Source: Terriglobia bacterium (GTDB taxonomy: Bacteria > Acidobacteriota > Terriglobia > Bryobacterales > Bryobacteraceae). Taken from it: DNA of 64,000 nt. The position numbers were made by a program, and so were the translations under genes. Under the pieces are notes generated by a model. It made no database searches. It saw only the letters and a list, made by a program, of their open reading frames with translations, and was not told where the DNA came from. Below, one piece after another: positions 1 through 64,000 of the stretch. How positions within the stretch are numbered: the first letter of the stretch is position 1; each line of letters opens with the position of its first letter. The stretch covers positions 62,001 through 126,000 of the forward strand of contig JANYDS010000085.1 in assembly GCA_025363475.1 (NCBI GenBank). Reading direction: 5' to 3'.

Positions 1-5
1 AAAGA

Positions 6-1505
6 ATGAGAATTGTTAAACCGTCCGCTGTCCTGCTGATTTTCGCGGTCGCACTGTGGGCCGCTGGTGTGCCTGCGATTGAAATATTTCTGCAGGCCGG
101 TCAGCCCAGGCCAGTTGAGTCACAGGCTGCTTTGCGGGAACTGGGCGCAGCCTGGCGGAACGGCTATACATCTATGCTGGTGGATCTGGCACGTCAAATG
201 ACCCCGCTGCCTTCCGTAGCTGATCTGCCGGATGCTGACGGAGGGGTAAGGTCAGAACGGGGTGGCAATAACCCTGACGGCGGCGAGGTTCGGCCGTCGA
301 ACAAGGCACAGGAGAACGCACCCGGTTCAGCAGCACTAACTCCGGGGCAGCTCTCCCGCCAGCGAATCACGCAGTTCCTCGAAAAACAAACCAAACAAAA
401 ATTTGGCGACGATCTGGGCAAGTGGCGAAGATGGTTTTGGTCGCAGCCCTATGACCCGCATCCTGACTACGCTGAGTTCAAAGCCCGCGTTTACTCGGTG
501 ATCGATCCGCGCATGGCCTCCTTCTTTCCTCCGAAAGTAAAAGCGGAGATCCGGCTGGATGAGGTTGACTGGGGCGGGGTAACCGTGAACGGCATCCCGC
601 CCCTGGTGTATCCGAAGACCATAGCGGCGCACGACGCCACCTACCTCAAAGACAGCAACATCATATTCGGCATCGCCGTCAATGGCGAAGCGCGCGCGTA
701 TCCCAAACGGATTCTCGCCTGGCACGAAATGGCTCGTGACCGGATCGGTGGCGTGGAACTGACGGTGGTCTATTGCACGCTGTGCGGTACGGTGCTGCCT
801 TACGAAAGCATCGTCGGTGGCAAGTTGCGTGTGCTGGGAACAAGCGGGCTCCTGTACCGGTCGAACAAACTGATGTTCGATGAAGAGACGAACAGCTTGT
901 GGTCCACCCTTGAGGGCAAGCCGGTGGTGGGTGCGCTGACGGGGTCGGGCCTCGAACTACAGGTCCGGTCGTCAGTAACCACCACGTGGAAAGAATGGCG
1001 CGAGGCGCATCCGAACACCACAGTTTTGTCTCTCGATACGGGCTATAAGCGCGACTACAACGAAGGCGTGGCTTACCGTGACTATTTCTCGACAGACAAA
1101 ATCATGTTCGAGGTACCGGCGCTCGACACCAGACTGAAGAACAAAGCCGAGGTGCTGGTGGCACTGCTGGACAGCCCGGCTGGCGGCAAGAAGCAGGCGC
1201 TGGCAATTGCGGCAGACCTGTTGCGCAAGTACGCCGTGTATCCGCTGGCAGCGGCTGGAAAGTCGCTGGTAGTCGTGACAAGCGCCAGTGGAGCGAACCG
1301 GTTGTATGATGCGGGAACCGTCCGGTTCAGCGAACAGCCCCGCGGTAAACAAATCGCGGACGCCGGTGGACTGCAATGGACTGTGACGGAAGAAGCCCTG
1401 ACAGTAAACGACGGCAGTGGACGCAAGCTGCCGAGGGTACCGGCAAACCGTGCGTTCTGGTTCGGCTGGCAAGCCCAGTTCCCCAATACGATTCTCCTGA
1501 AGTGA
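6..1505 (+). CDS. DUF3179 domain-containing exported protein
   Basis: This 499-aa protein starts with a hydrophobic export or anchor segment (about residues 8-25) and has a low-complexity linker at roughly 60-120. The recognisable DUF3179 region runs from about 190 to 350: a D-A-x-Y-L-x-D segment, G-x-A-x-N-G-E-A-R-A-Y-P near 222-232, and V-V-Y-C-T-L-C-G-T with two cysteines near 255-263. DUF3179 proteins are common in environmental bacteria and have no established biochemical role; the CxxC may bind metal or form a disulfide. The ATG lies 6 bases from the window edge, so a more upstream start cannot be excluded. The gene is intact, unlike those that follow it. Confidence 0.85.
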   Translation: MRIVKPSAVLLIFAVALWAAGVPAIEIFLQAGQPRPVESQAALRELGAAWRNGYTSMLVDLARQMTPLPSVADLPDADGGVRSERGGNNPDGGEVRPSNKAQENAPGSAALTPGQLSRQRITQFLEKQTKQKFGDDLGKWRRWFWSQPYDPHPDYAEFKARVYSVIDPRMASFFPPKVKAEIRLDEVDWGGVTVNGIPPLVYPKTIAAHDATYLKDSNIIFGIAVNGEARAYPKRILAWHEMARDRIGGVELTVVYCTLCGTVLPYESIVGGKLRVLGTSGLLYRSNKLMFDEETNSLWSTLEGKPVVGALTGSGLELQVRSSVTTTWKEWREAHPNTTVLSLDTGYKRDYNEGVAYRDYFSTDKIMFEVPALDTRLKNKAEVLVALLDSPAGGKKQALAIAADLLRKYAVYPLAAAGKSLVVVTSASGANRLYDAGTVRFSEQPRGKQIADAGGLQWTVTEEALTVNDGSGRKLPRVPANRAFWFGWQAQFPNTILLK

Positions 1506-1550
1506 CGCGAACCAGAAGAGGAGGAAGCTGGCTGTCGCCGCGCCCCGGCG

Positions 1551-2240
1551 TTGGCTCCCCGTGCCCGGTCTGGGACACATTGCGTGCCAGTGCCACCGAA
1601 TCATGCAGCATGCGGGCAATCTGAACCAGATCCCCGCGCCGTCGGCGTCACCAGGGATGAGACACGGCGCAACTTCGAGGCCGCACTGTCTGCGCATTTT
1701 GGTGTGATGCGTGAAATCGGCGAATCCATCCCCGAACCCAACGGAGTCCACGCCATGTGGGACATCTACCAGTGGTACAGTCTGGGCCGCCACAATCCAA
1801 AAATGAACTCGGCCTTCTGGCGCGGCTTCCGTTTTCTCGATGCAGCCCTCAATCCCACAGCCGATTCCGCCTTGTGGACCAATCTCTTCAAAGTCAACGT
1901 CAACGGCTCGGTCATGGAAAATTGCCTCCAGGCAGACCGCGCCCGCCTTCAAAAGGCACAACAAGGCCTGCTGCGTCACGAAATTGACGTCCTCCAGCCT
2001 GACGTCGTATTTTTCTTCACTGGCCCCCGCTACGATTCAGCCCTCCGTACCGAATTTTCCGAGGCCGATTTCCTGCCCTTCAAAAAGACCCGAACCTCCC
2101 GCTTTCCCCTCTCCACTCTGGCCCTGCTCCGCGCCCCCGGTCTGCCAGCCAGGACAGTCCGCACCTACCACCCCGAATACCTCCAGCGGTCCCGGCAACT
2201 TGACCTCCTTTCCGTCCTCGCAGTCTGGGCCAAAAGCTGA
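1551..2240 (+). CDS. unrecognised protein, probably 5'-truncated; faintly uracil-DNA-glycosylase-like
   Basis: The frame encodes 229 aa, but the first 30 or so residues look like translated spacer; protein-like composition starts near codon 32 (T-R-D-E-T-R-R-N-F). The C-terminal half has a hydrophobic strand running into F-F-F-T-G-P-R-Y-D (about 152-160) and later R-T-Y-H-P-E-Y (about 203-209). A strand ending in G-P and a distal H-P motif resemble the layout of the uracil-DNA glycosylase superfamily, but I do not recognise a specific family. There is no convincing start upstream and the gene opens a run of clearly truncated defence genes, so it may itself be a remnant. Confidence 0.4.
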   Translation: MAPRARSGTHCVPVPPNHAACGQSEPDPRAVGVTRDETRRNFEAALSAHFGVMREIGESIPEPNGVHAMWDIYQWYSLGRHNPKMNSAFWRGFRFLDAALNPTADSALWTNLFKVNVNGSVMENCLQADRARLQKAQQGLLRHEIDVLQPDVVFFFTGPRYDSALRTEFSEADFLPFKKTRTSRFPLSTLALLRAPGLPARTVRTYHPEYLQRSRQLDLLSVLAVWAKS

Positions 2241-2299
2241 CACTGTCAGGCTGGGCAGCTCCGCGTCCCTTAGCAGGGGTAGCATCGGAAGGTTTTCCG

Positions 2300-3735
2300 A
2301 TGAACAACCCGTTTTTCGATCACCCCAGCCTCAATTCCCCGTACGATTACCCGCGCAGCCACTGGGAACTCGACGCCACCGGTCAGCCCACCCAGAAAAG
2401 CCTCGAATTTCGCCGAAAAGCTGAATTCATTACCCCGATCCCCAACCCGCGCAAACAAAAAGGTAAAGCGCAACAATCCCTCGATCTCGATTCCGGCACC
2501 GGCCTTTCCGACGCTCGCCAGCAATACGAAAAAACCGCCACCGTCATAAACGAGCTCCGCATTCATGTTGACCGCTGGCGCGACCCCAAAGACCCCCGCC
2601 AGTGGCAGGTCACCCCCGAGACCGAACGCCTCCTCACCCACTGGCGGACACATCCCTTCAACGACATCCGGCCCTGCTTCTGCCAGCTCGAAGCCGTCGA
2701 AGTCGCCATCTGGCTCTCCGAGGTCGCTCCTAAATCCGGCAAAACGGGCAGCGCCTTCCTCGAACACCTCAAAAACGCCAATCACGACGCCAATCCCGAA
2801 CTCTTTCGCCTCGCCCTCAAACTCGCTACTGGCGCAGGTAAAACCACCGTCATGGCCATGCTCATCGCCTGGCAAACCATCAACGCAGCCCGCCGCCCCG
2901 ACAGCGCCAAATTCACCCGCGGCTTTCTCGTCGTCTCCCGGGGCCTCACTATCAAAGACCGCCTCAGCGTCCTCCAACCCAACGACCCCTACAGCTACTA
3001 TGAATCCCGCGAACTCGTCCCCCGCGACATGCTTCCGGACCTCGGTCGCGCCAAAATCGTCATCACCAATTACCACGCCTTCAAACGCCGCGAACGCCTT
3101 GAGATTTCCAAAGGTGGCCGTGCGCTGCTCAAAGGCCGTCACGGCGAAGACATCGAAACCCTCGAAACCGAAGGTCAGATGCTGCAGCGCGTCATGCCCG
3201 ATTTGATGGGTCTGAAAAACGTTCTCGTCATCAACGATGAAGCCCACCACGGCTACCGCAAAAACCTGGCGACCCTGACGAAGAAGCCCTCAAGGGCGAC
3301 GACAAATCCGAAGCCGAGAAGAACAAAGAGGCCGCCCGCCTCTGGATCACCGGCCTCGAAGCCGTCAACCGCGCCATCGGCCTCACTCAGGTAGTGGACC
3401 TCTCGGCCACCCCGTTCTTCCTCCGCGGTTCCGGCTACGCCGAAGGCACCTTCTTCCCCTGCACCATGAGCGACTTCTCCCTCATGGACGCCATCGAATG
3501 CGGCATCGTCAAACTCCCCCGCGTCCCCGTCGCCGACAACATCCCCGGCGCTGACGTGCCCAGGTTCCGTGACCTGTGGAAGCACATCCGCTCGAAGATG
3601 CCGAAGAAAGGCCGCGGCAAAGCGGGTGATCTCGATCCGCTCGACCTTTCCGTTGAACTCCAGACCGCCCTCGAAGCCCTCTACGGCCACTATGCCAAAA
3701 CTTTCGACCTCTGGCTGTCTGCAGGCGTCAACGTT
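2300..3735 (+). pseudogene. type III restriction endonuclease Res subunit, frameshifted and 3'-truncated
   Basis: The first part (2300 to about 3262) carries the N-terminal half of a type III Res/DEAD-box translocase of the kind annotated as BPTD_3080-family restriction endonuclease: Walker A L-A-T-G-A-G-K-T-T near codon 176 and I-N-D-E-A-H-H-G-Y-R near codon 312. Just after this DEAH box the reading shifts by one base at a run of A residues (about 3259-3266). The homologous protein continues in another frame (A-A-R-L-W-I-T-G-L-E, then D-L-S-A-T-P-F-F at about 3400, then W-K-H-I-R) until about 3720. The rest of the helicase core and the nuclease domain are missing, and the sequence runs straight into a Mod fragment. 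It cannot make an active restriction enzyme. Confidence 0.85.
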
Positions 3736-4078
3736 GCGTGCCAAAGGCACGTACTCCGAGGACGTGGGTGACGGTGTTGGTATCCCAGCCTGGTCCAAAG
3801 AAGCCAAAACCCTCCACGCCCAGTGGTGGCAAAACCGCATCGCCCGCCAGAAGGAAATCGACGCCTCCATCGCAGCCAAAGCCGACTACGAATACCTCTA
3901 CGACAAACCCTACGAAGACAAATCCAAAGTCCGCGTACCCGGGCCCTTCACCGTCGAAAGCCTCTCCCCCCACCGCACCCTCGGCGTTGATGAAAACGAC
4001 GAACTCACTGACCCCCAGGCCAAACACGAAACCCTCGACTTCGCCCAGATCATTCTAAAAAACCTGCGCGCCGCCTGA
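3736..4078 (+). pseudogene. internal fragment of a type III (Mod-like) DNA methyltransferase
   Basis: About 114 codons match the middle-to-C-terminal part of site-specific DNA methyltransferases that accompany BPTD_3080-type Res proteins: W-W-Q-N-R-I-A-R-Q-K-E-I-D-A-S, then E-Y-L-Y-D-K-P-Y-E-D-K, then G-P-F-T-V-E-S-L-S-P-H-R and L-G-V-D-E-N-D-E-L. The N-terminal catalytic part with the DPPY and FxGxG motifs is absent and the frame stops at 4078. It is joined directly to the truncated Res sequence without a start codon, so the two were probably fused by a deletion between neighbouring genes. Family assignment is from recalled motif order, not from a search. Confidence 0.75.
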
Positions 4079-4113
4079 CTCCACTTTCATGTCGCACACC
4101 CGGTAAAAGCCGC

Positions 4114-4809
4114 GCGGATTCGCTCTTCTTTGCAGGCGACCTCGGCCAGCGCATTTTTCAGCAGCCCTTCTCCTGGAAGTCCGTCGGAGTTGATATTCGT
4201 GGACGGTCGGCAACTCTCAAAATCAACTACCGCACCTCCCATCAGATCCGTTCTCAGGCTGATCGCCTTCTGGGCCCCTCCGTTTCCGATGTGGATGGGG
4301 TAGTCGAAGACCGCAAGGGAACGACTTCCGTTTTCAACGGTCCGGCTCCCGTGGTCGCAGGTTTTCCAACTCCACAGGCGGAAACTGAAGCCGTTGCCGC
4401 GTGGCTTAAGGCACGCCTCCAGACCGACCAGATGCTTCCTCACGAAATCGGTATCTTCGTGCGTTCAGACGCTGAAATCGCCAGAGCGATGTCAGCCGTC
4501 GAACTCTCTGGCGCAAAAGCCAAAATTCTGGACCACAACGTGGAAGTTGCCCCCGGCGCGGCCTCGGTCGGCACCATGCACCTGGCCAAGGGCCTCGAAT
4601 TTCGTGCCGTAGCAGTCATGGCCTGTGACGACGAAGTCATTCCATCTCAGGCGCGCATCGAAGCAGCCGCGGACGTTTCTGATCTCGAAGAAGTCTACAA
4701 CACAGAGCGGCATCTTCTTTACGTAGCCTGCACCCGAGCCCGTGACCACCTTCTGGTCACCGGCGTAAACCCCGCCTCAGAATTCCTGGACGACCTGACG
4801 CAGCGCTAA
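4114..4809 (+). pseudogene. C-terminal remnant of a UvrD/Rep-type DNA helicase
   Basis: The protein-like sequence begins without a start codon at about 4114 (D-S-L-F-F-A-G-D-L-G-Q-R-I-F) and runs in one frame to a TAA at 4807-4809. It has the second helicase domain of superfamily 1: N-Y-R-T-S-H-Q-I-R (motif IV region), G-T-M-H-L-A-K-G-L-E-F (motif V) and N-T-E-R-H-L-L-Y-V-A-C-T-R-A-R-D (motif VI, with the ATPase arginine finger). Walker A and B are missing, so it cannot hydrolyse ATP. A shorter in-frame ATG at 4291 could still allow translation of 172 aa. Helicases with this tail are often found in defence islands, which fits the Res/Mod pieces next to it. Confidence 0.75.
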
Positions 4810-5216
4810 TCTCCCTCGATCCCATAAAATCCGTGCGGAAATCCGTGCCATTCGTTACAGATTTTGACCTTTCGCCCTTGGGCATCACACGCCGCCCAGG
4901 AAAATTTTCCCATAAAATCAGCACGTTGGCTTCCCGCCAAGCCTGAACCCCAAATTCGTAACCGACAATGAGTCCAGCCATGAATTCACCAGTGACCCAA
5001 CACCAGCCGAACCCAACAAAATCGCAAAAAACACAAAATCCCGGCGAAGTCATTGAAAACAATGGAAGTGAACCCGGGAATAACCCGACAAAAACCCACC
5101 AAAAACCCACCAAAAACCCGACAAAACCCGACTAAACCCGGGTTTGACCCCACAAAACACCAACCACCCCAGCCCGAACCACCCCACCCAGCTAATCTAA
5201 AGAGACACAACGCCAT
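4810..5216. other. 407-bp gap without a supported gene
   Basis: No frame here has protein-like composition. The right half holds an A/C-rich tandem repeat and a 12-bp palindrome (AAACCCGGGTTT at 5134-5145). The promoter of the downstream transglutaminase cassette must lie in this gap or just upstream, but I see no convincing -35/-10 pair. The ATG at 5217 is preceded by AAAGAGA, a weak Shine-Dalgarno match. Confidence 0.5.
5082..5137. repeat. degenerate tandem repeat, unit about 11 bp
   Basis: About five copies of a unit varying between AAAACCCACCA and AAAACCCGACA lie head to tail, bounded on the left by AACCCGGG and on the right by the palindrome AAACCCGGGTTT. The strand bias (C and A only on the plus strand) is strong compared with surrounding sequence. 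Function unknown; it may reflect replication slippage. Confidence 0.7.
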
Positions 5217-8200
5217 ATGCCGATTCACATAGCGCTGAATCACAAAACCCAATACCGCTACGACCGCAAGATCAACCTCGGTCCGCAGGTCGTCCGCCTC
5301 CGCCCCGCGCCCCACTGCCGCACGCCCATCCTCTCCTACTCCTTCAAGGTCGAGCCCAAAAACCACTTCATCAACTGGCAGCAGGACCCCCAAAGCAACT
5401 ACCTCGCCCGCCTCGTCTTTCCCGAGCCCACCACTGAGCTCCTCATCGAAGTAAACCTCGTAGCCGAAATGGCGGTCTTCAACCCCTTCGACTTTTTCCT
5501 CGAACCCTACGCCGAAGAGTTCCCATTCACCTACGACGAAGCCGCCGCCCGTGAACTCCGCCCCTTCCTCGAGACCGAACTCCTCCCCGGCCCTGCACTC
5601 ACTGCCTGGCTCCAACAGGTTTCGCTGAAGCCTCTCCGTACGATGGATTTCCTGGTCGCCCTCAACCAGCGCCTCCAGGGCGATATCGGCTACGTCATCC
5701 GCATGGAACCCGGCATCCAGCCCTGCGAACAAACCCTCACCCTCCGCACCGGTTCCTGCCGCGATTCCGCTTGGCTCCTCGTCCAGATCTGCCGCCACCT
5801 CGGCCTCGCTGCCCGCTTTGTTTCCGGCTACCTGATTCAGCTCACCCCTGATCTGAAGCCCATCGAAGGTCCGCAGGGACCCGCGACTGATTTCACTGAC
5901 CTCCACGCCTGGACCGAAGTCTACCTGCCGGGCGCGGGCTGGGTCGGGCTTGACCCCACCTCTGGCCTCCTCGCCGGTGAGGGCCACATCCCGCTCGCCT
6001 GCACGCCCGACGCCAGCAGCGCCGCCCCCGTTTCCGGCGCGCTCGATGACTGCGAAACCACCTTCATTCATGAGATGTCGGTCACGCGCATTTACGAATC
6101 GCCGCGCGTTACCAAGCCCTATTCTGAAGATCAGTGGCAGGCCATCGACGCCCTCGGCCACCGCGTTGATGCCGACCTGAATACCAGCGACATTCGCCTG
6201 ACTATGGGAGGTGAACCCACCTTCGTTTCGCTCGATGACGCCAACGGTGCCGAATGGAATACCGCCGCTTTTGGCCCCACCAAACGCAAGCTCGCAATGG
6301 ACCTGTTCCGTAAGATGCGCGACCGTTTCGCCCCCGGCGCACTGCTCCACTGCGGTCAGGGCAAATGGTACCCCGGTGAACCGCTCCCCCGATGGAGCCT
6401 CGCCGCTTACTGGCGCAAAGATGGCGTGCCGGTTTGGGAAGACCAGAGCCTGCTGGGCGACAACCAGAAAACATACAACGCCAACGATTCGCGCCGCTTT
6501 CTGGAAGCCCTCACGCGCCGCCTCCAGGTCTCCGAATCGTCCGTGATGGCGGCCTATGAAGATACGTTTTACTACCTCTGGAAAGAGCGCAAGCTCCCGG
6601 CCAACGTAGACCCGCTCGACAACAAATTACAGGACCCCATCGAACGAGCCCGCGTCGCTCGCATCTTCGAACAGGAACTCGGCAAAACCATCGGTTACGT
6701 ACTCCCCCTGCGCAAACGAGGCGGCGTATGGACCAGCCAGCCGTGGTTCACAGCCTCCGAGCGCATCTTCCTGATCCCCGGCGATTCGCCCATGGGTTAC
6801 CGTCTGCCCCTCGATTCACTCCCCTGGACCACTCCCGAAGACGCCGAATACACGCTCGACTCCGACCCTTTCCAGCTCCGCGACCAGTTGCCCGCCGCGC
6901 CAGAGCGTAAACGCCATCTCTTCGCCGCACCCGCGCGTCCCGAACGTCCGCAGCCGAAGGCCAAAGCGCCCGAAAAAGGCACGTCGTCACCGTGGATCTC
7001 AAGGCCCGCCCTCTGCGTGCAGGTCCGCGAGGGCCAGCTCTGCATCTTCATGCCGCCGGTCGAGTATCTGGCCGATTATTTTGACCTCATCGCAGCTCTT
7101 GAAGATACCGCCGCGTACCTCAAAATGACGGTGCTCATCGAAGGCTACTCGCCCCCGTTCGATCCTCGCATCGGCGTCTTCAAAGTCACCCCTGACCCCG
7201 GAGTGATTGAAGTCAACATCCACCCTGCCGCCGCATGGAGCGAACTCGCCAACAACACGATTGACCTCTACGCCATGGCTCGGGCATCACGCCTCGGCAC
7301 TGAGAAATTCATGCTCGATGGCCGCCACACCGGCACCGGCGGCGGCAATCATTTCGTCATCGGTGCCGCCACGCCCGAAAACAGTGCCTTCCTGCGACGT
7401 CCCGATCTGCTCCGCAGCCTGGTCGGTTTCTGGCAGAATCATCCGTCGCTTTCGTACCTTTTCTCCGGCCTCTTCATCGGCCCCACCAGCCAGCACCCCC
7501 GCATTGATGAAGCCCGGCACGATTCGCTCTACGAACTGCAAATCGCCTTCCAGCAGGTGCCCGATACCGATGAATCCAGCCAGGACAAGCCCAACATCGC
7601 CCCCTGGCTCGTGGATCGCATCTTTCGGAACCTGCTCACCGATCTCACCGGCAACACGCACCGCACAGAAATCTGCATAGACAAGCTCTACCCGGCGGAA
7701 TCCGCCTCCTCGCGGCTCGGTCTGGTGGAACTGCGCGCCTTTGAAATGCCGCCGCACGCGCAGATGAGTCTGTCGCAACAGCTTCTGGTTCGGGCGCTGA
7801 TTTCCAAATTCTGGCGCGAGCCTTATAAGCGCGAACTCATCCCCTGGGGTACCGAACTGCATGACCGTTTCATGCTCCCGCACTTCATCCGGCTCGATTT
7901 TGAAGACGTTCTGCGCGAATCCGGCTATCCCTTTGACCCGGCCTGGTTCGCGCCCCATTTCGAATTCCGTTTCCCCCTCATCGGGGCCATCACGGCGCGC
8001 GGCATGCACCTCGAACTGCGCCATGCTTTGGAACCCTGGAACGTGCTGGGCGAAGAAGCATCCGGCGGCGGCACAGCCCGCAATGTCGATTCATCTGTGG
8101 AACGGCTCCAAATCCGCGTTTCCGGTTTCACCGGCGAGCGCTTCGCCATTCTCTGCAACGGCGTCCGCGTCCCGCTCTATCCCAGCGGCGAAAGCGGCGA

Positions 8201-8528
8201 GTTCGTTGCCGGTGTCCGCTACCGCGCCTGGCAGCCGCCCTCCTGCCTGCATCCCAACATCCCGGTTCACTCACCCCTGGTTTTTGATATCGTGGACACG
8301 GGCACCGGCCTTGCGATTGCCGGTTGTACTTACCACGTTTCGCACCCCGGTGGCCGGGCCAGTGAACTCTTCCCGGTCAATGCCAATGAGGCCGAAAGCC
8401 GCCGTCTCGCCCGCTTTAGCGAACTCGGCCACACGCCAGGCATCATTCCAGTGCCGCCCTTGCCCCGTAGTTCCGATTTTCCGCTGACGCTTGATTTACG
8501 CCGGACACACTTTAGCGACAAAGCCTGA
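5217..8528 (+). CDS. transglutaminase-like protease fused to a DUF2126 putative amidoligase
   Basis: This 1103-aa protein has an N-terminal bacterial transglutaminase module (about 1-270) with an intact Cys-His-Asp triad: G-S-C-R-D-S at C181, D-L-H-A-W-T at H230 and G-L-D-P-T at D246. Residues from about 300 onward form DUF2126 (Pfam 'putative amidoligase'), with T-M-G-G-E-P-T-F, E-V-N-I-H-P and T-G-T-G-G-G-N-H-F motifs that recall glutamine-synthetase-like ligase folds. The fusion matches the COG4196 type. No signal peptide is seen, so it should act in the cytoplasm. It is the first gene of a coupled set, and its TGA overlaps the next ATG. The natural substrate is not known; peptide ligation plus peptide cleavage is the family prediction. 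Confidence 0.9.
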   Translation: MPIHIALNHKTQYRYDRKINLGPQVVRLRPAPHCRTPILSYSFKVEPKNHFINWQQDPQSNYLARLVFPEPTTELLIEVNLVAEMAVFNPFDFFLEPYAEEFPFTYDEAAARELRPFLETELLPGPALTAWLQQVSLKPLRTMDFLVALNQRLQGDIGYVIRMEPGIQPCEQTLTLRTGSCRDSAWLLVQICRHLGLAARFVSGYLIQLTPDLKPIEGPQGPATDFTDLHAWTEVYLPGAGWVGLDPTSGLLAGEGHIPLACTPDASSAAPVSGALDDCETTFIHEMSVTRIYESPRVTKPYSEDQWQAIDALGHRVDADLNTSDIRLTMGGEPTFVSLDDANGAEWNTAAFGPTKRKLAMDLFRKMRDRFAPGALLHCGQGKWYPGEPLPRWSLAAYWRKDGVPVWEDQSLLGDNQKTYNANDSRRFLEALTRRLQVSESSVMAAYEDTFYYLWKERKLPANVDPLDNKLQDPIERARVARIFEQELGKTIGYVLPLRKRGGVWTSQPWFTASERIFLIPGDSPMGYRLPLDSLPWTTPEDAEYTLDSDPFQLRDQLPAAPERKRHLFAAPARPERPQPKAKAPEKGTSSPWISRPALCVQVREGQLCIFMPPVEYLADYFDLIAALEDTAAYLKMTVLIEGYSPPFDPRIGVFKVTPDPGVIEVNIHPAAAWSELANNTIDLYAMARASRLGTEKFMLDGRHTGTGGGNHFVIGAATPENSAFLRRPDLLRSLVGFWQNHPSLSYLFSGLFIGPTSQHPRIDEARHDSLYELQIAFQQVPDTDESSQDKPNIAPWLVDRIFRNLLTDLTGNTHRTEICIDKLYPAESASSRLGLVELRAFEMPPHAQMSLSQQLLVRALISKFWREPYKRELIPWGTELHDRFMLPHFIRLDFEDVLRESGYPFDPAWFAPHFEFRFPLIGAITARGMHLELRHALEPWNVLGEEASGGGTARNVDSSVERLQIRVSGFTGERFAILCNGVRVPLYPSGESGEFVAGVRYRAWQPPSCLHPNIPVHSPLVFDIVDTGTGLAIAGCTYHVSHPGGRASELFPVNANEAESRRLARFSELGHTPGIIPVPPLPRSSDFPLTLDLRRTHFSDKA

Positions 8529-11086
8529 TGGCCTTCCGAGCAGACACACGCGATGCAGTCCTCCCCGGCGGCGTTTATCAGCCCGCCCCCGGAGTTTGGG
8601 ACGAGATGTCATTCGCGTCAGGTGTTCTGCGTCCGCACTGGCAGGGCTTTGTCAGCGGCCTGTCAGACCTGGGCACGGAAGAGCTTGGCCGCCGCTGGAA
8701 AACCGCACGTCAGCGCATCCACGAAAACGGCGTCACTTATAACGTCTATGGTGATCCGCTGGGTATGGATCGCCCGTGGAATCTCGATGCCATTCCGCTG
8801 CTCATCCCGCCCGATGAGTGGGCAACGATCGAAGCCGGCGTGATCCAGCGCGCGACACTGCTCAATCAGATACTGGCCGATGTTTATGGCCCTCAACAAC
8901 TCTTACGCAGCGGCGTGCTGCCAGCCTCTCTGGTCTTTGGCAACTCCAGTTTCTGGCGTCCCTGCCACAACCTGAAAGTGGCTGGAGATACTTACCTGCA
9001 CATGCTTGCGGTTGACCTCACACGTTCCGTAGACGGCCAGTGGTGGGTGCTGGCAGACCGCACGCAAGCCCCTTCCGGCGCAGGCTACGCCCTCGAAAAC
9101 CGCATCGTCCTCGCGGAGACATTCTCCGATCTTTTCCGCGAATCGAATGTCCAGCGGCTGGCTTCGTTTTTTCGCGCCTTCCGTGACCAGTTGATCGCGC
9201 TCGCGCCCTCGCGCAGGGCCAATCCACGAGTAGTCCTGCTCACGCCCGGCCCGCTTAACGAAACCTATTTTGAGCATTCTTACCTCGCGCGGTACCTCGG
9301 CTTCACTCTGGCGCAGGGTGCAGATCTTACGGTGCGCGATGCCCGTGTTTTCCTGAAAACTCTGGAAGGCCTCAAACCGGTAGATGTCATTCTCCGCCGT
9401 GTGGATGATGGTTTCTGTGATCCCATTGAACTAAGGTCCGATTCGTTTCTGGGCGTCGCCGGTCTCGTCGAAGCCGTGCGTGCGGGCAACGTCGCAGTGG
9501 CCAATGCTCTGGGCAGCGGTCTGGTGGAAACCCCGGCCATCATGCCTTTCCTCCCCGGGTTGAGCGAACGTCTCCTCGGGGAGAGACTGAAACTGCCTTC
9601 GGTGGCTACCTGGTGGTGCGGCCAGCCTGCTGCGCTCAACTATGTTCGCGAAAACCTGAACTACCTGGTCATCAAACCCTCGTTCCGGTCCAGTCGTATG
9701 GAGCCGGTCTTCGGCGGAGAATTGAGCGCCGCGCAACGTGATCTGCTGATCAACCGCATCGAACAGCGCCCTTACGATTACACCGGCCAGGAACTGGTGA
9801 GCCTTTCCGCAGCGCCTGTGTGGTCTGAGAACAGCCTGAGTCCGCGCCGCGTCGTACTTCGTGTTTTCCTCGCGGCGTCAGGGAATTCATGGGTAGTGAT
9901 GCCCGGTGGCCTGGCCCGCGTTTCGCCTTCGATCGACACGCCTGTTGTTTCCATGCAGCGTGGTGGAGGCAGCAAAGACACCTGGGTTCTTTCGGACCGC
10001 CCGGTCGACAATTTCAGCCTGCAGGTCTCGCGTGATCTACCCGTCCCGCTCAATCGCGGCGTGAACAGCGATCTGCCGAGTCGCGCGGTCGATTTCCTGT
10101 TCTGGCTGGGTCGCTACTCGGAACGCTGCGAACACCTGGCGCGGATGTTGCGCTGCATGCTCGGCCGCCTCACGCGCGATTCCGCCACCGTGGGCTCATC
10201 TGAATGGGATTCCCTTCTGGCCTTCCACGGTTGCCTCGAAACACTGAACTCCCGTCTGGTCAGTGACGATCCGCAGGGCCGTCTGGAACTGGCACCGCTT
10301 GACCTCGCTGAGGATTTTGGACAGGAATTGCTGTCGCTCATCTTCGAAGAGCAGCGGCATGACAGTCTGCACGGCAACCTCAACCGCGCCTCGATTTCAG
10401 CCGCGCAGGTTCGCGACCGGCTCTCTTCTGACATGCTGCGCGTTGTGAGCCAGCTCAATGGCCTCGCCCGAACGGACAACGAATCGGCTTGGGGTTACCT
10501 GCCCACGGGCGATGCAATTTCTGTTCTGAACCGCTGCATCGGCACGCTTGCTTCCCTCCGCGGCATCGAACTCGAAAACATAACCCGCGGCCCCGGCTGG
10601 CATTTTTTAAGTCTCGGTCGGCGCATCGAACGCTCGGTCTTGCTGGTTCGTTTATTCCGGTCCATCATCGTTCCCATCACACCGCACACCTGGCCGATGC
10701 TCGAAATGCTGCTCGATGTGGCCGACAGCGCGATGACTTATCGTTCCCGTTACTTCACTCACCTTCAGGCAGCGCCGGTTCTGGATCTGTTGATGAATGA
10801 TGAACTTAACCCGCGATCCCTCGCCTTTCAGATTAACGATCTTTCGGCCCATTGCCGTTTTCTGTCCAACTCTCAGGCAGGGGCCGAATGGCCGTTCGCC
10901 AAACAGCACCGCCTTGAGGAAGCTGCTGCCAAACTGTTTGACGCGGATGTCGCCACGTTGTGTCAGCCCGGTCGCCGGGTGCAGCTTGATGACCTCCTCG
11001 CGGCGCTAGACGCCGCTCTCCCGGCGTTCTCAGACGCCCTGACCAACACTTACTTCAGCCATGCCGAACTGGAGCGCGCAACCTAG
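8528..11086 (+). CDS. circularly permuted ATP-grasp protein fused to an alpha-E domain
   Basis: This 852-aa protein combines two families that are often separate genes. Residues about 1-480 are the circularly permuted type 2 ATP-grasp region (COG2308, former DUF404/DUF407), with G-V-I-Q-R near 101, V-V-L-L-T-P-G-P near 238 and V-I-K-P-S-F near 376. Residues about 515-830 are the all-helical alpha-E domain (COG2307, former DUF403), recognised by F-W-L-G-R-Y-S-E-R near 525 and later R-R-I-E-R-S. ATP-grasp enzymes form amide bonds through acyl-phosphate intermediates. The start overlaps the upstream stop (TGATG), so translation is probably coupled. The fusion with the alpha-E domain supports one shared reaction; the substrate is unknown. 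Confidence 0.9.
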   Translation: MAFRADTRDAVLPGGVYQPAPGVWDEMSFASGVLRPHWQGFVSGLSDLGTEELGRRWKTARQRIHENGVTYNVYGDPLGMDRPWNLDAIPLLIPPDEWATIEAGVIQRATLLNQILADVYGPQQLLRSGVLPASLVFGNSSFWRPCHNLKVAGDTYLHMLAVDLTRSVDGQWWVLADRTQAPSGAGYALENRIVLAETFSDLFRESNVQRLASFFRAFRDQLIALAPSRRANPRVVLLTPGPLNETYFEHSYLARYLGFTLAQGADLTVRDARVFLKTLEGLKPVDVILRRVDDGFCDPIELRSDSFLGVAGLVEAVRAGNVAVANALGSGLVETPAIMPFLPGLSERLLGERLKLPSVATWWCGQPAALNYVRENLNYLVIKPSFRSSRMEPVFGGELSAAQRDLLINRIEQRPYDYTGQELVSLSAAPVWSENSLSPRRVVLRVFLAASGNSWVVMPGGLARVSPSIDTPVVSMQRGGGSKDTWVLSDRPVDNFSLQVSRDLPVPLNRGVNSDLPSRAVDFLFWLGRYSERCEHLARMLRCMLGRLTRDSATVGSSEWDSLLAFHGCLETLNSRLVSDDPQGRLELAPLDLAEDFGQELLSLIFEEQRHDSLHGNLNRASISAAQVRDRLSSDMLRVVSQLNGLARTDNESAWGYLPTGDAISVLNRCIGTLASLRGIELENITRGPGWHFLSLGRRIERSVLLVRLFRSIIVPITPHTWPMLEMLLDVADSAMTYRSRYFTHLQAAPVLDLLMNDELNPRSLAFQINDLSAHCRFLSNSQAGAEWPFAKQHRLEEAAAKLFDADVATLCQPGRRVQLDDLLAALDAALPAFSDALTNTYFSHAELERAT

Positions 11087-11928
11087 TGCTCTATCGCGTG
11101 CGTCATGAAACCCGCTATGACTATGAAGAGCCCGTCTCGATCTCGCACCACATCCTGCGCCTGACCCCGCACGGCACGGATCATACTCATATCGACATTT
11201 CCCCCCGGCCCCCGGCGCTCGCCAGCCACACGGATTATTTCGGCAACACCGTCACGTCCTTTAATCTGTTGGAGCCGCACAGCCGCATGGTTGTCGTGGC
11301 TACCAGTGAAGTGGAAGTTACGCCGCCCGCCGAGCCCATTCTTGCTGCCTCACCCGCCTGGGAGACTGTCCGGGACAACGTGGCTTTTGAAGCCTGTCAG
11401 TATGTCTTCGATTCCCTGCGTGCCGGGGCCAGGCCGCAGTTCGCCGAATACGCGCTGACCTCTTTTACTCCCCGCCGTCCCGTTCTCGAAGCCGCCCGCG
11501 ACCTTACCCGGCGCATCTTCGAGGACTTCCGCTTCGACAGCAAAGCTTCCGAAGTCAGCACACCGGTGGAAACCACCTTCGAAAAGCGCCGTGGCGTTTG
11601 CCAGGATTTTTCCCATCTGCAAATCGCCTGCCTGCGTTCCCTGGGACTGCCCGCCCGCTATGTGAGCGGCTACCTGCGAACACTACCGCCTCCCGGCAAA
11701 CCGCGCCTCGCGGGTGCTGATGCGTCGCATGCCTGGTGTTCCGTGTGGAGCCCCGATACAGGCTGGGTGGATTTCGATCCCACCAACAACTGCATCCCTT
11801 CTGACAGCCACATCACAGTGGCCTGGGGCCGCGACTACGGCGACGTGAGTCCGGTCTACGGTGTCCTGCTGGGCGGTGCTGACCATACGCTCGACGTCGG
11901 AGTTGACGTCATCCCTCTCGATTCATGA
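11086..11928 (+). CDS. transglutaminase family protein, second in the cassette
   Basis: This 280-aa stand-alone transglutaminase has an N-terminal beta-sandwich-like region (Y-R-V-R-H-E-T-R-Y-D-Y at the start) and a catalytic core with G-V-C-Q-D-F (C172), S-H-A-W-C (H215) and D-F-D-P-T-N (D231). The start is a GTG that overlaps the upstream TAG (TAGTG), and the gene ends in an ATGA overlap with the next start, so all four genes are coupled. Proteins of this type accompany COG2307/COG2308 genes in many bacteria and are predicted to cleave or remodel peptides made by the ATP-grasp partner. It lacks a signal peptide. Confidence 0.9.
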   Translation: MLYRVRHETRYDYEEPVSISHHILRLTPHGTDHTHIDISPRPPALASHTDYFGNTVTSFNLLEPHSRMVVVATSEVEVTPPAEPILAASPAWETVRDNVAFEACQYVFDSLRAGARPQFAEYALTSFTPRRPVLEAARDLTRRIFEDFRFDSKASEVSTPVETTFEKRRGVCQDFSHLQIACLRSLGLPARYVSGYLRTLPPPGKPRLAGADASHAWCSVWSPDTGWVDFDPTNNCIPSDSHITVAWGRDYGDVSPVYGVLLGGADHTLDVGVDVIPLDS

Positions 11929-13382
11929 CCGCCTGGGCACAGAGAAACGAGGCGCGGATCTGGATTATCCTGATCGCGCTGGCCATCATCCGCTGCTGGA
12001 TCATGGGTCTTGCTGTTCCTTTCCAGCTGGATGAAACCGGCCCGGTCTGGATTACTGCCGGCGGCTGGGGAAACCTGCTGCAGCGTTCCACCGAGTTCAC
12101 CCAATCCACGCTTTACTGTGCGATTCTGCTGGTGGTCAGGGCCGTCTTCGGGCTGCACGAATGGTCATTCCGGCTACCGTCGCTGATCGCGTCGTCGGTT
12201 AGCCTGGTGTTGCTCTATAAGCTGGCCCGGCGTTACTTTGACCCCACCGGCGCGCTGCTGGTTCTCACGCTGTGGCTGTACATCCCAATCAATCCGCGTC
12301 TGGCGATGATGGCGCGTCCGTACGGCTTGGCGATGGCTGCCGTATTCCTCGGCTATCTGTTGCTGTTCCGCTGGCTCGAAAAGCCCAACTGTTCGCGCTT
12401 CGCCATCTATTCGGTGGTCGTGGTGCTGCCCTACTACCTCTCGTTCATGTGGGCGTTGATTGTTCTGGCGCACGCAATCTACATCGTTTATCGCCTGTAC
12501 ACGGGCTTGGTTCTGCCGCGCCTGCAGATGGTGTTGCTGCCCTTCATCTGGGGCCTTCTCGCCCTGCCGCTCGTCCCGCAGATGCTCGAAATTTCAAAAA
12601 TCGCCGCGCTCCACAACGTACCGATCATTGTGCAGTCGCGGGATTTGCTGGCAGTATTTGTCCCGACGGCGATTGCGATCTGTCACCCGGCTGCGTGGGT
12701 GACCACCCGGTTCTTGGGTGCCGAACAAAGCGAACACTCTGCGTTTCCGCGTGAAGGCATCGTGCTGTGTCTCGCCACCATCGTCTGCTTTAGCGTGCCG
12801 CTTTACCTGTTGACCAAGTTTGTGCAAATCGATCTCTGGACGCCCATGTATCTGGCAGGTATCAGCGGTGCCTTCGCAATTCTGCATACGGCAATCCTGC
12901 GGTCGCTCGGGCCATCTGTGTCGCGAGTCGCAGGGATAGCAGCGATGGGTTTCCTGGTATTCCCCAGCGCCTGGTCTGTGACCACGCCGGCGTATGTCAT
13001 CAGCCCGGTGAACTACCGCCTGATTTCGGCGATGCTGAATGACCAGGCTGAGGTGCCAGGTACAGCCCTCGTCATGACCAGTGAATTTGAAGATGGCTTT
13101 CACGTTCAGTTTCCGGTGGATGAATATGAGCAGGTGGAACTGCTGGCGCAACTGTCTATGTACCCGGTGAACGCGCCGATCCGGCTGGTTCCCTATAGGC
13201 CTGATCAGGCAAGGCCCGAGTATTTCGCGAAGCTAAATGCCGATCTTGCAAGGTATAAACGGGTGGTGTTCTTTAGTTCTTCAGAGTCGGTCTGGTTTGG
13301 CAAGGCGTTTAAAACCGGGTATCGCCGGACGATATTGCCGTCCGGGGGGCGCCAGCTTGTGATCTACGAGCGCATCGAATGA
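11925..13382 (+). CDS. multi-pass membrane protein, GT39/ArnT-like glycosyltransferase candidate
   Basis: The 485-aa product has about nine or ten hydrophobic segments between residues 10 and 360, followed by a soluble C-terminal part. An early acidic motif after the first membrane segment (F-Q-L-D-E-T-G-P, about 43-50) and the H-E-W-S-F-R-L-P-S sequence (about 80) match the polyprenyl-phosphate-sugar dependent transferases of the GT39/ArnT/PMT superfamily, in which a loop aspartate is catalytic. Its ATG overlaps the previous stop (ATGA), so it is co-translated with the transglutaminase cassette. The acceptor is unknown. The 3' end overlaps the convergent gene by 19 bp. Confidence 0.7.
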   Translation: MTAWAQRNEARIWIILIALAIIRCWIMGLAVPFQLDETGPVWITAGGWGNLLQRSTEFTQSTLYCAILLVVRAVFGLHEWSFRLPSLIASSVSLVLLYKLARRYFDPTGALLVLTLWLYIPINPRLAMMARPYGLAMAAVFLGYLLLFRWLEKPNCSRFAIYSVVVVLPYYLSFMWALIVLAHAIYIVYRLYTGLVLPRLQMVLLPFIWGLLALPLVPQMLEISKIAALHNVPIIVQSRDLLAVFVPTAIAICHPAAWVTTRFLGAEQSEHSAFPREGIVLCLATIVCFSVPLYLLTKFVQIDLWTPMYLAGISGAFAILHTAILRSLGPSVSRVAGIAAMGFLVFPSAWSVTTPAYVISPVNYRLISAMLNDQAEVPGTALVMTSEFEDGFHVQFPVDEYEQVELLAQLSMYPVNAPIRLVPYRPDQARPEYFAKLNADLARYKRVVFFSSSESVWFGKAFKTGYRRTILPSGGRQLVIYERIE

Positions 13383-14005
13383 GCAAACGCCTGGAACAGA
13401 GCAGCATGTTCACGCTGGTCCTCCGGGTGCCACTGCACGGCCATAACAAACCGTTTGTCATGCCGTTCCACCGCTTCAATCACACCATCGCGGGGGTCAC
13501 GTGCCGTAACAATCAGGCCTTCGCCAACACGGTCAACGCCTTGATGATGCCGTGAGTTGACCCGCCAGGACGAACCGGCAATCTGTGCCAGCCGGGTATC
13601 CCGCTCGACAGCAAGATCGTGTGCGGGCAGACCCTTTTCGCTCGTGATAGTTCTGTGGTTTTCGATGTCCTGAAGCAGCGTTCCGCCGTGCCAAACATTC
13701 AGGATCTGCATGCCGCGGCAGATACCGAGCACCGGTACATCACGCGAGATGGCTTCATCTATGAGTTCCCATTCGCGTTTGTCCCGGGCATCGTCGGGGT
13801 CCTGGGTGGCAGGATGCCGAACCGCGCCATACCAGGAAGGATTCACATCGGCCCCGCCCATCAGCACCAGGCCCGCGAATTCCCGCAGGGAAGCCCGCTC
13901 GGAAGGGCTGGCGATGACCAGTTCCAAACCCGCATCGCACAAGGCTTTAGCGTACGGTGCTTCGTACCCTGGCTTTTCGTCCGCAATGGCGAGAACTCTT
14001 TTCAT
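13364..14005 (-). CDS. class C26 gamma-glutamyl-gamma-aminobutyrate hydrolase family protein
   Basis: This 213-aa protein belongs to the class I glutamine-amidotransferase-like peptidases of family C26 (PuuD type). The nucleophile elbow G-I-C-R-G-M-Q puts the cysteine at C96, preceded by L-M-G-G-A-D-V-N-P at about 48-56, and the C-terminal W-H-P-E-D supplies the histidine and glutamate. Enzymes of this family hydrolyse gamma-glutamyl bonds in small molecules. Its position, convergent with a cassette that encodes predicted amide-bond-forming enzymes, is suggestive but could be chance. The start ATG is clear and the length is slightly below the usual 240-250 aa. Confidence 0.85.
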   Translation of the reverse strand: MKRVLAIADEKPGYEAPYAKALCDAGLELVIASPSERASLREFAGLVLMGGADVNPSWYGAVRHPATQDPDDARDKREWELIDEAISRDVPVLGICRGMQILNVWHGGTLLQDIENHRTITSEKGLPAHDLAVERDTRLAQIAGSSWRVNSRHHQGVDRVGEGLIVTARDPRDGVIEAVERHDKRFVMAVQWHPEDQREHAALFQAFAHSMRS

Positions 14006-14026
14006 GGTCTACCCCATTGTGGCAGC

Positions 14027-14260
14027 TCAAATAGAGCTTGAGGTCCCACCCGCCACCGGAACGCAGGCCTTCAGTGTGTAATCCATCACCATGCGGTCGG
14101 CTCCGAAGCGCCAGCCCAGAGTCCGGACAGTCCGCTTCATCCGCTTGATCCAGCCGATAGGCAAACCATCCTGATCGCGCTGGTAATAGAGCGGAATCAC
14201 GGTTTCGGACAACACCTTATACAGCCCCTCGCCGTCACGTGTGTCATGGATATCCATGTT
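14027..14260 (-). pseudogene. C-terminal fragment of an alpha-glucan (glycogen) phosphorylase
   Basis: About 75 codons match only the extreme C-terminus of GlgP-type phosphorylases: G-E-G-L-Y-K-V-L-S-E-T-V-I-P-L-Y-Y, then D-G-L-P-I-G-W-I-K-R-M-K, then R-F-G-A-D-R-M-V-M-D-Y, ending at a TGA at 14027-14029. The pyridoxal-phosphate lysine and the catalytic domain are absent. The fragment is fused in frame to the end of a PtsP-like sequence, so it is not an independent gene. Phosphorylase would act with the glycogen synthase encoded 3 kb away, but this copy is dead. Confidence 0.75.
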
Positions 14261-14486
14261 GGTATGGGTGCGTCCGGTACCGATGGCGAAGCCGTTCAGA
14301 CCGAGGGTGGCAGCGAGGACGAGATTGGCGCGGTCCCGCCGCAAGCAGACAGGCGGAGCAGACGTCGGTCTGGAACCGTTTGGCGATGAGCGCGACGACG
14401 TTCATCAGGGTTTCGGCGGGTTTGCCGCCCTCCTGCGTCAGAGCGCTGATTTCTTCAAGTGTAAGGACAATGCCGGCTGCTTTCAT
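14261..14486 (-). pseudogene. N-terminal GAF fragment of a PtsP-type phosphotransferase, frameshifted
   Basis: Translation from the ATG at 14486 gives L-T-L-E-E-I-S-A-L then A-E-T-L-M-N-V-V and R-F-Q-T-D-V-C-S-A, the start of the GAF domain that heads nitrogen-system enzyme I (PtsP). At about 14340 the frame shifts by one base, and the expected continuation D-R-A-N-L-V-L-A-A-T-L-G-L-N lies in the neighbouring frame, where it runs into the phosphorylase fragment. A GGGAGA ribosome-binding site precedes the ATG, so an 80-aa product could still be made. The phosphohistidine and PEP-binding domains are missing. Confidence 0.75.
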
Positions 14487-14580
14487 CGGGTCTCCCTGGG
14501 CGTGGTTCTCTGGGTGATTCCGCGACGGGGCGAGGGATGAAGGCGATCAGAAGCCCTCAGGTTCTAGTCTATTGTCCGGT

Positions 14581-15329
14581 TCATTTTCGGCGCAGGGCTT
14601 CCAGTTCTTCGAGGGAGCGGGGCCAGTCTGAACCCAGCAGACGGGAGAGGCCGCGGTCTGCCATGACGTTGCCTCCGGTCTGGCACTTCGCACAGTAGTT
14701 GGTTTCGTTGTCGGCGTAGCGGATGCGCTGAATTTTCTCCGCGCAGACGGGACAGGGCTTTCCATAACGCCCGTGTACGGCCTTATCATCTTGAAACGCT
14801 GTGACTTTTTCGGGAAAGCCTCCGGCAGTTTCGGCGGTGAGACAGTTGATACAGAGGTTGAGCGTAGTCTGCGTGGCGGTGAAGAGACGATTCCATTCAT
14901 CCGGTTTGAGTCTTTGCGTTTGGGCCAGAGGCGAGAGTTGCACCGCGTGAAGGATCTCGTCAGAGTAGGCGTTGCCGATGCCGCTCAGGACGCGGGGGGT
15001 CTGTCAGGGCGCGTTTCAGAGTGTGGTTTTCGGCGGTCAGGACCGCGCGAAATTCTTCTGCGGAAGACTTCAGGACGTCAATGCCGCCGGGGGTCCAGCG
15101 AGTACAATCCTTCCTCACCGCGTAAGATATGCAGCGATGCACGGTGCTTTGTACCGGCTTCGGTCAGGGTTACGGAGCCGTTAGGAAAATCGAAGGCTGC
15201 AAGGTTTTGTCTGCCACTGAGTTTTACGCCGCGTGGACGCCAGTGCAAACGGCCCGCGATCATCAGGTGTAGTACCAGCCAAAGGTGGTTCTCGGTGCCG
15301 ATTGCGATGCGCTTACCGAGACAGGGTGA
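14581..15329 (-). pseudogene. mutM: formamidopyrimidine-DNA glycosylase (Fpg/MutM), 5'-truncated and frameshifted
   Basis: Read on the minus strand, successive frames give [56 protein letters not shown] and finally the zinc finger C-P-V-C ... Y-C-A-K-C-Q-T-G-G. That order is the body of Fpg. At least two frameshifts are needed (near 15090 and near 14995), and the N-terminal P-E-L catalytic segment is missing beyond about 15329, where an unrelated PIN fragment begins. Loss of the proline nucleophile alone would abolish activity. Confidence 0.85.
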
Positions 15330-15572
15330 TCAGGTGGAATCATTGAAGTTGAGTACAACCTGAACAAGGCCGTGTGGGAAGAAGCAGGTGTCCGCTTCAG
15401 AAGATATGCGGAGCGCCAGCTGCGGGCTGGTCAGGAATGGCCGAGGCGACTGTTAGCGGATTTCGTTATCGGGGCCCACAGTCTGCTGCATGCCGACCGC
15501 CTGATCACTTTCAATGGCACGGATTTCAGGCGCGATTTTCCAGAACTAATGATCGCTCCCGAGCTCGCTTAA
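15330..15572 (+). pseudogene. C-terminal remnant of a PIN-domain (VapC-like) toxin
   Basis: From about 15330 the plus strand reads as the last 80 residues of a PIN ribonuclease: A-G-V-R-F-R-R-Y-A, then R-R-L-L-A-D-F-V-I-G-A-H-S, then H-A-D-R-L-I-T-F and F-R-R-D-F-P-E-L. The conserved D-F-x-I-G-A-H block carries acidic and histidine residues typical of the PIN C-terminus. The N-terminal half with the first catalytic aspartate is missing, as is any antitoxin gene. A GTG at 15372 could start a 66-aa peptide. The fragment adjoins the truncated Fpg sequence and overlaps the convergent HNH gene by 4 bp. Confidence 0.7.
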
Positions 15573-16096
15573 TAAAACAAGTACTTCTGCCACTGCTCAT
15601 CGCCCTTGCCCAGCAGGCGCATCAGATGGCGGCTGGTATGCAGGCTGAAAGGCCGCGGCTGGCGTGCTAGTTTGAACCCTGCCTCTTCCGGCGTGCGGCA
15701 GCCTTTGCGGTTATTGCAATAGTGGCAGCAGGCAACCAGATTTTCCCACGCGGATTCGCCGGCGCGGGAGCGGGGGATGACGTGGTCCAGCGTGAGTTCT
15801 CCGGCGGGCAGAACCTTCAGGCAGTACTGGCAGGTGTAGCGGTCACGCATCAGGATGTTCTTGCGCGAAAGGGCGCGGGTCTGGTGAGGGATGCGGCGGT
15901 ATTCAAGCAGACGGATGACAGACGGGACAGGCATGGCGCGACGGGTGGAATGCACGGCAGTGGACGATTCTTCTTCGGCCGAGGCAATCCCCTTCAACAC
16001 CAGCACCAGAGCCCGGCGCGCAGCACAGATATTGATGGGTTCAAAGCTTGCGTTCAGGACGAGCACCGGTCTCTGTAGTCTGCTGTAGCTCTGCAT
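15569..16096 (-). CDS. HNH endonuclease
   Basis: This 175-aa protein has a short N-terminal beta segment ([12 protein letters not shown]) and an HNH nuclease core: C-Q-Y-C near 93-96, then [10 protein letters not shown] with the catalytic histidine, N-L-V-A-C-C, and C-H-Y-C-N-N-R-K-G. The two CxxC pairs should bind a structural zinc. The ATG at 16096 is preferred over an upstream ATG at 16117 because an AGGAG ribosome-binding site sits just before it. Genes of this COG1403 type are common single-copy chromosomal genes in Acidobacteria and Proteobacteria; the role is unknown and there is no mobile-element context here. Confidence 0.88.
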
Positions 16097-16144
16097 CTTT
16101 CTCCTCAGGATGTCCATGTATGAGTCCTTGTGCGAAATCCGGCG

Positions 16145-16840
16145 TCAGGTAAATCGCCGGTCCACACGGGCGACTGTGAGGAGCGAGACCGATTTCGCTC
16201 CGGCGCGTTTCAAGGCCACGGCGCAGGCACTGGCGGTGGCTCCGGTAGTCATGACGTCGTCAATCAATAAAAGATGTTGGCCAGTGAGGCTGACCCCGGG
16301 CCTGGCACGAAAAGCACCGGCCATATTGCGACGGCGTCCGGCGCTGGCGAGACCGGCCTGAACTTCGGTGGCGCGGGCGCGGGTAAGGGCCTTCAAAACC
16401 TGCAGACTGTGCGCGTCCGCCACGTGCCTCGCAAGGAGTTCGGACTGGTTGAAACCGCGACGCCATTGTTTGCGCCAGTGCAGCGGGACGGCCACTACAG
16501 CGTCGAATTTCTCTTCCGCCGGGACTACACGGTTCAGGTATTCGCCCAGATTGCGGGCCAGGGGCTTCATGCCGGAATACTTGTAAAGGTGAATGAGGCT
16601 GCGGAGCGCGCCTTCGTAGTGTCCGAAACTGGCGGCGCGATCAAAGCCCCGCAAACCGGAACGACAGGCTGTGCAGACGCCGCGAACATCGAGGGGAAAG
16701 GCGTTGACGAAGGGCGTGTTGCACACGGCGCAGAAATATTCGGCTTCGAGCGCGGCTGGGGAGTTCAGGCAGGCATCGCAAACCGGGATGCGGGTCCAGC
16801 GGGTGAGTTGGGTGTCGCAGATGCGGCAATCATCCGGGAA
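16145..16840 (-). CDS. comF: ComF family phosphoribosyltransferase-like protein, start unclear
   Basis: The C-terminal part has the type I PRTase signature L-L-L-I-D-D-V-M-T-T-G-A-T and the ComF motif R-G-F-N-Q-S-E-L-L-A. The homologous reading continues upstream of the first GTG (16726) into a zinc-finger-like region: F-P-D-D-C-R-I-C, later C-D-A-C, then F-C-A-V-C. I see no in-frame ATG, GTG or TTG in front of F-P-D-D-C, where family members normally start 10-20 residues earlier. Either an unusual start codon is used or a small indel has hit the 5' end. ComF proteins act in DNA uptake or processing; the helicase partners of Bacillus competence are not present here. Confidence 0.8.
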   Translation of the reverse strand, partial: FPDDCRICDTQLTRWTRIPVCDACLNSPAALEAEYFCAVCNTPFVNAFPLDVRGVCTACRSGLRGFDRAASFGHYEGALRSLIHLYKYSGMKPLARNLGEYLNRVVPAEEKFDAVVAVPLHWRKQWRRGFNQSELLARHVADAHSLQVLKALTRARATEVQAGLASAGRRRNMAGAFRARPGVSLTGQHLLLIDDVMTTGATASACAVALKRAGAKSVSLLTVARVDRRFT

Positions 16841-16949
16841 GAAAGTCGAAAAAAGACCGTGTGGGAACGCTTGGGCGCGTTGCCAAAACTGGCCGCGCAG
16901 AGGGCAAGGGGTAACTATTTTCGTTACAGGGCTACTCGAGAAGGCGCAC

Positions 16950-17250
16950 CTCCGTGAGTAAAACCAGTGAATCGCCCGGGTTGTTCTGCCTGACGGATTC
17001 TAAGTGCCATGATGGCTCTGTAAAATTTGAGTTTAGGGAGCGGGGAGGGTGGTTGTCAATGTCATCCGATACAACTTTGGGTGATTTTGTTTCGGGAGGG
17101 CACTGGAGCTGGTGTAGCCCCGTAACATCCACGAAGATCCGTCCCGACAAGCCGCTTGACATCTCTCAGGAAACTGCGGGATTGTACGGAAAGCGCGATC
17201 GCGGCCTCGACAACGATCCGGATGCGCCACAGTTGATCGCGGCCGAAATA
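16950..17250. other. intergenic stretch without a supported gene
   Basis: Open frames exist on both strands here (for example 16954-17370 plus and 17033-17230 minus), but none has recognisable motifs or protein-like composition, and the longer one runs through the trxA terminator into trxA antisense. I treat the stretch as non-coding. Confidence 0.5.
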
Positions 17251-17288
17251 AAACGGGGCGCGAAACCTAAACGGACACGCCCCGTTTC
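17251..17288 (-). terminator. Rho-independent terminator of trxA
   Basis: AAACGGGGCG at 17251-17260 and CGCCCCGTTT at 17279-17288 form a perfect 10-bp stem with an 18-base loop. On the minus strand the stem begins 21 bases after the thioredoxin stop codon and is followed by a T-rich run (TTTTATTT). Confidence 0.8.
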
Positions 17289-17308
17289 CTTCCAGGAGAA
17301 CTGTTTTC

Positions 17309-17641
17309 TTATTGCAGGTTTTCGTCGATCATCTTCTGCAGGTCAGTCTTGCCCGTGGCACCCACTTTAGTCGCCACGATCTTGCCACCCTTGAAGAGCA
17401 GAATCGTCGGAATGCCACGCACCTGATAGCGCGACGCGGTCTGGCCGTTGTCGTCAACGTTCAGTTTGCCGATCTTGGCTTTGCCATGATATTCGTCGGC
17501 CAGCTGGTCGATGATCGGCGTCATCTGACGGCAGGGACCGCACCAAGTCGCCCAGAAATCGACCAGTACGGGTTCAGCAGAGTTCAGGACTTCTGTGTCC
17601 CAGGCTCCATCGGTAAAGTTGAGTGTGTTTGCGCCAGCCAT
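17309..17641 (-). CDS. trxA: thioredoxin
   Basis: This 110-aa protein is a complete thioredoxin, a cytoplasmic thiol-disulfide reductant. The active site W-C-G-P-C-R-Q-M lies near residues 33-40 and is preceded by V-L-V-D-F-W-A-T. The cis-proline loop is seen in R-G-I-P-T-I-L-L-F (about 77-85), followed by the usual G-G-K lysine turn. The first few residues (A-G-A-N-T-L-N-F-T) fit the normal N-terminus without a signal peptide. It lies 12 bp downstream of glgA on the same strand and ends at a strong terminator, so it is probably the last gene of an aldo/keto reductase-glgA-trxA transcript. Confidence 0.95.
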   Translation of the reverse strand: MAGANTLNFTDGAWDTEVLNSAEPVLVDFWATWCGPCRQMTPIIDQLADEYHGKAKIGKLNVDDNGQTASRYQVRGIPTILLFKGGKIVATKVGATGKTDLQKMIDENLQ

Positions 17642-17653
17642 ATAATCCTTTGT

Positions 17654-19114
17654 CTAAATCTTAGAGTCGCCTGGGGGTCTGAAAGATGCAAGACCCAGAT
17701 ACAAGCGCGAATATTCGGCGGCCGAAGCCGTCCATGAAAAATCCTGCCGCATGCCCCGCAACATCATAGCGGTCCAGGTTTCGCGGTGTGCAAACGCCTG
17801 GCACGCCCTGCGGATGGCATCGAGCAGCGCAGTTCCATTGTAATCATCGAACTTGAAGCCTGTGGACGGAAGGCCGGGGACGTCGGCAATCGTGTCATCC
17901 AGACCTCCCGTTGCGCGCACTACGGGAACCGTTCCGTAGCGCAGGCTGTAGATCTGGTTGAGGCCACAAGGTTCATAACGGCTGGGCATGAGGAAGATGT
18001 CCGCACCCGCTTCAATGCGGTGCGCCAGTGCATCATCATAGCCGAGTTTCAGAGCTGCTTTGTCCGGATACGCCGCCTGAAGGTTGACGAAAAATTCTTC
18101 CCAGCGCGGTTCCCCGTTACCGAGTGCGACCAGGGAAACGTCCTGCGCAAAGATTTCCGGGGCGGCGGCTTCGAGAAGGTCAAAACCTTTTTGTCCGGCG
18201 AACCGGGAAACGATGCCAAGGAGCGGGCGTTCCAGCGCCTTTGCGGGCAGCCCCATTTCTTTTAACAGTTGTTGTTTGCAGATCTTTTTGCCACGCAGAT
18301 CGGTGGCTGAATAGGGCGCGGGGATTGCGGGATCCGCCTCCGGGCTCCAGCGGCTGTAATCGACACCGTTCAGGATGCCGGTGAGGTCGGCGCGGCGATC
18401 CGACAGCAGACCATCGAGGCCCCAGCCGTATTCCGGTGTCTGAATTTCTTCGGCATATTTGCGGCTGACGGTGGTTAGGGCGTCGGCAAACACGATGCCA
18501 CCTTTGAGCAGGTTGACCTTGCCCCAAAACTCAATGCCGCCCGGGTTGAATAGCGTCCGCGGCAGCCCGAGGTCACTCATCGCCGAGGGTTCAAAGATGC
18601 CCTGATAGCCCAGATTGTGAATGGTGAGCAGGGTTTTGGCGGTGACGAAATGGGGGTCGGCGGTGTTCTTCAGGTAGACCGGCAACAGCGCCGCCTGCCA
18701 GTCATGGCAGTGGAAGATATCAACGGGCCAGAGCCGGCGCGAGATTTCAAGGGCGGCTTTCGAGAGCAGGGCGAAGCGGATGTGATTGTCGGAGTAGTCG
18801 CCGTGCTGGTCGCCGTAAAGGCCGGAGCGGTGGAACAAAGCGGGCTGATCGACGAAAAAATAGGTTATGCCGTCGGCTTGAAATTCGCGGATGGTGGTGT
18901 CGTAATAGCGTCGGCCGACCGGAATGTTGAGATGTTCATATACGGTGCGGGCTTGCGTGTTCCGCGCATTCATGTAGTTGGGAATGACGACGGCCACCGG
19001 ATGCCCGAGACCAGCCAGCGCGGCGGGCAGGGAACCGAGGACGTCAGCCAGTCCGCCGCTTTTGGCGTACGGACTGGCTTCCGACGAAACCATCAATATT
19101 CGCGGCAGGGTCAC
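17654..19114 (-). CDS. glgA: glycogen synthase (ADP-glucose type)
   Basis: This 486-aa protein is a family GT5 glycogen/starch synthase, transferring glucose from ADP-glucose to the growing alpha-1,4-glucan. The N-terminal K-S-G-G-L-A-D-V (K18, substrate-phosphate binding) and P-N-Y segments are intact, as are H-D-W-Q-A near 137, T-I-H-N-L-G-Y-Q-G near 165 and the C-terminal E-P-C-G-L-N-Q-I-Y-S-L-R-Y-G-T-V-P-V-V nucleotide-binding block near 383. The length is normal for GlgA. The start overlaps the aldo/keto reductase stop by 4 bp. A glycogen phosphorylase fragment 3 kb away suggests that other glycogen genes were once nearby. Confidence 0.95.
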   Translation of the reverse strand: MTLPRILMVSSEASPYAKSGGLADVLGSLPAALAGLGHPVAVVIPNYMNARNTQARTVYEHLNIPVGRRYYDTTIREFQADGITYFFVDQPALFHRSGLYGDQHGDYSDNHIRFALLSKAALEISRRLWPVDIFHCHDWQAALLPVYLKNTADPHFVTAKTLLTIHNLGYQGIFEPSAMSDLGLPRTLFNPGGIEFWGKVNLLKGGIVFADALTTVSRKYAEEIQTPEYGWGLDGLLSDRRADLTGILNGVDYSRWSPEADPAIPAPYSATDLRGKKICKQQLLKEMGLPAKALERPLLGIVSRFAGQKGFDLLEAAAPEIFAQDVSLVALGNGEPRWEEFFVNLQAAYPDKAALKLGYDDALAHRIEAGADIFLMPSRYEPCGLNQIYSLRYGTVPVVRATGGLDDTIADVPGLPSTGFKFDDYNGTALLDAIRRACQAFAHRETWTAMMLRGMRQDFSWTASAAEYSRLYLGLASFRPPGDSKI

Positions 19115-20082
19115 GCGGCGGCTGGGGGGACCGGGATCGCGAGGAAATCGGCGATTTGTTTGATCTCGGCGTCGTTGAGACGGTAATCAGCCGCGCCGAC
19201 TACGCCAGCCACTTGTTTCGCGGAACGGAGTCCGACGATGGCTGCGGTGACTTCCGGGCGGCGGAGAGTCCACGCGAGGGCGACTTCGCCGGGTGTTCGG
19301 CCACTTGGTGTGCCGATTGCGCGCAGCAGTTCCACCAGGTTCAGATTGCGCGTGAGCAGCGGTTCTTTAAAACCTGCGGTGCGCTGGCGAAAATCGTCTT
19401 CGGGCATGGCGGCGATGCGTTCGCGGGTCATGGCTCCGGAAAGCAGGCCCGATTTCATGGGCGAATAGACCAGAATGCCGGTGTTGTGTTCGGCGCACCA
19501 GGGCATGGCTCCGGTTTCAAGTTCCGGCGAGAGCATGGAATAGGGCGGCTGCAGGGAGGTAACGGGCGCGATGGCCTGGGCGCGGGTAAGTTGCGCAGCG
19601 TTGAAATTGCAGACTCCTCCCCAGCGAATTTTGCCTTCCTGCTTGAGTTCAGCGACGGCGGCCCAGCCTTCTTCAACGTCGGGATCAGGGTCGGGCCAGT
19701 GGATCTGGTAGAGGTCGATGACATCGATTTCGAGGCGGCGCAGGCTGTCTTCCACTTCCTTGCGGATGGATTCGCGTTTGAGGCTGCGGGTGATTTCGCG
19801 GGCTTCATTCCAGACGAATTCGCATTTGGTGAAAATGTAGGGTTTCTTTGCGCGTCCCTTGAGGGCGCGGGCTACCACGTCTTCGGAGTGGCCGAGGCCG
19901 TAGATGGGGGCGGTATCGATCCAGTTGATGCCCTGATCGAGCGCGGCATGGATGGCCGCGATCGAATCGTTGTCGTCCTGCGGTCCCCAGGAGAAGGGGA
20001 GGCCGCCGCCGCCCATGGCCCAGGCACCGACGCCGAGGGGGGTGATGAGCAGGTCGCTGTTGCCGAGAGGCCGTGTTTGCAT
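19111..20082 (-). CDS. aldo/keto reductase
   Basis: This 323-aa protein is an NADPH-dependent TIM-barrel aldo/keto reductase. It opens with R-P-L-G-N-S-D-L-L-I-T-P-L-G-V-G, has the catalytic aspartate and tyrosine in W-I-D-T-A-P-I-Y-G (about 54-62), the lysine in F-T-K-C-E-F and the histidine in Y-Q-I-H-W-P near 130. The C-terminal I-V-G-L-R-S-A-K-Q-V motif binds the cofactor phosphate. The substrate cannot be predicted. It is coupled to glgA by a 4-bp overlap and is the first gene of that transcript. It is divergent from the small membrane-protein gene at 20169, with which it shares an 86-bp start-to-start gap. Confidence 0.92.
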   Translation of the reverse strand: MQTRPLGNSDLLITPLGVGAWAMGGGGLPFSWGPQDDNDSIAAIHAALDQGINWIDTAPIYGLGHSEDVVARALKGRAKKPYIFTKCEFVWNEAREITRSLKRESIRKEVEDSLRRLEIDVIDLYQIHWPDPDPDVEEGWAAVAELKQEGKIRWGGVCNFNAAQLTRAQAIAPVTSLQPPYSMLSPELETGAMPWCAEHNTGILVYSPMKSGLLSGAMTRERIAAMPEDDFRQRTAGFKEPLLTRNLNLVELLRAIGTPSGRTPGEVALAWTLRRPEVTAAIVGLRSAKQVAGVVGAADYRLNDAEIKQIADFLAIPVPPAAA

Positions 20083-20168
20083 GTTCTTACGGTAGCGTAG
20101 CTATAGAGCATGAAGGGAAATTATCGGCATCGCCGAGAAATTTCTCTGGTTTATCCACTGCAATTTCA

Positions 20169-20459
20169 ATGATGGTCATGATGGCGGAAATAGCCGCTGA
20201 AGTTGCCGACAACTGGCCTGCTTTTGTATACATCGCCATGATGATGCTGTTCTCTGTTTTCTTTTTCCGGGAGCGCAGGGCAGAGAGGCGGGAAGCACAG
20301 CAAATCAGCGAAACAGCGCGCGAGCAGATCCGCTCGCGCTTTGATCAACTGGAGGCGATGATTCAGAACTCAAAAGCCCTCGCCAGCGCTGAAACCAAAG
20401 TGGAATCCGGGTTTTCCGGGACAGCCCTTAATTCTTCACCCCGATCGTATCGGAATTAA
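20169..20459 (+). CDS. small single-pass membrane protein with a coiled coil
   Basis: This 96-aa frame starts at a run of ATG codons (20169). It has one predicted membrane segment (about residues 14-32, W-P-A-F-V-Y-I-A-M-M-M-L-F) followed by an arginine/glutamate-rich helix (R-E-R-R-A-E-R-R-E-A) that should form a coiled coil in the cytoplasm. I do not recognise a family. Upstream in-frame codons extend to 20073 but overlap the reductase gene and look non-coding. The 3' end overlaps the convergent gene by 24 bp. Composition supports a real protein, with moderate certainty. Confidence 0.55.
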   Translation: MMVMMAEIAAEVADNWPAFVYIAMMMLFSVFFFRERRAERREAQQISETAREQIRSRFDQLEAMIQNSKALASAETKVESGFSGTALNSSPRSYRN

Positions 20460-20918
20460 CACTTTCTTGCCCGTGATGCCCTCAAGTCCGGCAATAATTC
20501 CGCGATAGTCGTTCTTATCCGCTTGAAAAGCGATACCGCCCTTCTTGCCCGCGTCGTCCCAGGTGACGCCGATGTAGTGTTTCTTGGATTTGCTTAACGC
20601 CATCAATGCACCAATCCCCAGCGAAACTACGGCCAGCCCGATGGCCGCGCCCACTCGTCGATGCACATCCTGCCCATAGCTCAGATCAATGACTGCGGTG
20701 GCTGGGACGACAGCGATGATGTCTTTGCCTTTGGCAATGCGTAATTCACCGGACTCTACATAGAGCCGAAGTTCCGTCCCCGCTTTGGCATTCGCTAAAG
20801 AGCCGCCGTCGTATTCGATCTTGTAGCTATTGTCGGTCGCAGCAGAAACGGCGGCTGGCACGGCGACTCAGAGAACGAGGGCAACTACTGGTCTGATGTA
20901 TCGAAAAGCAATTTTCAT
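20436..20918 (-). pseudogene. exported protein of unknown function with a TGA inside its signal peptide
   Basis: From the ATG at 20918 the minus strand encodes a typical signal peptide (M-K-I-A-F-R-Y-I-R-P-V-V-A-L-V-L), interrupted by TGA at 20868-20870, and then V-A-V-P-A-A-V-S-A-A, an export-type cleavage region, followed by about 135 residues of mature protein. The mature part has T-E-L-R-L-Y near 28, a central hydrophobic helix (A-A-I-G-L-A-V-V-S-L-G-I-G) and H-Y-I-G-V-T-W, the layout of small acidobacterial exported proteins of unknown function. A GTG at 20859-20861 could restart translation, but would give a product without a signal peptide. Either a true nonsense mutation or a base-call error. 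Confidence 0.7.
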
Positions 20919-21134
20919 GGTTCGTGATTATATGAGTTTGCGGGTTGGTCAATAGCCGAATATCGCGGGATTGTGTGGGAAAGATCACATATTATGATAT
21001 GTAGCCTCGTACCCGGCTGATTGGATCCGATTGGAGTATAGCCGGGTAGCGACTCGGGGTAACCACCGGGAACCTTGAGGTTTTGCCGGAGATTGAAGCA
21101 GTTGTTACAATGGGAGAAGTTCAACGAATTCTGG

Positions 21135-21209
21135 GCGGGAGTAACTCAATGGTAGAGTCACAGCCTTCCAAGCTGTTGGTTGCGAGTTCGATCCTCGTCT
21201 CCCGCTCCA
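21135..21209 (+). tRNA. tRNA-Gly (anticodon TCC)
   Basis: A complete cloverleaf can be drawn: acceptor GCGGGAG with CTCCCGC, D arm ACTC...GAGT, anticodon stem ACAGC/GCTGT with loop CTTCCAA (anticodon TCC), and T arm GCGAG-TTCGATC-CTCGT. The discriminator T is followed by an encoded CCA at 21207-21209. The 3' end lies 5 bp from the stop codon of an integrase pseudogene, which marks it as a probable former attachment site. Confidence 0.96.
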
Positions 21210-21214
21210 TTTTT

Positions 21215-21818
21215 TCAAAGACTTACGGCGTTTTTTAAGTGAGCCGTATTCCATTGCATTCCATTTGCCGGCCAGTTCACCATTTGTTCGAGCTTCCCGA
21301 CGGCTTCCTGCTTCTGCTCGGGAGTGGAATGCGTGTACTCTTCCATCGCGACTCAGAGGCCGTGGCCACGGTTATCGGCTGATACTTTGTTTGGCATCGG
21401 CCGGTTTTGGGATGACCGCTGAGGTCGGCACCAGCCGCGCGCATCAATGTTTAGTTCGTTCTCCGCATCGCCCTGCAGCCCGCCCATTTCAGGTCGATCT
21501 TCTCGAAGCACGCGGGCGGATATACCGCTGTCCGAGGTTCTCGTACTTGATTGGCGTTCCGGCTTCTGAGGCGAATATGTAGCTGTCCGGCCCGACGCGG
21601 AACTGGTGCCAGAGCGCGAGGTCCTTCTGGACGGATTCACCGAGCGCCACCATTCGGGGCTTGCCGTTCTTCGTAGTCCCCTGCTCGCCCTTATAGAAAG
21701 CGGTCGTCGACGCGGGCCATGCCTGCTCGAAGGTGGAATCGCGCAACGCTTCGCCAGAGTCGGTCCTCCGAAAGGGGATCGGCTTTTCTTCGTTCGAGCG
21801 GTTCGCTGGGCCGTCCAT
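21215..21818 (-). pseudogene. tyrosine recombinase (phage-type integrase), multiply disrupted
   Basis: The minus strand keeps pieces of a tyrosine recombinase catalytic domain in several frames. First comes T-K-N-G-K-P-R-M-V-A-L (beta-sheet near the first catalytic arginine), then S-Y-I-F-A-S-E-A-G-T-P. After a frameshift near 21530 come K-V-S-A-D-N-R-G-H-G-L, an in-frame TGA at about 21352, and V-A-M-E-E-Y-T-H-S-T-P-E-Q-K-Q-E-A with the nucleophile tyrosine. The H-x-x-R block between them is degraded. It stops at 21215, just past tRNA-Gly and converging on it, as expected for an integrated element whose integrase lies beside its attachment site. It is inactive. Confidence 0.85.
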
Positions 21819-21846
21819 CGGAGGCAGCGGGTCTCGGAAGCGCCGA

Positions 21847-22281
21847 CTACTCGATGCTCAACCCAGCGTCTGCGATCTCTTGGTCGATTTGCGCCTCATG
21901 CGCTGAAAGGGCCTTTCGTAACCATTCAAGGGTGTTTTTGTAATCGTCGGCGCATGCGATTCCGCCATACTGAGAAGCCCGATAGAGCAGACTGTACTTG
22001 GATGTGATCGCCTCTGCGTGAGTCAAGAGCGTTTCGACCCCCTGATCTGGGAGCCACGTTTGAGCGGCGTCCCTTCTTACGTTGTCGGCAGCTGTATGCG
22101 AAATGACATCGTTTCGGAGAACGTGCAGTTGCTTGACGAGCACATCATCATCCGAAACACCCGCAAGTTCCCTGTCCAGTTCAGCCAAGTCAAATGATCG
22201 AGATTCGGCGAGGTTGTCGACATGGGGATTCTCTTTTAGTCGCTCGCGACTCGCACAACAAGAATGTAACCTAAAGGACAA
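21847..22281 (-). CDS. putative HEPN-like (AbiU2-type) protein, possibly truncated
   Basis: The 144-aa frame is alpha-helical in composition. Its centre has V-L-R-N-D-V-I-S-H-T-A (about 53-63), where R-N...H could be the R-x(4-6)-H ribonuclease motif of HEPN domains. Further on, Y-S-L-L-Y-R-A-S and D-D-Y-K-N-T-L-E-W-L-R resemble AbiU2-like proteins. The N-terminal 20 residues look unlike the rest, so the true start may be internal (for example near M-x-x-N-P) or the 5' end lost. It lies in the decayed island next to the integrase pseudogene. Family assignment is tentative; a structure prediction would settle it. Confidence 0.45.
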   Translation of the reverse strand: MSFRLHSCCASRERLKENPHVDNLAESRSFDLAELDRELAGVSDDDVLVKQLHVLRNDVISHTAADNVRRDAAQTWLPDQGVETLLTHAEAITSKYSLLYRASQYGGIACADDYKNTLEWLRKALSAHEAQIDQEIADAGLSIE

Positions 22282-22290
22282 AGCAACCCC

Positions 22291-22491
22291 ATGAACCTCA
22301 CAGACGACGACAAGAAATGGATTCTCGACCAGATGGCCATTAACGCAGCTGCCACCAAAGCTGATCTTGAGCGCGTGGAAACCTCACTACTCACTGCATT
22401 CCACAAATGGGCCAGCCCCATGGAAATGCGTATGAAAACACACCGCGAAGTACTCCGCACTATGGATCTCGAAACCAGCCTGATCAACTAA
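22291..22491 (+). CDS. short protein of unknown function, cut by an early stop
   Basis: This 66-aa protein begins M-N-L-T-D-D-D-K-K-W-I and has a helical middle with F-H-K-W-A-S-P-M-E-M-R. After the TAA the same frame continues with R-V-T-K-L-E-S-S, which reads as the natural end of such a coiled-coil protein, so the stop may be recent. An AAAGGAC ribosome-binding site precedes the ATG. Small proteins with this look recur in Acidobacteria but have no known role. It is divergent from the HEPN-like gene. Confidence 0.5.
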   Translation: MNLTDDDKKWILDQMAINAAATKADLERVETSLLTAFHKWASPMEMRMKTHREVLRTMDLETSLIN

Positions 22492-22663
22492 CGGGTTACC
22501 AAACTGGAAAGCTCGCAACAGCCCGCAGCTTAAACCAGCCAATGACGCGGTCGCAACCCCGTCGCTCTGTCAATGGCGGGTTAGTTTGCACACGAACCCA
22601 AAGGCTCTTGACCGGAACAAGTCAGGTTTCGTAAACTCAGAACTGGCGTTTACGCAAGCGGCC

Positions 22664-22739
22664 GCCGGTGTAGCTCAGTTGGTAGAGCGCCAGTTTTGTA
22701 AACTGGATGTCGGGGGTTCGATCCCCTCCACCGGCTCCA
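22664..22739 (+). tRNA. tRNA-Thr (anticodon TGT)
   Basis: Acceptor GCCGGTG pairs with CACCGGC, the D arm is GCTC...GAGC, the anticodon stem CCAGT/ACTGG encloses TTTGTAA (anticodon TGT) and the T arm is GGGGG-TTCGATC-CCCTC with one G-T pair. The discriminator T is followed by an encoded CCA at 22737-22739. It forms the right edge of the decayed island that begins at tRNA-Gly. Confidence 0.97.
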
Positions 22740-22761
22740 AATCCAAGATTCCAAGGCCCCA

Positions 22762-22929
22762 ATGAACGAGCCAGACACTGACCAATGTGTTTCCGTTCTG
22801 GTGAATGCATCGGTCGTTCCCGCACTCGCCGAAGACGCTCAAGATCTAATGGCTTTTGAGCAGACCGCGAAGGAACCCGCTTTGCCGTTCGAGGAAGTAC
22901 TGGCGACTATGCGACAGCGCGGCAACTAA
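22762..22929 (+). CDS. very small protein, possible orphan antitoxin
   Basis: A 55-codon frame starts at an ATG 22 bp past tRNA-Thr and ends in TAA at 22927-22929. The C-terminal half, D-L-M-A-F-E-Q-T-A-K-E-P then P-F-E-E-V-L-A-T-M-R-Q-R-G-N, has the acidic helix plus basic tail seen in small antitoxins of type II systems that accompany RelE or PIN toxins. No toxin gene follows: the next gene is on the opposite strand. It may be a leftover of a toxin-antitoxin pair. The assignment rests on shape only. Confidence 0.4.
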   Translation: MNEPDTDQCVSVLVNASVVPALAEDAQDLMAFEQTAKEPALPFEEVLATMRQRGN

Positions 22930-22947
22930 TCGGCGCGAACCGCCAGA

Positions 22948-23433
22948 CTACCGTTTATACCCGATTTTCCGCAGGAAACTGTGGCGCTGCAGCCGGTCAT
23001 CCTCTGTTTCAATCCCCGCAGGCGACGAACCATCAATAACTCCAAGAACACCACGGCCCTGTTCCGTCTCCGCCACAATCACTTCCACCGGGTTCGCCGT
23101 CGCACAAAATATCGTGCAGACTTCCGGCACACCCTGAATCGCCTTTAAAACATTCACCGGAAAAGCATTCCGCATCACAACCGCGAATATATGCCCTGCC
23201 GCAATACTCGATACGATTTCGACAGCAGCCTCGCGAAGCTCTTCATTCGTGCCATCCGCACGCGTCAGACAAGGCCCCGAGGCTTCGTTAAAAGCCACGC
23301 CAAACTGCGCGCCAGGCACTGAATTCACCATCGCCTCGTAAAGATCTTCCACAGTCTTGATGAAGTGACTCTGGCCGAGCACAATATTGGCATTCTCCGG
23401 AATCCGGAGCCTGACCGCGTGCAGATTAAGCAT
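22948..23433 (-). CDS. adenosine-specific kinase family protein
   Basis: This 161-aa protein matches the small archaeal/bacterial adenosine-specific kinase family (Pfam PF04008) along its full length. Recognisable blocks are [15 protein letters not shown] (about 17-31), [10 protein letters not shown] near 44, [10 protein letters not shown] near 105 and G-V-L-G-V-I-D-G near 129. The family is named from one archaeal enzyme and its cellular role in bacteria is not well studied. It precedes nothing on its own transcript (the next gene on this strand upstream is the redoxin at 23445, with an 11-bp gap), so it is probably co-transcribed with the thiol-redox cluster. Confidence 0.85.
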
Positions 23434-23444
23434 GAACAGTCCCG

Positions 23445-24038
23445 CTATTTCGCCGCAGTTGCGACGTGCGGTTTAAGCAGTTTATCGAGTTCGGCCTGAA
23501 TGTTCGTCAGCTGGGCCGCATCGGCGTGCAAAACCTTGGTGATCCCGCCCGATTTCACCGTGGCCTCGCCAAGAAACTTCTCATCGCCGATGAACTGGGA
23601 ACGAATCATGCCTTGCTTATCAATGAAAACCAGAATCGGAACAAAATACGGCTCAGTGGGCGGAATGCCCAGGAATTCAAGTACCGGACCAGGATTAGAC
23701 GATCCGCAGGGGTAGGTAACCGCCGAGCCTGCGTTAAACTGCTGAATCCGCTGTGCTGCACCCGCGTCGAAGGTCACGCCCAGGACCTGCACGCCCTTCG
23801 GCCCATACTCACTCTGAATCAAATTCAGCAGCTTGGCCGTGTTCTGACAATGGGGGCAAGTGGTGAACATGAAGGCAATCGCAACCGCCTTGCCCCGGTA
23901 AGAACTGAGCAGCTTCTGAGTTCCATCCGGCAACTGTATGACGAATTCCGGTGCCTTTCGCGGCACGACAGCCTTGCTGGGGTTGGTGGCGGCAAATGTG
24001 GATACGGCCAAAGCGGCGAGGAGAACGAGTGTACGCAT
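23445..24038 (-). CDS. exported TlpA/AhpC-like thiol-disulfide oxidoreductase
   Basis: This 197-aa protein starts with a signal peptide ([16 protein letters not shown]). It then has a redoxin fold with [21 protein letters not shown] with the CxxC pair at about 61-64, and a cis-proline region [10 protein letters not shown]. It should act in the periplasm as a thiol oxidoreductase. The CPHC sequence resembles DsbA-type chemistry more than a reductive TlpA (C-x-P-C). It lies between adenosine kinase and a MauE/DoxX-like membrane protein on one transcript. Confidence 0.85.
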
Positions 24039-24050
24039 TTCTGATTTAGT

Positions 24051-24548
24051 TTACGCGATTTCCGGTTGCGTGGTTGCATCGGATGACACTTTAGATGCGC
24101 GAGAAGTCCCTGACGGCGTCCTGGTACGAGCGAGCATAAACGCTCCCACCGTGACCGCCAGCGCCAGCAAAGTCATAGCACCGTGTTCCGCAAACCATTT
24201 GGGGCCAAGCGGATCGCCACCGGAACCGAAGCAGCCGCAATCCACTTGAAGTCCCCTGTAATAAGCCTGGGCGGCTGCACCCATGAAGACCGCCAGCATC
24301 AAGGTGGCGATGAGCGAAAACCAGCGCGCAAAAACACCAGTCAGAAGTGCTGCGCCCAGGGCGACTTCGCACCAGGGTACAGTTCGGGCCAGGGGTTCCA
24401 GCCAGCTTTCCGGCAGAATTTTGAAAGACTCCAGCGATATTTCAAACTGTAGCCAGGGTTCGCTCAACTTGGAGTAACCGGAGTAAAGCAAGATGCCGGC
24501 CACAGCGAGCCGACCCACCAGCACCAGATGTCGTGCATTCAATCTCAT
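24051..24548 (-). CDS. MauE/DoxX-family membrane protein
   Basis: The 165-aa product has four predicted membrane helices and begins with the DoxX-like R-L-A-V-A-G-I-L-L-Y-S-G-Y-S-K-L. The loop V-D-C-G-C-F-G-S-G-G with a CxC pair (about 101-110) is the mark of the MauE subgroup, which supports disulfide formation or electron transfer to periplasmic thioredoxin-like partners. It sits between a redoxin and a DsbA-like protein, matching the usual MauE-redoxin pairing. The last 25 residues are polar. The ATG is 13 bp downstream of the DsbA-like gene. Confidence 0.85.
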   Translation of the reverse strand: MRLNARHLVLVGRLAVAGILLYSGYSKLSEPWLQFEISLESFKILPESWLEPLARTVPWCEVALGAALLTGVFARWFSLIATLMLAVFMGAAAQAYYRGLQVDCGCFGSGGDPLGPKWFAEHGAMTLLALAVTVGAFMLARTRTPSGTSRASKVSSDATTQPEIA

Positions 24549-24561
24549 TGTGCGAACTTCT

Positions 24562-25218
24562 CTATTGCGCGAGTTTCTTGTCGATGTAGGACTTCAGAAT
24601 CGAATACGGCATCCCGCCTGAGATCACCTCGCGCTTGCCTTTGGCAATGATCACGATGGTGGGCGTCTGGCGCAGGTTATCTTTCTCACCCATGGCGACG
24701 TCGGCAGCCACTGAATCGTCCAGAACCTCGCCCTTTGCCATGCCGCGGACTTTTTCGAGGTCGGCACCGGCGAGAACCTTCGCTACTACCGCATCCACGT
24801 TGCCGCTCTGCGCCCATTCGGGCTGGGTCTGGAATATCTGCTGGGCCACCAGATCATACTTGCCGATGGTGCCGGCTGCATTGGCGTAAGCCGTGGCCTT
24901 TTTCGAATACAAGTGCTGCTGTAGCGGGAAATCGCGGTGGAGCAGTTTGACCTTGCCTGTGTTCACATATTCCCGGTTCAGCGACGGCAGAACGGTGAGG
25001 TAGAGATCACGGCAGGCCGGGCATTCATAATCGGTATAAATCTCAATCTGGACAGGCGCATTGGCCATGCCCGATTCCTTAAAGTTCCTCAGCATCACCG
25101 AAGGAGTCGGTTTGGCAGCGGCCGGAACTGCTTTCTTCGCGGGAGCAGGCGTCTGTGCCGAGAGCGGCGTCTGTGATGAGAGCATCAGGCAGGGCAGGAG
25201 GAGCAAAAAGTATCGCAT
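24562..25218 (-). CDS. exported DsbA/thioredoxin-like protein
   Basis: This 218-aa protein has a signal peptide (M-R-Y-F-L-L-L-L-P-C-L-M-L-S-S), a linker rich in proline and alanine, and a thioredoxin-fold domain of the DsbA type with Y-T-D-Y-E-C-P-A-C-R-D-L (CPAC at about 71-74) and the cis-proline in R-Q-T-P-T-I-V-I near 185. It should act in the periplasm, oxidising or isomerising disulfides. It is the first gene of the cluster with MauE and redoxin, and is divergent from RNase R with a gap of about 40 bp. Confidence 0.88.
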   Translation of the reverse strand: MRYFLLLLPCLMLSSQTPLSAQTPAPAKKAVPAAAKPTPSVMLRNFKESGMANAPVQIEIYTDYECPACRDLYLTVLPSLNREYVNTGKVKLLHRDFPLQQHLYSKKATAYANAAGTIGKYDLVAQQIFQTQPEWAQSGNVDAVVAKVLAGADLEKVRGMAKGEVLDDSVAADVAMGEKDNLRQTPTIVIIAKGKREVISGGMPYSILKSYIDKKLAQ

Positions 25219-25257
25219 CGCTTACCTATTATGCCAGCCTTATGCTGTGATGTTGAT

Positions 25258-27759
25258 ATGAAAGATTCCGCGCTGCTGGACTGGATTGAAAAGCAGCCGC
25301 AGGGAAAGACGGGCCTGAAGCACCTGTTCAAGGTCTTGGGAGTCCATGGTGACGACCGGACTGAAATCGAAACTGCGCTGGACCGGATGGCGGGCCAGGG
25401 GAGTCTGATTGAACTTCCCCACCACACATACGTCGCCGCTTCGCGCAGCCGGGAATTCATCGCCGGACGCGTGACCATCCACCGCGACGGTTATGGTTTT
25501 CTGATCCCGGACAAGCCGATCGACGGTGTGACCGGCGACCTTTATCTGGCGCGTGATGCGACACGCGGCGCCATGCACGGGGATCGTGCCATAGCGCGCA
25601 TCAGCGGGACGGGCCGGGCGGGCGGCCGGGCGGAAGGCGAAATCTGGAAAGTCCTGAAACGCGCACATCCCACGGTTGTGGGTGAGTTCCGCATTACGCG
25701 GCGGGGAATGTTCGTCGCGCCTTTTGACGAACGCCTGGCTGACTGGATTGAAATTCCAGAAGACCTGGCGATTCCGGCGAGCTCAGGCGCGGTGGACCGT
25801 ATCGGCGTACGCACGTTTGAAGTGGACAGTCCCGCCGATCTGGAAGGTCTGATCGTAAACGCCGAAGTGCTGGATTACGGGCAGCGCGGGAATGGTCCCA
25901 CGGGCCGTGTGATTGAGATTCTGGGGGCGCCGGGTGATTTCGGCATCGATGTCGAAATCATCATCCGCAAACACCACCTGCCGCACCGTTTTCCGCAGGA
26001 AGTGATTGATCAGGCGCAAGGGGTGCCCGCCGCGATTGCGGAGGCGGAACTGGTCGGACGGCGTGATTTCCGTGACCTGCCCATCGTGACTATAGATGGC
26101 GAGACGGCACGCGATTTTGATGACGCCGTACTGGTCGAAAAGCTGCCGAATGGCAATTATGAACTGCAGGTTCATATCGCCGATGTCAGCCATTACGTGA
26201 AGCCGGGCAGCGCGATTGATGGTGAGGCGCGGCTGCGCGGAACCAGCGTCTATTTCCCGGATCGTGCAATCCCGATGCTGCCCTTTGAGCTCTCCACCAA
26301 TATCTGTTCGCTGGTGCCGCATCAGGACCGGCTGGTGGTTTCGGCTCTGCTGGAAATCGAGCCCAAAGGTGAGGTGGTTTCAGCAGAGTTCTGCAGCGGG
26401 GTGATTCGCAGCGCGGCGCGGATGACTTATACCAAAGTCCATCTGCTGCTGGATGGCGAGCCGGCGCAGAAAGCCGCCCTGCGTGACGAATACGCGGCGC
26501 TGCTGGAACGCGGCTCAGACCGTTTTGAAACCATGCGGGCGCTGGCGGAGATTCTGCAGCACAAACGGTACAAACGAGGCTCCATTGATTTCGATTTGCC
26601 GGAGCCGCTGATCGAGTTCGACACTGAAGGCACGATGACGGGGATTGGACGCAGTCCGCGCAACATCGCCCACCGGATTATTGAAGAATTCATGCTGGCC
26701 GCGAATGAAGCCGTAGCGGCATTTTTGGAAGATTTCGTGCAGAATCACAACGGGCGGGCGGCAATCTACCGTGTCCACGAACAGCCGGACCCGAAGCGGA
26801 TCATGGAATTCGAGGAAGTTGCTGCGCAGTTTGGTTATTCGCTGGGAGTGGGAGCGATTCCGGTTTCAAATCACCGGTTCCACGAAAAGAAAGCGCAGGG
26901 ACGCACCGTTTACAAAGATATTGTGATCCCGAAGGAGATCAAGCTTTCTTCCCGCGCCTATCAGCGCCTGGTAGCGAAGATTGAGGGCAAGCCGGAGGAG
27001 CGTATCCTCAGTTATCTGATGCTGCGGTCGTTGAAACAGGCGCGCTACAGCGAAGAAAACACCGGGCATTTTGCGCTGGCGGCCACGCACTATACGCACT
27101 TCACGTCGCCCATCCGTCGCTATCCCGATCTGATTGTTCACCGCCTGCTGACGGCTGCCCTGGAGGGCCGGGCGTATTCAACGGAAGTGGAAGTCAAGAC
27201 GATTGCAGATGCGTGTTCCCTGACCGAGCGGCGGTCGGCTGAAGCAGAGCGCGAGCTGGTGGAGTGGAAAAAGGCGCGGTTTATGGAGAGCCGTGTGGGC
27301 GAGGAGTTTGATGGCCTGATCATCAGCGCCGCTCGTTACGGTCTGTTTGTGGAGCTGGCGGATTTGTTTGTGGAAGGGATGATCCCGGTGGATACGCTGC
27401 CGGGCGATCATTTTGTTTATCACGAAAATGTGCGCAAGGTGATTGGGCAGCGCACGCGGCGCGAGTTTTCGATTGGGGACCGGGTGCGGGTGGGGCTGGA
27501 CCGGGTGGATCCGCTGGAACGGAAACTGCAGTTTTCGCTTGTGGAGTCGACAAAGCTGGAGTCGATAAAAACCCGCAATCAGGGGGTTAGAAGACCGGTC
27601 AGAGCATCAGGGGTGAATCACTCAGGGCCGGAAAGGCCAGCGGCCAAACCGGCCACTGCTTTTGCGCCAGCATTTAAGAAAGATACCTTCCGGCCGCATG
27701 GCAAACGCAAGCCGAAGGCCCCGATGCGTAAAGTGAAACAAAAAGGAAAGCGCAAGTAA
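25258..27759 (+). CDS. rnr: ribonuclease R
   Basis: This 833-aa protein is a 3'-5' exoribonuclease of the RNB family. After an N-terminal winged-helix (K-T-G-L-K-H-L-F-K-V), two cold-shock domains (G-R-V-T-I-H-R-D-G-Y-G-F and G-E-F-R-I-T-R-R-G) and the RNB core follow, with I-D-G-E-T-A-R-D-F-D-D-A-V near 280 (metal-binding aspartates) and H-Y-T-H-F-T-S-P-I-R-R-Y-P-D-L near 612. An S1 domain (F-D-G-L-I-I-S-A-A-R-Y-G-L-F) lies near 690, then a basic tail rich in lysine, typical of RNase R. I chose the ATG at 25258 because the upstream in-frame ATG at 25231 adds residues unlike the family; the ribosome-binding site is weak for both. Confidence 0.93.
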   Translation: MKDSALLDWIEKQPQGKTGLKHLFKVLGVHGDDRTEIETALDRMAGQGSLIELPHHTYVAASRSREFIAGRVTIHRDGYGFLIPDKPIDGVTGDLYLARDATRGAMHGDRAIARISGTGRAGGRAEGEIWKVLKRAHPTVVGEFRITRRGMFVAPFDERLADWIEIPEDLAIPASSGAVDRIGVRTFEVDSPADLEGLIVNAEVLDYGQRGNGPTGRVIEILGAPGDFGIDVEIIIRKHHLPHRFPQEVIDQAQGVPAAIAEAELVGRRDFRDLPIVTIDGETARDFDDAVLVEKLPNGNYELQVHIADVSHYVKPGSAIDGEARLRGTSVYFPDRAIPMLPFELSTNICSLVPHQDRLVVSALLEIEPKGEVVSAEFCSGVIRSAARMTYTKVHLLLDGEPAQKAALRDEYAALLERGSDRFETMRALAEILQHKRYKRGSIDFDLPEPLIEFDTEGTMTGIGRSPRNIAHRIIEEFMLAANEAVAAFLEDFVQNHNGRAAIYRVHEQPDPKRIMEFEEVAAQFGYSLGVGAIPVSNHRFHEKKAQGRTVYKDIVIPKEIKLSSRAYQRLVAKIEGKPEERILSYLMLRSLKQARYSEENTGHFALAATHYTHFTSPIRRYPDLIVHRLLTAALEGRAYSTEVEVKTIADACSLTERRSAEAERELVEWKKARFMESRVGEEFDGLIISAARYGLFVELADLFVEGMIPVDTLPGDHFVYHENVRKVIGQRTRREFSIGDRVRVGLDRVDPLERKLQFSLVESTKLESIKTRNQGVRRPVRASGVNHSGPERPAAKPATAFAPAFKKDTFRPHGKRKPKAPMRKVKQKGKRK

Positions 27760-27856
27760 GCACGGTAGTACCGGAACCCATATCGGGCACCAAATAGTAC
27801 CTGATCTGCCAATTTCAAAAGGACGGAGTTACACTTTCTACAGAGTTCTATTTTCG

Positions 27857-28495
27857 ATGAGTCGCAATCAGAGACCCCTAGCCCGACGACCGAATCCTCT
27901 GCGTGACTTGGTTACGGAGCGGAACCGCGCGGCTGAAATTGCACGAAATCGCACGCGGGCAGAGACCCTGGGTACGGAACTTCCCGCGATCATTCAGGAT
28001 CGGGTGAGCGACCACATCCAAAAGCTTGAGACCAAGCTGCTGAAAGATTTCAAAGCAATGGGCCAGCGGGCCATTGATGAAAGCACTAACGTTCTCAACG
28101 AGCAGTTTAATGACCGTCTTGAGACCCTGGAGCAGATTTCCGCCATTCAATCCCGCACCATAGTGAATTTGCGGGATTCCTCCAGGATCGCTGACGAGAA
28201 AGTATCAACTGTAGTCAACAGTCTGGAGAAGACGCTGGCGGTGGCTGTTCCCGGTTTTAAACTGGAACCCTCTGCCTTTTCTACACCGCTGCTGGCTGCC
28301 AGCGGCACACAGGTTGTTAAAGCCACGCCAAGGGAAATGGAAGAAATGCGCGGGCATTTTGGGTACTGCCCGAAGTGCACCTCAACTAATGTGCGGCGCG
28401 CGAACCGTAACGGGGTTTGGGAAGAGTTCCTGCGGCTGTTCTTTATCGCGCCCTTCCGTTGCCGCGCCTGCCGTCACAAATTTTACAAATTCTAA
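27857..28495 (+). CDS. unknown protein with coiled coil and C-terminal zinc ribbon
   Basis: This 212-aa protein has three parts. There is a basic N-terminus (R-N-Q-R-P-L-A-R-R-P-N-P), a long helical region (about 35-120) with heptad-like spacing that should form a coiled coil, and a C-terminal zinc ribbon with C-P-K-C at 171-174 and C-R-A-C at 202-205. Between the cysteine pairs lies an amphipathic stretch (F-L-R-L-F-F-I-A-P-F). No signal peptide or membrane helix is seen. I do not recognise the family. The gene stands alone between RNase R and a large exported protein. Confidence 0.65.
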   Translation: MSRNQRPLARRPNPLRDLVTERNRAAEIARNRTRAETLGTELPAIIQDRVSDHIQKLETKLLKDFKAMGQRAIDESTNVLNEQFNDRLETLEQISAIQSRTIVNLRDSSRIADEKVSTVVNSLEKTLAVAVPGFKLEPSAFSTPLLAASGTQVVKATPREMEEMRGHFGYCPKCTSTNVRRANRNGVWEEFLRLFFIAPFRCRACRHKFYKF

Positions 28496-28590
28496 GTCCG
28501 TCGGCGGCATCTGATCGTCATCCCCAGCTTTTACACTGCCGTTACAAGTCTGTCGGAAGAACGTGTTAAAGTTAGTCCCAATTGAGCCTT

Positions 28591-31500
28591 ATGAACCTGC
28601 GCGTAATGGCTTTTGCTCTCTGTTTTGCATCGGGACTCGTCGCCAGCGAGGCAACCGACAGGGCTCACGGGCTCGAAGAAGCCGGTAATTCGGCGGCGGC
28701 ACGGGAAGCCTGGTTGGGCGCGGTTCGCGCTGCGCCTCAGGACGCTTCCGTGCTGGGCGGTCACGCCGAATTTTTGGAACGTTTCAAGGACAACGGGGCG
28801 CGTGACGCCTGGCGGGCGGCAAGTGCGGCGCTCAAAAGTGCAGGCCGCGCACCGGAAGCCGCCGCTGCATTGCGCCGGGCCGTGCTGCTCGATCTGATTG
28901 CCGGTGACCAGGCAGCCGCACGAAAAGACACTCAGGATTATCAGGCACTCGGCGGAAGTGCAATTCAATTGCCCGCCTCAGTGACGGTTCCGGAGAAGCG
29001 CGAAACAATCCAGATCCCCGGCCCGCTGCGATCCTTTGCCCGGATGGCGGCACTTTCGCCGGATGTACGTCCGGAAGACCTGATGCCAGCGCTGGCGCGC
29101 AATGTCGTACTCAATGGCTACCAGACTTCTCATGGCGCGGATGGCCTTGAAGAGACTGAGTTCCTCAAACTAATTCACCGCTATCTTTCACAGGCGCGCG
29201 AACTTGAACAACTGGCTGGCGCCGAGAAAGTGATTCGCGTTACGGCCTGCGAATCGGCCATCACCGCTGATTTACTGCGGGTGCTGGGCTTTCGTATGCG
29301 TGGTGGTTGTGGCGCTGAAGTGGTGCTGGAGACCGTCAACGCTCCGCGCGCGTTTATCACCACTGACTCCGGTTTTCCGGTGGCAGAACTGGAACAGGCG
29401 CTGCGGACGAATAAGCCATTTACTTACGACTACCACCCGTCTGTTGCGGCCGTCGTCTATGGACAGGATTACTGGGTCAGTGTGAAAGAAAAGAAAGAGG
29501 GCGGTTTCATTGATGCCTTTCTCGGAGATCCGGGGCTTTGCCGGTTTTATCTTGGACTAACGAAGCTTGACCCAGAGACCGCCGATGCGTTGCGGCGGGG
29601 TTCGACGACCGTTAAGCTGCGTGCCTACGCGAACGTGCTCGATTTCTTTGGCGGTAATTTTGAAATCCGCGATGGTAAGGCCGTGTTGCCGGGCGGTGCC
29701 AGGTCGGCTGCAATATGGGCAGATCTGGCTGGTGTTTCGCCGGATAAAGGCGCCGAATTTTTTGAAAGACTGATGTCCAGGGATGACGGCTGGCTGGCGA
29801 GTTTGTATGATGCGCTGGCCCGGATTCAGGGTCCGGTGCAGGAGTATCTGACAGATCCGGTACGTATGAAGCGACTTTATTCGGCCGTCCGAGGCCGCAT
29901 CACGACGCCGGGTCCGGCACGACCGGTATTTCGATCAAACGCCGAAATGATGCTTCTTACGACGCGTCTGCAGCTGGACCCGGATGGGCGGGCACACATT
30001 CCTGGCGGGCTCGAAGTGTGGAAGGATCTGTTTCAGCGCAATCCGCGCGGCAAATACGACGCGAAACTGAGTAAAGCCGCCGCGAGCTGGAAGGATTCGG
30101 ATGACGTAGTGGAAGCTCTGTTCGCTCTCTGCCGCAAGCCGGTGGATAACGAGCCGCTCAGTATTTTCATGACGCTGACCGATATTGATCGCAGCCGGCC
30201 GCAGCCGCTGAGGCCCGAAACGGTGCAGCGCCTGGTGCGGGCGTGGCACATTTACGGTGCTCAATTCGCCACTTTTAATGATGTACCTTCGGTTTCGGAC
30301 CGCACAATCGTGGCCTGGCTGGATCAGGCGGAAAATATCGACAAAATTCGCGATCCGCTGTTTCGGCAGGATGTGATCGGCACTATGCAGGGTTTGACCG
30401 GGATCTGGCAGATCTTCAGCCGCCAGGGCAGCGTTCCGGCGGATAAAGCTGACGAGACACTTTTCGCCCTGATCGGACCCTTCGCGGCGATGAAATCTGA
30501 ACGGGAATTGTTCGATGCGGGCCGCGCGGGGCTGGCCAAACTGCTGGCCGTTACGGGTGCGCAGGGTGCCACAATTCAGGAAAAGATGCTGGGTCTGCTG
30601 GCCGGGGGCCCGCGCATTGATGATACAGCTGCGCGCGCCGAACTGATGCTTCAGGAACAGCATATTTTTGAGGCGCAGAAACTGCTGAATCCGGACCTCT
30701 TGTTTGAACTGGCTGACAATCTGGAAGCCGTGACCAAGGGCGAAAAACTGAACGCGCAACTGGCTGCACGTCTGGCTTCGCGCGTGGCTGATATCCAGCT
30801 CCCGCGCAATTCCATGACGGGCATCGAAAAGAATGCCATGGCTTTTGGGTATTACGTGGACAAGCATGTGCAAGATGAACGCAAGGTGAATCTGCGTGCG
30901 CTGATTGACCGCGCGGCCAAAGATCCGGACAAGCTGAAAGATATCCGCGGCAGACTGGCGCCTACCCTGCGCGACACACTGGTGGGCTACAGTTACGTGC
31001 ACTATGCGCCGGCGGGAGCGCAGATTCTGATGACGAATCCGCTGTTCGTTCGCGGCCATGATTTCCTGGGCATGCAGGGCGGGAATCACAGCTGGCAGAC
31101 GACGCAGATGTTCGGCAACGGCTGGCCGTCGAATGCCGGGGGGCGCCTGGTGGGTTCGCTGGCTGGGTTGCCTTATGCGCTGGCGGAATCGGAACAGAAC
31201 TTCCTGATCCCCGCGCAGACACAGGCTCTGATCTGGGGCGATCTGGTTCCTCAAATGATGATTGCGGCCCGTACCCCGCGATTCTGGACGGTAACTACCG
31301 CGCAGATGCATTGGGTGGGTACACATATGCGTTTGGGCGAGAGCCTGGTGGCTGAGGCGGCGCTGGACCCGGTACGGCGCGTGGAATTGACACGTGCGGT
31401 GAATCGTGTAGCGAGTCCCAATCGCGCCGCCATGGTGATGAGTGCAGTAGCGGCTGCTCAGGTGAGTGACGCGATCAGCCTGCTGACTCCCTCTGAACTC

Positions 31501-31962
31501 TATTTGATCGCCAGCGCTGCTTCGGCCGGGACAGGCGCGGCGGATCCACATAGCCGGGAAATTGCCCACCTTCGGGCGCTGCTGCCGGAACAGACGAGTA
31601 CTGCTGCGATTTCTCACGCCTGGGGTACGCCTAAGCCTACGCTGGCAAATTCCTACCGGGCTGAGCTGTTGAATTTAAAAACTTTTCCGACGCTGATGGG
31701 CTATTCCAGCAGGATCATGGCGGAAAGCTGGGAATCGAATTTGCTTTACTGGGCGGATGTCGCCGATCAGGCGGGAATTCAGCCTGCCCAGTTGAATCTG
31801 CTGGTGCCGGAGTGGACGCAGAAGGTTGTGGAACGTATTTTCGCATCACATCTGGAAGACTGGCCGGCTTTGCTCAGGAGTTTGCGGTCAGTGGGTGAAG
31901 AACTGCACGATCAGAATGCACGGGCGGCGGCTGGCGCGGAAAAAGCGGCGGGACGGGAGTAG
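28591..31962 (+). CDS. very large exported protein of unknown function
   Basis: This 1123-aa protein begins with a signal peptide (M-N-L-R-V-M-A-F-A-L-C-F-A-S-G-L) and then a TPR-like alanine-rich helical repeat region (about 20-110, with E-E-A-G-N-S-A-A-A-R-E-A-W). The rest is a mostly alpha-helical mature protein with no catalytic motif I can name. Local features include a segment with A-C-E-S-A-I-T near 213, H-D-F-L-G-M-Q-G-G-N-H-S-W near 820 and a hydrophilic alanine-rich end. The ATG at 28591 is preferred to a TTG three codons upstream. It is followed at once by a VWFA-related protein (TAG and ATG separated by one base), so the two are surely co-expressed. The pairing suggests a periplasmic or surface role; family is unknown to me. 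Confidence 0.75.
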   Translation: MNLRVMAFALCFASGLVASEATDRAHGLEEAGNSAAAREAWLGAVRAAPQDASVLGGHAEFLERFKDNGARDAWRAASAALKSAGRAPEAAAALRRAVLLDLIAGDQAAARKDTQDYQALGGSAIQLPASVTVPEKRETIQIPGPLRSFARMAALSPDVRPEDLMPALARNVVLNGYQTSHGADGLEETEFLKLIHRYLSQARELEQLAGAEKVIRVTACESAITADLLRVLGFRMRGGCGAEVVLETVNAPRAFITTDSGFPVAELEQALRTNKPFTYDYHPSVAAVVYGQDYWVSVKEKKEGGFIDAFLGDPGLCRFYLGLTKLDPETADALRRGSTTVKLRAYANVLDFFGGNFEIRDGKAVLPGGARSAAIWADLAGVSPDKGAEFFERLMSRDDGWLASLYDALARIQGPVQEYLTDPVRMKRLYSAVRGRITTPGPARPVFRSNAEMMLLTTRLQLDPDGRAHIPGGLEVWKDLFQRNPRGKYDAKLSKAAASWKDSDDVVEALFALCRKPVDNEPLSIFMTLTDIDRSRPQPLRPETVQRLVRAWHIYGAQFATFNDVPSVSDRTIVAWLDQAENIDKIRDPLFRQDVIGTMQGLTGIWQIFSRQGSVPADKADETLFALIGPFAAMKSERELFDAGRAGLAKLLAVTGAQGATIQEKMLGLLAGGPRIDDTAARAELMLQEQHIFEAQKLLNPDLLFELADNLEAVTKGEKLNAQLAARLASRVADIQLPRNSMTGIEKNAMAFGYYVDKHVQDERKVNLRALIDRAAKDPDKLKDIRGRLAPTLRDTLVGYSYVHYAPAGAQILMTNPLFVRGHDFLGMQGGNHSWQTTQMFGNGWPSNAGGRLVGSLAGLPYALAESEQNFLIPAQTQALIWGDLVPQMMIAARTPRFWTVTTAQMHWVGTHMRLGESLVAEAALDPVRRVELTRAVNRVASPNRAAMVMSAVAAAQVSDAISLLTPSELYLIASAASAGTGAADPHSREIAHLRALLPEQTSTAAISHAWGTPKPTLANSYRAELLNLKTFPTLMGYSSRIMAESWESNLLYWADVADQAGIQPAQLNLLVPEWTQKVVERIFASHLEDWPALLRSLRSVGEELHDQNARAAAGAEKAAGRE

Positions 31963-31963
31963 G

Positions 31964-33001
31964 ATGACGGACTACACTATCAAACACCAGACACGCAGAG
32001 GCAAGCAGCTGACACGCAGAGGCTTTCTGGCGGGCAGTACGGCGGTGGCCACAGGGCTTACCGTGCCCCTTTTCGCGCAGGATGCGCGAACACCGGTGTT
32101 TACGTCAAAGGTTGATCTGGTTGTGTTGAGTTTTACCGTGACCGACAACAAAGGCAAGTACGTCAATGGCCTCAAACACACAGACTTCCGGATTCTGGAA
32201 GACGGAATTAAAGAGAAGATTTCCACGTTCTCCGAGGGCAACCGGCCCGCGATGCAGATTCTGGACGACGGGACGTTGAAGCCTGTGGTGCCTGCGGACG
32301 CCGAAGCGATATCCACAGCGAAAGGCAGCGATGCACTGGTGGGAACCAACGTGTTTGTCCTCTTCGACACCAGCAACTTCATGTATAAGGGGTTCGTTTA
32401 TGCCGAAGACGCGATTGCTGATTTTGTGCGCGGCCTCGATAAGGCGGATTCAGTGGCCGTTTACACATTTAGCCGCAACCTCTCCCGTGCGGCCTCTCTG
32501 ACACACGACCGAACCGATGCGATCTATGGCCTGCGCAAAGCCGTGGCGGGGGACGATACGGCGCTCTACAACGGCTTGCTGCTGACGTTGCGCGATGCGG
32601 CCAAAGTGCCGGGACGCAAGGTAGTAATTGTGTTTTCCAATGGTCCGGACAACGCCAGTATGGTGGCTCCGGACGACGTTCGGGCAGTGGCTGAGGATGA
32701 AGGCATTCCCATCTATGTGATCTCGACCAATGACGCGGATAAAGACCCTATTTCCACCAGCGTCTTCCGCCGGATTGCTACCCAAACAGGCGGCAAAGCT
32801 TATTGGGCGAAGACCTGGCAGAAACAGGTGGAAGCGTTTGAATCGATTCGTGAGGATCTGGGGAATTCCTATACGGTGACGTATTATCCGGCCCCGAACC
32901 AAAATGAAGGTTTCCGCAAGATTGAAATTCAGATTGCTGGTGATACGGCTAAGCGGTACAGGGTACGGGCTCGTCCGGGTTACCGGCCGCGCGCTTATTA
33001 G
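31964..33001 (+). CDS. Tat-exported VWFA-related domain protein (acidobacterial type)
   Basis: This 345-aa protein starts with a long N-terminus holding the twin-arginine signal R-R-G-F-L-A-G-S-T-A-V-A-T-G-L (about 18-32). The mature part begins with a short beta domain (V-V-L-S-F-T-V-T-D-N-K-G-K-Y-V, then F-R-I-L-E-D-G), followed by a von Willebrand A domain with the metal-site sequence V-L-F-D-T-S-N near 130 and G-D-D-T-A-L-Y-N-G-L near 190. This order is typical of the VWFA-related family that is expanded in Acidobacteria. The start chosen is the ATG one base after the upstream stop. Tat export is unusual for this family, which mostly uses Sec signals. Function unknown; probably protein-protein contact. 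Confidence 0.88.
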   Translation: MTDYTIKHQTRRGKQLTRRGFLAGSTAVATGLTVPLFAQDARTPVFTSKVDLVVLSFTVTDNKGKYVNGLKHTDFRILEDGIKEKISTFSEGNRPAMQILDDGTLKPVVPADAEAISTAKGSDALVGTNVFVLFDTSNFMYKGFVYAEDAIADFVRGLDKADSVAVYTFSRNLSRAASLTHDRTDAIYGLRKAVAGDDTALYNGLLLTLRDAAKVPGRKVVIVFSNGPDNASMVAPDDVRAVAEDEGIPIYVISTNDADKDPISTSVFRRIATQTGGKAYWAKTWQKQVEAFESIREDLGNSYTVTYYPAPNQNEGFRKIEIQIAGDTAKRYRVRARPGYRPRAY

Positions 33002-33037
33002 ATAAAGCGACGCGGCTGATAGCCTCATGTCTTGCTG

Positions 33038-35404
33038 TTAGCCTAGTTTACCCAGCAGCAGTTTGATCTGATTTTCCTCGTCCTTGCGCGGCTTATTGTT
33101 GAGAGCAGCCAGACACTCTTTTTTCGCGCCATCGCGGTCGCCCTTCTGGTTCAGGGCCATCGCGTAGTGGTAGCGGTAGGTGGAACTCTGCGGGCTTTGC
33201 ACGACCAGGTTGCGGAAGGTGTCTACCGCGCTGTCGGTCAGGTTCTTCTTGAGGTAGATCCAGCCCAGCGTATCGTTAATTTCCGGGTGATTGGGCAGAC
33301 GCTGTTTGGCGCGGGTTGCGTAGGTGAGGGCCGTTTCCAGATCTCCGCCCGATTCTGTAATCAGGTACGCCAGGTTGTTCAGCGCGAGCGCATTGTTCGG
33401 TTCCACTTTAACTGCCTGCTCGTAATACTTGCGCGCCACATCTTTCTTGCTCTGGGCCTCGTATAACATGGCCAGATCGATGGTCAGGTTGGTGTTGTTG
33501 GGCTGACCCTGACGCGCTTTTTCAATGGCATTGATGCTCTGTTGAATGTCACCCTTGCGCAGGTAGGCTTCACCGATACGGGTCCAAAGATCCGATTGCT
33601 GGCGCGCATCAGAAACTTTGGGAAGCAGGGTTTGGAAAGTTGCGATGGCTTTGTCTACCTGGCCGGCACTTGCCTGGCTGTTACCAAGCGCGCTTAACAG
33701 GTCAACCCGGTTGGGAGTTTTCTGCGATTCCACTTCAACCAGTTGCACAGCTTTGTCCGGCTGGCCATCGAGCAGGTAGGCCCGGGATTCGCCGAGAAGG
33801 CCCCGCAGGTTGGTGGGGTCCGCTTCCCAGGCGCGCCTGAACAGATCCTGCGCTTCCTTCAGCTTCTTTTCATTCAAATTGAGCAAGCCCAGTTCGAGCA
33901 GAGTTTCCACCTGTTTCGGATTCTGCGTAAGCACCAGATTCAGCATGGTGCGGGCTTCATCGTTACGGTTTAATCTTTGCAGTGCTGCAGCCTTCATTAC
34001 GATCCCCTGCACGCTACCGGGGGCAATCTTGAGGACTTCATCGGCGCTTTTGAGTGCGGCATCGTTGTCGCCGCGGATCAGGTGGACCTGAGTCTGGGCG
34101 AGTCTGGCAGGGATGTAATCCGGCCGTTGCTGAATGGCAGCTTCAAACTCCTGACGCGCCTGCTCATATTCGCCACGGGCAAAGTGCGCTCGCCCCAGAT
34201 TGAAGCGGGCGACGAAGTTATTGGGTTTGGCTGTGACAACGGACTGAAGCTCAGCCATTGCGTTATTGATGTCGCCTTTGTCGAGCAGAAAGGTTGCCTT
34301 CAAACCGCGCGCTTCCGGATCTTTTGGGTCGTTCTTCAGAATCTCTTCGTTCTTCTTGAACGCGAAATCGGATTTTCCCTGGCGCACATAGACTTCAATT
34401 TCGTGCTTCAGGTAGGTGTTTCTGCGGGTCGGGTCTTTCTGAATGCCTTCTTCGTACTGTTTGATGGCTTCGTCAAGGGAGTTCACGCGGGAGTAAAAAT
34501 CGCCACTCTGGATATACGCGTCAGGGAACTGCTTGAGATCGCTCTTCATTTCGTTGAGCAGAGTGACAAGCTGGTCGCGCTTGTTCGTGCCGAAATAGAA
34601 CTGCGCGAGAGAAAGGCGCAACTGGGTGTTTTTGGGGTTGGCCTGAATCGCGTTTTTCAAGATGGTTTCCGCTTCCGGGATTTTCTGCTGGCCCAGATAC
34701 AGCCGATAGAGTTCCAGGTAGCCGTTCAGGTTAGCTTTATCTTTGGCGATTAGGCCGCGGAAAAGCGATTCCGCTTCAGCAGATTCGCCTGAAACTACAA
34801 GCGTGCGACCGAGGGCAAGAGTGATGATGGGATCGCCCGGTCTCACCGCGAGTGCCTTACGGTACTCCATGGCCGCGAGTGAAATCATCTTCTTTGCTTC
34901 AACAGTGTCTTTGGCTTTGAATTGTTTCGCGGCTTCCAGCATGTTAAGATCGCCGGTCAGCTTATGCCCTTGCCAGCTGTCAGGATTGCGTTTGAGCAAG
35001 CCGTCAACCATCGCCTGAACATCTTTGAGAATGGCTTCGTTATGTTCCTGCGCCTGAGACGCCACCACCATAATCTCGGCAAGCTTCAGGTCCGCATCGT
35101 CCGCTTCCGTTGTGCCGGGTTTCAGCAATTCCACGGCGCGCCGCAGGGCGGGCACGGAGGCGGGAACAGCCCCGAGCTTGAGGTCAGTGAGCGCGAGGTG
35201 ATAGTAGCCCAGACCATACTTGCGGTCGGCTTCAATCGCCTTGCGGAACATGATTGACGCTTCCTTGTAGCGGGCGGCCTCGAAATATTTTTTACCGCTG
35301 TCGAGGTATTTCGCCTTAAGGACGTTAGGGTCCCGGCTACAGGAGATCAGGGAGATGGAGGCAAGCGCCAGAGCCAGATATCGCATAATATTTTGCTTCC
35401 TCAT
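33038..35404 (-). CDS. TPR-repeat lipoprotein, PrsT-like
   Basis: The 788-aa product has a lipoprotein signal (L-A-L-A-S-I-S-L-I-S-C, lipid-modified cysteine at position 22) and then about 18-20 tetratricopeptide repeats to the end, for example Y-F-E-A-A-R-Y-K-E-A-S, L-N-L-N-E-K-K-L-K-E-A and A-L-A-L-N-N-L-A-Y-L. Length and layout are close to the TPR lipoproteins found next to exosortase/PEP-CTERM gene sets (PrsT type). No exosortase is in the window, but a PEP-CTERM protein is encoded at 54022-54711. I chose the ATG at 35404, giving M-R-K-Q at the N-terminus with its basic n-region. It lies 61 bp downstream of the phosphatase gene. Confidence 0.85.
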   Translation of the reverse strand: MRKQNIMRYLALALASISLISCSRDPNVLKAKYLDSGKKYFEAARYKEASIMFRKAIEADRKYGLGYYHLALTDLKLGAVPASVPALRRAVELLKPGTTEADDADLKLAEIMVVASQAQEHNEAILKDVQAMVDGLLKRNPDSWQGHKLTGDLNMLEAAKQFKAKDTVEAKKMISLAAMEYRKALAVRPGDPIITLALGRTLVVSGESAEAESLFRGLIAKDKANLNGYLELYRLYLGQQKIPEAETILKNAIQANPKNTQLRLSLAQFYFGTNKRDQLVTLLNEMKSDLKQFPDAYIQSGDFYSRVNSLDEAIKQYEEGIQKDPTRRNTYLKHEIEVYVRQGKSDFAFKKNEEILKNDPKDPEARGLKATFLLDKGDINNAMAELQSVVTAKPNNFVARFNLGRAHFARGEYEQARQEFEAAIQQRPDYIPARLAQTQVHLIRGDNDAALKSADEVLKIAPGSVQGIVMKAAALQRLNRNDEARTMLNLVLTQNPKQVETLLELGLLNLNEKKLKEAQDLFRRAWEADPTNLRGLLGESRAYLLDGQPDKAVQLVEVESQKTPNRVDLLSALGNSQASAGQVDKAIATFQTLLPKVSDARQQSDLWTRIGEAYLRKGDIQQSINAIEKARQGQPNNTNLTIDLAMLYEAQSKKDVARKYYEQAVKVEPNNALALNNLAYLITESGGDLETALTYATRAKQRLPNHPEINDTLGWIYLKKNLTDSAVDTFRNLVVQSPQSSTYRYHYAMALNQKGDRDGAKKECLAALNNKPRKDEENQIKLLLGKLG

Positions 35405-35465
35405 TGTCCTACAAAACAAAGCCAAAAGTGGGATGTGACGGTAAGACCCGGTTACGTTACTGTTT

Positions 35466-37073
35466 TTAACTGGTCCGCCGGGCCACAATCAGCGTGATGT
35501 CATCTGACTGCGGAGCCCCGTGGGTGAAAACGGCGACCGCTTTGTTGATTTCGGTGATAATTTCGCGGGCTGGCTGCTCGCGGTGTGGCACAACGGCGGC
35601 TGCCAGGCCTTCAGTTTCAAATTCATCATCGTCGGGGTTGGCCGCCTCGGTCACGCCGTCGCTGTAGATTACCAGCGTGTCGCCGGGTTCCAGTTTCGCC
35701 CGATGTTCGGCATATTCAATGTTGGGAACGATGCCGATGACAGGTCCGCCACCGCTCAACTCGCAGTGACTGCCATCGGCGCGCACAATAATGGGCGGAT
35801 TGTGGCCGGCGTTACAGAAGATCAGTTCGCCGGAATCGCCGTCCAGAATACAGAAAAACAGGGTGATGAAACGGTTTGAGGGGCAGTTTGCTGAAGTGAT
35901 TCGGTTGAGTTTCGTCATCACATCCGCCAGGCTCTTCGGTTCTTCGATTAAAACCTGCACGCGCGCCTGCAAACCCATCATGAGCAGAGAGGCAGGCATG
36001 CCTTTGCCGGAAACGTCGCCCAGAACCATGGCGATGCGACCGCTCTCGTAGGGGAAAAAGTCGTAATAATCGCCACCCACCGTGCGACAAGGTGCGTTAT
36101 GTCCGGCCAGATCGAGGCCGCGTACGAGCGGTGCCACAGATGGCAGAAAGCCCTGTTGGATCTCGGCGGCCTGTTCCAGATCCCGCGCCAGCAGTTGCCG
36201 TGCCTGTTCAACTTCGGCGTAACGGGTTTGTTCGATGCGGATGGCGGCGACGTTGGCCATGACCGTGAGCAGGTTCAGGTCGTCTTTGGTGAATTCCCGG
36301 ATCAGGGGCGGGGAATCGACGTAAATGATGCCGATGATGCGGTCGCTGGTCTTGAGCGGCACCGCCATCAGGGTGCTGATGTTCTGTTCGACGATGCTGC
36401 GGCGTTCGCGCAGGGCGTCATCCATGGATGTATCGCGTACCAGAACGGAAACCCCTGTGTTCAGCACTCTGTCCCGGACCGCGGTGCTGATACGGAAGCC
36501 TTCGCCTTTGTTGGCCTGAACCTTGAGTTCGCCTTCTTCGAGAGTCATCAGGACGCCGCGACTGGCTTTCACAGCCTGAATGGAAAGGTCGAGGATGAAG
36601 CGAAACAACTCGGGCAGAGGTCTGTGACCGGCCAGTTCGTTGCCGGCGCGGATCAGGGCGGATATGTGACTGGCGGCGAGGGTGTTGGGGTCGAGGTCGG
36701 TGACTACCGTGGAAGAGCTGGTGTGTTGCTCCTCTTCATCGTGCGGATCAAAGAGGACCACCGGCTGCGAATTCCGTGTACCCGTGCCGTCGTAGATCAG
36801 AATTAGATGGCCGGCAGTGATACGGTCGCCTGCTTTGAGCGCCGTCCGGCCGGTGAGGCGCGTGCCATTAATGACGGTGCCATTCTTGCTGCCAAGGTCA
36901 CGCAGTGCCCAGCCGTCAGGGTCGCGTTCAATCACCAGGTGTTGACGGGAAAGGCCATTGTCGTCAGGAAAACTGAGTTCGGCCGAGCCGGAGCGGCCCA
37001 GCGACATTTGGTCTCCGTCGAGAGAGATAATTCGGCTTTTTCCGTCGGGCGAAAGGATCTGCAGTTCGTTCAT
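35466..37073 (-). CDS. FHA-GAF-SpoIIE (PP2C) signalling phosphatase
   Basis: This 535-aa soluble protein joins three signalling modules. The N-terminal FHA domain (about 1-95) binds phosphothreonine: M-S-L-G-R-S-G-S, L-S-R-Q-H, then G-S-K-N-G-T-V-I-N-G. The GAF domain (about 145-290) may bind a small ligand. The C-terminal PP2C-type phosphatase of the SpoIIE/RsbU class (about 320-533) has G-G-D-Y-Y-D-F-F near 339 and L-G-D-V-S-G-K-G near 358, keeping the metal-binding aspartates. Such proteins usually release anti-sigma-factor antagonists, but no such partner is encoded nearby. It is divergent from the SDR gene with only 23 bp between starts. Confidence 0.92.
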   Translation of the reverse strand: MNELQILSPDGKSRIISLDGDQMSLGRSGSAELSFPDDNGLSRQHLVIERDPDGWALRDLGSKNGTVINGTRLTGRTALKAGDRITAGHLILIYDGTGTRNSQPVVLFDPHDEEEQHTSSSTVVTDLDPNTLAASHISALIRAGNELAGHRPLPELFRFILDLSIQAVKASRGVLMTLEEGELKVQANKGEGFRISTAVRDRVLNTGVSVLVRDTSMDDALRERRSIVEQNISTLMAVPLKTSDRIIGIIYVDSPPLIREFTKDDLNLLTVMANVAAIRIEQTRYAEVEQARQLLARDLEQAAEIQQGFLPSVAPLVRGLDLAGHNAPCRTVGGDYYDFFPYESGRIAMVLGDVSGKGMPASLLMMGLQARVQVLIEEPKSLADVMTKLNRITSANCPSNRFITLFFCILDGDSGELIFCNAGHNPPIIVRADGSHCELSGGGPVIGIVPNIEYAEHRAKLEPGDTLVIYSDGVTEAANPDDDEFETEGLAAAVVPHREQPAREIITEINKAVAVFTHGAPQSDDITLIVARRTS

Positions 37074-37096
37074 GGGCTGGTTTGTATCTTGTTATT

Positions 37097-37822
37097 ATGC
37101 ATCTACTCAACAGGATTGCCGTGATTACGGGCGCGAGCAGGGGTTTGGGCCGCGCCATAGCTATATCTCTTTCGCAACAAGGCGCACGCGTCGCGATGGT
37201 GGGCCGTAACGAAGAGACACTGCAAGGTGTGCCGGGCGCCGAGGTGTTTGTTGCCGATGTCACGGTGGAAGCCGATATCCTGCGGCTGGAAGAACAGATT
37301 TCGGCGCGCATGGGAACGGTGCAGATTCTGATCAACAATGCCGGCATCGCGCTGCGCAAGAATGTGACGGATATTTCGCTGGATGAGTGGAATGCCGTTC
37401 AGACCGCCAATTTGACCAGTGCGTTTTTGATGTCGCGGTCGTTTATCCCGCATATGAAGCGGGCGGGCTCGGGCAGGATTATCAATATTGCGTCCATCAT
37501 GGCGCATATTTCAGCGCCTCAGCGTGCGGCCTATTCGGCGAGCAAGTCGGGACTACTGGGGTTGACTCGGGTTACGGCGCTGGAGCTGGCACAGGAAGGG
37601 ATCACGGCGAACACCATCAGCCCCGGCTGGTTTGAAACGGAGATGACTGCTCCGCTGCAGTTGAATCCGGAGACGAATGCGATGATTCTGGCGAAGGTGC
37701 CGATGGGGCGTTGGGGGAAACCGGACGAGATCGGGGCTCTGGCGGCTTATCTTTGTTCGGATGCGGCTGGTTTTATTACGGGCACGGATATTGTGATTGA
37801 TGGTGGCTGGTGCGCGACGTAG
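37097..37822 (+). CDS. SDR family oxidoreductase, FabG-like
   Basis: This 241-aa protein is a classical short-chain dehydrogenase. It has the cofactor loop T-G-A-S-R-G-L-G near 10-17, N-N-A-G-I near 85, the catalytic serine in I-N-I-A-S-I near 135, Y-S-A-S-K with catalytic tyrosine and lysine near 150-154, and I-S-P-G-W near 181. It resembles 3-oxoacyl-ACP reductase and gluconate 5-dehydrogenase types; the substrate cannot be told from sequence. A TTG at 37082 would add five residues, but the ATG at 37097 fits the family start. The divergent phosphatase gene begins 24 bp upstream, so their promoters overlap the coding regions or a shared control site. Confidence 0.9.
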   Translation: MHLLNRIAVITGASRGLGRAIAISLSQQGARVAMVGRNEETLQGVPGAEVFVADVTVEADILRLEEQISARMGTVQILINNAGIALRKNVTDISLDEWNAVQTANLTSAFLMSRSFIPHMKRAGSGRIINIASIMAHISAPQRAAYSASKSGLLGLTRVTALELAQEGITANTISPGWFETEMTAPLQLNPETNAMILAKVPMGRWGKPDEIGALAAYLCSDAAGFITGTDIVIDGGWCAT

Positions 37823-37874
37823 AAGTCTGCGGCGTGACGGAACCGTTCTGCCGGTGTTAGCATCCAATGAGCTG

Positions 37875-38168
37875 ATGCGGCGCTTTCTGCCATTGCTCGT
37901 TTGTCTGCTTCTCGTGCTTCCGGCGCTCTGTTTTTACACGTGCCTGGCGCCGGTTGAACACGCGCATTGTCACCCTGCAGCACCGGTTTGTACTCATTCC
38001 GCAACGCATGTGCAGGGTATCCAGCCTGTGGCTGCGGTGAGCACAATTCCGGGCCTGCCTGAAATTGGCTTCGTTTTGCCGATTACCGCTGCGTCTGTTT
38101 ACGAGCCGTTATCGCAGCAGTTTCTCTGGCACTCTCCTTCTCTTCCTCCTTTGATTCTCCGGCTTTGA
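37875..38168 (+). CDS. small exported protein rich in His and Cys, in the copper locus
   Basis: A 97-aa frame starts with a strong signal peptide (M-R-R-F-L-P-L-L-V-C-L-L-L-V-L-P-A-L-C) and has a short mature part with H-A-H-C-H-P and C-T-H-S-A-T-H. The density of histidine and cysteine fits copper binding. It precedes an outer-membrane protein and a copper ATPase on the same strand. I do not recognise a named family, and the frame is short, so the call depends on this context. Confidence 0.5.
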   Translation: MRRFLPLLVCLLLVLPALCFYTCLAPVEHAHCHPAAPVCTHSATHVQGIQPVAAVSTIPGLPEIGFVLPITAASVYEPLSQQFLWHSPSLPPLILRL

Positions 38169-38227
38169 AATCTGAGCGTAGTCACGCCTGATTTCTGAAA
38201 ACCGACCCGATCACAGGAGAAAAATTA

Positions 38228-39424
38228 ATGCGCATTCTTACCGCCCTTGTGCTTGCTTTGCCCCTTGCGGCGCAGCATGACATGAGCAACATGCCCGATA
38301 TGCCGGGGATGGATCACTCGAAGCTTCAAAAGAATTCAACCGAACCGATGATGGACATGATTCAACTGAAGGCAGCGGGCTGGAATCTCGGTTTCCACGG
38401 AGTTGCCTTTCTGACGAGCATTCAGGAAACGGGTCCGCGCGGGCACGATAAAGCAGCCGCGATTAACTGGCTTATGGGAGAGGCCTCGCACCCGCTGGCG
38501 GGAGGCACCTTCAGTGTTCTTACGATGCTGAGTTTGGACCCGGCGACAGTCACAGGCCGTTATTATCCCGAGCTTTTCCAAACCGGCGAGACGGCGTTCA
38601 GCAAGCCGATAGTGGATGGCCAGCACCCGCACAATTTCGTCATGAACCTGGGGCTGCACTATTCGCACCGGCTGGCGGGGGGCGACGTGGGAGATTTCTG
38701 CTTCTCCGGTGGGCGATCCGGCCCTCGGTCCCGTGGCGTTTGCCCACCGGACCTCTGCCTCAGAACTTCCGCAGGCCACTATTGCGCATCATTTACAGGA
38801 CTCGACCCACATCGCGAATGAAGTGATCACGGCGGGGCTGAAACGCGGGATGTTCCATCTGGAAACGAGCAGTTTTAGTGGCACCGAATCCGGAGAAAAT
38901 CGCTGGACCATCGGCTATGGTGCCATCAATTCTTTTAGCGGGCGCTTCACGGTGACGCCGAATTCGGCATGGTCGGGACAGGTGTCTGCGGGTCGTCTTA
39001 CCAAACCGGAGGCGCTGGAACCGGGAAACCAGAGCCGCCTTTCTGCTTCCGTCACTCACACGCGCCCGCTGCCCCAGGGTACGTGGGCCACGAGTTTGAT
39101 CTGGGGACGGGTTCACAAGACCACAAATATGGCTAATTTGAATTCGTTTGGGTTGGAATCGGTGGCGCGTTTTGCCGGGAAGAACTACCTGTCGGGCCGC
39201 GTGGAACTGGTGGATAAGGATGAGCTTCCGTTGCCTGGCACTTTTCGCATTGGCGCTTACACGGCAGGCTACACGCGCGATTTTCCGTTTTGTCGCACGT
39301 GACGTCAGGGCCGGGAGCAAACGTCATCGTCTATTCCATGCCTGCGGCACTGCATTCTCTTTATGGCGAAAGGCCTGTTTCCGTGCTGGTATTCCTGCGG
39401 TTTCGCCTGCACGGGGCGGCGTAA
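38228..39424 (+). pseudogene. methionine-rich outer-membrane beta-barrel protein, twice frameshifted
   Basis: The gene starts at 38228 behind an AGGAG site. After a short signal peptide it has a Met/His-rich tract (H-D-M-S-N-M-P-D-M-P-G-M-D-H) like those that bind copper. The body then matches a family of about 400-aa beta-barrel-like proteins next to copper exporters in Acidobacteria: D-G-Q-H-P-H-N-F near 137, then after a frameshift near 38700 [37 protein letters not shown], and after a second shift near 39285 [12 protein letters not shown] to TAA at 39422-39424. The second shift restores the first frame. Two early-stop products are expected unless these are assembly indels. Confidence 0.75.
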
Positions 39425-39441
39425 GGCGCGGCCTGAGTATC

Positions 39442-41472
39442 ATGAAACCTGTGGAGGTCGAACTACCCATCGGCGGCATGACCTGTGCGGCTTGTGCACG
39501 GACTGTTGAGAAACAGCTCACCGGCACAGCAGGCGTTGAGAACGCGAGCGTGAACTTCGCCACCCGCACTGCCTCAGTGCGTTTCAACGCGGAAAAAACC
39601 AAAGTCGAAAACCTGATTGCGGCGGTGGAGGATGTTGGTTATTCCGTCCCGCAGCAATCGCAGGAAGAGGCGGAGGCGGCGGAAATCGCGGGCGTCCGCA
39701 AACATCTAATCTGGGGGGCGGTGTTTGCGGTGCCCGTGTTTGTTCTTGCCATGCTCGACAAGGCTCCGCTGGCCCAGTTCCTGCTGACAATTCCGGTGAT
39801 GTTTTATTCCGCGCGTTCATTCTTTACGGACGCGTGGACCGGCTTGCGCCATGCATCCGCGAACATGAATACGCTGATTGCGCTGGGCACCGGCGCGGCG
39901 TTTCTTTACTCCAGCTATGCGCTGTTCGCCGGGCACGGCGAGGTCTATTTTGAAGCGGCCGCAGTGGTGGTGGTGCTTATTCTGCTGGGGCGCATGCTGG
40001 AAGCGCGCGCGCGGGGTCGCGCCTCAGAATCCATCCGCAGCCTGATGAAACTGCAGCCACGAACAGCACGCGTTATTCGTCTGTTGCAGGAGCAGGAAAT
40101 TCCGGTAAAAGATGTCCGGCTTTTGGACATCGTTGTTGTACGCCCTGGCGAACGCGTTCCGGTGGATGGCGTGGTGCGGCAGGGGTTCAGCGAAATCGAC
40201 GAATCGATGCTCACGGGCGAGAGCCTTCCCGTTTCCAAAGAGCCTGGGGCGAAAGTATTCGGTGGCACAGTCAACGGCACGGGCGCTTTCCGTTTCGAGG
40301 CGACTGAAGTGGGCCGCAACACGGCGCTGGCGCAGATTGTGGATTTGATCAAACGTGCGCAGGGTTCGAAAGCGCCAGTGGCGCGGCTGGCCGATATAAT
40401 CAGCGGGCGGTTCACGGTTGCGGTGTTGATTGTGGCTCTGGTTACGTTGTTTGGGTGGCTGTATTTTGCGCCGGTGGGAACCGCTCTGGTGAATGCAGTG
40501 GCGGTGCTGATCATTGCTTGTCCCTGTGCGCTGGGCCTGGCTACGCCGACGGCGATTCTGGCGGGAACGGGGCGCGGAGCCGGGCAGGGAATTCTGATTA
40601 AGGGCGGGGCACCGCTGGAACTGGCGGCGCAAATCAACACAGTAGTGCTCGACAAGACTGGAACTATTACGACTGGCAAGCCGGTGATTACAGGCGTCCA
40701 TCCGGCGAATGGTTTCACGGAAGGTGAACTGCTGCGACTGGCTGCGGCTGTGGAACAGTGGAGTGAACATCCGGTGGCGAAGGCGATTGTGAGCCGGGCG
40801 GCCGCGCCGCTTGAAACGGCCACGGAATTTCGTGCGATTCCCGGCAAAGGTGTAGAAGGAGTGGTTGGCGGCAAGCGGGTCTTCGTGGGCGCGGGCGTCA
40901 CGGTTGATGGCACTCCGGCAGGTGAGTTTGAAGTTGCGGATCAGGCGAAGCCCGAGGCGGCAGAAGCGGTGCGGCGGCTTGAATTGATGGGTATTGAAGT
41001 CTGGATGATCACCGGCGACAATCTGCCCGTGGCACAGCAAATCGCACGCGAAGTGGGCATCTCTGAATCGTACGTTTTCGCAGGCGTTTTGCCGGAACAG
41101 AAACAGCAACACATTGCGCGGCTGAAAGCCGAAGGCAAACGTGTGGCGATGGTGGGTGATGGCATCAATGACGCGCCTGCTTTGGCTTCCGCGGATGTCG
41201 GTATCGCCATCGGCACGGGGACAGATGTGGCGGTTGATGCGGCCGGCATTATCCTGATGCGGGGCGATCTGATGGGCGTCCCCGATGCGCTGGCGCTGGC
41301 CCGGCGGACCATGCGGGTGATTCGTCAGAACTTGTTTTGGGCCTTCGCCTACAATGCCGTGGGCATCCCGCTGGCTGCGTTCGGGTTGCTGTCGCCGATG
41401 ATCGCGTCAGCCGCTATGGCGCTGTCGAGCGTTTCGGTTGTAGCGAATAGTCTTCGGCTGCGAAAAAGCTGA
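39442..41472 (+). CDS. copA: copper-translocating P-type ATPase
   Basis: This 676-aa protein exports copper(I) from the cytoplasm. It has one N-terminal heavy-metal domain with G-M-T-C-A-A-C (C15 and C18), eight membrane helices, the ion-pathway motif A-C-P-C-A-L-G near 359, the phosphorylation loop D-K-T-G-T-I-T near 404, and the hinge G-D-G-I-N-D-A-P near 572. A-x-x-x-N and M-x-S in the last two membrane helices (F-A-Y-N-A-V-G and M-A-L-S-S-V-S-V) fit the Cu+ subtype. The frame is open upstream to 39148, but the ATG at 39442 is the family start. The 3' end overlaps the convergent oxidoreductase gene by 59 bp. Confidence 0.93.
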
Positions 41473-42580
41473 AGCCGATCTGGAGCAGACTCCTCGACAG
41501 GTTCTGGAACAGCCGTTCTTTGAGACCGGTATAGGGTTGCGTACCGGCAAACAGATCCTGCATCAAATCACGGAATTTCGCACTGCGCCCGGTGCACTGT
41601 ACCATCCGGCTGGTAACTGATCCGCCGAGGAATGACCCGTGAAATACCCGGTGCGCGAGGCTGGAAGCGAAAGCGAGATCTTCCGTGACATCGTGCTTCA
41701 GAAGTTCCGCATAACAAGCTCCTGTGAGCAGTGATTGAGCCGCGAGATCGCCGGAGCGGAGCGCGTAGTAAAGGCCCTCGCCCGTGATAGGGTCAACCAA
41801 CCCGGCTGCGTCACCCACGGCCAGCCAGCCTTCACCCGAGATGCGGTTTTGTTGCCAGGAAGCTGTTTCGAGGCTGGGGAGCAGATGGCTGTAGAACGTG
41901 GCACCTTCTTTTGCAAGTCCTCGTTCCGCCATGTAATTTTCGAGGCGTACACGCAGCGCGGAGGCTGCTTCGCCTTTGCCGCAGATGCCAACAGAGAGAT
42001 GGCCGCAGCGGGGGAATACCCAGATATAGCCATCAAGGCCCGGCAGAAACTGGATGTCGATTTGTGCTCTGTCGCCCGGCACATAGTAGCCGAGGGCCAG
42101 CATGGCATCACCGGCAGTGAGTTCGGTGCCGAAGTCTTTCAGTGGATTGCGTGCGCCGGTGGCGATGATGCAGCGGTCTGCTTCCACTGTCCCGGTTTTG
42201 GTGCGCAAGGCCCACTTTTCGCCTTTCCGTTCTGCGCCCAGAATGCGGGTTTGTTCCACCTGAGCGCCGGCTTTCTGCGCGCGGTTGAGCAGCATGCCAT
42301 TCAGATCGAATCGCGAATAAATCAGCAGCGGGCGGTCAAGCTTGAGGGTTACTGGTTTGCTCTTTGGGGCAGCGAGGATGGATTCGGTGACGGTCTTGTG
42401 CGGTGTTGCATCTTCTGTGAGGAACGGGTATTCGGACCAGGCTTTGTAAGTCAAGCCGCCGCCGCAGGGTTTCTCCCACGCCAGTTTCTCGTCGAAAAGA
42501 ATTGTTTCAACGCCGGCCGCAGCCAGACGTTCGGCGGCGAATGCGCCCGAGGGTCCGCCGCCGAGTACCGCTACCTTCAT
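41414..42580 (-). CDS. geranylgeranyl-reductase-family FAD oxidoreductase
   Basis: The 388-aa protein has the dinucleotide-binding start [14 protein letters not shown], the conserved P-C-G-G-G near 38-42 and the FAD-site block [18 protein letters not shown] near 250, as in the geranylgeranyl reductase/FixC-like family. These enzymes reduce isoprenoid chains or hydroxylate aromatic rings. It is the last gene of an operon with hemC and a CobA-HemD fusion, with start overlapping the lipoprotein stop by 4 bp, which hints at tetrapyrrole or quinone side-chain chemistry, but this is inference. Confidence 0.88.
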
Positions 42581-43029
42581 TTTCCCGGAGTTGGCGCGGG
42601 GGGAATGGGCATATGGCCGGGAGGTAACTGGCCTGTTGCACCGCCCGTGATGGGCATGTGACCGGGCGGCAGACCACCAGTCGTATCACCTGGAGGCGGG
42701 GGAGCAGCCGAGGGGTCTTTCTCCTCATGGCGCTGCATATTGCGGCCCTTTACGGCCCACTCGTCGCCTTTGCGTTCGAGTTCGTATTTCATGGTGATGG
42801 ATTGCTTCGGGTCTCCACCTTTGGGCCGGAAGCTGATGTTGGCGGTGGCTTCCTTGCCGCGGAATGAGACCGAATCCACGTTCACTTCCATGTTCTGGAC
42901 GTCTACTTTTTTGGCGATGTCTTTGACCACGCCCAGCTTAACCGCTTCAGGCGTATCTATATTTTTTCCGCATCCCGCAAGGGATAAAACCAGACACAGC
43001 GGAGCGAGGCAGAGGGCAACCGTTTTCAC
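42577..43029 (-). CDS. small lipoprotein of unknown function
   Basis: This 150-aa protein has a lipoprotein signal ending in L-S-L-A-G-C (cysteine at about 20), a compact beta-rich central domain (V-D-V-Q-N-M-E-V-N-V-D-S-V-S-F, then Y-E-L-E-R-K-G-D-E-W-A-V) and a proline-rich tail with two copies of L-P-P-G-H-M-P-I. It overlaps both neighbours in the haem operon by 4 bp, so it is co-translated with the tetrapyrrole genes. The central domain resembles NTF2-like or similar small secreted folds but I cannot name a family. Confidence 0.7.
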   Translation of the reverse strand: MKTVALCLAPLCLVLSLAGCGKNIDTPEAVKLGVVKDIAKKVDVQNMEVNVDSVSFRGKEATANISFRPKGGDPKQSITMKYELERKGDEWAVKGRNMQRHEEKDPSAAPPPPGDTTGGLPPGHMPITGGATGQLPPGHMPIPPAPTPGK

Positions 43030-44495
43030 CCTCTAATTATACCCGCCACGAGGTCTTTAATCGTGAATTCCACCGCTTCCACAGTCACCGCAACGCCGCA
43101 ATGGCGCAGGGTGGCGCTGGTAACGGGGCCAATGCTGGCAACACGAATTCCGGCCAGCGCGGCAGCACCCACGGCATCAATCAGATTCTGCGCGGTGGAG
43201 GAACTGGTGAAGGCAATCCAGTGCGGTTTGTGCGCGAGGATTTCTGTTGCACGCTGCTGCAGCGCTTCCGGAGCGGTGGTCCTGTAGGCCTCGACAACGT
43301 CAATCAGCGCGCCGCGACGGGCCAGTTCCAGAGGGATAACGTCACGCGCGACAGCCGCCCGGGCCAGCAGCACCCGTGCGCCGGTTAGATCGTATTTCGC
43401 CAGCGATTCCAGCAGGCCTTCCGCCACGTAACGTTCAGCAGTCACGTCCACTTTCAGATGCAGGTTTTCGAGTGCGGCGCGGGTGGCGGGGCCGATCGCG
43501 CAGATGCGGCCGCGAAGGGCCCGCAGGTCGCTGCCGCTGGCGTCGAGCCTTTCAAGGAAACAGCGCACCCCGTTGACGCTGGTAAAGATCAGCCAGTCGT
43601 AATCGCGCAGGTTGGAAATTGCGAGATCGAGCGGGCCGTAATCCGCCGCCCTTTGGATCTGAATCGTCGGCAGTTCCAGAACTTCCGCGCCCAATTGACG
43701 CAAGGTGGCTGCGAGCGTACTGGCTTGTTCACGGGCACGGGTGATGACGATGCGCTGGCCGAACAAGGGCAGTTTTTCGTACCAGCTCAACTTGTCGCGC
43801 AGGCGAACCACCTCGCCCACAATGATGGTGGCGGGCGGTTTCATGCCGCGTTCATGGATCAGGCCGGGCAGAGTTTCGAGTGTGCCTGTCAGCACTTCCT
43901 GGCCGGGCCGGGTCCCCCAGCGCACAGCCATTGCAGGAGTTGATGCAGCGCGACCGGAGGCGATCAGGCGTTCTGCAATCGCAGCGATGTGGGACAAGCC
44001 CATGAAGATGACGAGCGTCTCGCTGGTGCCCACCTTAGTCCAGTCGATATTCGCGACATCATGCCCGGTAATGAACGTCACCACCGACGTATGATCGCGG
44101 TGCGTTAGAGGCACACCCGTGTAGGCTGCGATGCCGAGGGGTGAGGTGACGCCTGGCACCACTTCAAATGGCACGCCGGCATCGGCCAGGGCTTCCGCTT
44201 CTTCGCCACCGCGACCGAACATAAAGGGGTCGCCGCCTTTCAGACGCACCACGTTTAAACCCTGCCGCCCGCGTTCTACGAGTAAGGCGCAGATCTGATC
44301 CTGCGTGCGCGCGTGGTCTGATTTTTTCTTGCCGACGTAGATCCGTTCCGCGTCTGCAGGAGCAAGCTGCAGCAGTTCGGCGCTGGCCAGATGGTCGTAA
44401 AGAATGCAGTCGGCCTGTTCGAGAACGCGTTTGGCTTTGAGGGTGATGAGTTCCGGATCGCCCGGCCCTGCGCCGACCAGATAGACCTTAGTCAT
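43026..44495 (-). CDS. cobA-hemD: uroporphyrinogen-III C-methyltransferase fused to uroporphyrinogen-III synthase
   Basis: The 489-aa product joins two tetrapyrrole enzymes. Residues about 1-245 are the SAM-dependent CobA/SumT methyltransferase making precorrin-2: V-Y-L-V-G-A-G-P-G-D-P-E near the start, V-R-L-K-G-G-D-P-F-M-F-G-R-G-G-E-E near 80 and the F-M-G-L motif. Residues about 250-485 are HemD: R-I-V-I-T-R-A-R near 251, then W-L-I-F-T-S-V-N-G-V and W-I-A-F-T-S-S-S-T-A. HemD makes uroporphyrinogen III and CobA methylates it, so the fusion can channel flux to sirohaem or corrin. The ATG at 44495 fits the family; longer frames add unrelated residues. It lies 11 bp from hemC. Confidence 0.93.
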   Translation of the reverse strand: MTKVYLVGAGPGDPELITLKAKRVLEQADCILYDHLASAELLQLAPADAERIYVGKKKSDHARTQDQICALLVERGRQGLNVVRLKGGDPFMFGRGGEEAEALADAGVPFEVVPGVTSPLGIAAYTGVPLTHRDHTSVVTFITGHDVANIDWTKVGTSETLVIFMGLSHIAAIAERLIASGRAASTPAMAVRWGTRPGQEVLTGTLETLPGLIHERGMKPPATIIVGEVVRLRDKLSWYEKLPLFGQRIVITRAREQASTLAATLRQLGAEVLELPTIQIQRAADYGPLDLAISNLRDYDWLIFTSVNGVRCFLERLDASGSDLRALRGRICAIGPATRAALENLHLKVDVTAERYVAEGLLESLAKYDLTGARVLLARAAVARDVIPLELARRGALIDVVEAYRTTAPEALQQRATEILAHKPHWIAFTSSSTAQNLIDAVGAAALAGIRVASIGPVTSATLRHCGVAVTVEAVEFTIKDLVAGIIRG

Positions 44496-44505
44496 TCGGC
44501 ATGCT

Positions 44506-45411
44506 TCACTCGGCATTTAGTGGCGCGGCATCCAGCAGGGCACGCGCTCCGCGGGTCAGCAACACCTGGGCTACGCTGCGGCCCAGTTCGGCGGGCTTGC
44601 TGAAATCGCCGGCGGCGGTGTAGCGAATCATCACGCTGCCATCAGGAGAAAAGACTGCGCCGGTCAGGAAAAGTTCGGTGTTTTCGAGGGTGCCAAAAGC
44701 GCCGATGGGCACCTGGCAGCCTCCGCCCAGTTCGGCCAGCATGGCGCGCTCGGCGGTTACGGGAATGTTGGTCCACGGGTCGTCGAGTGGTGCGGCGGCC
44801 TCAAAACCGGGGCCGCTTTTGAGCGTTTCAATGGCGAGAGCGCCCTGCCCTACTGCGGGACAAATAATATCGGGCCGGAAAATTTCGCTGATGATTTCCC
44901 CCCAGCCGAGCCGTTGCACACCTGCGGCTGCCAGTACGACTGCCTCATATTCGCCGCGTTCAATTTTGCTGATACGGGTATCGATATTGCCGCGAATGGG
45001 CAGGAGCTGGATATCGGGTCGGATCCGCTTCAACTGGGCAATGCGGCGCAGGGAGCTGGTGCCTACTCTGGCACCGAATTTCAGGTCGCGGAGTTTGCCG
45101 CCGATGATGGCATCGCGCGGGTCAGTCCGCTGCGGCATTGCTGCGAGGACGAGGCCGGGCGGAAGTTCTGTCGGCAGATCTTTCAGGCTGTGGATGGCCA
45201 TGTCGATGCGACGGTCAAGCAGCGCCTCTTCGATTTCTTTGGTGAACAGGCCTTTGCCGGGAATCTGGTGCAGCGGCTGATCGAGAACCAGGTCGCCCGT
45301 GGTCTTGATGATTTCGATGCGGCATTCTGCGCCGCGCGCTTCCAGTCGCTCCTTAATGTAGTTCGCCTGCCAGAGCGCAAGTTGCGAGCCCCGGGACCCA
45401 ATCACCAGCAT
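44506..45411 (-). CDS. hemC: porphobilinogen deaminase (hydroxymethylbilane synthase)
   Basis: This 301-aa enzyme joins four porphobilinogen units into hydroxymethylbilane. Seen are I-G-S-R-G-S-Q-L-A-L-W-Q near the N-terminus, the catalytic-aspartate segment H-S-L-K-D-L-P near 70-76, and R-I-A-Q-L-K near 122. The cofactor cysteine lies in L-G-G-G-C-Q-V-P-I-G near 231-240. The length is normal. I start it at the ATG at 45411 because the family begins with this V-I-G-S-R-G block; an in-frame extension to 45489 runs back into the promoter of the divergent metallo-beta-lactamase gene. It is the first gene of the haem operon. Confidence 0.95.
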   Translation of the reverse strand: MLVIGSRGSQLALWQANYIKERLEARGAECRIEIIKTTGDLVLDQPLHQIPGKGLFTKEIEEALLDRRIDMAIHSLKDLPTELPPGLVLAAMPQRTDPRDAIIGGKLRDLKFGARVGTSSLRRIAQLKRIRPDIQLLPIRGNIDTRISKIERGEYEAVVLAAAGVQRLGWGEIISEIFRPDIICPAVGQGALAIETLKSGPGFEAAAPLDDPWTNIPVTAERAMLAELGGGCQVPIGAFGTLENTELFLTGAVFSPDGSVMIRYTAAGDFSKPAELGRSVAQVLLTRGARALLDAAPLNAE

Positions 45412-45487
45412 GTTTTCAGTGTAACCAGTCACATGAAGAGCGTTTTCGGCCTGCTGACCTGACGGTAGGAATGATATAGTGTGCGAC

Positions 45488-46348
45488 ATGATCCGGAAAC
45501 TCCTTGTTCGTTCTTCCGCACTCGCGCTTTTTCTTGGTATCGGCTGGCTGGCTTATACGCAGACCGCAGCGCCGCCGCCTGCTTTGACTATGGAAAAGGT
45601 GAAAGACAACCTGTATGAAATCGTCGGTGATGGCGGCAATGTCGCTGTGTATATCACCAGCGAAGGCGTGATTCTGGTCGATGACAAATACGACCAGGAT
45701 TTCGACAACATCATGGCGAAGATTAAGAGCGTTACGAATCTACCGGTGAAATACATTCTGAGCACGCATTATCATTCAGATCACAGCGGTGGCAATGCGA
45801 AGTTTCTGCCCACCACTGAAATCATTTCGACCGCGAATGCGCGGGCGGGAATCGTGGGCCATAAACAGGCGAATGCCACGCCAGGCATGATGCCGGCGCG
45901 GGTTACGTTCACTACCGAAACATCAGTTTGGCTGGGCGGCAAGGAAGTTCGTGCGCACTGGTACGGGCGCGGCCATACGGATGGCGATGCGGTTATCTAT
46001 TTTCCGGCGGAAAAGGTGTTGCACACGGGTGATCTGATGTCCGGCAATACACCGCTGATCGACTATCCGGGCGGTGGCAGTTTGAGGGATTGGGCTAACA
46101 CGCTCGATGGCGCACTGACGGTTGATTTCGATACCGTGATTCCGGGCCATGGTCCGGTTACGAATCGGGCAGGGCTGACGACCTACCGGAATAATGTGGA
46201 GAAGCAGAAGTATCGCGTGCAGGGATTGATCCGTGAAGGCAAGAGCGCGGAGGAAGTGGGGAAAGTGATGCAGGCGGAATTTTTCTGGACTCCGCAGAGC
46301 CTGCAGATGAACTGGAGCCTGCCGGGGATGATGGCGGAACTTAAGTAA
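45488..46348 (+). CDS. exported metallo-beta-lactamase-fold hydrolase
   Basis: The 286-aa protein has an N-terminal export signal (L-L-V-R-S-S-A-L-A-L-F-L-G-I-G-W) and a metallo-beta-lactamase fold with the zinc-binding H-Y-H-S-D-H (H94, H96, D98, H99), a second histidine in G-H-T-D-G-D-A-V, and H-T-G-D-L and G-H-G-P further on. It lacks features that would place it among true beta-lactamases, and many such exported Acidobacteria/Proteobacteria proteins are of unknown substrate. An in-frame GTG at 45479 would add three residues. It is divergent from hemC. Confidence 0.88.
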   Translation: MIRKLLVRSSALALFLGIGWLAYTQTAAPPPALTMEKVKDNLYEIVGDGGNVAVYITSEGVILVDDKYDQDFDNIMAKIKSVTNLPVKYILSTHYHSDHSGGNAKFLPTTEIISTANARAGIVGHKQANATPGMMPARVTFTTETSVWLGGKEVRAHWYGRGHTDGDAVIYFPAEKVLHTGDLMSGNTPLIDYPGGGSLRDWANTLDGALTVDFDTVIPGHGPVTNRAGLTTYRNNVEKQKYRVQGLIREGKSAEEVGKVMQAEFFWTPQSLQMNWSLPGMMAELK

Positions 46349-46368
46349 GTTCCAGTTTACCGGTGAGT

Positions 46369-46397
46369 TTTGACGATGGTCAAAGACTATGGTCAGA
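46369..46397 (+). promoter_or_regulatory. candidate operator of the toxin-antitoxin pair
   Basis: TTTGAC-GATG-GTCAAA (46369-46384) is a perfect inverted repeat of 6 bp arms, and ATGGTCAAA is followed 13 bp on by ATGGTCAGA (46389-46397). It ends 8 bp before the antitoxin ATG, the usual place for autorepression by Phd/YefM proteins. No binding data; position and symmetry only. Confidence 0.45.
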
Positions 46398-46404
46398 CTG
46401 AAGT

Positions 46405-46644
46405 ATGGAAGAAATTGCGGTTTCCAAGTTCAAGGCGACTTGCCTTGCGGTGATGGACAATGTCCGGAAGACGCAGAAGCCTGTGCTGATTACGCGTTTT
46501 GGTAAGCCGCTGGCAGAAGTTCGCCCGCCTTCGCCTTCAAAAATCAAAAAGAAATGGCTCGGTTGTATGGAAGGTACGGGCCAGATACTGGGAGACATAG
46601 TGTCTCCAGCATCCGACGAATCCGACTGGGAAGTTCTGCGCTGA
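46405..46644 (+). CDS. Phd/YefM-type antitoxin
   Basis: This 79-aa protein begins with the beta-strand/helix head of Phd/YefM antitoxins (I-A-V-S-K-F-K-A-T-C-L-A-V-M-D-N-V, then P-V-L-I-T-R-F-G-K-P-L-A-E-V-R-P) that dimerises and binds DNA, followed by a disordered acidic tail that should block the toxin. Its stop overlaps the next start (TGATG), giving coupled synthesis with the PIN toxin. It is intact, in contrast to the PIN remnant at 15330. Confidence 0.9.
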   Translation: MEEIAVSKFKATCLAVMDNVRKTQKPVLITRFGKPLAEVRPPSPSKIKKKWLGCMEGTGQILGDIVSPASDESDWEVLR

Positions 46645-47039
46645 TGCGGCTACTGCTGGACACCCATATCTGGTTATGGAGTGTGATGGAGGCAAAGCGG
46701 TTGTCTGGGCGCGTTTCCAGAGCCCTGCTCAGCCCGGCCAACGAACTATGGATTTCGCCTGTAAGCACGTGGGAAATTCTACAGCTGATCGAAAAAGGCC
46801 GGCTGAATTTGGGAACTGACGTGCTGGGCTGGATTGAAACGAGCATGTTAAACGCTTCTTTGAGGGAGGCACCGCTAACACATGAAGTCGTCATGTCGAT
46901 GAGGACCGTTAACCTGCCGCACCGTGATCCGGCAGACCGGTTCCTCGCCGCCACGGCTAAATGTCTCGATCTGACTCTTGTCTCCGCTGACGAGAATCTC
47001 ATCAGCGGTAGTGGTTATTCCGTTCTCGCGAACAAGTAG
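46644..47039 (+). CDS. PIN-domain toxin (VapC-like ribonuclease)
   Basis: The 131-aa protein is a full PIN domain: L-L-L-D-T-H-I-W-L-W with catalytic D6, then S-T-W-E-I-L with E near 44, D-P-A-D-R-F-L-A-A-T-A near 93-103 and L-V-S-A-D-E near 112, giving the usual acidic quartet. It should cut RNA when free of its Phd/YefM partner. The start ATG overlaps the antitoxin stop. The 3' end lies 5 bp from the stop of the convergent TonB-receptor gene. The PIN family paired with Phd-type antitoxins is common in this phylum. Confidence 0.92.
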   Translation: MRLLLDTHIWLWSVMEAKRLSGRVSRALLSPANELWISPVSTWEILQLIEKGRLNLGTDVLGWIETSMLNASLREAPLTHEVVMSMRTVNLPHRDPADRFLAATAKCLDLTLVSADENLISGSGYSVLANK

Positions 47040-47044
47040 GAACC

Positions 47045-50000
47045 TTAGAAAATCAGCTTCATCCCGAATTGAACCTGCCGCGCTGTCGTCGCCGTGCTCG
47101 AAATCAAACCCGCTGACGGACTCGCCACCCCACTCGCAAACACAATCGCATTCGGCGTTCCCAGGTTCGTGTGGTTCATGGAGTTGAACACTTCAGCCCG
47201 GAACTGAAGGCTGGCCTTCTCCATAATCCGCGTGTTTTTCGTCAGCGAGAAATCCACGGAAACCAACCCGGGGCCCGTGTAAACACCACGGCCGAGATTG
47301 CCATATGTCCCCGCAGTGGGCAGCACAAAGGCATTGGGATCAAACCAGCGGGTCTGCTTCCCCAGAACAACCGGGCTGGAAAACGCCGGGTTGACTGAAG
47401 GCCTGTCGGGATTACGCGTATCACCATCGCCAGACCGGTTGGAACCAATCTGCGGCGTAAACGGGAAGCCGCTCAGCATGGTCGCAATCCCACTGAACTG
47501 CCAGCCGCCGAGCAGCTTTTCTTCCACGCCGTGCGCACTGCCCGCAAACATTTTCCCTTTGCCGAAAGGCAATTCACAGGTCGTGGAAACGCTTGCCTGA
47601 CGATTGGGATTTAGTGCTGAAGGACCCCAGTCACGACCCACATCATTGCGGTCCAGAACCATCTGCGCCTGGTTGTTTGACTGCGCTCCGGTCAGACCTG
47701 AGTTGATGTCCAGGTTTTTCGAGAACGTAAAGTTGCCGCGGAACTGAAGGCCGTGGGTGGTCCGTTGCGTCACATCGAGCTGCAACGCATTGTAGCTGCT
47801 GTTGCCTTCCGTATTCCAGAAAAACCCGGCACCCAGAAATGGATTCGGACGTGTCTGCACGGGAATATACTGGGCACCCAGCGGGACACTGCCTTTAGTG
47901 GTTCCGGGAGTTCCGCCTGACACGCAACCTGCGGCCTGGCCACAGATCTGGGCGGGAATGTCGTTCGGGTCGATGCTCAAAAAACCGTGGTAGGCGTGTG
48001 AACCCACGTAAGCTACGCGCAGAGACATGCTGCTCGTAACCTGCTGCTCAACCGTGAAATTCCATTCCTGAACGGTGGGTGTTTTGGCATCAGCCTGTAC
48101 GCCTTGCGGCGCATAAGTGGTACACGGAGCAGGCACGCCTGGCCCGCAGGAAGCGGCCGGCGGGACACCTGAAACCACGGGCAATACGGATGCCAGCGCC
48201 ACGTTTGAATACGACACTGCACCATTGGCCGGCGGGAGTGAGTTCAAGAGAAAGGCGAGCGAATCCGTCAGCGAATAGTAGGTGCCAAAACCGGCGCGGA
48301 TGGCAGTTTTACCGTTGCTCCACGGGTCGTATGCAAGTCCGACGCGGGGGCCGAACAGCTTCTTCGCGTTATTTTGCGTGAAAATCGAATTGCCCACGAT
48401 CGGAGTTGTCACCAGCACACCATTGGAATCCGTAACATAATTGGCCGCGCGGCCCGAGTTTTCGTTCCAGCCAGTGGAAAACTCATGGCGCAGGCCAACC
48501 CGAACGGTGAGATTCGGCAGCACCTTCATAGCGTCTTCCACATACCAGGCACCGTAAAGGCTGCGCCAGCCCAGTTCATGGGGCGCGGGGATCACCTGAA
48601 ACGCGCTGGTGGTTCCCTGCAGGAACGTTGTGAGACTGGTAAACGTGGCCTGACCGAGTTGGCGGGAAGCTGAATTCTCGTTATCGCGCAGGCGCTGGAA
48701 CCAGACGCCGGCACTGATCTGATGCCGCCCCTTGTTAATCCTGAGATCGTCAGTTTCGGTGAAAAGATTACGCCGGTTCCAGGCACGTGCGGCGTTGTTG
48801 GGTCCTGCGGAAGTAATGACGGAGGACCCGCTCGAAGTGGTTGTGCCTCCTCCGATTACGATGCCGCCGGGTCCGGCGCCCGTTACAAATTCGAGGTTTG
48901 ACGGAAACGAGGTGAATGAAACCGGATCGAAATTATATTCAGCGCGGGAAAAGCCGGTTGTGGCCGTATTCACGATCTGCGGCGAAAAGGTGTGAGTCTC
49001 CTGAATGCTCGCCACCTGATTGCGCAGTTTCAAATAGGAGCCGAACAGGGGATCTGCCAGCGGGGTTGTGTTCTCGCTGTCATCCAGCGTGTATGCCACC
49101 GAAAGCGAATCGCTGCCTCGAATCTCATAGTCGCCCCGGGCGGTGCCGAAGTCTTCTCGCGTCGATTTTTTGGGATTGTTATAGGAAAGTCCGGCACCTC
49201 CACCGAGGGACGGACCATTCTGCACGGGCCATAACGCGAAATATTTCGCCATGGGGCTGGCGGAGTTGGCCAGCCGCGTAGCGGTGTCCGGTACGACGCT
49301 CACGCTGGTGAGGGCCAGCGCTTCGCGGAAGCCTTCGTAATTGCCAAACAGGAAGACCTTGTTCTTCTTAACAGGGCCGCCGAGTGAACCGCCGAACTGA
49401 TTGCGCTTGAACGGAGGAGCAGGACCCTGGTCGAAATAGTTTCGTGCGTCGAGCTTGCTGTTGCGCAGGAATTCAAACAGTGAACCGTGCGCGGCGTTGC
49501 TGCCGGATTGAGTCACGACAACGATCTGGCCGCCCGCGCGTTTGCCATATTCCGCCGGGTAGGTGTCGGTGAGCACGTTGAATTCGCGCACGGCATCGAT
49601 GCCCAGCAGTTGCTGGCTGGCTCCGCCGGGCGTTACTGCCAGCTGGCTGGAACCCATATACTCGACGCCGTTGATCAGGAACAGATTATCGGTGGGACGC
49701 CTGCCGGCAACGGAGAAGGTGTTGCCGTTGCTGGTGCTGGTGCCCGCGCTCTTCAGCGCGCTGTAGTTGATTGCGCCGGGGTTCAGCGTGATCAAATTGT
49801 CGAAGCTGCGGCCGTTCAGCGGCAGCTCTTTGACCTGTCGCGCACCCACCAGACCGGAAACTTGCGAAGTGGTGGTGTTTACTACAGGCGCTTCCGCAAG
49901 AACGGTTACCTGCTGAGATAGATCACCCACTTCGAGGCTCATGTTGACCACTGCGTCCTGGCCAACGGTCAAATTGATACCGGTGCGGATTGCCGCCTTG

Positions 50001-50260
50001 AACCCTGATTTTTCCGCTTTGATTTCCTGGCGGCCGAGCGGCACGGGAAAGGCCTGAAAAGTTCCCTCTGTGGTGGTGGAGACGACACGCACAGAACCAG
50101 TTTCGAGGCTTGTAACCGTCACCTTCGCACCGCTGACGGGCGAACCGGAAGCGTCTTCGATCCTGCCGGAAACAGCCGCACCCGTCTGGGCTGAAAGCGG
50201 CAGCGCACACGCAGCCACCACGAAGGCCGCGAGGCTGAGAGCAATGTTTTTTCGGTTCAT
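47045..50260 (-). CDS. Oar-like TonB-dependent receptor with CarboxypepD_reg domain
   Basis: The 1071-aa product has a signal peptide (I-A-L-S-L-A-A-F-V-V-A-A-C-A-L-P-L) and a CarboxypepD_reg-like beta-sandwich (about 25-110, G-A-A-V-S-G-R-I-E-D-A-S-G). A plug domain follows (V-K-E-L-P-L-N-G-R-S-F-D-N-L near 146), then a large beta-barrel with many aromatic-rich strands. The C-terminus ends in aromatic F (Q-F-G-M-K-L-I-F), the outer-membrane insertion signal. This is the Oar-type receptor class typical of Acidobacteria, often involved in peptide or glycan uptake. The start is the ATG at 50260, overlapping the upstream DUF58 gene by 4 bp. Confidence 0.92.
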   Translation of the reverse strand: MNRKNIALSLAAFVVAACALPLSAQTGAAVSGRIEDASGSPVSGAKVTVTSLETGSVRVVSTTTEGTFQAFPVPLGRQEIKAEKSGFKAAIRTGINLTVGQDAVVNMSLEVGDLSQQVTVLAEAPVVNTTTSQVSGLVGARQVKELPLNGRSFDNLITLNPGAINYSALKSAGTSTSNGNTFSVAGRRPTDNLFLINGVEYMGSSQLAVTPGGASQQLLGIDAVREFNVLTDTYPAEYGKRAGGQIVVVTQSGSNAAHGSLFEFLRNSKLDARNYFDQGPAPPFKRNQFGGSLGGPVKKNKVFLFGNYEGFREALALTSVSVVPDTATRLANSASPMAKYFALWPVQNGPSLGGGAGLSYNNPKKSTREDFGTARGDYEIRGSDSLSVAYTLDDSENTTPLADPLFGSYLKLRNQVASIQETHTFSPQIVNTATTGFSRAEYNFDPVSFTSFPSNLEFVTGAGPGGIVIGGGTTTSSGSSVITSAGPNNAARAWNRRNLFTETDDLRINKGRHQISAGVWFQRLRDNENSASRQLGQATFTSLTTFLQGTTSAFQVIPAPHELGWRSLYGAWYVEDAMKVLPNLTVRVGLRHEFSTGWNENSGRAANYVTDSNGVLVTTPIVGNSIFTQNNAKKLFGPRVGLAYDPWSNGKTAIRAGFGTYYSLTDSLAFLLNSLPPANGAVSYSNVALASVLPVVSGVPPAASCGPGVPAPCTTYAPQGVQADAKTPTVQEWNFTVEQQVTSSMSLRVAYVGSHAYHGFLSIDPNDIPAQICGQAAGCVSGGTPGTTKGSVPLGAQYIPVQTRPNPFLGAGFFWNTEGNSSYNALQLDVTQRTTHGLQFRGNFTFSKNLDINSGLTGAQSNNQAQMVLDRNDVGRDWGPSALNPNRQASVSTTCELPFGKGKMFAGSAHGVEEKLLGGWQFSGIATMLSGFPFTPQIGSNRSGDGDTRNPDRPSVNPAFSSPVVLGKQTRWFDPNAFVLPTAGTYGNLGRGVYTGPGLVSVDFSLTKNTRIMEKASLQFRAEVFNSMNHTNLGTPNAIVFASGVASPSAGLISSTATTARQVQFGMKLIF

Positions 50261-51288
50261 TCAGATCTCCTGCTTTGCGCACTGAAGACTACCTGTAAAC
50301 CAGCTTCATCCGCCGGATTTCCGGGAGATTGTCGGTTGCCCTTCAGGCAGGGTTCCATCAGTGAGAGCACCTTTAGAATATCGTAGACACCAACTCCGCC
50401 GCTAAGAGCGAGGGTGGTGGCTTCGGTGCGGAAGATCATGTCCAGCTTGCGGCGAGCCAGTTCCCACACCAGAAAGGCACAACGTTCGATCATTTCCTCG
50501 AACTCGCGCTCCTGGCCGGGTTCAATATGGCGGTCGAACCAAAGCTCTACAGGTCTGCGCTCATCGCGGCTAAATTCGCGCACGTGAATGCTGCCTGTCC
50601 GTGCTGTACTTTTCCAGTCGGTATGGCGGGCATCGTCGCCGGTTTGCCAGGGCCGAATCCGGAGAAAATCGTTGCCGGTACCGCGCGACATGGCTTGGGC
50701 AGTGCTGGTCATTTCTTCCAGCAGCAAATCCATTTCCTCATGCGGTTCCAGCGCCGGATAGACCACGGTCTCATGATGCAGCGCGACGCTGGCAGCGCGC
50801 CTGACAAAGCCAAAAGGAAAGCTGGTGGAAAGCAGGAACAAATTTTCCTGGTGCCGACCACGTCGGGGAAACACAACGCTCACTGCAACTTCGGCCGTGG
50901 AACGCCCTCCTACATAGGGGAAGTAGAGGGGGGCCATCAGAATTGGCGGACTGCCTGCCCCGGCCCGGCCCGAAAGCTCAATCGACCAGGAAGCGGAGAA
51001 GCGTTTCAGATTGCGGATTCTGATGCGTGCCCGTGTCTGTGCGCGGGCCGAAACATGTTCCGGCAGCAAGAGTTCCAGTTCCAGCCCGGCCAGGGACAAG
51101 CGGCTGATGAAACCCGATACCATCAGCAGCGCCATCATGGCGGCAAATAGCAGGAAAAGCAGGTTGTTGCCGGCAAGAAACGCGCCCGCGCCTGTCAGCG
51201 CCATCGTCAGCAGATAGAGAGACCCGCCGCGCGTGATGCGGTAACGGGGACGCCGGAACAGGATTTCGCGCAAGCGGGTCAGGCGCAC
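50257..51288 (-). CDS. DUF58 domain-containing protein
   Basis: This 343-aa protein has two membrane helices near the N-terminus (about 25-65) and a C-terminal DUF58 region with R-G-T-G-N-D-F-L-R-I-R-P-W near 200, D-W-K-S-T-A-R-T-G near 224 and R-P-V-E-L-W-F-D near 246. DUF58 proteins often work with MoxR AAA ATPases and VWA proteins, neither of which lies next to it here. Its ATG-side context and 4-bp overlap with the TonB-receptor start mark an operon SIS-DUF58-receptor. Confidence 0.88.
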   Translation of the reverse strand: MRLTRLREILFRRPRYRITRGGSLYLLTMALTGAGAFLAGNNLLFLLFAAMMALLMVSGFISRLSLAGLELELLLPEHVSARAQTRARIRIRNLKRFSASWSIELSGRAGAGSPPILMAPLYFPYVGGRSTAEVAVSVVFPRRGRHQENLFLLSTSFPFGFVRRAASVALHHETVVYPALEPHEEMDLLLEEMTSTAQAMSRGTGNDFLRIRPWQTGDDARHTDWKSTARTGSIHVREFSRDERRPVELWFDRHIEPGQEREFEEMIERCAFLVWELARRKLDMIFRTEATTLALSGGVGVYDILKVLSLMEPCLKGNRQSPGNPADEAGLQVVFSAQSRRSE

Positions 51289-51300
51289 GTTTCATTCACC

Positions 51301-52341
51301 TCAGAGCGTGCGCGTGATTTTGGCCAGGGTGCGGGGTTTGTCCGGATCCAGACCTTTCTCTGCCGCCAGCGCAGCCGCAAACAGTTGCGCGGGAATGATG
51401 TAGGGGATTGCGGTGAATAGCTCAGGGATTCGTTCTGGAATGGAAATCACACGAGTGGCCAGCTTCGCCACGCCTGGGTTGCGCCGGTCCGTGATGGCAA
51501 CGGTTTCCGCTTTCAGGCCGCGCAGCCTCAGCAGCATTTCTTCCATCGATTTCCAGGTGGGTCCCGATGGTGCAAACAGGAAGGCAGGGAAGTCGGGTTC
51601 CACGATTGCGATGGGGCCATGCAGGAAATCCGCCGCTGAAAAACGTTCGGCAATCACGTAGGAGGTTTCCATCATCTTTAGCGCGAACTCGAATGCATTC
51701 GCGTAGTTGAGACCCCTGCCCACAACCACCGCGTGATTCATAAAGCGATAGCGTTCCGCCAGCGCGGTAACTTCCATTTCCAGCGAGAGCGCGGTCTGCG
51801 CCAGGGCCGGTATATTTTCCAGATCTTCCATGCGAAGCTTCGCGCCCAGTGCCCACGCCAGCAGATAGAACATCATGAGCTGGCCGCTGTAGGTCTTGGT
51901 TGCCGCGACACTTTTTTCACGGCCCGCGCGCACTAAAAAGACATGCTCTGCAAGTTTCGCCATGGCGCTGCCGGCTTCGTTGGTAATGCCGACAGTCACG
52001 GCCCCGGCTTTGCGTGCCTGCTCCAGCACCACGTTGATGTCCGTGGATTCACCGGACTGCGAAATTGCGACCACGAGCGCGTCCTTGTAATTTAATTTCG
52101 CGCCATAAACGGTCTGGACGGATGGCGCGGCCAGGGATACGGGAATCCCTGTCGTAATTTCGATCAGATAGCGCCCGAACTGAGCGGCGTTGTCAGACGT
52201 GCCCCGTGCAGCCAGCACCACCATACGGGGCTTGCGGCGGTCCATCAGCGCTTTGAATTTTTCGATCCGCTTCATCTCTGAGGCAAGGGTGCGTGCCAGT
52301 GCTTCCGGCTGCTGGCGGATTTCTTCGAGCATTCGCGACAT
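51301..52341 (-). CDS. SIS-domain sugar-phosphate isomerase/deaminase-like protein
   Basis: The 346-aa protein has two SIS domains, as in the isomerase half of GlmS and in AgaS/FrlB proteins. Seen are L-A-A-R-G-T-S-D-N-A near 43-52, S-Q-S-G-E-S-T-D near 95, the second phosphate-binding region with V-V-G-R-G-L-N near 197, and a glutamate near the end. The N-terminal amidotransferase domain of GlmS is absent, so it cannot use glutamine; it may deaminate or isomerise amino-sugar phosphates. It is the first gene of the operon with DUF58 and a TonB receptor, which suggests uptake and use of an amino sugar. Confidence 0.85.
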   Translation of the reverse strand: MSRMLEEIRQQPEALARTLASEMKRIEKFKALMDRRKPRMVVLAARGTSDNAAQFGRYLIEITTGIPVSLAAPSVQTVYGAKLNYKDALVVAISQSGESTDINVVLEQARKAGAVTVGITNEAGSAMAKLAEHVFLVRAGREKSVAATKTYSGQLMMFYLLAWALGAKLRMEDLENIPALAQTALSLEMEVTALAERYRFMNHAVVVGRGLNYANAFEFALKMMETSYVIAERFSAADFLHGPIAIVEPDFPAFLFAPSGPTWKSMEEMLLRLRGLKAETVAITDRRNPGVAKLATRVISIPERIPELFTAIPYIIPAQLFAAALAAEKGLDPDKPRTLAKITRTL

Positions 52342-52456
52342 CTGTCGTCAGTTTACAGTTGCGGGCCTGCCCGACGCCTGATCGTCGAAACTGCCGGACC
52401 GGGGTCCTATAATCGAGACAGCGGTGTTGCAGACCTCGGGCCGCCTCAGGAAAACT

Positions 52457-53680
52457 ATGACCAGCCGCGGGAAATTTGTAGTCGTAATGTCATCGACGGG
52501 CCTTGTGGCCCTCTTGCTGCTGGGTACAGTTGTCAGCAAGGGCGCAGCGGCGGAACCTCAGGCGACAGAGACCAGTATTTACAAGCATCTGGAAGTCTAT
52601 TCTGAAGTTCTTTCCCGCATCAAGAGCGAGTATGTGGAAGAGCCGGACATGAACAGCGTGACGCTTGGTGCGCTCAATGGTCTGCTGGAATCGATCGATC
52701 CCTATGCCAGCTATTTGAACGCCGCTCAATACAAGGAATACCTGAAGAATTTTGACTCATACCGCGGCGACCTGGGTATGGTACTCGCGAAGAAATTCGG
52801 GTACATTACGGTGGTTGCAACCGTTCCCGGATCGCCTGCAGCCAAGGCCGGTCTCACTACTGGCGACATGCTGGAATCAATCAAAGGAATTGCTACCCGT
52901 GATATGCCGCTGGCGTATGCGAAGCTGCTGCTGAAGGGTGAACCTGATTCCACTGTCGATCTTTCCGTATTGCGGCGCAAGCCGGAACCGCAGAAGCTTA
53001 CTCTTACCCGCGCTGTAGTTGTTTATCCTGCGGTGCAGTCGAAAATGCTGTCGAATAATCTTGGCTACGTCAAAGTGGAAACCATCGCGGCGGGCAAGTT
53101 GAAAGAGATTACGACCGCGGTTGCTGAGCTGCAAAAACAGGGTGCTGTAAAGCTCATTCTTGATCTGCGGAATTGCGCTTCCGGTGAACCGGAAGACGGC
53201 ATTGAACTGGCCAACCTGTTTCTGGACAAAGGCCTTATCACGTATTCACAGGGGCAGAAGTCACCGCGCAAGGATTACAATGCCGATCCAAAGAAATCGA
53301 TCACTGCGCTGCCGCTGGTGGTGATGACGAATCGTGGTACTGCCTCTGCTGCTGAACTCGCTGTTGCGGCGCTACAGGGCAATAAGCGTGCGGCAATTGT
53401 GGGTGAACGCACTTATGGCGATGCTTCGGTGCGCCGCCCCATCACGATGGATGACGGCAGCGCGATCATCCTTTCCGTTGCGAAATACTACTCGCCGGAC
53501 GGGAAATCGATTCAGGACAATGCGGTTACGCCCGAGGATCTGGTGTTGGAGCCGGAGCAGGCGGGTGCCGCTGGTGCTGACGATGATGCTGACGCTGCGC
53601 CGCAGCTTGCCGCTGGCGACAAGCCTGGTGAGGACGCCATTTTGAAGAAGGCAATCGAAGTGGCTGCGAAACGCAGCTAG
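52457..53680 (+). CDS. S41 family (CtpA-like) peptidase homologue with a broken catalytic dyad
   Basis: This 407-aa protein has an N-terminal export/anchor helix (V-V-M-S-S-T-G-L-V-A-L-L-L-L-G-T), a helical entry domain, a PDZ domain (about 105-190, A-A-K-A-G-L-T-T-G-D) and the S41 core. The serine is present in G-T-A-S-A-A-E (S297). The position 25 residues later, where CtpA has lysine in T-F-G-K-G, is aspartate (T-Y-G-D, D322), and the position 29 later, normally glutamine, is arginine (R326). So it should not be a normal serine-lysine peptidase. The stop codon TAG overlaps the TA target site of the downstream IS630-like unit. Confidence 0.85.
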   Translation: MTSRGKFVVVMSSTGLVALLLLGTVVSKGAAAEPQATETSIYKHLEVYSEVLSRIKSEYVEEPDMNSVTLGALNGLLESIDPYASYLNAAQYKEYLKNFDSYRGDLGMVLAKKFGYITVVATVPGSPAAKAGLTTGDMLESIKGIATRDMPLAYAKLLLKGEPDSTVDLSVLRRKPEPQKLTLTRAVVVYPAVQSKMLSNNLGYVKVETIAAGKLKEITTAVAELQKQGAVKLILDLRNCASGEPEDGIELANLFLDKGLITYSQGQKSPRKDYNADPKKSITALPLVVMTNRGTASAAELAVAALQGNKRAAIVGERTYGDASVRRPITMDDGSAIILSVAKYYSPDGKSIQDNAVTPEDLVLEPEQAGAAGADDDADAAPQLAAGDKPGEDAILKKAIEVAAKRS

Positions 53681-53700
53681 TGTAGTGTCCAGCAAAATAA
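53681..53700 (+). repeat. left inverted terminal repeat of the IS630-like unit
   Basis: TGTAGTGTCCAGCAAAATAA; pairs with the right end at 55116-55135 with three mismatches. The flanking TA at 53678-53679 is part of the S41 stop codon TAG. Confidence 0.75.
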
Positions 53701-53944
53701 CCACCCATATCACTCGGACTTGTATTGAGTGACTGCGCCATCTCCAGGCAGCCTTTCATAAACAGGAATACGGTAAGTCTCTGGCGGAGGCGTTTCCTCG
53801 AATGCGGAATCGATGGTTTGTGGGATGTCGTTTCGGGTAGTGGGCGAAGCTATTTGAAGCAGACCCCGAAAAGCTGTGGGGCCGCGAACAGGCTGTAGAA
53901 GACTTTGCGGGGTGGGGGAAATGTTCGTTGCGATGTGAGAGCAG
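53701..53944. other. non-coding part of the IS630-like unit
   Basis: Apart from short open frames without recognisable motifs I see no gene between the left terminal repeat and the hairpins. No piece of transposase N-terminus could be recognised here on either strand. Confidence 0.4.
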
Positions 53945-54005
53945 ACATTCTGGAAGTCCAGAATGTAAGAATAGGCGATTTGGACGCCATGTGACGTCCA
54001 AATCG
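53945..54005. repeat. two adjacent perfect hairpins downstream of the PEP-CTERM gene
   Basis: ACATTCTGGA-AG-TCCAGAATGT (53945-53966) and CGATTTGGACG-N8-CGTCCAAATCG (53976-53986 with 53995-54005) are back-to-back perfect inverted repeats of different sequence. The second ends 16 bp past the PEP-CTERM stop on the minus strand and may serve as its terminator, though no T run follows. Two such hairpins in tandem are unusual and could be a small repeat family. Confidence 0.7.
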
Positions 54006-54021
54006 TTTAGGCAGTGGGTGG

Positions 54022-54711
54022 TTAGCGGGCGATTGCCTGATTCAGGCGATTTCTGCGTTTCCCTATCAGAAGCGCCAGAATCGTCATCCCGCCGAGCATC
54101 GTAGCGACACTGGCTGGCTCAGGCGCAGTCGATTCCTGGGAGGCCCAGTTACCGGGCGTTGACGTCGAGCCACCATTATTGATGACCCGTTGCGCGAAGG
54201 ATCCGTCCAGCCCGCCGTCATAGACTACGCAGCCGGTGCAGAGTTGCTGGTTAGCGTCCGCCGTTGAGGATGAGATTTGTATGCGGGCAACTTGCCAGTC
54301 GACCGGCTTGCCGGGGACGGGATAACCGTCGTCGCTAAACACATTCCAGGAAGAAATATTTCCGCCGGCCGTTCCAAAATAGACTTTTTGCAACGAATTG
54401 CCGCTCGCCGATGACATGCCGAAGGCCCCAACAACATTCATGGACCAGGAAAGGACATGGCCCGAGTAGCTGGTCAGGGCGGAAGTGCCGGGCAGGGCAG
54501 CGTCCAGGGTAACCGATCCGGTCACGTAATTCGAACTAAGGAAGGGGATCAGATCGTTGCTGCTGCCTGTGCCGTCGGTCCGGAAGGTGCTCGGATCGAA
54601 ATTCGCGCCTGTGTACGTGTAAGTAACGGGACCGGCCTGCAAGCCCGCGCCCGATAATGCGAAAATCACTACTCCAACAACCATGCAAAGCCGTAAAATG
54701 CTCGTTTTCAT
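54022..54711 (-). CDS. PEP-CTERM sorting domain protein
   Basis: The 229-aa protein has a signal peptide (M-V-V-G-V-V-I-F-A-L-S-G-A-G-L-Q-A), a beta-rich mature domain with a cysteine pair (L-C-T-G-C) and a C-terminal PEP-CTERM sorting signal: A-P-E-P-A-S then a hydrophobic helix (M-L-G-G-M-T-I-L-A-L-L-I-G) and the basic tail K-R-R-N-R. Exosortase recognises the P-E-P motif and moves the protein to the surface or into exopolysaccharide. It lies inside the unit bounded by IS630-like repeats. No exosortase is in this window. Confidence 0.88.
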   Translation of the reverse strand: MKTSILRLCMVVGVVIFALSGAGLQAGPVTYTYTGANFDPSTFRTDGTGSSNDLIPFLSSNYVTGSVTLDAALPGTSALTSYSGHVLSWSMNVVGAFGMSSASGNSLQKVYFGTAGGNISSWNVFSDDGYPVPGKPVDWQVARIQISSSTADANQQLCTGCVVYDGGLDGSFAQRVINNGGSTSTPGNWASQESTAPEPASVATMLGGMTILALLIGKRRNRLNQAIAR

Positions 54712-54808
54712 TGCGTGTGGCCTCCGCCAAATTCTTAAAGGGTATAGAAAAGTATGAGCTTTGAGCGTAGCAGAGAGCCATGTTTTGGTGCTATCGCATG
54801 CTGTACGA

Positions 54809-55110
54809 ATGACACACGACTACAAACGTAATGGAACAGCCACCTTGTTCGCGGCTATGGAAACCTTACAAGGGAAGGTATGGGCCAGTCCCACCAAAGA
54901 CATGGGCATCAGGAAGTACTGAACCGCCTGCGCTGGCTGGACTAAAAATTAAGGGTGATGTGCCGCTGCATCTGGTGATGGACAACTACGGCCCACATAA
55001 ACATGAAAAGGTGACGGCCATTCAGGCCAAACTCTCCCGCGGCCGCCGAACTCTCGAACAGATCAGACTCGGCTGTATTCCGTCCCATAACATGCAAACT
55101 TGGGTGGCTG
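54809..55110 (+). pseudogene. remnant of an IS630-family transposase
   Basis: From 54809 the frame reads M-T-H-D-Y-K-R-N-G-T-A-T-L-F-A-A-M, the block that precedes the second catalytic aspartate region of IS630 transposases, and stops at TGA. After a frame change the next block P-L-H-L-V-M-D-N-Y-G-P-H-K-H (near 54965) is the D-N-Y segment of the DDE domain. The N-terminal helix-turn-helix part and the final E region are missing. It lies just inside the right terminal repeat and cannot be active. Confidence 0.8.
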
Positions 55111-55115
55111 CATAG

Positions 55116-55135
55116 TTATTTTCGCGGACACTACA
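55116..55135 (-). repeat. right inverted terminal repeat of the IS630-like unit
   Basis: Reverse complement TGTAGTGTCCGCGAAAATAA. Followed by T and the duplicated TA at 55137-55138. Confidence 0.75.
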
Positions 55136-55162
55136 TTAGTTTTGAAGCGTTATCCGGTCAAT

Positions 55163-55441
55163 CTACTGGATGAAACCTACCGGCTGCAGGTAGAAATGCG
55201 AACCCGCGTGGGTCTTGGTGAGGTTGTGCGTAAATTCCAGCGCCTCTGAAAACCCGATATCTTTAGCTGCCACGCCCAGCATCGTACCGTCAAATTTGTC
55301 TACTTCAACAACCTGAAAGCGCAGCGTGATGGGGTCGATAGCCCCAGCCCGCAGCGCTGAGTCGCGAATTACGTTCGGGTCGGGGGTAACCGTCCGGATG
55401 TCGTTCATGTTTAGCACCTGACTATTGGGTGCATGCGACAT
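55163..55441 (-). CDS. small protein of unknown function
   Basis: The 92-aa frame reads S-H-A-P-N-S-Q-V-L-N-M-N-D-I-R, then L-R-F-Q-V-V-E-V-D-K-F-D-G-T, then L-E-F-T-H-N-L-T-K-T-H and F-Y-L-Q-P-V-G-F at the end. It has no signal peptide or membrane helix and I do not recognise it. A GTG at 55483 would extend it by 14 residues. It is 44 bp downstream of the cyclophilin gene on the same strand, so it may belong to that operon. Confidence 0.55.
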   Translation of the reverse strand: MSHAPNSQVLNMNDIRTVTPDPNVIRDSALRAGAIDPITLRFQVVEVDKFDGTMLGVAAKDIGFSEALEFTHNLTKTHAGSHFYLQPVGFIQ

Positions 55442-55485
55442 CCGGATTGTTTCATAAAACTTTTGGATGCGGCAAAACACCACAG

Positions 55486-56100
55486 CTACATGATCTTCGC
55501 TGTCTTGATGTAATCCAAACGCGGGAATTCCTTTTCCAGGTAGGCGTTACCCTGTTTCTCGATCTGTTCCTGGTCGGGATTTTCCCGGTATTCGGGGTTA
55601 ATCTGGTCCACAAACTCCATTCCGCTGATTACTCTGCCGAACGGAGCGAACCCCATGCCGTCAAGCCGGGCATTGTCATTCAGGTTGATGAACATCTGGG
55701 AAGTGCGGGAATTCGGCTGTGAAGTTGCGGCGAAAACCAGAGTTCCGCGCGCGTTGGTCCGTTTCACGGCATCGTCTTTGATCGTGACGTTCCATTTTTT
55801 GTAGATTGCCGGATCGCCTGCCATGCCGAACTGAACTACAAAGCCAGGTACCACCCGGAAAAATCTTGCGCCGTCAAAAAAACCTGTTTTTACCAGATTA
55901 TAGAAGCGATCAGCCCCCACTGGAGCGTCAACGCGGTTCACTTCCACCACCACCGGGCCTTTCGTCAGTTCAAAAGCTGCTTTGAAGGTAGCCGGTGCCG
56001 TTTCGGTGCCGGACCCCGCCGGCTTCTGGGCCTGAATCGTCTGTGTCGAAGAGCAACTGACCATAGCAACGGCCAGCGCAAAAATTGAAAGGTTTCTCAT
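55486..56100 (-). CDS. cyclophilin-type peptidyl-prolyl isomerase lipoprotein
   Basis: This 204-aa protein has a lipoprotein-like signal (A-L-A-V-A-M-V-S-C-S-S, cysteine at about 16) and a cyclophilin domain: F-Y-N-L-V-K-T-G-F-F-D-G-A-R-F-F-R-V-V-P-G-F near 67, F-G-M-A-G-D-P near 91, S-Q-M-F-I-N-L near 133 and F-G-R-V-I-S-G-M near 153. It should assist folding of exported proteins. The ATG follows directly after the dienelactone hydrolase stop, with no gap, so it is coupled to it. Confidence 0.88.
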   Translation of the reverse strand: MRNLSIFALAVAMVSCSSTQTIQAQKPAGSGTETAPATFKAAFELTKGPVVVEVNRVDAPVGADRFYNLVKTGFFDGARFFRVVPGFVVQFGMAGDPAIYKKWNVTIKDDAVKRTNARGTLVFAATSQPNSRTSQMFINLNDNARLDGMGFAPFGRVISGMEFVDQINPEYRENPDQEQIEKQGNAYLEKEFPRLDYIKTAKIM

Positions 56101-56934
56101 TTAAACTCCTTTTTCGTGAAAAAATGTCAGCATCTTTTTCCATGCGTCACTGGCTGCGTAGTCGTTGTAACCGGGCCGGTAATCCGCGTTGAAGCCGTGC
56201 TGAGCGTCCGGGTATACATTGATATTGCCGATTTTTTCGGCGCTCACCAAACTCTCGCGCATCTGCACGACGGAATCCTGCGGGATCCCCGTATCTTTCC
56301 CGCCGTAAAACCCAATCACCGGTGCCTTGAGCTGACTCACCAGATCAATGGGGTTCTTAGGCTGAAGAGGAGTGACCGGACCCACCAGCCTGCCGTACCA
56401 GGCAGCGCTCGCCTTCAACTGATCGCTGTGTGCGGCATAAAGCCAGGCGATACGACCGCCCCAGCAGAATCCGGTCAGGGCGAGTTTTCGAGGATCGCCC
56501 TGATTCTTCGCAGCCCAGTTGGCGGTGGCATCAAGATCGGTCATCACCTGCGCATCGGGCACCTTCGCCACGATTTTGCTCATCAGTTCCTGCACGTCCG
56601 TGATCTTCGCCGGGTCACCTTCACGCGCATAGAGGGCTGGCGCGATGGCAAGATAACCGCTTTTGGAAAGACGACGGCAGAGATCCTTTATATGCTCGTG
56701 GACTCCGAAGACCTCCTGCACCACCAGGACGGTGGGAAAGAGTTTGCCTTTCGTTTCCGGCATCGCGCGATAGGCCGGTATCTTCCCGTCTGCGACAGGA
56801 ATTTCCACTTCACCCGCCACCAGGCCGCCGCTATCGGTAGTAATGGTTGCTGCAGTAACCGGAAGCACCGCTGCCGCAAAGCCCGCACTCAGCTTTGTGA
56901 TCAGAAAATCGCGGCGGTTTTGTTTCGGGTCCAT
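56101..56934 (-). CDS. exported dienelactone hydrolase family protein
   Basis: The 277-aa protein has an N-terminal twin-arginine-like signal ([16 protein letters not shown]) and an alpha/beta-hydrolase core with the nucleophile elbow G-F-C-W-G-G (cysteine nucleophile, near 155-160), D-T-G near 211 and a C-terminal histidine in A-Q-H-G-F. The cysteine in place of serine is the dienelactone hydrolase type. Substrate unknown. The gene shares one base with the arsM stop, so the two are coupled. Confidence 0.88.
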
Positions 56935-57785
56935 CAGCTCGCCATTTTATCACCGGAACAACATCCGGTGGCGCAGCAGGCCGCTGGTTTAGTGGCACGG
57001 ATGAAAGCACCCATGAACTTGCCCTGGACCTGAGGCGCGATGGCATCCACATCCACGCCCTGACCGCAGAGGAAGCCACGCGCGTCTTCGATGTCATAGA
57101 TCCGCGTGGGTTCGATAGCTGCACCGGTAAACCCGGCTGCTGTCAGTTTGTGGATGTAGTCAGTCTCTTCCAGCGCACCCGCGATGCAACCAACCCACAA
57201 CAACATGTTGCTCCGGACATCGTCGGGGACGGCTCCCCTGACTACAATGTCTGAAACGGCGAAGCGTCCGCCAGGTTTCAGCACGCGGAAAGCCTCCCTG
57301 AGGACGGCATCTTTGTCCGCAGACAGGTTGATTACACAGTTGCTGATGATGACATCGACAGAATTGGCGGGCAGAGGGATATGTTCGATTTCGCCTTTGA
57401 GAAATTCCACATTACTAACCCCGGCTTTGCGCTGGTTCTCGCGCGCCAGAGCCAGCATTTCATCTGTCATATCCAGCCCGTAGGCTTTGCCCGAAGGGCC
57501 GACACGCCGGGCAGAGAGCAGGACATCAATGCCGCCGCCGGACCCGAGGTCAAGCACCGTTTCGCCTGCATTCAGCTGCGCCAGTGCTGCGGGGTTGCCG
57601 CAGCCGAGTGAGGCGAGCACCGCTTCCTGAGGCAGGCCGCTCTTCTGGGCATCGTCATAGAGGTTTGAGGTAATCGGGTCGCAGGTGCCGTCAGAGGCCC
57701 TCGCGCCGCAGCAGGAACTTCCGCCGGAATACACGCGAAGTGCCGCCTGACCGTACTTTTCCTTAACTGCGTCTCTGATCTCCAT
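56934..57785 (-). CDS. arsM: arsenite S-adenosylmethionine methyltransferase
   Basis: The 283-aa product has the SAM-binding motif [11 protein letters not shown] near 72-82 and conserved cysteines in S-C-C-G near 24-27, S-N-C-V-I-N-L near 148 and W-V-G-C-I-A-G near 197, placed as in ArsM, which methylates arsenite. The start is taken at the ATG at 57785, because a longer frame from 57806 would overlap the promoter -10 element. An AGAGG site lies upstream. Downstream dienelactone hydrolase and cyclophilin overlap it. No arsR or ars efflux gene is in view. Confidence 0.9.
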
Positions 57786-57807
57786 GGGGTATGAGTCCTC
57801 TTGCATA

Positions 57808-57836
57808 ATTCTATACTTATCGAAATATAAAATCAA
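57808..57836 (-). promoter_or_regulatory. sigma-70-type promoter of arsM
   Basis: On the minus strand TTGATT (57831-57836) and TAGAAT (57808-57813) are spaced by exactly 17 bp in an AT-rich stretch that stands out in this GC-rich region. The spacer holds a TTCGATAAGTAT-type imperfect dyad that could be an ArsR/SmtB-like operator. Sequence-based only. Confidence 0.55.
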
Positions 57837-57864
57837 TTGTGGGCTTATGTGACCCCGCCGCAGA

Positions 57865-59058
57865 CTATTTGAGACGAAGCGTGGCTACCGTTTCGAGGTG
57901 AAACGTCTGCGGAAAGAGATCGACCATCGTGAGCTTGTGAATTTCATAGGCGCTCCCGAGAGCGGCAAGATCGCGTGCGAGCGTGGCAGGGTCACAAGCA
58001 ACCACGACGATGGTTGCGGGCTTGAGGGCCAGCAGCCTTGCGACGGCGGCCTTGCCGAGACCAGTGCGCGGCGGGTCTGCCAGGACGAAATCTGGTGGCG
58101 TTTCAGCCGTGCGCAGAAAGTCCTCTGCGTTTTCATTGGCAATCTCAGGTTTCAGCCCGGCGAGTGCCGCATTGTGTTTCAAATCCGCAGTGGCGCTGCG
58201 GCCGGATTCCACCGATACGACATGCTCGAAAGCACGCGCCAGAGGCAGGGTAAAGAGGCCCACGCCTGCGTAGAGGTCCCACGCGGTTGTGCCGCGTGCT
58301 TCGCCGATCGCAATCCGCGCGAGGCTGGGCAAAATGAAGCGGTTGATCTGGAAAAACGAATTCCCGCTCACGCGGAAAGTATCGTCATTCACCGTGTAAT
58401 CGAGCGGGCCGCCAACTGTTCCCGGAACTTCTTCCGCAAGCCATTCAAAAAACTGCTTCGCTACGGGGCGCTCGGTTTCAAGCACGTTCCACTGAACCTG
58501 CACGTCATCAGTAAAAATCTCAAGGGACTGGACGAAACGGGGCCAGCGGTGGTCGCGCATCATGCGGTTGACTGCACGGAGCGCTTCATTGATTTTCGGG
58601 GCGGCTACCGGGCAATCCTCGATGGGGACCAGGAGGCGCGAGTTCATTTCGCGAAAGCCGGCGCGACCGTTTTCCAGATGGAGTTGCACCCGGTTGCGGT
58701 AGCCGAACGGGGGGCTGCTCTCGACAGCGATGCGGTCCGGCTCAAACTCTATCTTGCCCACACGGCGCAGAGTCTCCGCCAGAATGCCACGTTTGAAACG
58801 CAGCTGGGCGCTATAGTTTGCGTTCTGATGGTGGCAGCCGCCGCAAGTCGCAAAGACGGGGCAAGGCGGCTCGGTGCGGTCTGGCGAGGGTTCGGTGACA
58901 CGCAGCAATTTCGCCCGCTGCACATGCTGGCGGGCTTCAAGGCGTTCTGCTTCTATTATTTCGCCAGGAAGAACAAAGGGTGTGAGGACGACTTCTCCGT
59001 CAGGGCGGCTCAGGCCTTCGCCACCATAGACGAGCTTTTCGATTTGTAGGAGTTGCAC
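57865..59058 (-). CDS. RlmD/TrmA-type (uracil-5-)-methyltransferase
   Basis: This 397-aa protein has an N-terminal TRAM-like region, an iron-sulfur cluster motif [10 protein letters not shown] near 66-75, a Rossmann fold with [10 protein letters not shown] near 265, L-A-D-P-P-R-T-G near 334 and the catalytic cysteine in V-V-A-C-D-P-A-T-L near 361. It methylates uracil C5 in rRNA or tRNA; RlmD/RlmCD-type 23S rRNA methyltransferase is most likely, TrmA-like activity cannot be excluded. It is intact and stands alone. Confidence 0.92.
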
Positions 59059-59142
59059 GCGAAACTGAAGGGTACCATCCGCCGTCGGAACAAATGTCAG
59101 CCGCTGTTGGAATTAATGTCAAAATGAGTGATGGGGAGAGTG

Positions 59143-61605
59143 ATGCCGGGACGTTTCCGTCTGCTGATTGTGCTGGTCAGCGCCGGCTTGAGTTATGCAC
59201 AGTCGCCGGGTTCTCTGGTGGTGTCGGTTCACGATGCCCGGGGAGGAGCGGTGAAGAGTGCGTTCGTGATGCTGGGCGTTGCCGATGCCAACGGGCTCAA
59301 GACTGCGACTGATGATTCCGGCACGGCTCGGTTTGACGCAGTGGCACCGGGCAAACATCTGCTGACAGTTGCAGCGCGCGGGTTTGACGATCTGGCCACT
59401 GATATCACGACTACCGCCAGCATTGAAAACCGAATCGACGCGATTCTCAATTCTGAACATAGAGAGAGCATCACAATTCAGGGAGTGATTGACACGCCTT
59501 TTGCGGAAGCCACCACCAGCGCTGTCCTTGAACGGCAGCAGGTTAAGAATGCGCCAGACCGACCACGAACTGTGACTGAGGCCCTGCCTCTGGCTCCTGG
59601 CGTGGTAAGGTTGCCCAGCGGGGCGCTGCGCCTGGCGGGAAATGGCGAGCACCGCAGCGCGATGCTGGTGAACTCGGCCAACGCCGCCGATCCCGCAACA
59701 GGGCAATTTGGGGCCACACTGCCGATCGACAGCGTGCGGACCATGAGTGTTCTCACGAGTCCGTTTCTGGCGGAGTATGGCGGGTTCACTTCTGATGTAG
59801 TTTCAGTGGAGACGCGCAAGGGTACGGACAAGTGGAATTTTGAAGTGAATGACCCGCTGCCGGAGTTCCGTTGGCGCAGCTGGCACATGGTGGGGCTGCG
59901 GTCGGCAACGCCGCGGGTCAATTTCGGCGGGCCACTGATTAAAAACCGGCTGTATCTGCTGGAGTCCGGTCAGTATGAGATGAAAGAGACGCCGGTGATG
60001 ACTCTGCCTTTCCCCCGCAATGAGACCCGTCGCGAGGGCTATAACAGCCTCACCGCGCTCGATTTTACGATTAACGGATCGAATGTTTTATCGGCGATTC
60101 TGCATGTTGCAAATGAACATGCGCGGTTTGCCAATCTGGATTTCTTCAATCCTCAGCCTGTGAGCCCGAACACAGCGGATACCGTCTACTCAACTGATTT
60201 GACAGAGACCGCTTCGATACGAGGCACCCTTCTGAGCAGTTCACTGAGCGCCGCGAGTTTTCGCAGCGGGGTCTGGCCGCAGGGGGATCTCGGAATGACG
60301 CTGACTCCCACCGTAAATCAGGGGCAGTATTTCACGAAGCAGAGGCGAACGGCATCAAGACTGGAGTGGCGCGAAACGTGGTCTTCCACCCACAAATTTT
60401 TCGGTACGCACAACCTCAAGATTGGCCTGCTTCTGGGCGGCTCCACGGAACACGCGCAGGTGGATCAATTTCCTGTGCAGGTGAAGGATTTGGCCGGGCG
60501 GCTGCTGGAATCAATCACCTATACAGTGGGGCGGCCTATCGCCCGTTATGACATCGAATCTGCCTATTTTGTGCAGGACCAGTGGGCGCTCAGCCAGCGT
60601 TTTTCCGTAAACCTGGGTTTGAGGGTAGAGCAGCAGGAAGTTACTGATGCTTTCCGGGTGGGTCCGCGTGGAGGTTTTGTCTGGACGCCGCTCAAGGGCG
60701 GCCTCACTATTGTGCGTGGCGGCGCGGGCCTTTTTTACGACCGCGTTCCGCTCAATGTCTATGGGTTCGCCTACTATCCGGATCAAATCATCACAAGGTT
60801 TGCCGCAGATGGTTCGGTGCTGAGTGGTCCGGACAGGTTTTTCAATTTGACTGAGCCTGCGGCACCTCACCGGTCACCCTTTATTTACCGCAGCAATGTT
60901 CCGGGCAACTTCACTCCGCACAGTACAAATCTGAATCTCGAGCTGGAACAGATTGTAAACTCGCGACTGCGGTTCCGGGCGACCTGGCTGCAGAGCAATT
61001 CCAACGAGTTGATCGCGGTGGCCCCCCTGATTACCGACGCGGTGCATGCGTTTGTTCTGAACGGAGACGGGAGTTCCCGTCTGAAGCAGTTTGAAGTAAA
61101 TGCCGCCGCCACGGCGCGGAAAGAAGACCAGATGTTTCTTTCTTACGTGCACAGCAGTTCCGTCGGAAACCTGAATGAGTTCAGTAACTACCTGGCTAAC
61201 TTTCCGCCCGCAGTGATTTTACCGGACGCCCACACTTTTATGCCCGGTGATGCACCACATCGTTTCCTTGGCTGGGGTACGGCCGCACTGCCGTTCAAGA
61301 TGCGGATTTCGCCGAAAGTAGAGTATCGTACAGGCTTTCCCTGGGCGTCAGTCGATTCGGCGCAAAACTATACAAGGGTGCCCAATCAGGTTCGCTTCCC
61401 ATCGTATTTTTCAGTGGATGCGCGTCTGATCAAAGATTTCAAGGTAACTGACAAATATACGTTTCGCCTGGGTATTTCAGGGTCGAATCTGACGAATCAT
61501 TTCAACCCCATCAGCATACACGCCAATACGGGAGACCCTGCGTATGGAGTGTTTTTCGGAACTTACCACCGGCGCTATACGGCGGACTTCGATGTCCTGT
61601 TTTAA
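59143..61605 (+). CDS. TonB-receptor-like outer-membrane protein with CarboxypepD_reg domain
   Basis: The 820-aa product has a signal peptide (L-L-I-V-L-V-S-A-G-L-S-Y-A), an N-terminal carboxypeptidase-regulatory-like domain (G-S-L-V-V-S-V-H-D-A-R-G-G near 20-32), a plug-like region (V-T-E-A-L-P-L-A-P-G) and a long beta-barrel ending in D-F-D-V-L-F. It lacks the D-N-x-x-N-S-type plug motifs of the larger receptor at 47045, so it may be a reduced Oar-like receptor. The ATG at 59143 is preferred to 59128. Its last 14 bp overlap the start of a metallopeptidase gene, which suggests shared function. Confidence 0.85.
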   Translation: MPGRFRLLIVLVSAGLSYAQSPGSLVVSVHDARGGAVKSAFVMLGVADANGLKTATDDSGTARFDAVAPGKHLLTVAARGFDDLATDITTTASIENRIDAILNSEHRESITIQGVIDTPFAEATTSAVLERQQVKNAPDRPRTVTEALPLAPGVVRLPSGALRLAGNGEHRSAMLVNSANAADPATGQFGATLPIDSVRTMSVLTSPFLAEYGGFTSDVVSVETRKGTDKWNFEVNDPLPEFRWRSWHMVGLRSATPRVNFGGPLIKNRLYLLESGQYEMKETPVMTLPFPRNETRREGYNSLTALDFTINGSNVLSAILHVANEHARFANLDFFNPQPVSPNTADTVYSTDLTETASIRGTLLSSSLSAASFRSGVWPQGDLGMTLTPTVNQGQYFTKQRRTASRLEWRETWSSTHKFFGTHNLKIGLLLGGSTEHAQVDQFPVQVKDLAGRLLESITYTVGRPIARYDIESAYFVQDQWALSQRFSVNLGLRVEQQEVTDAFRVGPRGGFVWTPLKGGLTIVRGGAGLFYDRVPLNVYGFAYYPDQIITRFAADGSVLSGPDRFFNLTEPAAPHRSPFIYRSNVPGNFTPHSTNLNLELEQIVNSRLRFRATWLQSNSNELIAVAPLITDAVHAFVLNGDGSSRLKQFEVNAAATARKEDQMFLSYVHSSSVGNLNEFSNYLANFPPAVILPDAHTFMPGDAPHRFLGWGTAALPFKMRISPKVEYRTGFPWASVDSAQNYTRVPNQVRFPSYFSVDARLIKDFKVTDKYTFRLGISGSNLTNHFNPISIHANTGDPAYGVFFGTYHRRYTADFDVLF

Positions 61606-63301
61606 GAAGTCGGCGCAAGCGGCGGTTTTGCTGCTGGCGGCTGTTCTTCCTGCCGTCGCAGCTGAGTCATGGCTGAAGATTTCCAGCGGAAGTTTCGACC
61701 TGTACACTTCTGCCGGAGAGAAAAATGGTCGTGCCACCCTGCTGCATTTTGAACAGGTCCGCGCGTTCTTCCTCAAGGCCTCGCCCGTGAAGAAAACCTC
61801 GGATTCGCCAGTCCGGATCATTCAGTTCGGTTCACTCAAACAGTTCCAGCCTTACGCGCTGCGAAGTTTTTCACCAGCCTATTTCCTGGGATTACCTGGG
61901 CGGGACTACATCGTGATTGGCGATCCTGGTCTTGATATGGCGGTATCGACTCATGAGTACATGCACCTGGTGATTGCACGCAGTGGTCTGAAGATACCGG
62001 CATGGCTGCATGAAGGCTGGGCGGATGTTTATTCCACGTTGCATCCCATGGGCAAAGAGACGGCGATCGGGGACCTGCTGCCCGGCCGCATGGCAGAGCT
62101 GAACAGCAAACTCTGGCTTGATTTCGAAACTCTCACACTGGTGGACCACCGGTCAGCTGAATACAATGAGGCAGAACGCGCGGGCATCTTTTACGCTGAG
62201 AGCTGGGCACTGGCGCATATGCTCTATCTGGCGCAGGACTACCAGGGGAACTTTGGCAAGTTCGTGATGGCGCTCAATAAGGGCAAAACAGCTGCTGAGG
62301 CCTGCCAGATTGCGTGGGGACGAGGCCCGGAGAAGGTGTTTGCCGATCTCCGGTCATATTTCGGGCGCAAACAACTTTACGGCCGGGCCTTTGACCTGCG
62401 TCTTTCGACAGACGCGGTGTCGTTCGCCTCCGTTACGGTAGCCGATTTTGACGCACGGCTGATGCTGGCAGATCTGCTGGGTGCCAGCAACAAGCCTGAT
62501 CAGGCGCAGCGTGCTTATGATGAGCTAGAGAAAGAGCATCCGGAGCGTGCAGATCTTGCCCGTTCGATGGGTTATCTGGCTGGTCAGCGCGGTGACCGGG
62601 CGAACGCGCGCAAGTATTTTGAGAGGGCATTTGAATCGGGTGAATCTGATCCGCTGATGTTACTGCAACTGGCAGTGATGGCGCGGCAAGCGGGCCAGCC
62701 AGTGGCGAAGACACTTGCGATGCTGGAGCGGGCAGTGAAGGTGAAACCGGACTATCCTGATGCCCTGGTTCAGCTTGGCCTGACCCGGCTTGAGATGCGG
62801 GATTTCACTGGTGCGATCAGAGATCTGATGCGTATACCGGCGATCACGGCGGAGCGCGCCGCGGCCGTCTATTGCGCGCTCGGCTATGCACGCCTCGAAA
62901 CCGGCGATCCCGATGAGGCGCGTCTTGATGTGGAGACCTGCGGCATATGGGCGCGGACCGATGGTGAACGCGCTGAGACACAGCGGATGAGTCGCCTGAT
63001 TGCTGCCAGGCGCGAACCCGGGGCAGGGGTCTACAAAGGCGAAAAGCGGTTACAACTGGCAGGTGTGGCCATCGCGGTTGAGTGTTCGTCCGGCTCAAGG
63101 AGACTCATAATGCAGACCGGGGAGCGACAGGTCCAGTTGGAATTACCTGACCTTGCCGCCGTTGAACTCAAACCCGTTCGTGGCGGCAAGCTGGAGCTAG
63201 GTTGTGGCGCGAAGATGGCGGTGCCGACAGGTGTGGAATTTGCGGCTCCGCGCAGCGCGATGGAAAAGTCAGCCGGCACTGTGCGGCTGCTGTTGTATTA
63301 G
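61592..63301 (+). CDS. exported MA-like metallopeptidase with TPR region
   Basis: The 569-aa protein has a signal peptide (A-A-V-L-L-L-A-A-V-L-P-A-V-A-A), a gluzincin-like peptidase domain with the zinc motif H-E-Y-M-H near 122-126 and the third ligand region W-L-H-E-G-W-A-D near 139, followed by TPR repeats (about 285-440) and a small C-terminal beta domain. This order matches exported MA-like peptidases of Acidobacteria. Its ATG lies inside the end of the TonB-receptor gene (14-bp overlap), so translation is coupled. Confidence 0.82.
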   Translation: MSCFKKSAQAAVLLLAAVLPAVAAESWLKISSGSFDLYTSAGEKNGRATLLHFEQVRAFFLKASPVKKTSDSPVRIIQFGSLKQFQPYALRSFSPAYFLGLPGRDYIVIGDPGLDMAVSTHEYMHLVIARSGLKIPAWLHEGWADVYSTLHPMGKETAIGDLLPGRMAELNSKLWLDFETLTLVDHRSAEYNEAERAGIFYAESWALAHMLYLAQDYQGNFGKFVMALNKGKTAAEACQIAWGRGPEKVFADLRSYFGRKQLYGRAFDLRLSTDAVSFASVTVADFDARLMLADLLGASNKPDQAQRAYDELEKEHPERADLARSMGYLAGQRGDRANARKYFERAFESGESDPLMLLQLAVMARQAGQPVAKTLAMLERAVKVKPDYPDALVQLGLTRLEMRDFTGAIRDLMRIPAITAERAAAVYCALGYARLETGDPDEARLDVETCGIWARTDGERAETQRMSRLIAARREPGAGVYKGEKRLQLAGVAIAVECSSGSRRLIMQTGERQVQLELPDLAAVELKPVRGGKLELGCGAKMAVPTGVEFAAPRSAMEKSAGTVRLLLY

Positions 63302-63308
63302 GCGTTTT

Positions 63309-63914
63309 CTAATCGAGTTCCTGAATGAAAACCCGCCGGCCTTCGAGCACGGCTCGTTTTTCCACCATGATCTGGATGGCTTCGGAATAGATGCCGTGCT
63401 CCTGTAGCAAAATGCGTGCAGAAAGAGAATCTACCGTGTCAGCGTCCAGTACGGGGACCGCGCGCTGAATGACGATCGGACCGGAGTCCAGAAATTCATC
63501 CACCAGATGAACGGTACAGCCGGTGATTTTAACGCCGTATTCCAGCGCCTGCCTTTGCGCGTCGAGACCGGGAAATGCCGGCAACAGCGAAGGGTGAACG
63601 TTCATCACGCGGTTGGGGAATGCCCGCACGAAATTCGCACTCAACAGCCGCATGAAGCCGGCCAGGCAAACAAGGTCAACTTCATGAGTCATCAGCTCAT
63701 CAATGAGTTGTTTGTCATACTCTTCCCGTTCCAGGCCAGCCGAGGGCATGATACGCACCGGGAAACCTCGTTCACGAGCCGTAATAATGCCGGGAGCGCT
63801 GGCACGGTTACTAATGACAATGGCAATTTCGGCATCGAGCCTTTTCTGCGCGATGCTGTTGGCAATGGCTTCCATGTTGGAGCCCCGGCCGGAAATGAGA
63901 ATGCCCAGACGCAC
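63309..63914 (-). CDS. purN: phosphoribosylglycinamide formyltransferase
   Basis: This 201-aa enzyme transfers a formyl group from 10-formyltetrahydrofolate to GAR in purine synthesis. Seen are I-L-I-S-G-R-G-S-N-M near 5-14 (substrate loop), L-A-G-F-M-R-L-L near 85, N-V-H-P-S-L-L-P-A-F near 105 (catalytic N and H), and the catalytic aspartate in L-D-S-G-P-I near 143. Length and motifs are typical. The convergent upstream peptidase gene ends 8 bp away. A partial gene on the same strand lies just upstream at the window edge, possibly purM. Confidence 0.94.
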   Translation of the reverse strand: MRLGILISGRGSNMEAIANSIAQKRLDAEIAIVISNRASAPGIITARERGFPVRIMPSAGLEREEYDKQLIDELMTHEVDLVCLAGFMRLLSANFVRAFPNRVMNVHPSLLPAFPGLDAQRQALEYGVKITGCTVHLVDEFLDSGPIVIQRAVPVLDADTVDSLSARILLQEHGIYSEAIQIMVEKRAVLEGRRVFIQELD

Positions 63915-63932
63915 TTTGGCTTGTCCCTATTC

Positions 63933-64000
63933 TTAACGGTATTCGATGCGCGGGCGGGCGCGTCTCTGGTTGATAACTTCGCCCAGTATCCAGGGTTGCT
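63933..64000 (-). CDS. 3' end of a gene cut by the window edge, possibly purM
   Basis: The last 22 codons before a TAA at 63933-63935 read P-W-I-L-G-E-V-I-N-Q-R-R-A-R-P-R-I-E-Y-R. The L-G-E-V segment could be the C-terminal strand of phosphoribosylaminoimidazole synthetase, which often precedes purN, but too little is visible to be sure. Confidence 0.35.
   Translation of the reverse strand, partial: QPWILGEVINQRRARPRIEYR

Follow-up and report, generated by a model that had tools for sequence, protein, structure and literature searches.

A decayed IS630-family insertion sequence with its core probably replaced by a PEP-CTERM protein gene, at the stop codon of an S41 peptidase gene

A single IS630-family element situated at the stop codon of an S41 peptidase gene has probably decayed in place, with its central 347 bp replaced by about 960 bp of other DNA that carries an ordinary PEP-CTERM protein gene. 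Overall, the locus is a one-off relic of a known kind. It lies in a 64-kb stretch of DNA, which was analysed as a whole and is termed the window; all positions are those of the window unless stated otherwise.

Results and Discussion

Structure of the relic

The features of the region are as follows; IS positions are those of the intact insertion sequence at locus L047.

52424..53680, + strand: S41 C-terminal processing peptidase gene, left neighbour (TIGR00225, E 6.7e-65; PF03572)
53680..53701, + strand: left IS630 end (IRL), preceded by the target TA; 22 nt with 90.9% identity to each of the two ends of the intact L047 element
53736..53848, + strand: transposase N-terminal remnant (IS 194-306); 75% DNA identity to L047, E 6e-15, and 58% protein identity
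53849..54808, no strand: non-IS DNA, about 960 bp, in place of IS 307-653; delimited by alignment breakpoints, with no second copy in the genome
53945..53966, - strand: second hairpin after the PEP-CTERM gene, with a 9-bp stem; z -4.4 against shuffles
53976..54005, - strand: terminator-like hairpin after the PEP-CTERM gene; z -5.4 against shuffles
54022..54711, - strand: PEP-CTERM protein gene, 229 aa, intact open reading frame; GGAGG about 10 nt before the ATG; marginal TIGR02595 match
54809..55019, + strand: transposase catalytic-region remnant (IS 654-866, THDYKRNG to DNYGPHKHEKVTA), frame-broken; 71% DNA identity, E 1.5e-22
55018..55136, + strand: C-terminal tail of the transposase followed by the right IS630 end, starting at IS 1081; 74% DNA identity to L047, E 6e-15
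55115-55136, + strand: right inverted repeat (IRR), followed by the target TA

The sequences at 53677-53701 and 55115-55139 form the two arms of an inverted repeat of 25 nt, with 84% complementarity (21/25 nt). About 0.002 such repeat pairs are expected by chance, by a simple binomial estimate over all position pairs of a 2-kb region. With up to 3 mismatches allowed, the end pattern occurs at these two places only in the window, where shuffled sequences give an expectation of 0.03. The enclosed unit, 53680-55136, is 1457 bp long; the matching ends and the extent of the unit thus agree with the first-pass annotation. A TA dinucleotide is present on the left (53678-53679) and on the right (55137-55138), as at both ends of IS630-family elements. 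The TA target duplication that had been proposed holds as far as the TA on both sides, and the duplication itself is putative.

Important is that the S41 stop codon and the target TA overlap. In the TAG at 53678-53680, the first two bases are the target TA and the G is where the element begins; the insertion for this reason did no harm to the S41 gene.

Remnants of the transposase are found between the repeats. A tblastn search with the L047 transposase gave matches at 53728-53871, 54809-54880, 54954-55019 and 55011-55076, all on the + strand and in order, with E values of 4e-17 and 2e-12 for the fragments. At the DNA level three parts of the IS are kept (IS 194-306 at 75% identity, 654-866 at 71% and 1081-1204 at 74%), and these are collinear and without overlap. 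IS 867-1080 is deleted, and the distance from the left end to IS 194 is about 34 bp, compared with about 170 in the intact IS. It should be noted that the breakpoints are traceable only as far as an identity of 71-75% can be followed. The transposase reading frames are broken. Against NF033545, the model for IS630 transposases with a cut-off of 100, the right fragment by itself reaches 17.3 bits. Homology to IS630 transposases is therefore present in the form of fragments, and the ordered remnants with their broken frames bear out the decayed transposase that had been suggested inside the repeats. To judge from these frames, the transposase of the relic is dead.

The relic resembles the IS630 family in its terminal inverted repeats, flanking TA and ordered transposase remnants. 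It differs from the family in the dead transposase and in the core, which appears to have been swapped for the PEP-CTERM gene.

Intact relatives and other relics

Terminal inverted repeats of the window type are shared with intact members of the family. Two intact relatives from the same genus, L047 in genome G012 and L048 in G015, are about 1.2 kb long and have stop-to-stop frames of 385 and 387 aa, respectively; with 258 bits on NF033545, the L047 protein is well above the same cut-off of 100. Intact relatives that have the window-type ends are L047/L053 and L048/L054. The ends are CTAGTGTAGTGTCC, with CTAGTGTAGTGTCT in L048. As these same-genus relatives show, the repeats in the window are true IS630 ends, and members of the relic's IS630 group evidently persist in the genus.

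With the right transposase fragment as query, matches were obtained in 5 of 41 genomes and no match was found in plasmid sequences. The transposase of the intact relative matched 2157 plasmid records; among the best 15 of these 2157, the best matches listed are Rhodococcus elements, one of them ISRjo2, with about 60% protein identity.

There are six IS630 matches in the genome that carries the relic. An intact-looking IS630 on contig C27 (L038) was considered as the cognate element and was rejected, as its ends differ. The genome also has another decayed IS630 of this group (L039, G000:C51 160816-164015), near the end of the relic's own contig. Its left end is TAGTGTAGTGTCC, a divergence that hides it from the search pattern, and its right end was not found.

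Another relic of the same IS630 group is present in genome G009 (L052). Its left end is followed directly by IS 666, with a loss of about 620 bp, and internal loss thus occurs in this group. The G009 relic (L052 6662-7205) lies upstream of an unrelated PEP-CTERM-like gene (5704-6414), at a distance of 247 bp. This locus was considered as a second case of a PEP-CTERM gene inside an IS630 and was rejected: no right end with up to 6 mismatches is found beyond the open reading frame, and the gene is a neighbour of the relic and is not enclosed by it. No NCBIfam model matched this open reading frame.

The PEP-CTERM gene

The protein encoded within the unit has an N-terminal hydrophobic stretch and, at the C-terminus, an APEP motif, a hydrophobic stretch and a basic tail (APEPASVATMLGGMTILALLIGKRR), as do PEP-CTERM/exosortase surface proteins. 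The genome has one exosortase match (PF09721, E 3.9e-72). The TIGR02595 match is marginal, with 15.2 bits by hmmscan and 17.1 bits in the genome search at a cut-off of 16. In the genome search, 20 matches to TIGR02595 are over the cut-off, including the enclosed gene, and one more is below it. The protein is unremarkable when compared with usual PEP-CTERM/exosortase proteins and differs from these in location only. The gene has a GC3 of 0.664, in line with the values of 0.61-0.68 for nine genes around it.

The gene had been described as intact and with hairpins of its own, and both points stand, with a 229-aa open reading frame and two stable hairpins downstream. A plain scan for terminator-like sites found 2 in the region, which is no excess over shuffles (1.7).

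Weak homologues of the enclosed protein are found in 3 other genomes of the 41 (G002, G018 and G012). A three-row profile of the protein has matches in 13 of the 41 genomes, among them the sources of its rows (the own genome, G002 and G018). No close homologue was found in the own genome, in 40 relatives or in 395 other genomes of a phylum sample. A search of plasmid sequences with the protein gave no match.

The locus in related genomes

The S41 gene is present in 38 of the 41 genomes and in 17 of the 18 of the same genus. For 15 of these 17 same-genus loci, the sequence examined extends beyond 1 kb downstream of S41; no homologue of the PEP-CTERM gene is found there, and a six-frame search of the same 15 loci for a PEP motif with a basic tail, which does recover the window gene, found none. 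Thus the PEP-CTERM gene was not seen at this place without the repeats, an arrangement that would have spoken against the unit proposed in the first-pass annotation. The genes that come next in the window (hyp106, PPI and DLH) were not found near S41, in up to 1.5 kb on each side, at any of 29 other S41 loci. No clean empty site was found among the relatives' S41 loci; none is readable, because none of the relatives examined has the window's right-hand genes behind S41. Several relatives have a common acyltransferase-like open reading frame behind S41. When window positions 55140-56934 are compared with loci L007-L024, the genes behind S41 differ; the region next to the element has thus been rearranged in this lineage.

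These loci bear on the number of IS copies. The PEP-CTERM gene may instead be flanked by two IS630 copies in the same orientation, in a composite-like arrangement or by chance, each of which would have lost its inner part. We consider this improbable. It requires two insertions and two deletions that happen to leave collinear and non-overlapping parts, and a native PEP-CTERM gene at the site was not seen at any of the 15 same-genus loci. However the outer TA comes with any IS630 insertion and does not require a single copy, and relics that lack one end do exist, in G009 and in the own genome. ISY100 is described as inserting almost exclusively into TA, with duplication of the TA (account in PMC2170065). 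Since TA is expected of every IS630 insertion, the outer TA does not help to decide between a single copy whose core was replaced and two copies that lost their inner ends. By simple geometry (our own estimate), the lack of overlap between the remnants raises the odds of one copy against two by a factor of only about 2, and this is counted against the preferred reading. One copy is preferred for its economy, and the two arrangements are not firmly separated.

Search for other copies and for passengers

The 1457-bp unit is single-copy in the genome, and a strict form of the end pattern matched the window site only among the 41 genomes. A looser form gave 53 matches in 6 of the 41 genomes, of which 42 are in G005; with the pattern reversed as a control, the only match was one in G005. 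It should be noted that the pattern counts are lower bounds: the intact copies L054 (G015) and L174 (G003) came to light through similarity, and their ends are missed by the looser pattern. In the own genome, a 96%-complete assembly, no further place fits the end pattern.

The search for partner ends covered 54 loci (two of which overlap others), namely all matches outside the own genome and related IS copies. A partner could lie up to 4 kb away and have at most 3 mismatches. Paired ends were found in 13 cases. Three of these are IS630 elements with a transposase, about 1.19-1.21 kb long, in G012, G015 and G003, and the remaining 10 enclose 102-132 bp (7 in G005, 2 in G008 and 1 in G001). None of the 13 pairs is of passenger size; a partner end that differs by more than 3 mismatches would have escaped this search. 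For about 24 more ends, a contig edge no more than 350 bp away hides the interior. Of the 16 unpaired-end loci that were viewed closely, 13 have the hairpin motif known from the short elements; L170, L172 and L173 are without it.

The short elements are MITE-like, 102-132 bp long and with IS630-type ends. They are found at L137 (647-770), L139, L140, L145, L150, L151 and L158 in G005, L161 and L163 in G008, and L171 in G001. G005 has many copies of the short elements as well as unpaired ends that bear the GCGACT/AGTCGC hairpin motif. The window unit has in common with MITEs the same type of end and the lack of a working transposase, and differs from the MITE-like elements of the relatives in its length and in being single.

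Window-type ends, with up to 2 mismatches, were found in the DNA examined around none of 20 other PEP-CTERM loci of the own genome and none of 19 related loci in relatives. One of the own loci, L071, shows a weak match of 28% to the transposase. A scan of GTDB contigs with the end pattern gave two loci, each with a single end and no exact partner in the DNA examined, and these were taken as chance matches. The same ends, then, were not seen around other genes in the genome or in relatives, where paired ends hold an IS630 or 102-132 bp.

Transporter IS elements (tIS), which carry passenger genes, are an established class as presented in PMC9330008, and the window unit is like these in having a gene unrelated to transposition between IS ends. 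Capture of the PEP-CTERM gene between a pair of IS630 ends might have happened at another place, from which a transposase acting in trans would have moved the 1457-bp unit to its present site. Both ends and the TA are well preserved although the transposase is dead, the short elements in relatives suggest that such ends alone can be moved, and the PEP-CTERM gene carries its own signals. This origin is nonetheless distinctly improbable. For a transporter IS, several copies or an empty site next to an occupied one would be expected; here there is one copy, with no sign that the unit has moved. No passenger-sized pair was detected in the 54 loci, a result to be read with the ends at contig edges, the more divergent partners and the unexplained L170, L172 and L173 in mind; the 20 and 19 PEP-CTERM loci lack the ends, and no other place in the own genome fits the pattern. 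No working transposase was found for the unit, either in cis or, as a cognate enzyme, in trans: its own is non-functional, and the intact-looking IS630 on C27 has other ends; the assembly is 96% complete, and a past or unassembled source could have supplied one. The suggestion in the first-pass annotation that the gene is a passenger, by which surface proteins are spread, is not supported by these counts. Very doubtful is the view that the locus is a transporter-type IS630 derivative which carried a whole PEP-CTERM transcription unit and was mobile as a non-autonomous element of 1457 bp; this would be a rare route for the shuffling of surface-protein genes. In the literature library that was searched, no work was found that joins PEP-CTERM, insertion sequence and passenger, and none that joins PEP-CTERM, exosortase and Acidobacteria.

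Proposed origin of the locus

Under the preferred reading of one decayed IS630 with a replaced core, an IS630-family element would have inserted at the TA within the S41 stop codon, with the stop retained. The copy would then have decayed by internal deletions and broken frames, and its central 347 bp would have been exchanged for the approximately 960 bp with the PEP-CTERM gene on the opposite strand, along with a ribosome-binding site and terminator-like hairpins of its own. The likeliest route may be an ectopic capture into, or an illegitimate insertion in, an element that was dead and harmless. In mariner-like and P elements, a broken core can be filled through faulty gap repair, and as an example, offered as a guess, the filler could have been copied in by faulty repair of a gap in the IS. 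Expression of the gene probably relies on its own signals, and the exosortase of the genome probably handles the product.

In favour of this reading we count the ends with TA, the intact relatives, the collinear and non-overlapping remnants, the internal loss in G009 and the single copy, and also the contents of the paired ends elsewhere (IS630 or 102-132 bp), the 20 PEP-CTERM matches with the exosortase, and a GC3 like that of the neighbours. Against it is the completeness of the enclosed unit, in which the gene, ribosome-binding site and hairpins are tidier than random filler. Also counted against it are the lack of a close homologue that could point to a donor, breakpoints that can be followed only at 71-75% identity, and a scan of the region in which no sigma-70-like promoter was found.

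If the unit had moved, a surface-protein gene would have been carried by an IS630-type element. As it stands, the relic serves mainly as an illustration that a gene framed by inverted repeats and TA is not on that ground alone shown to be a passenger.
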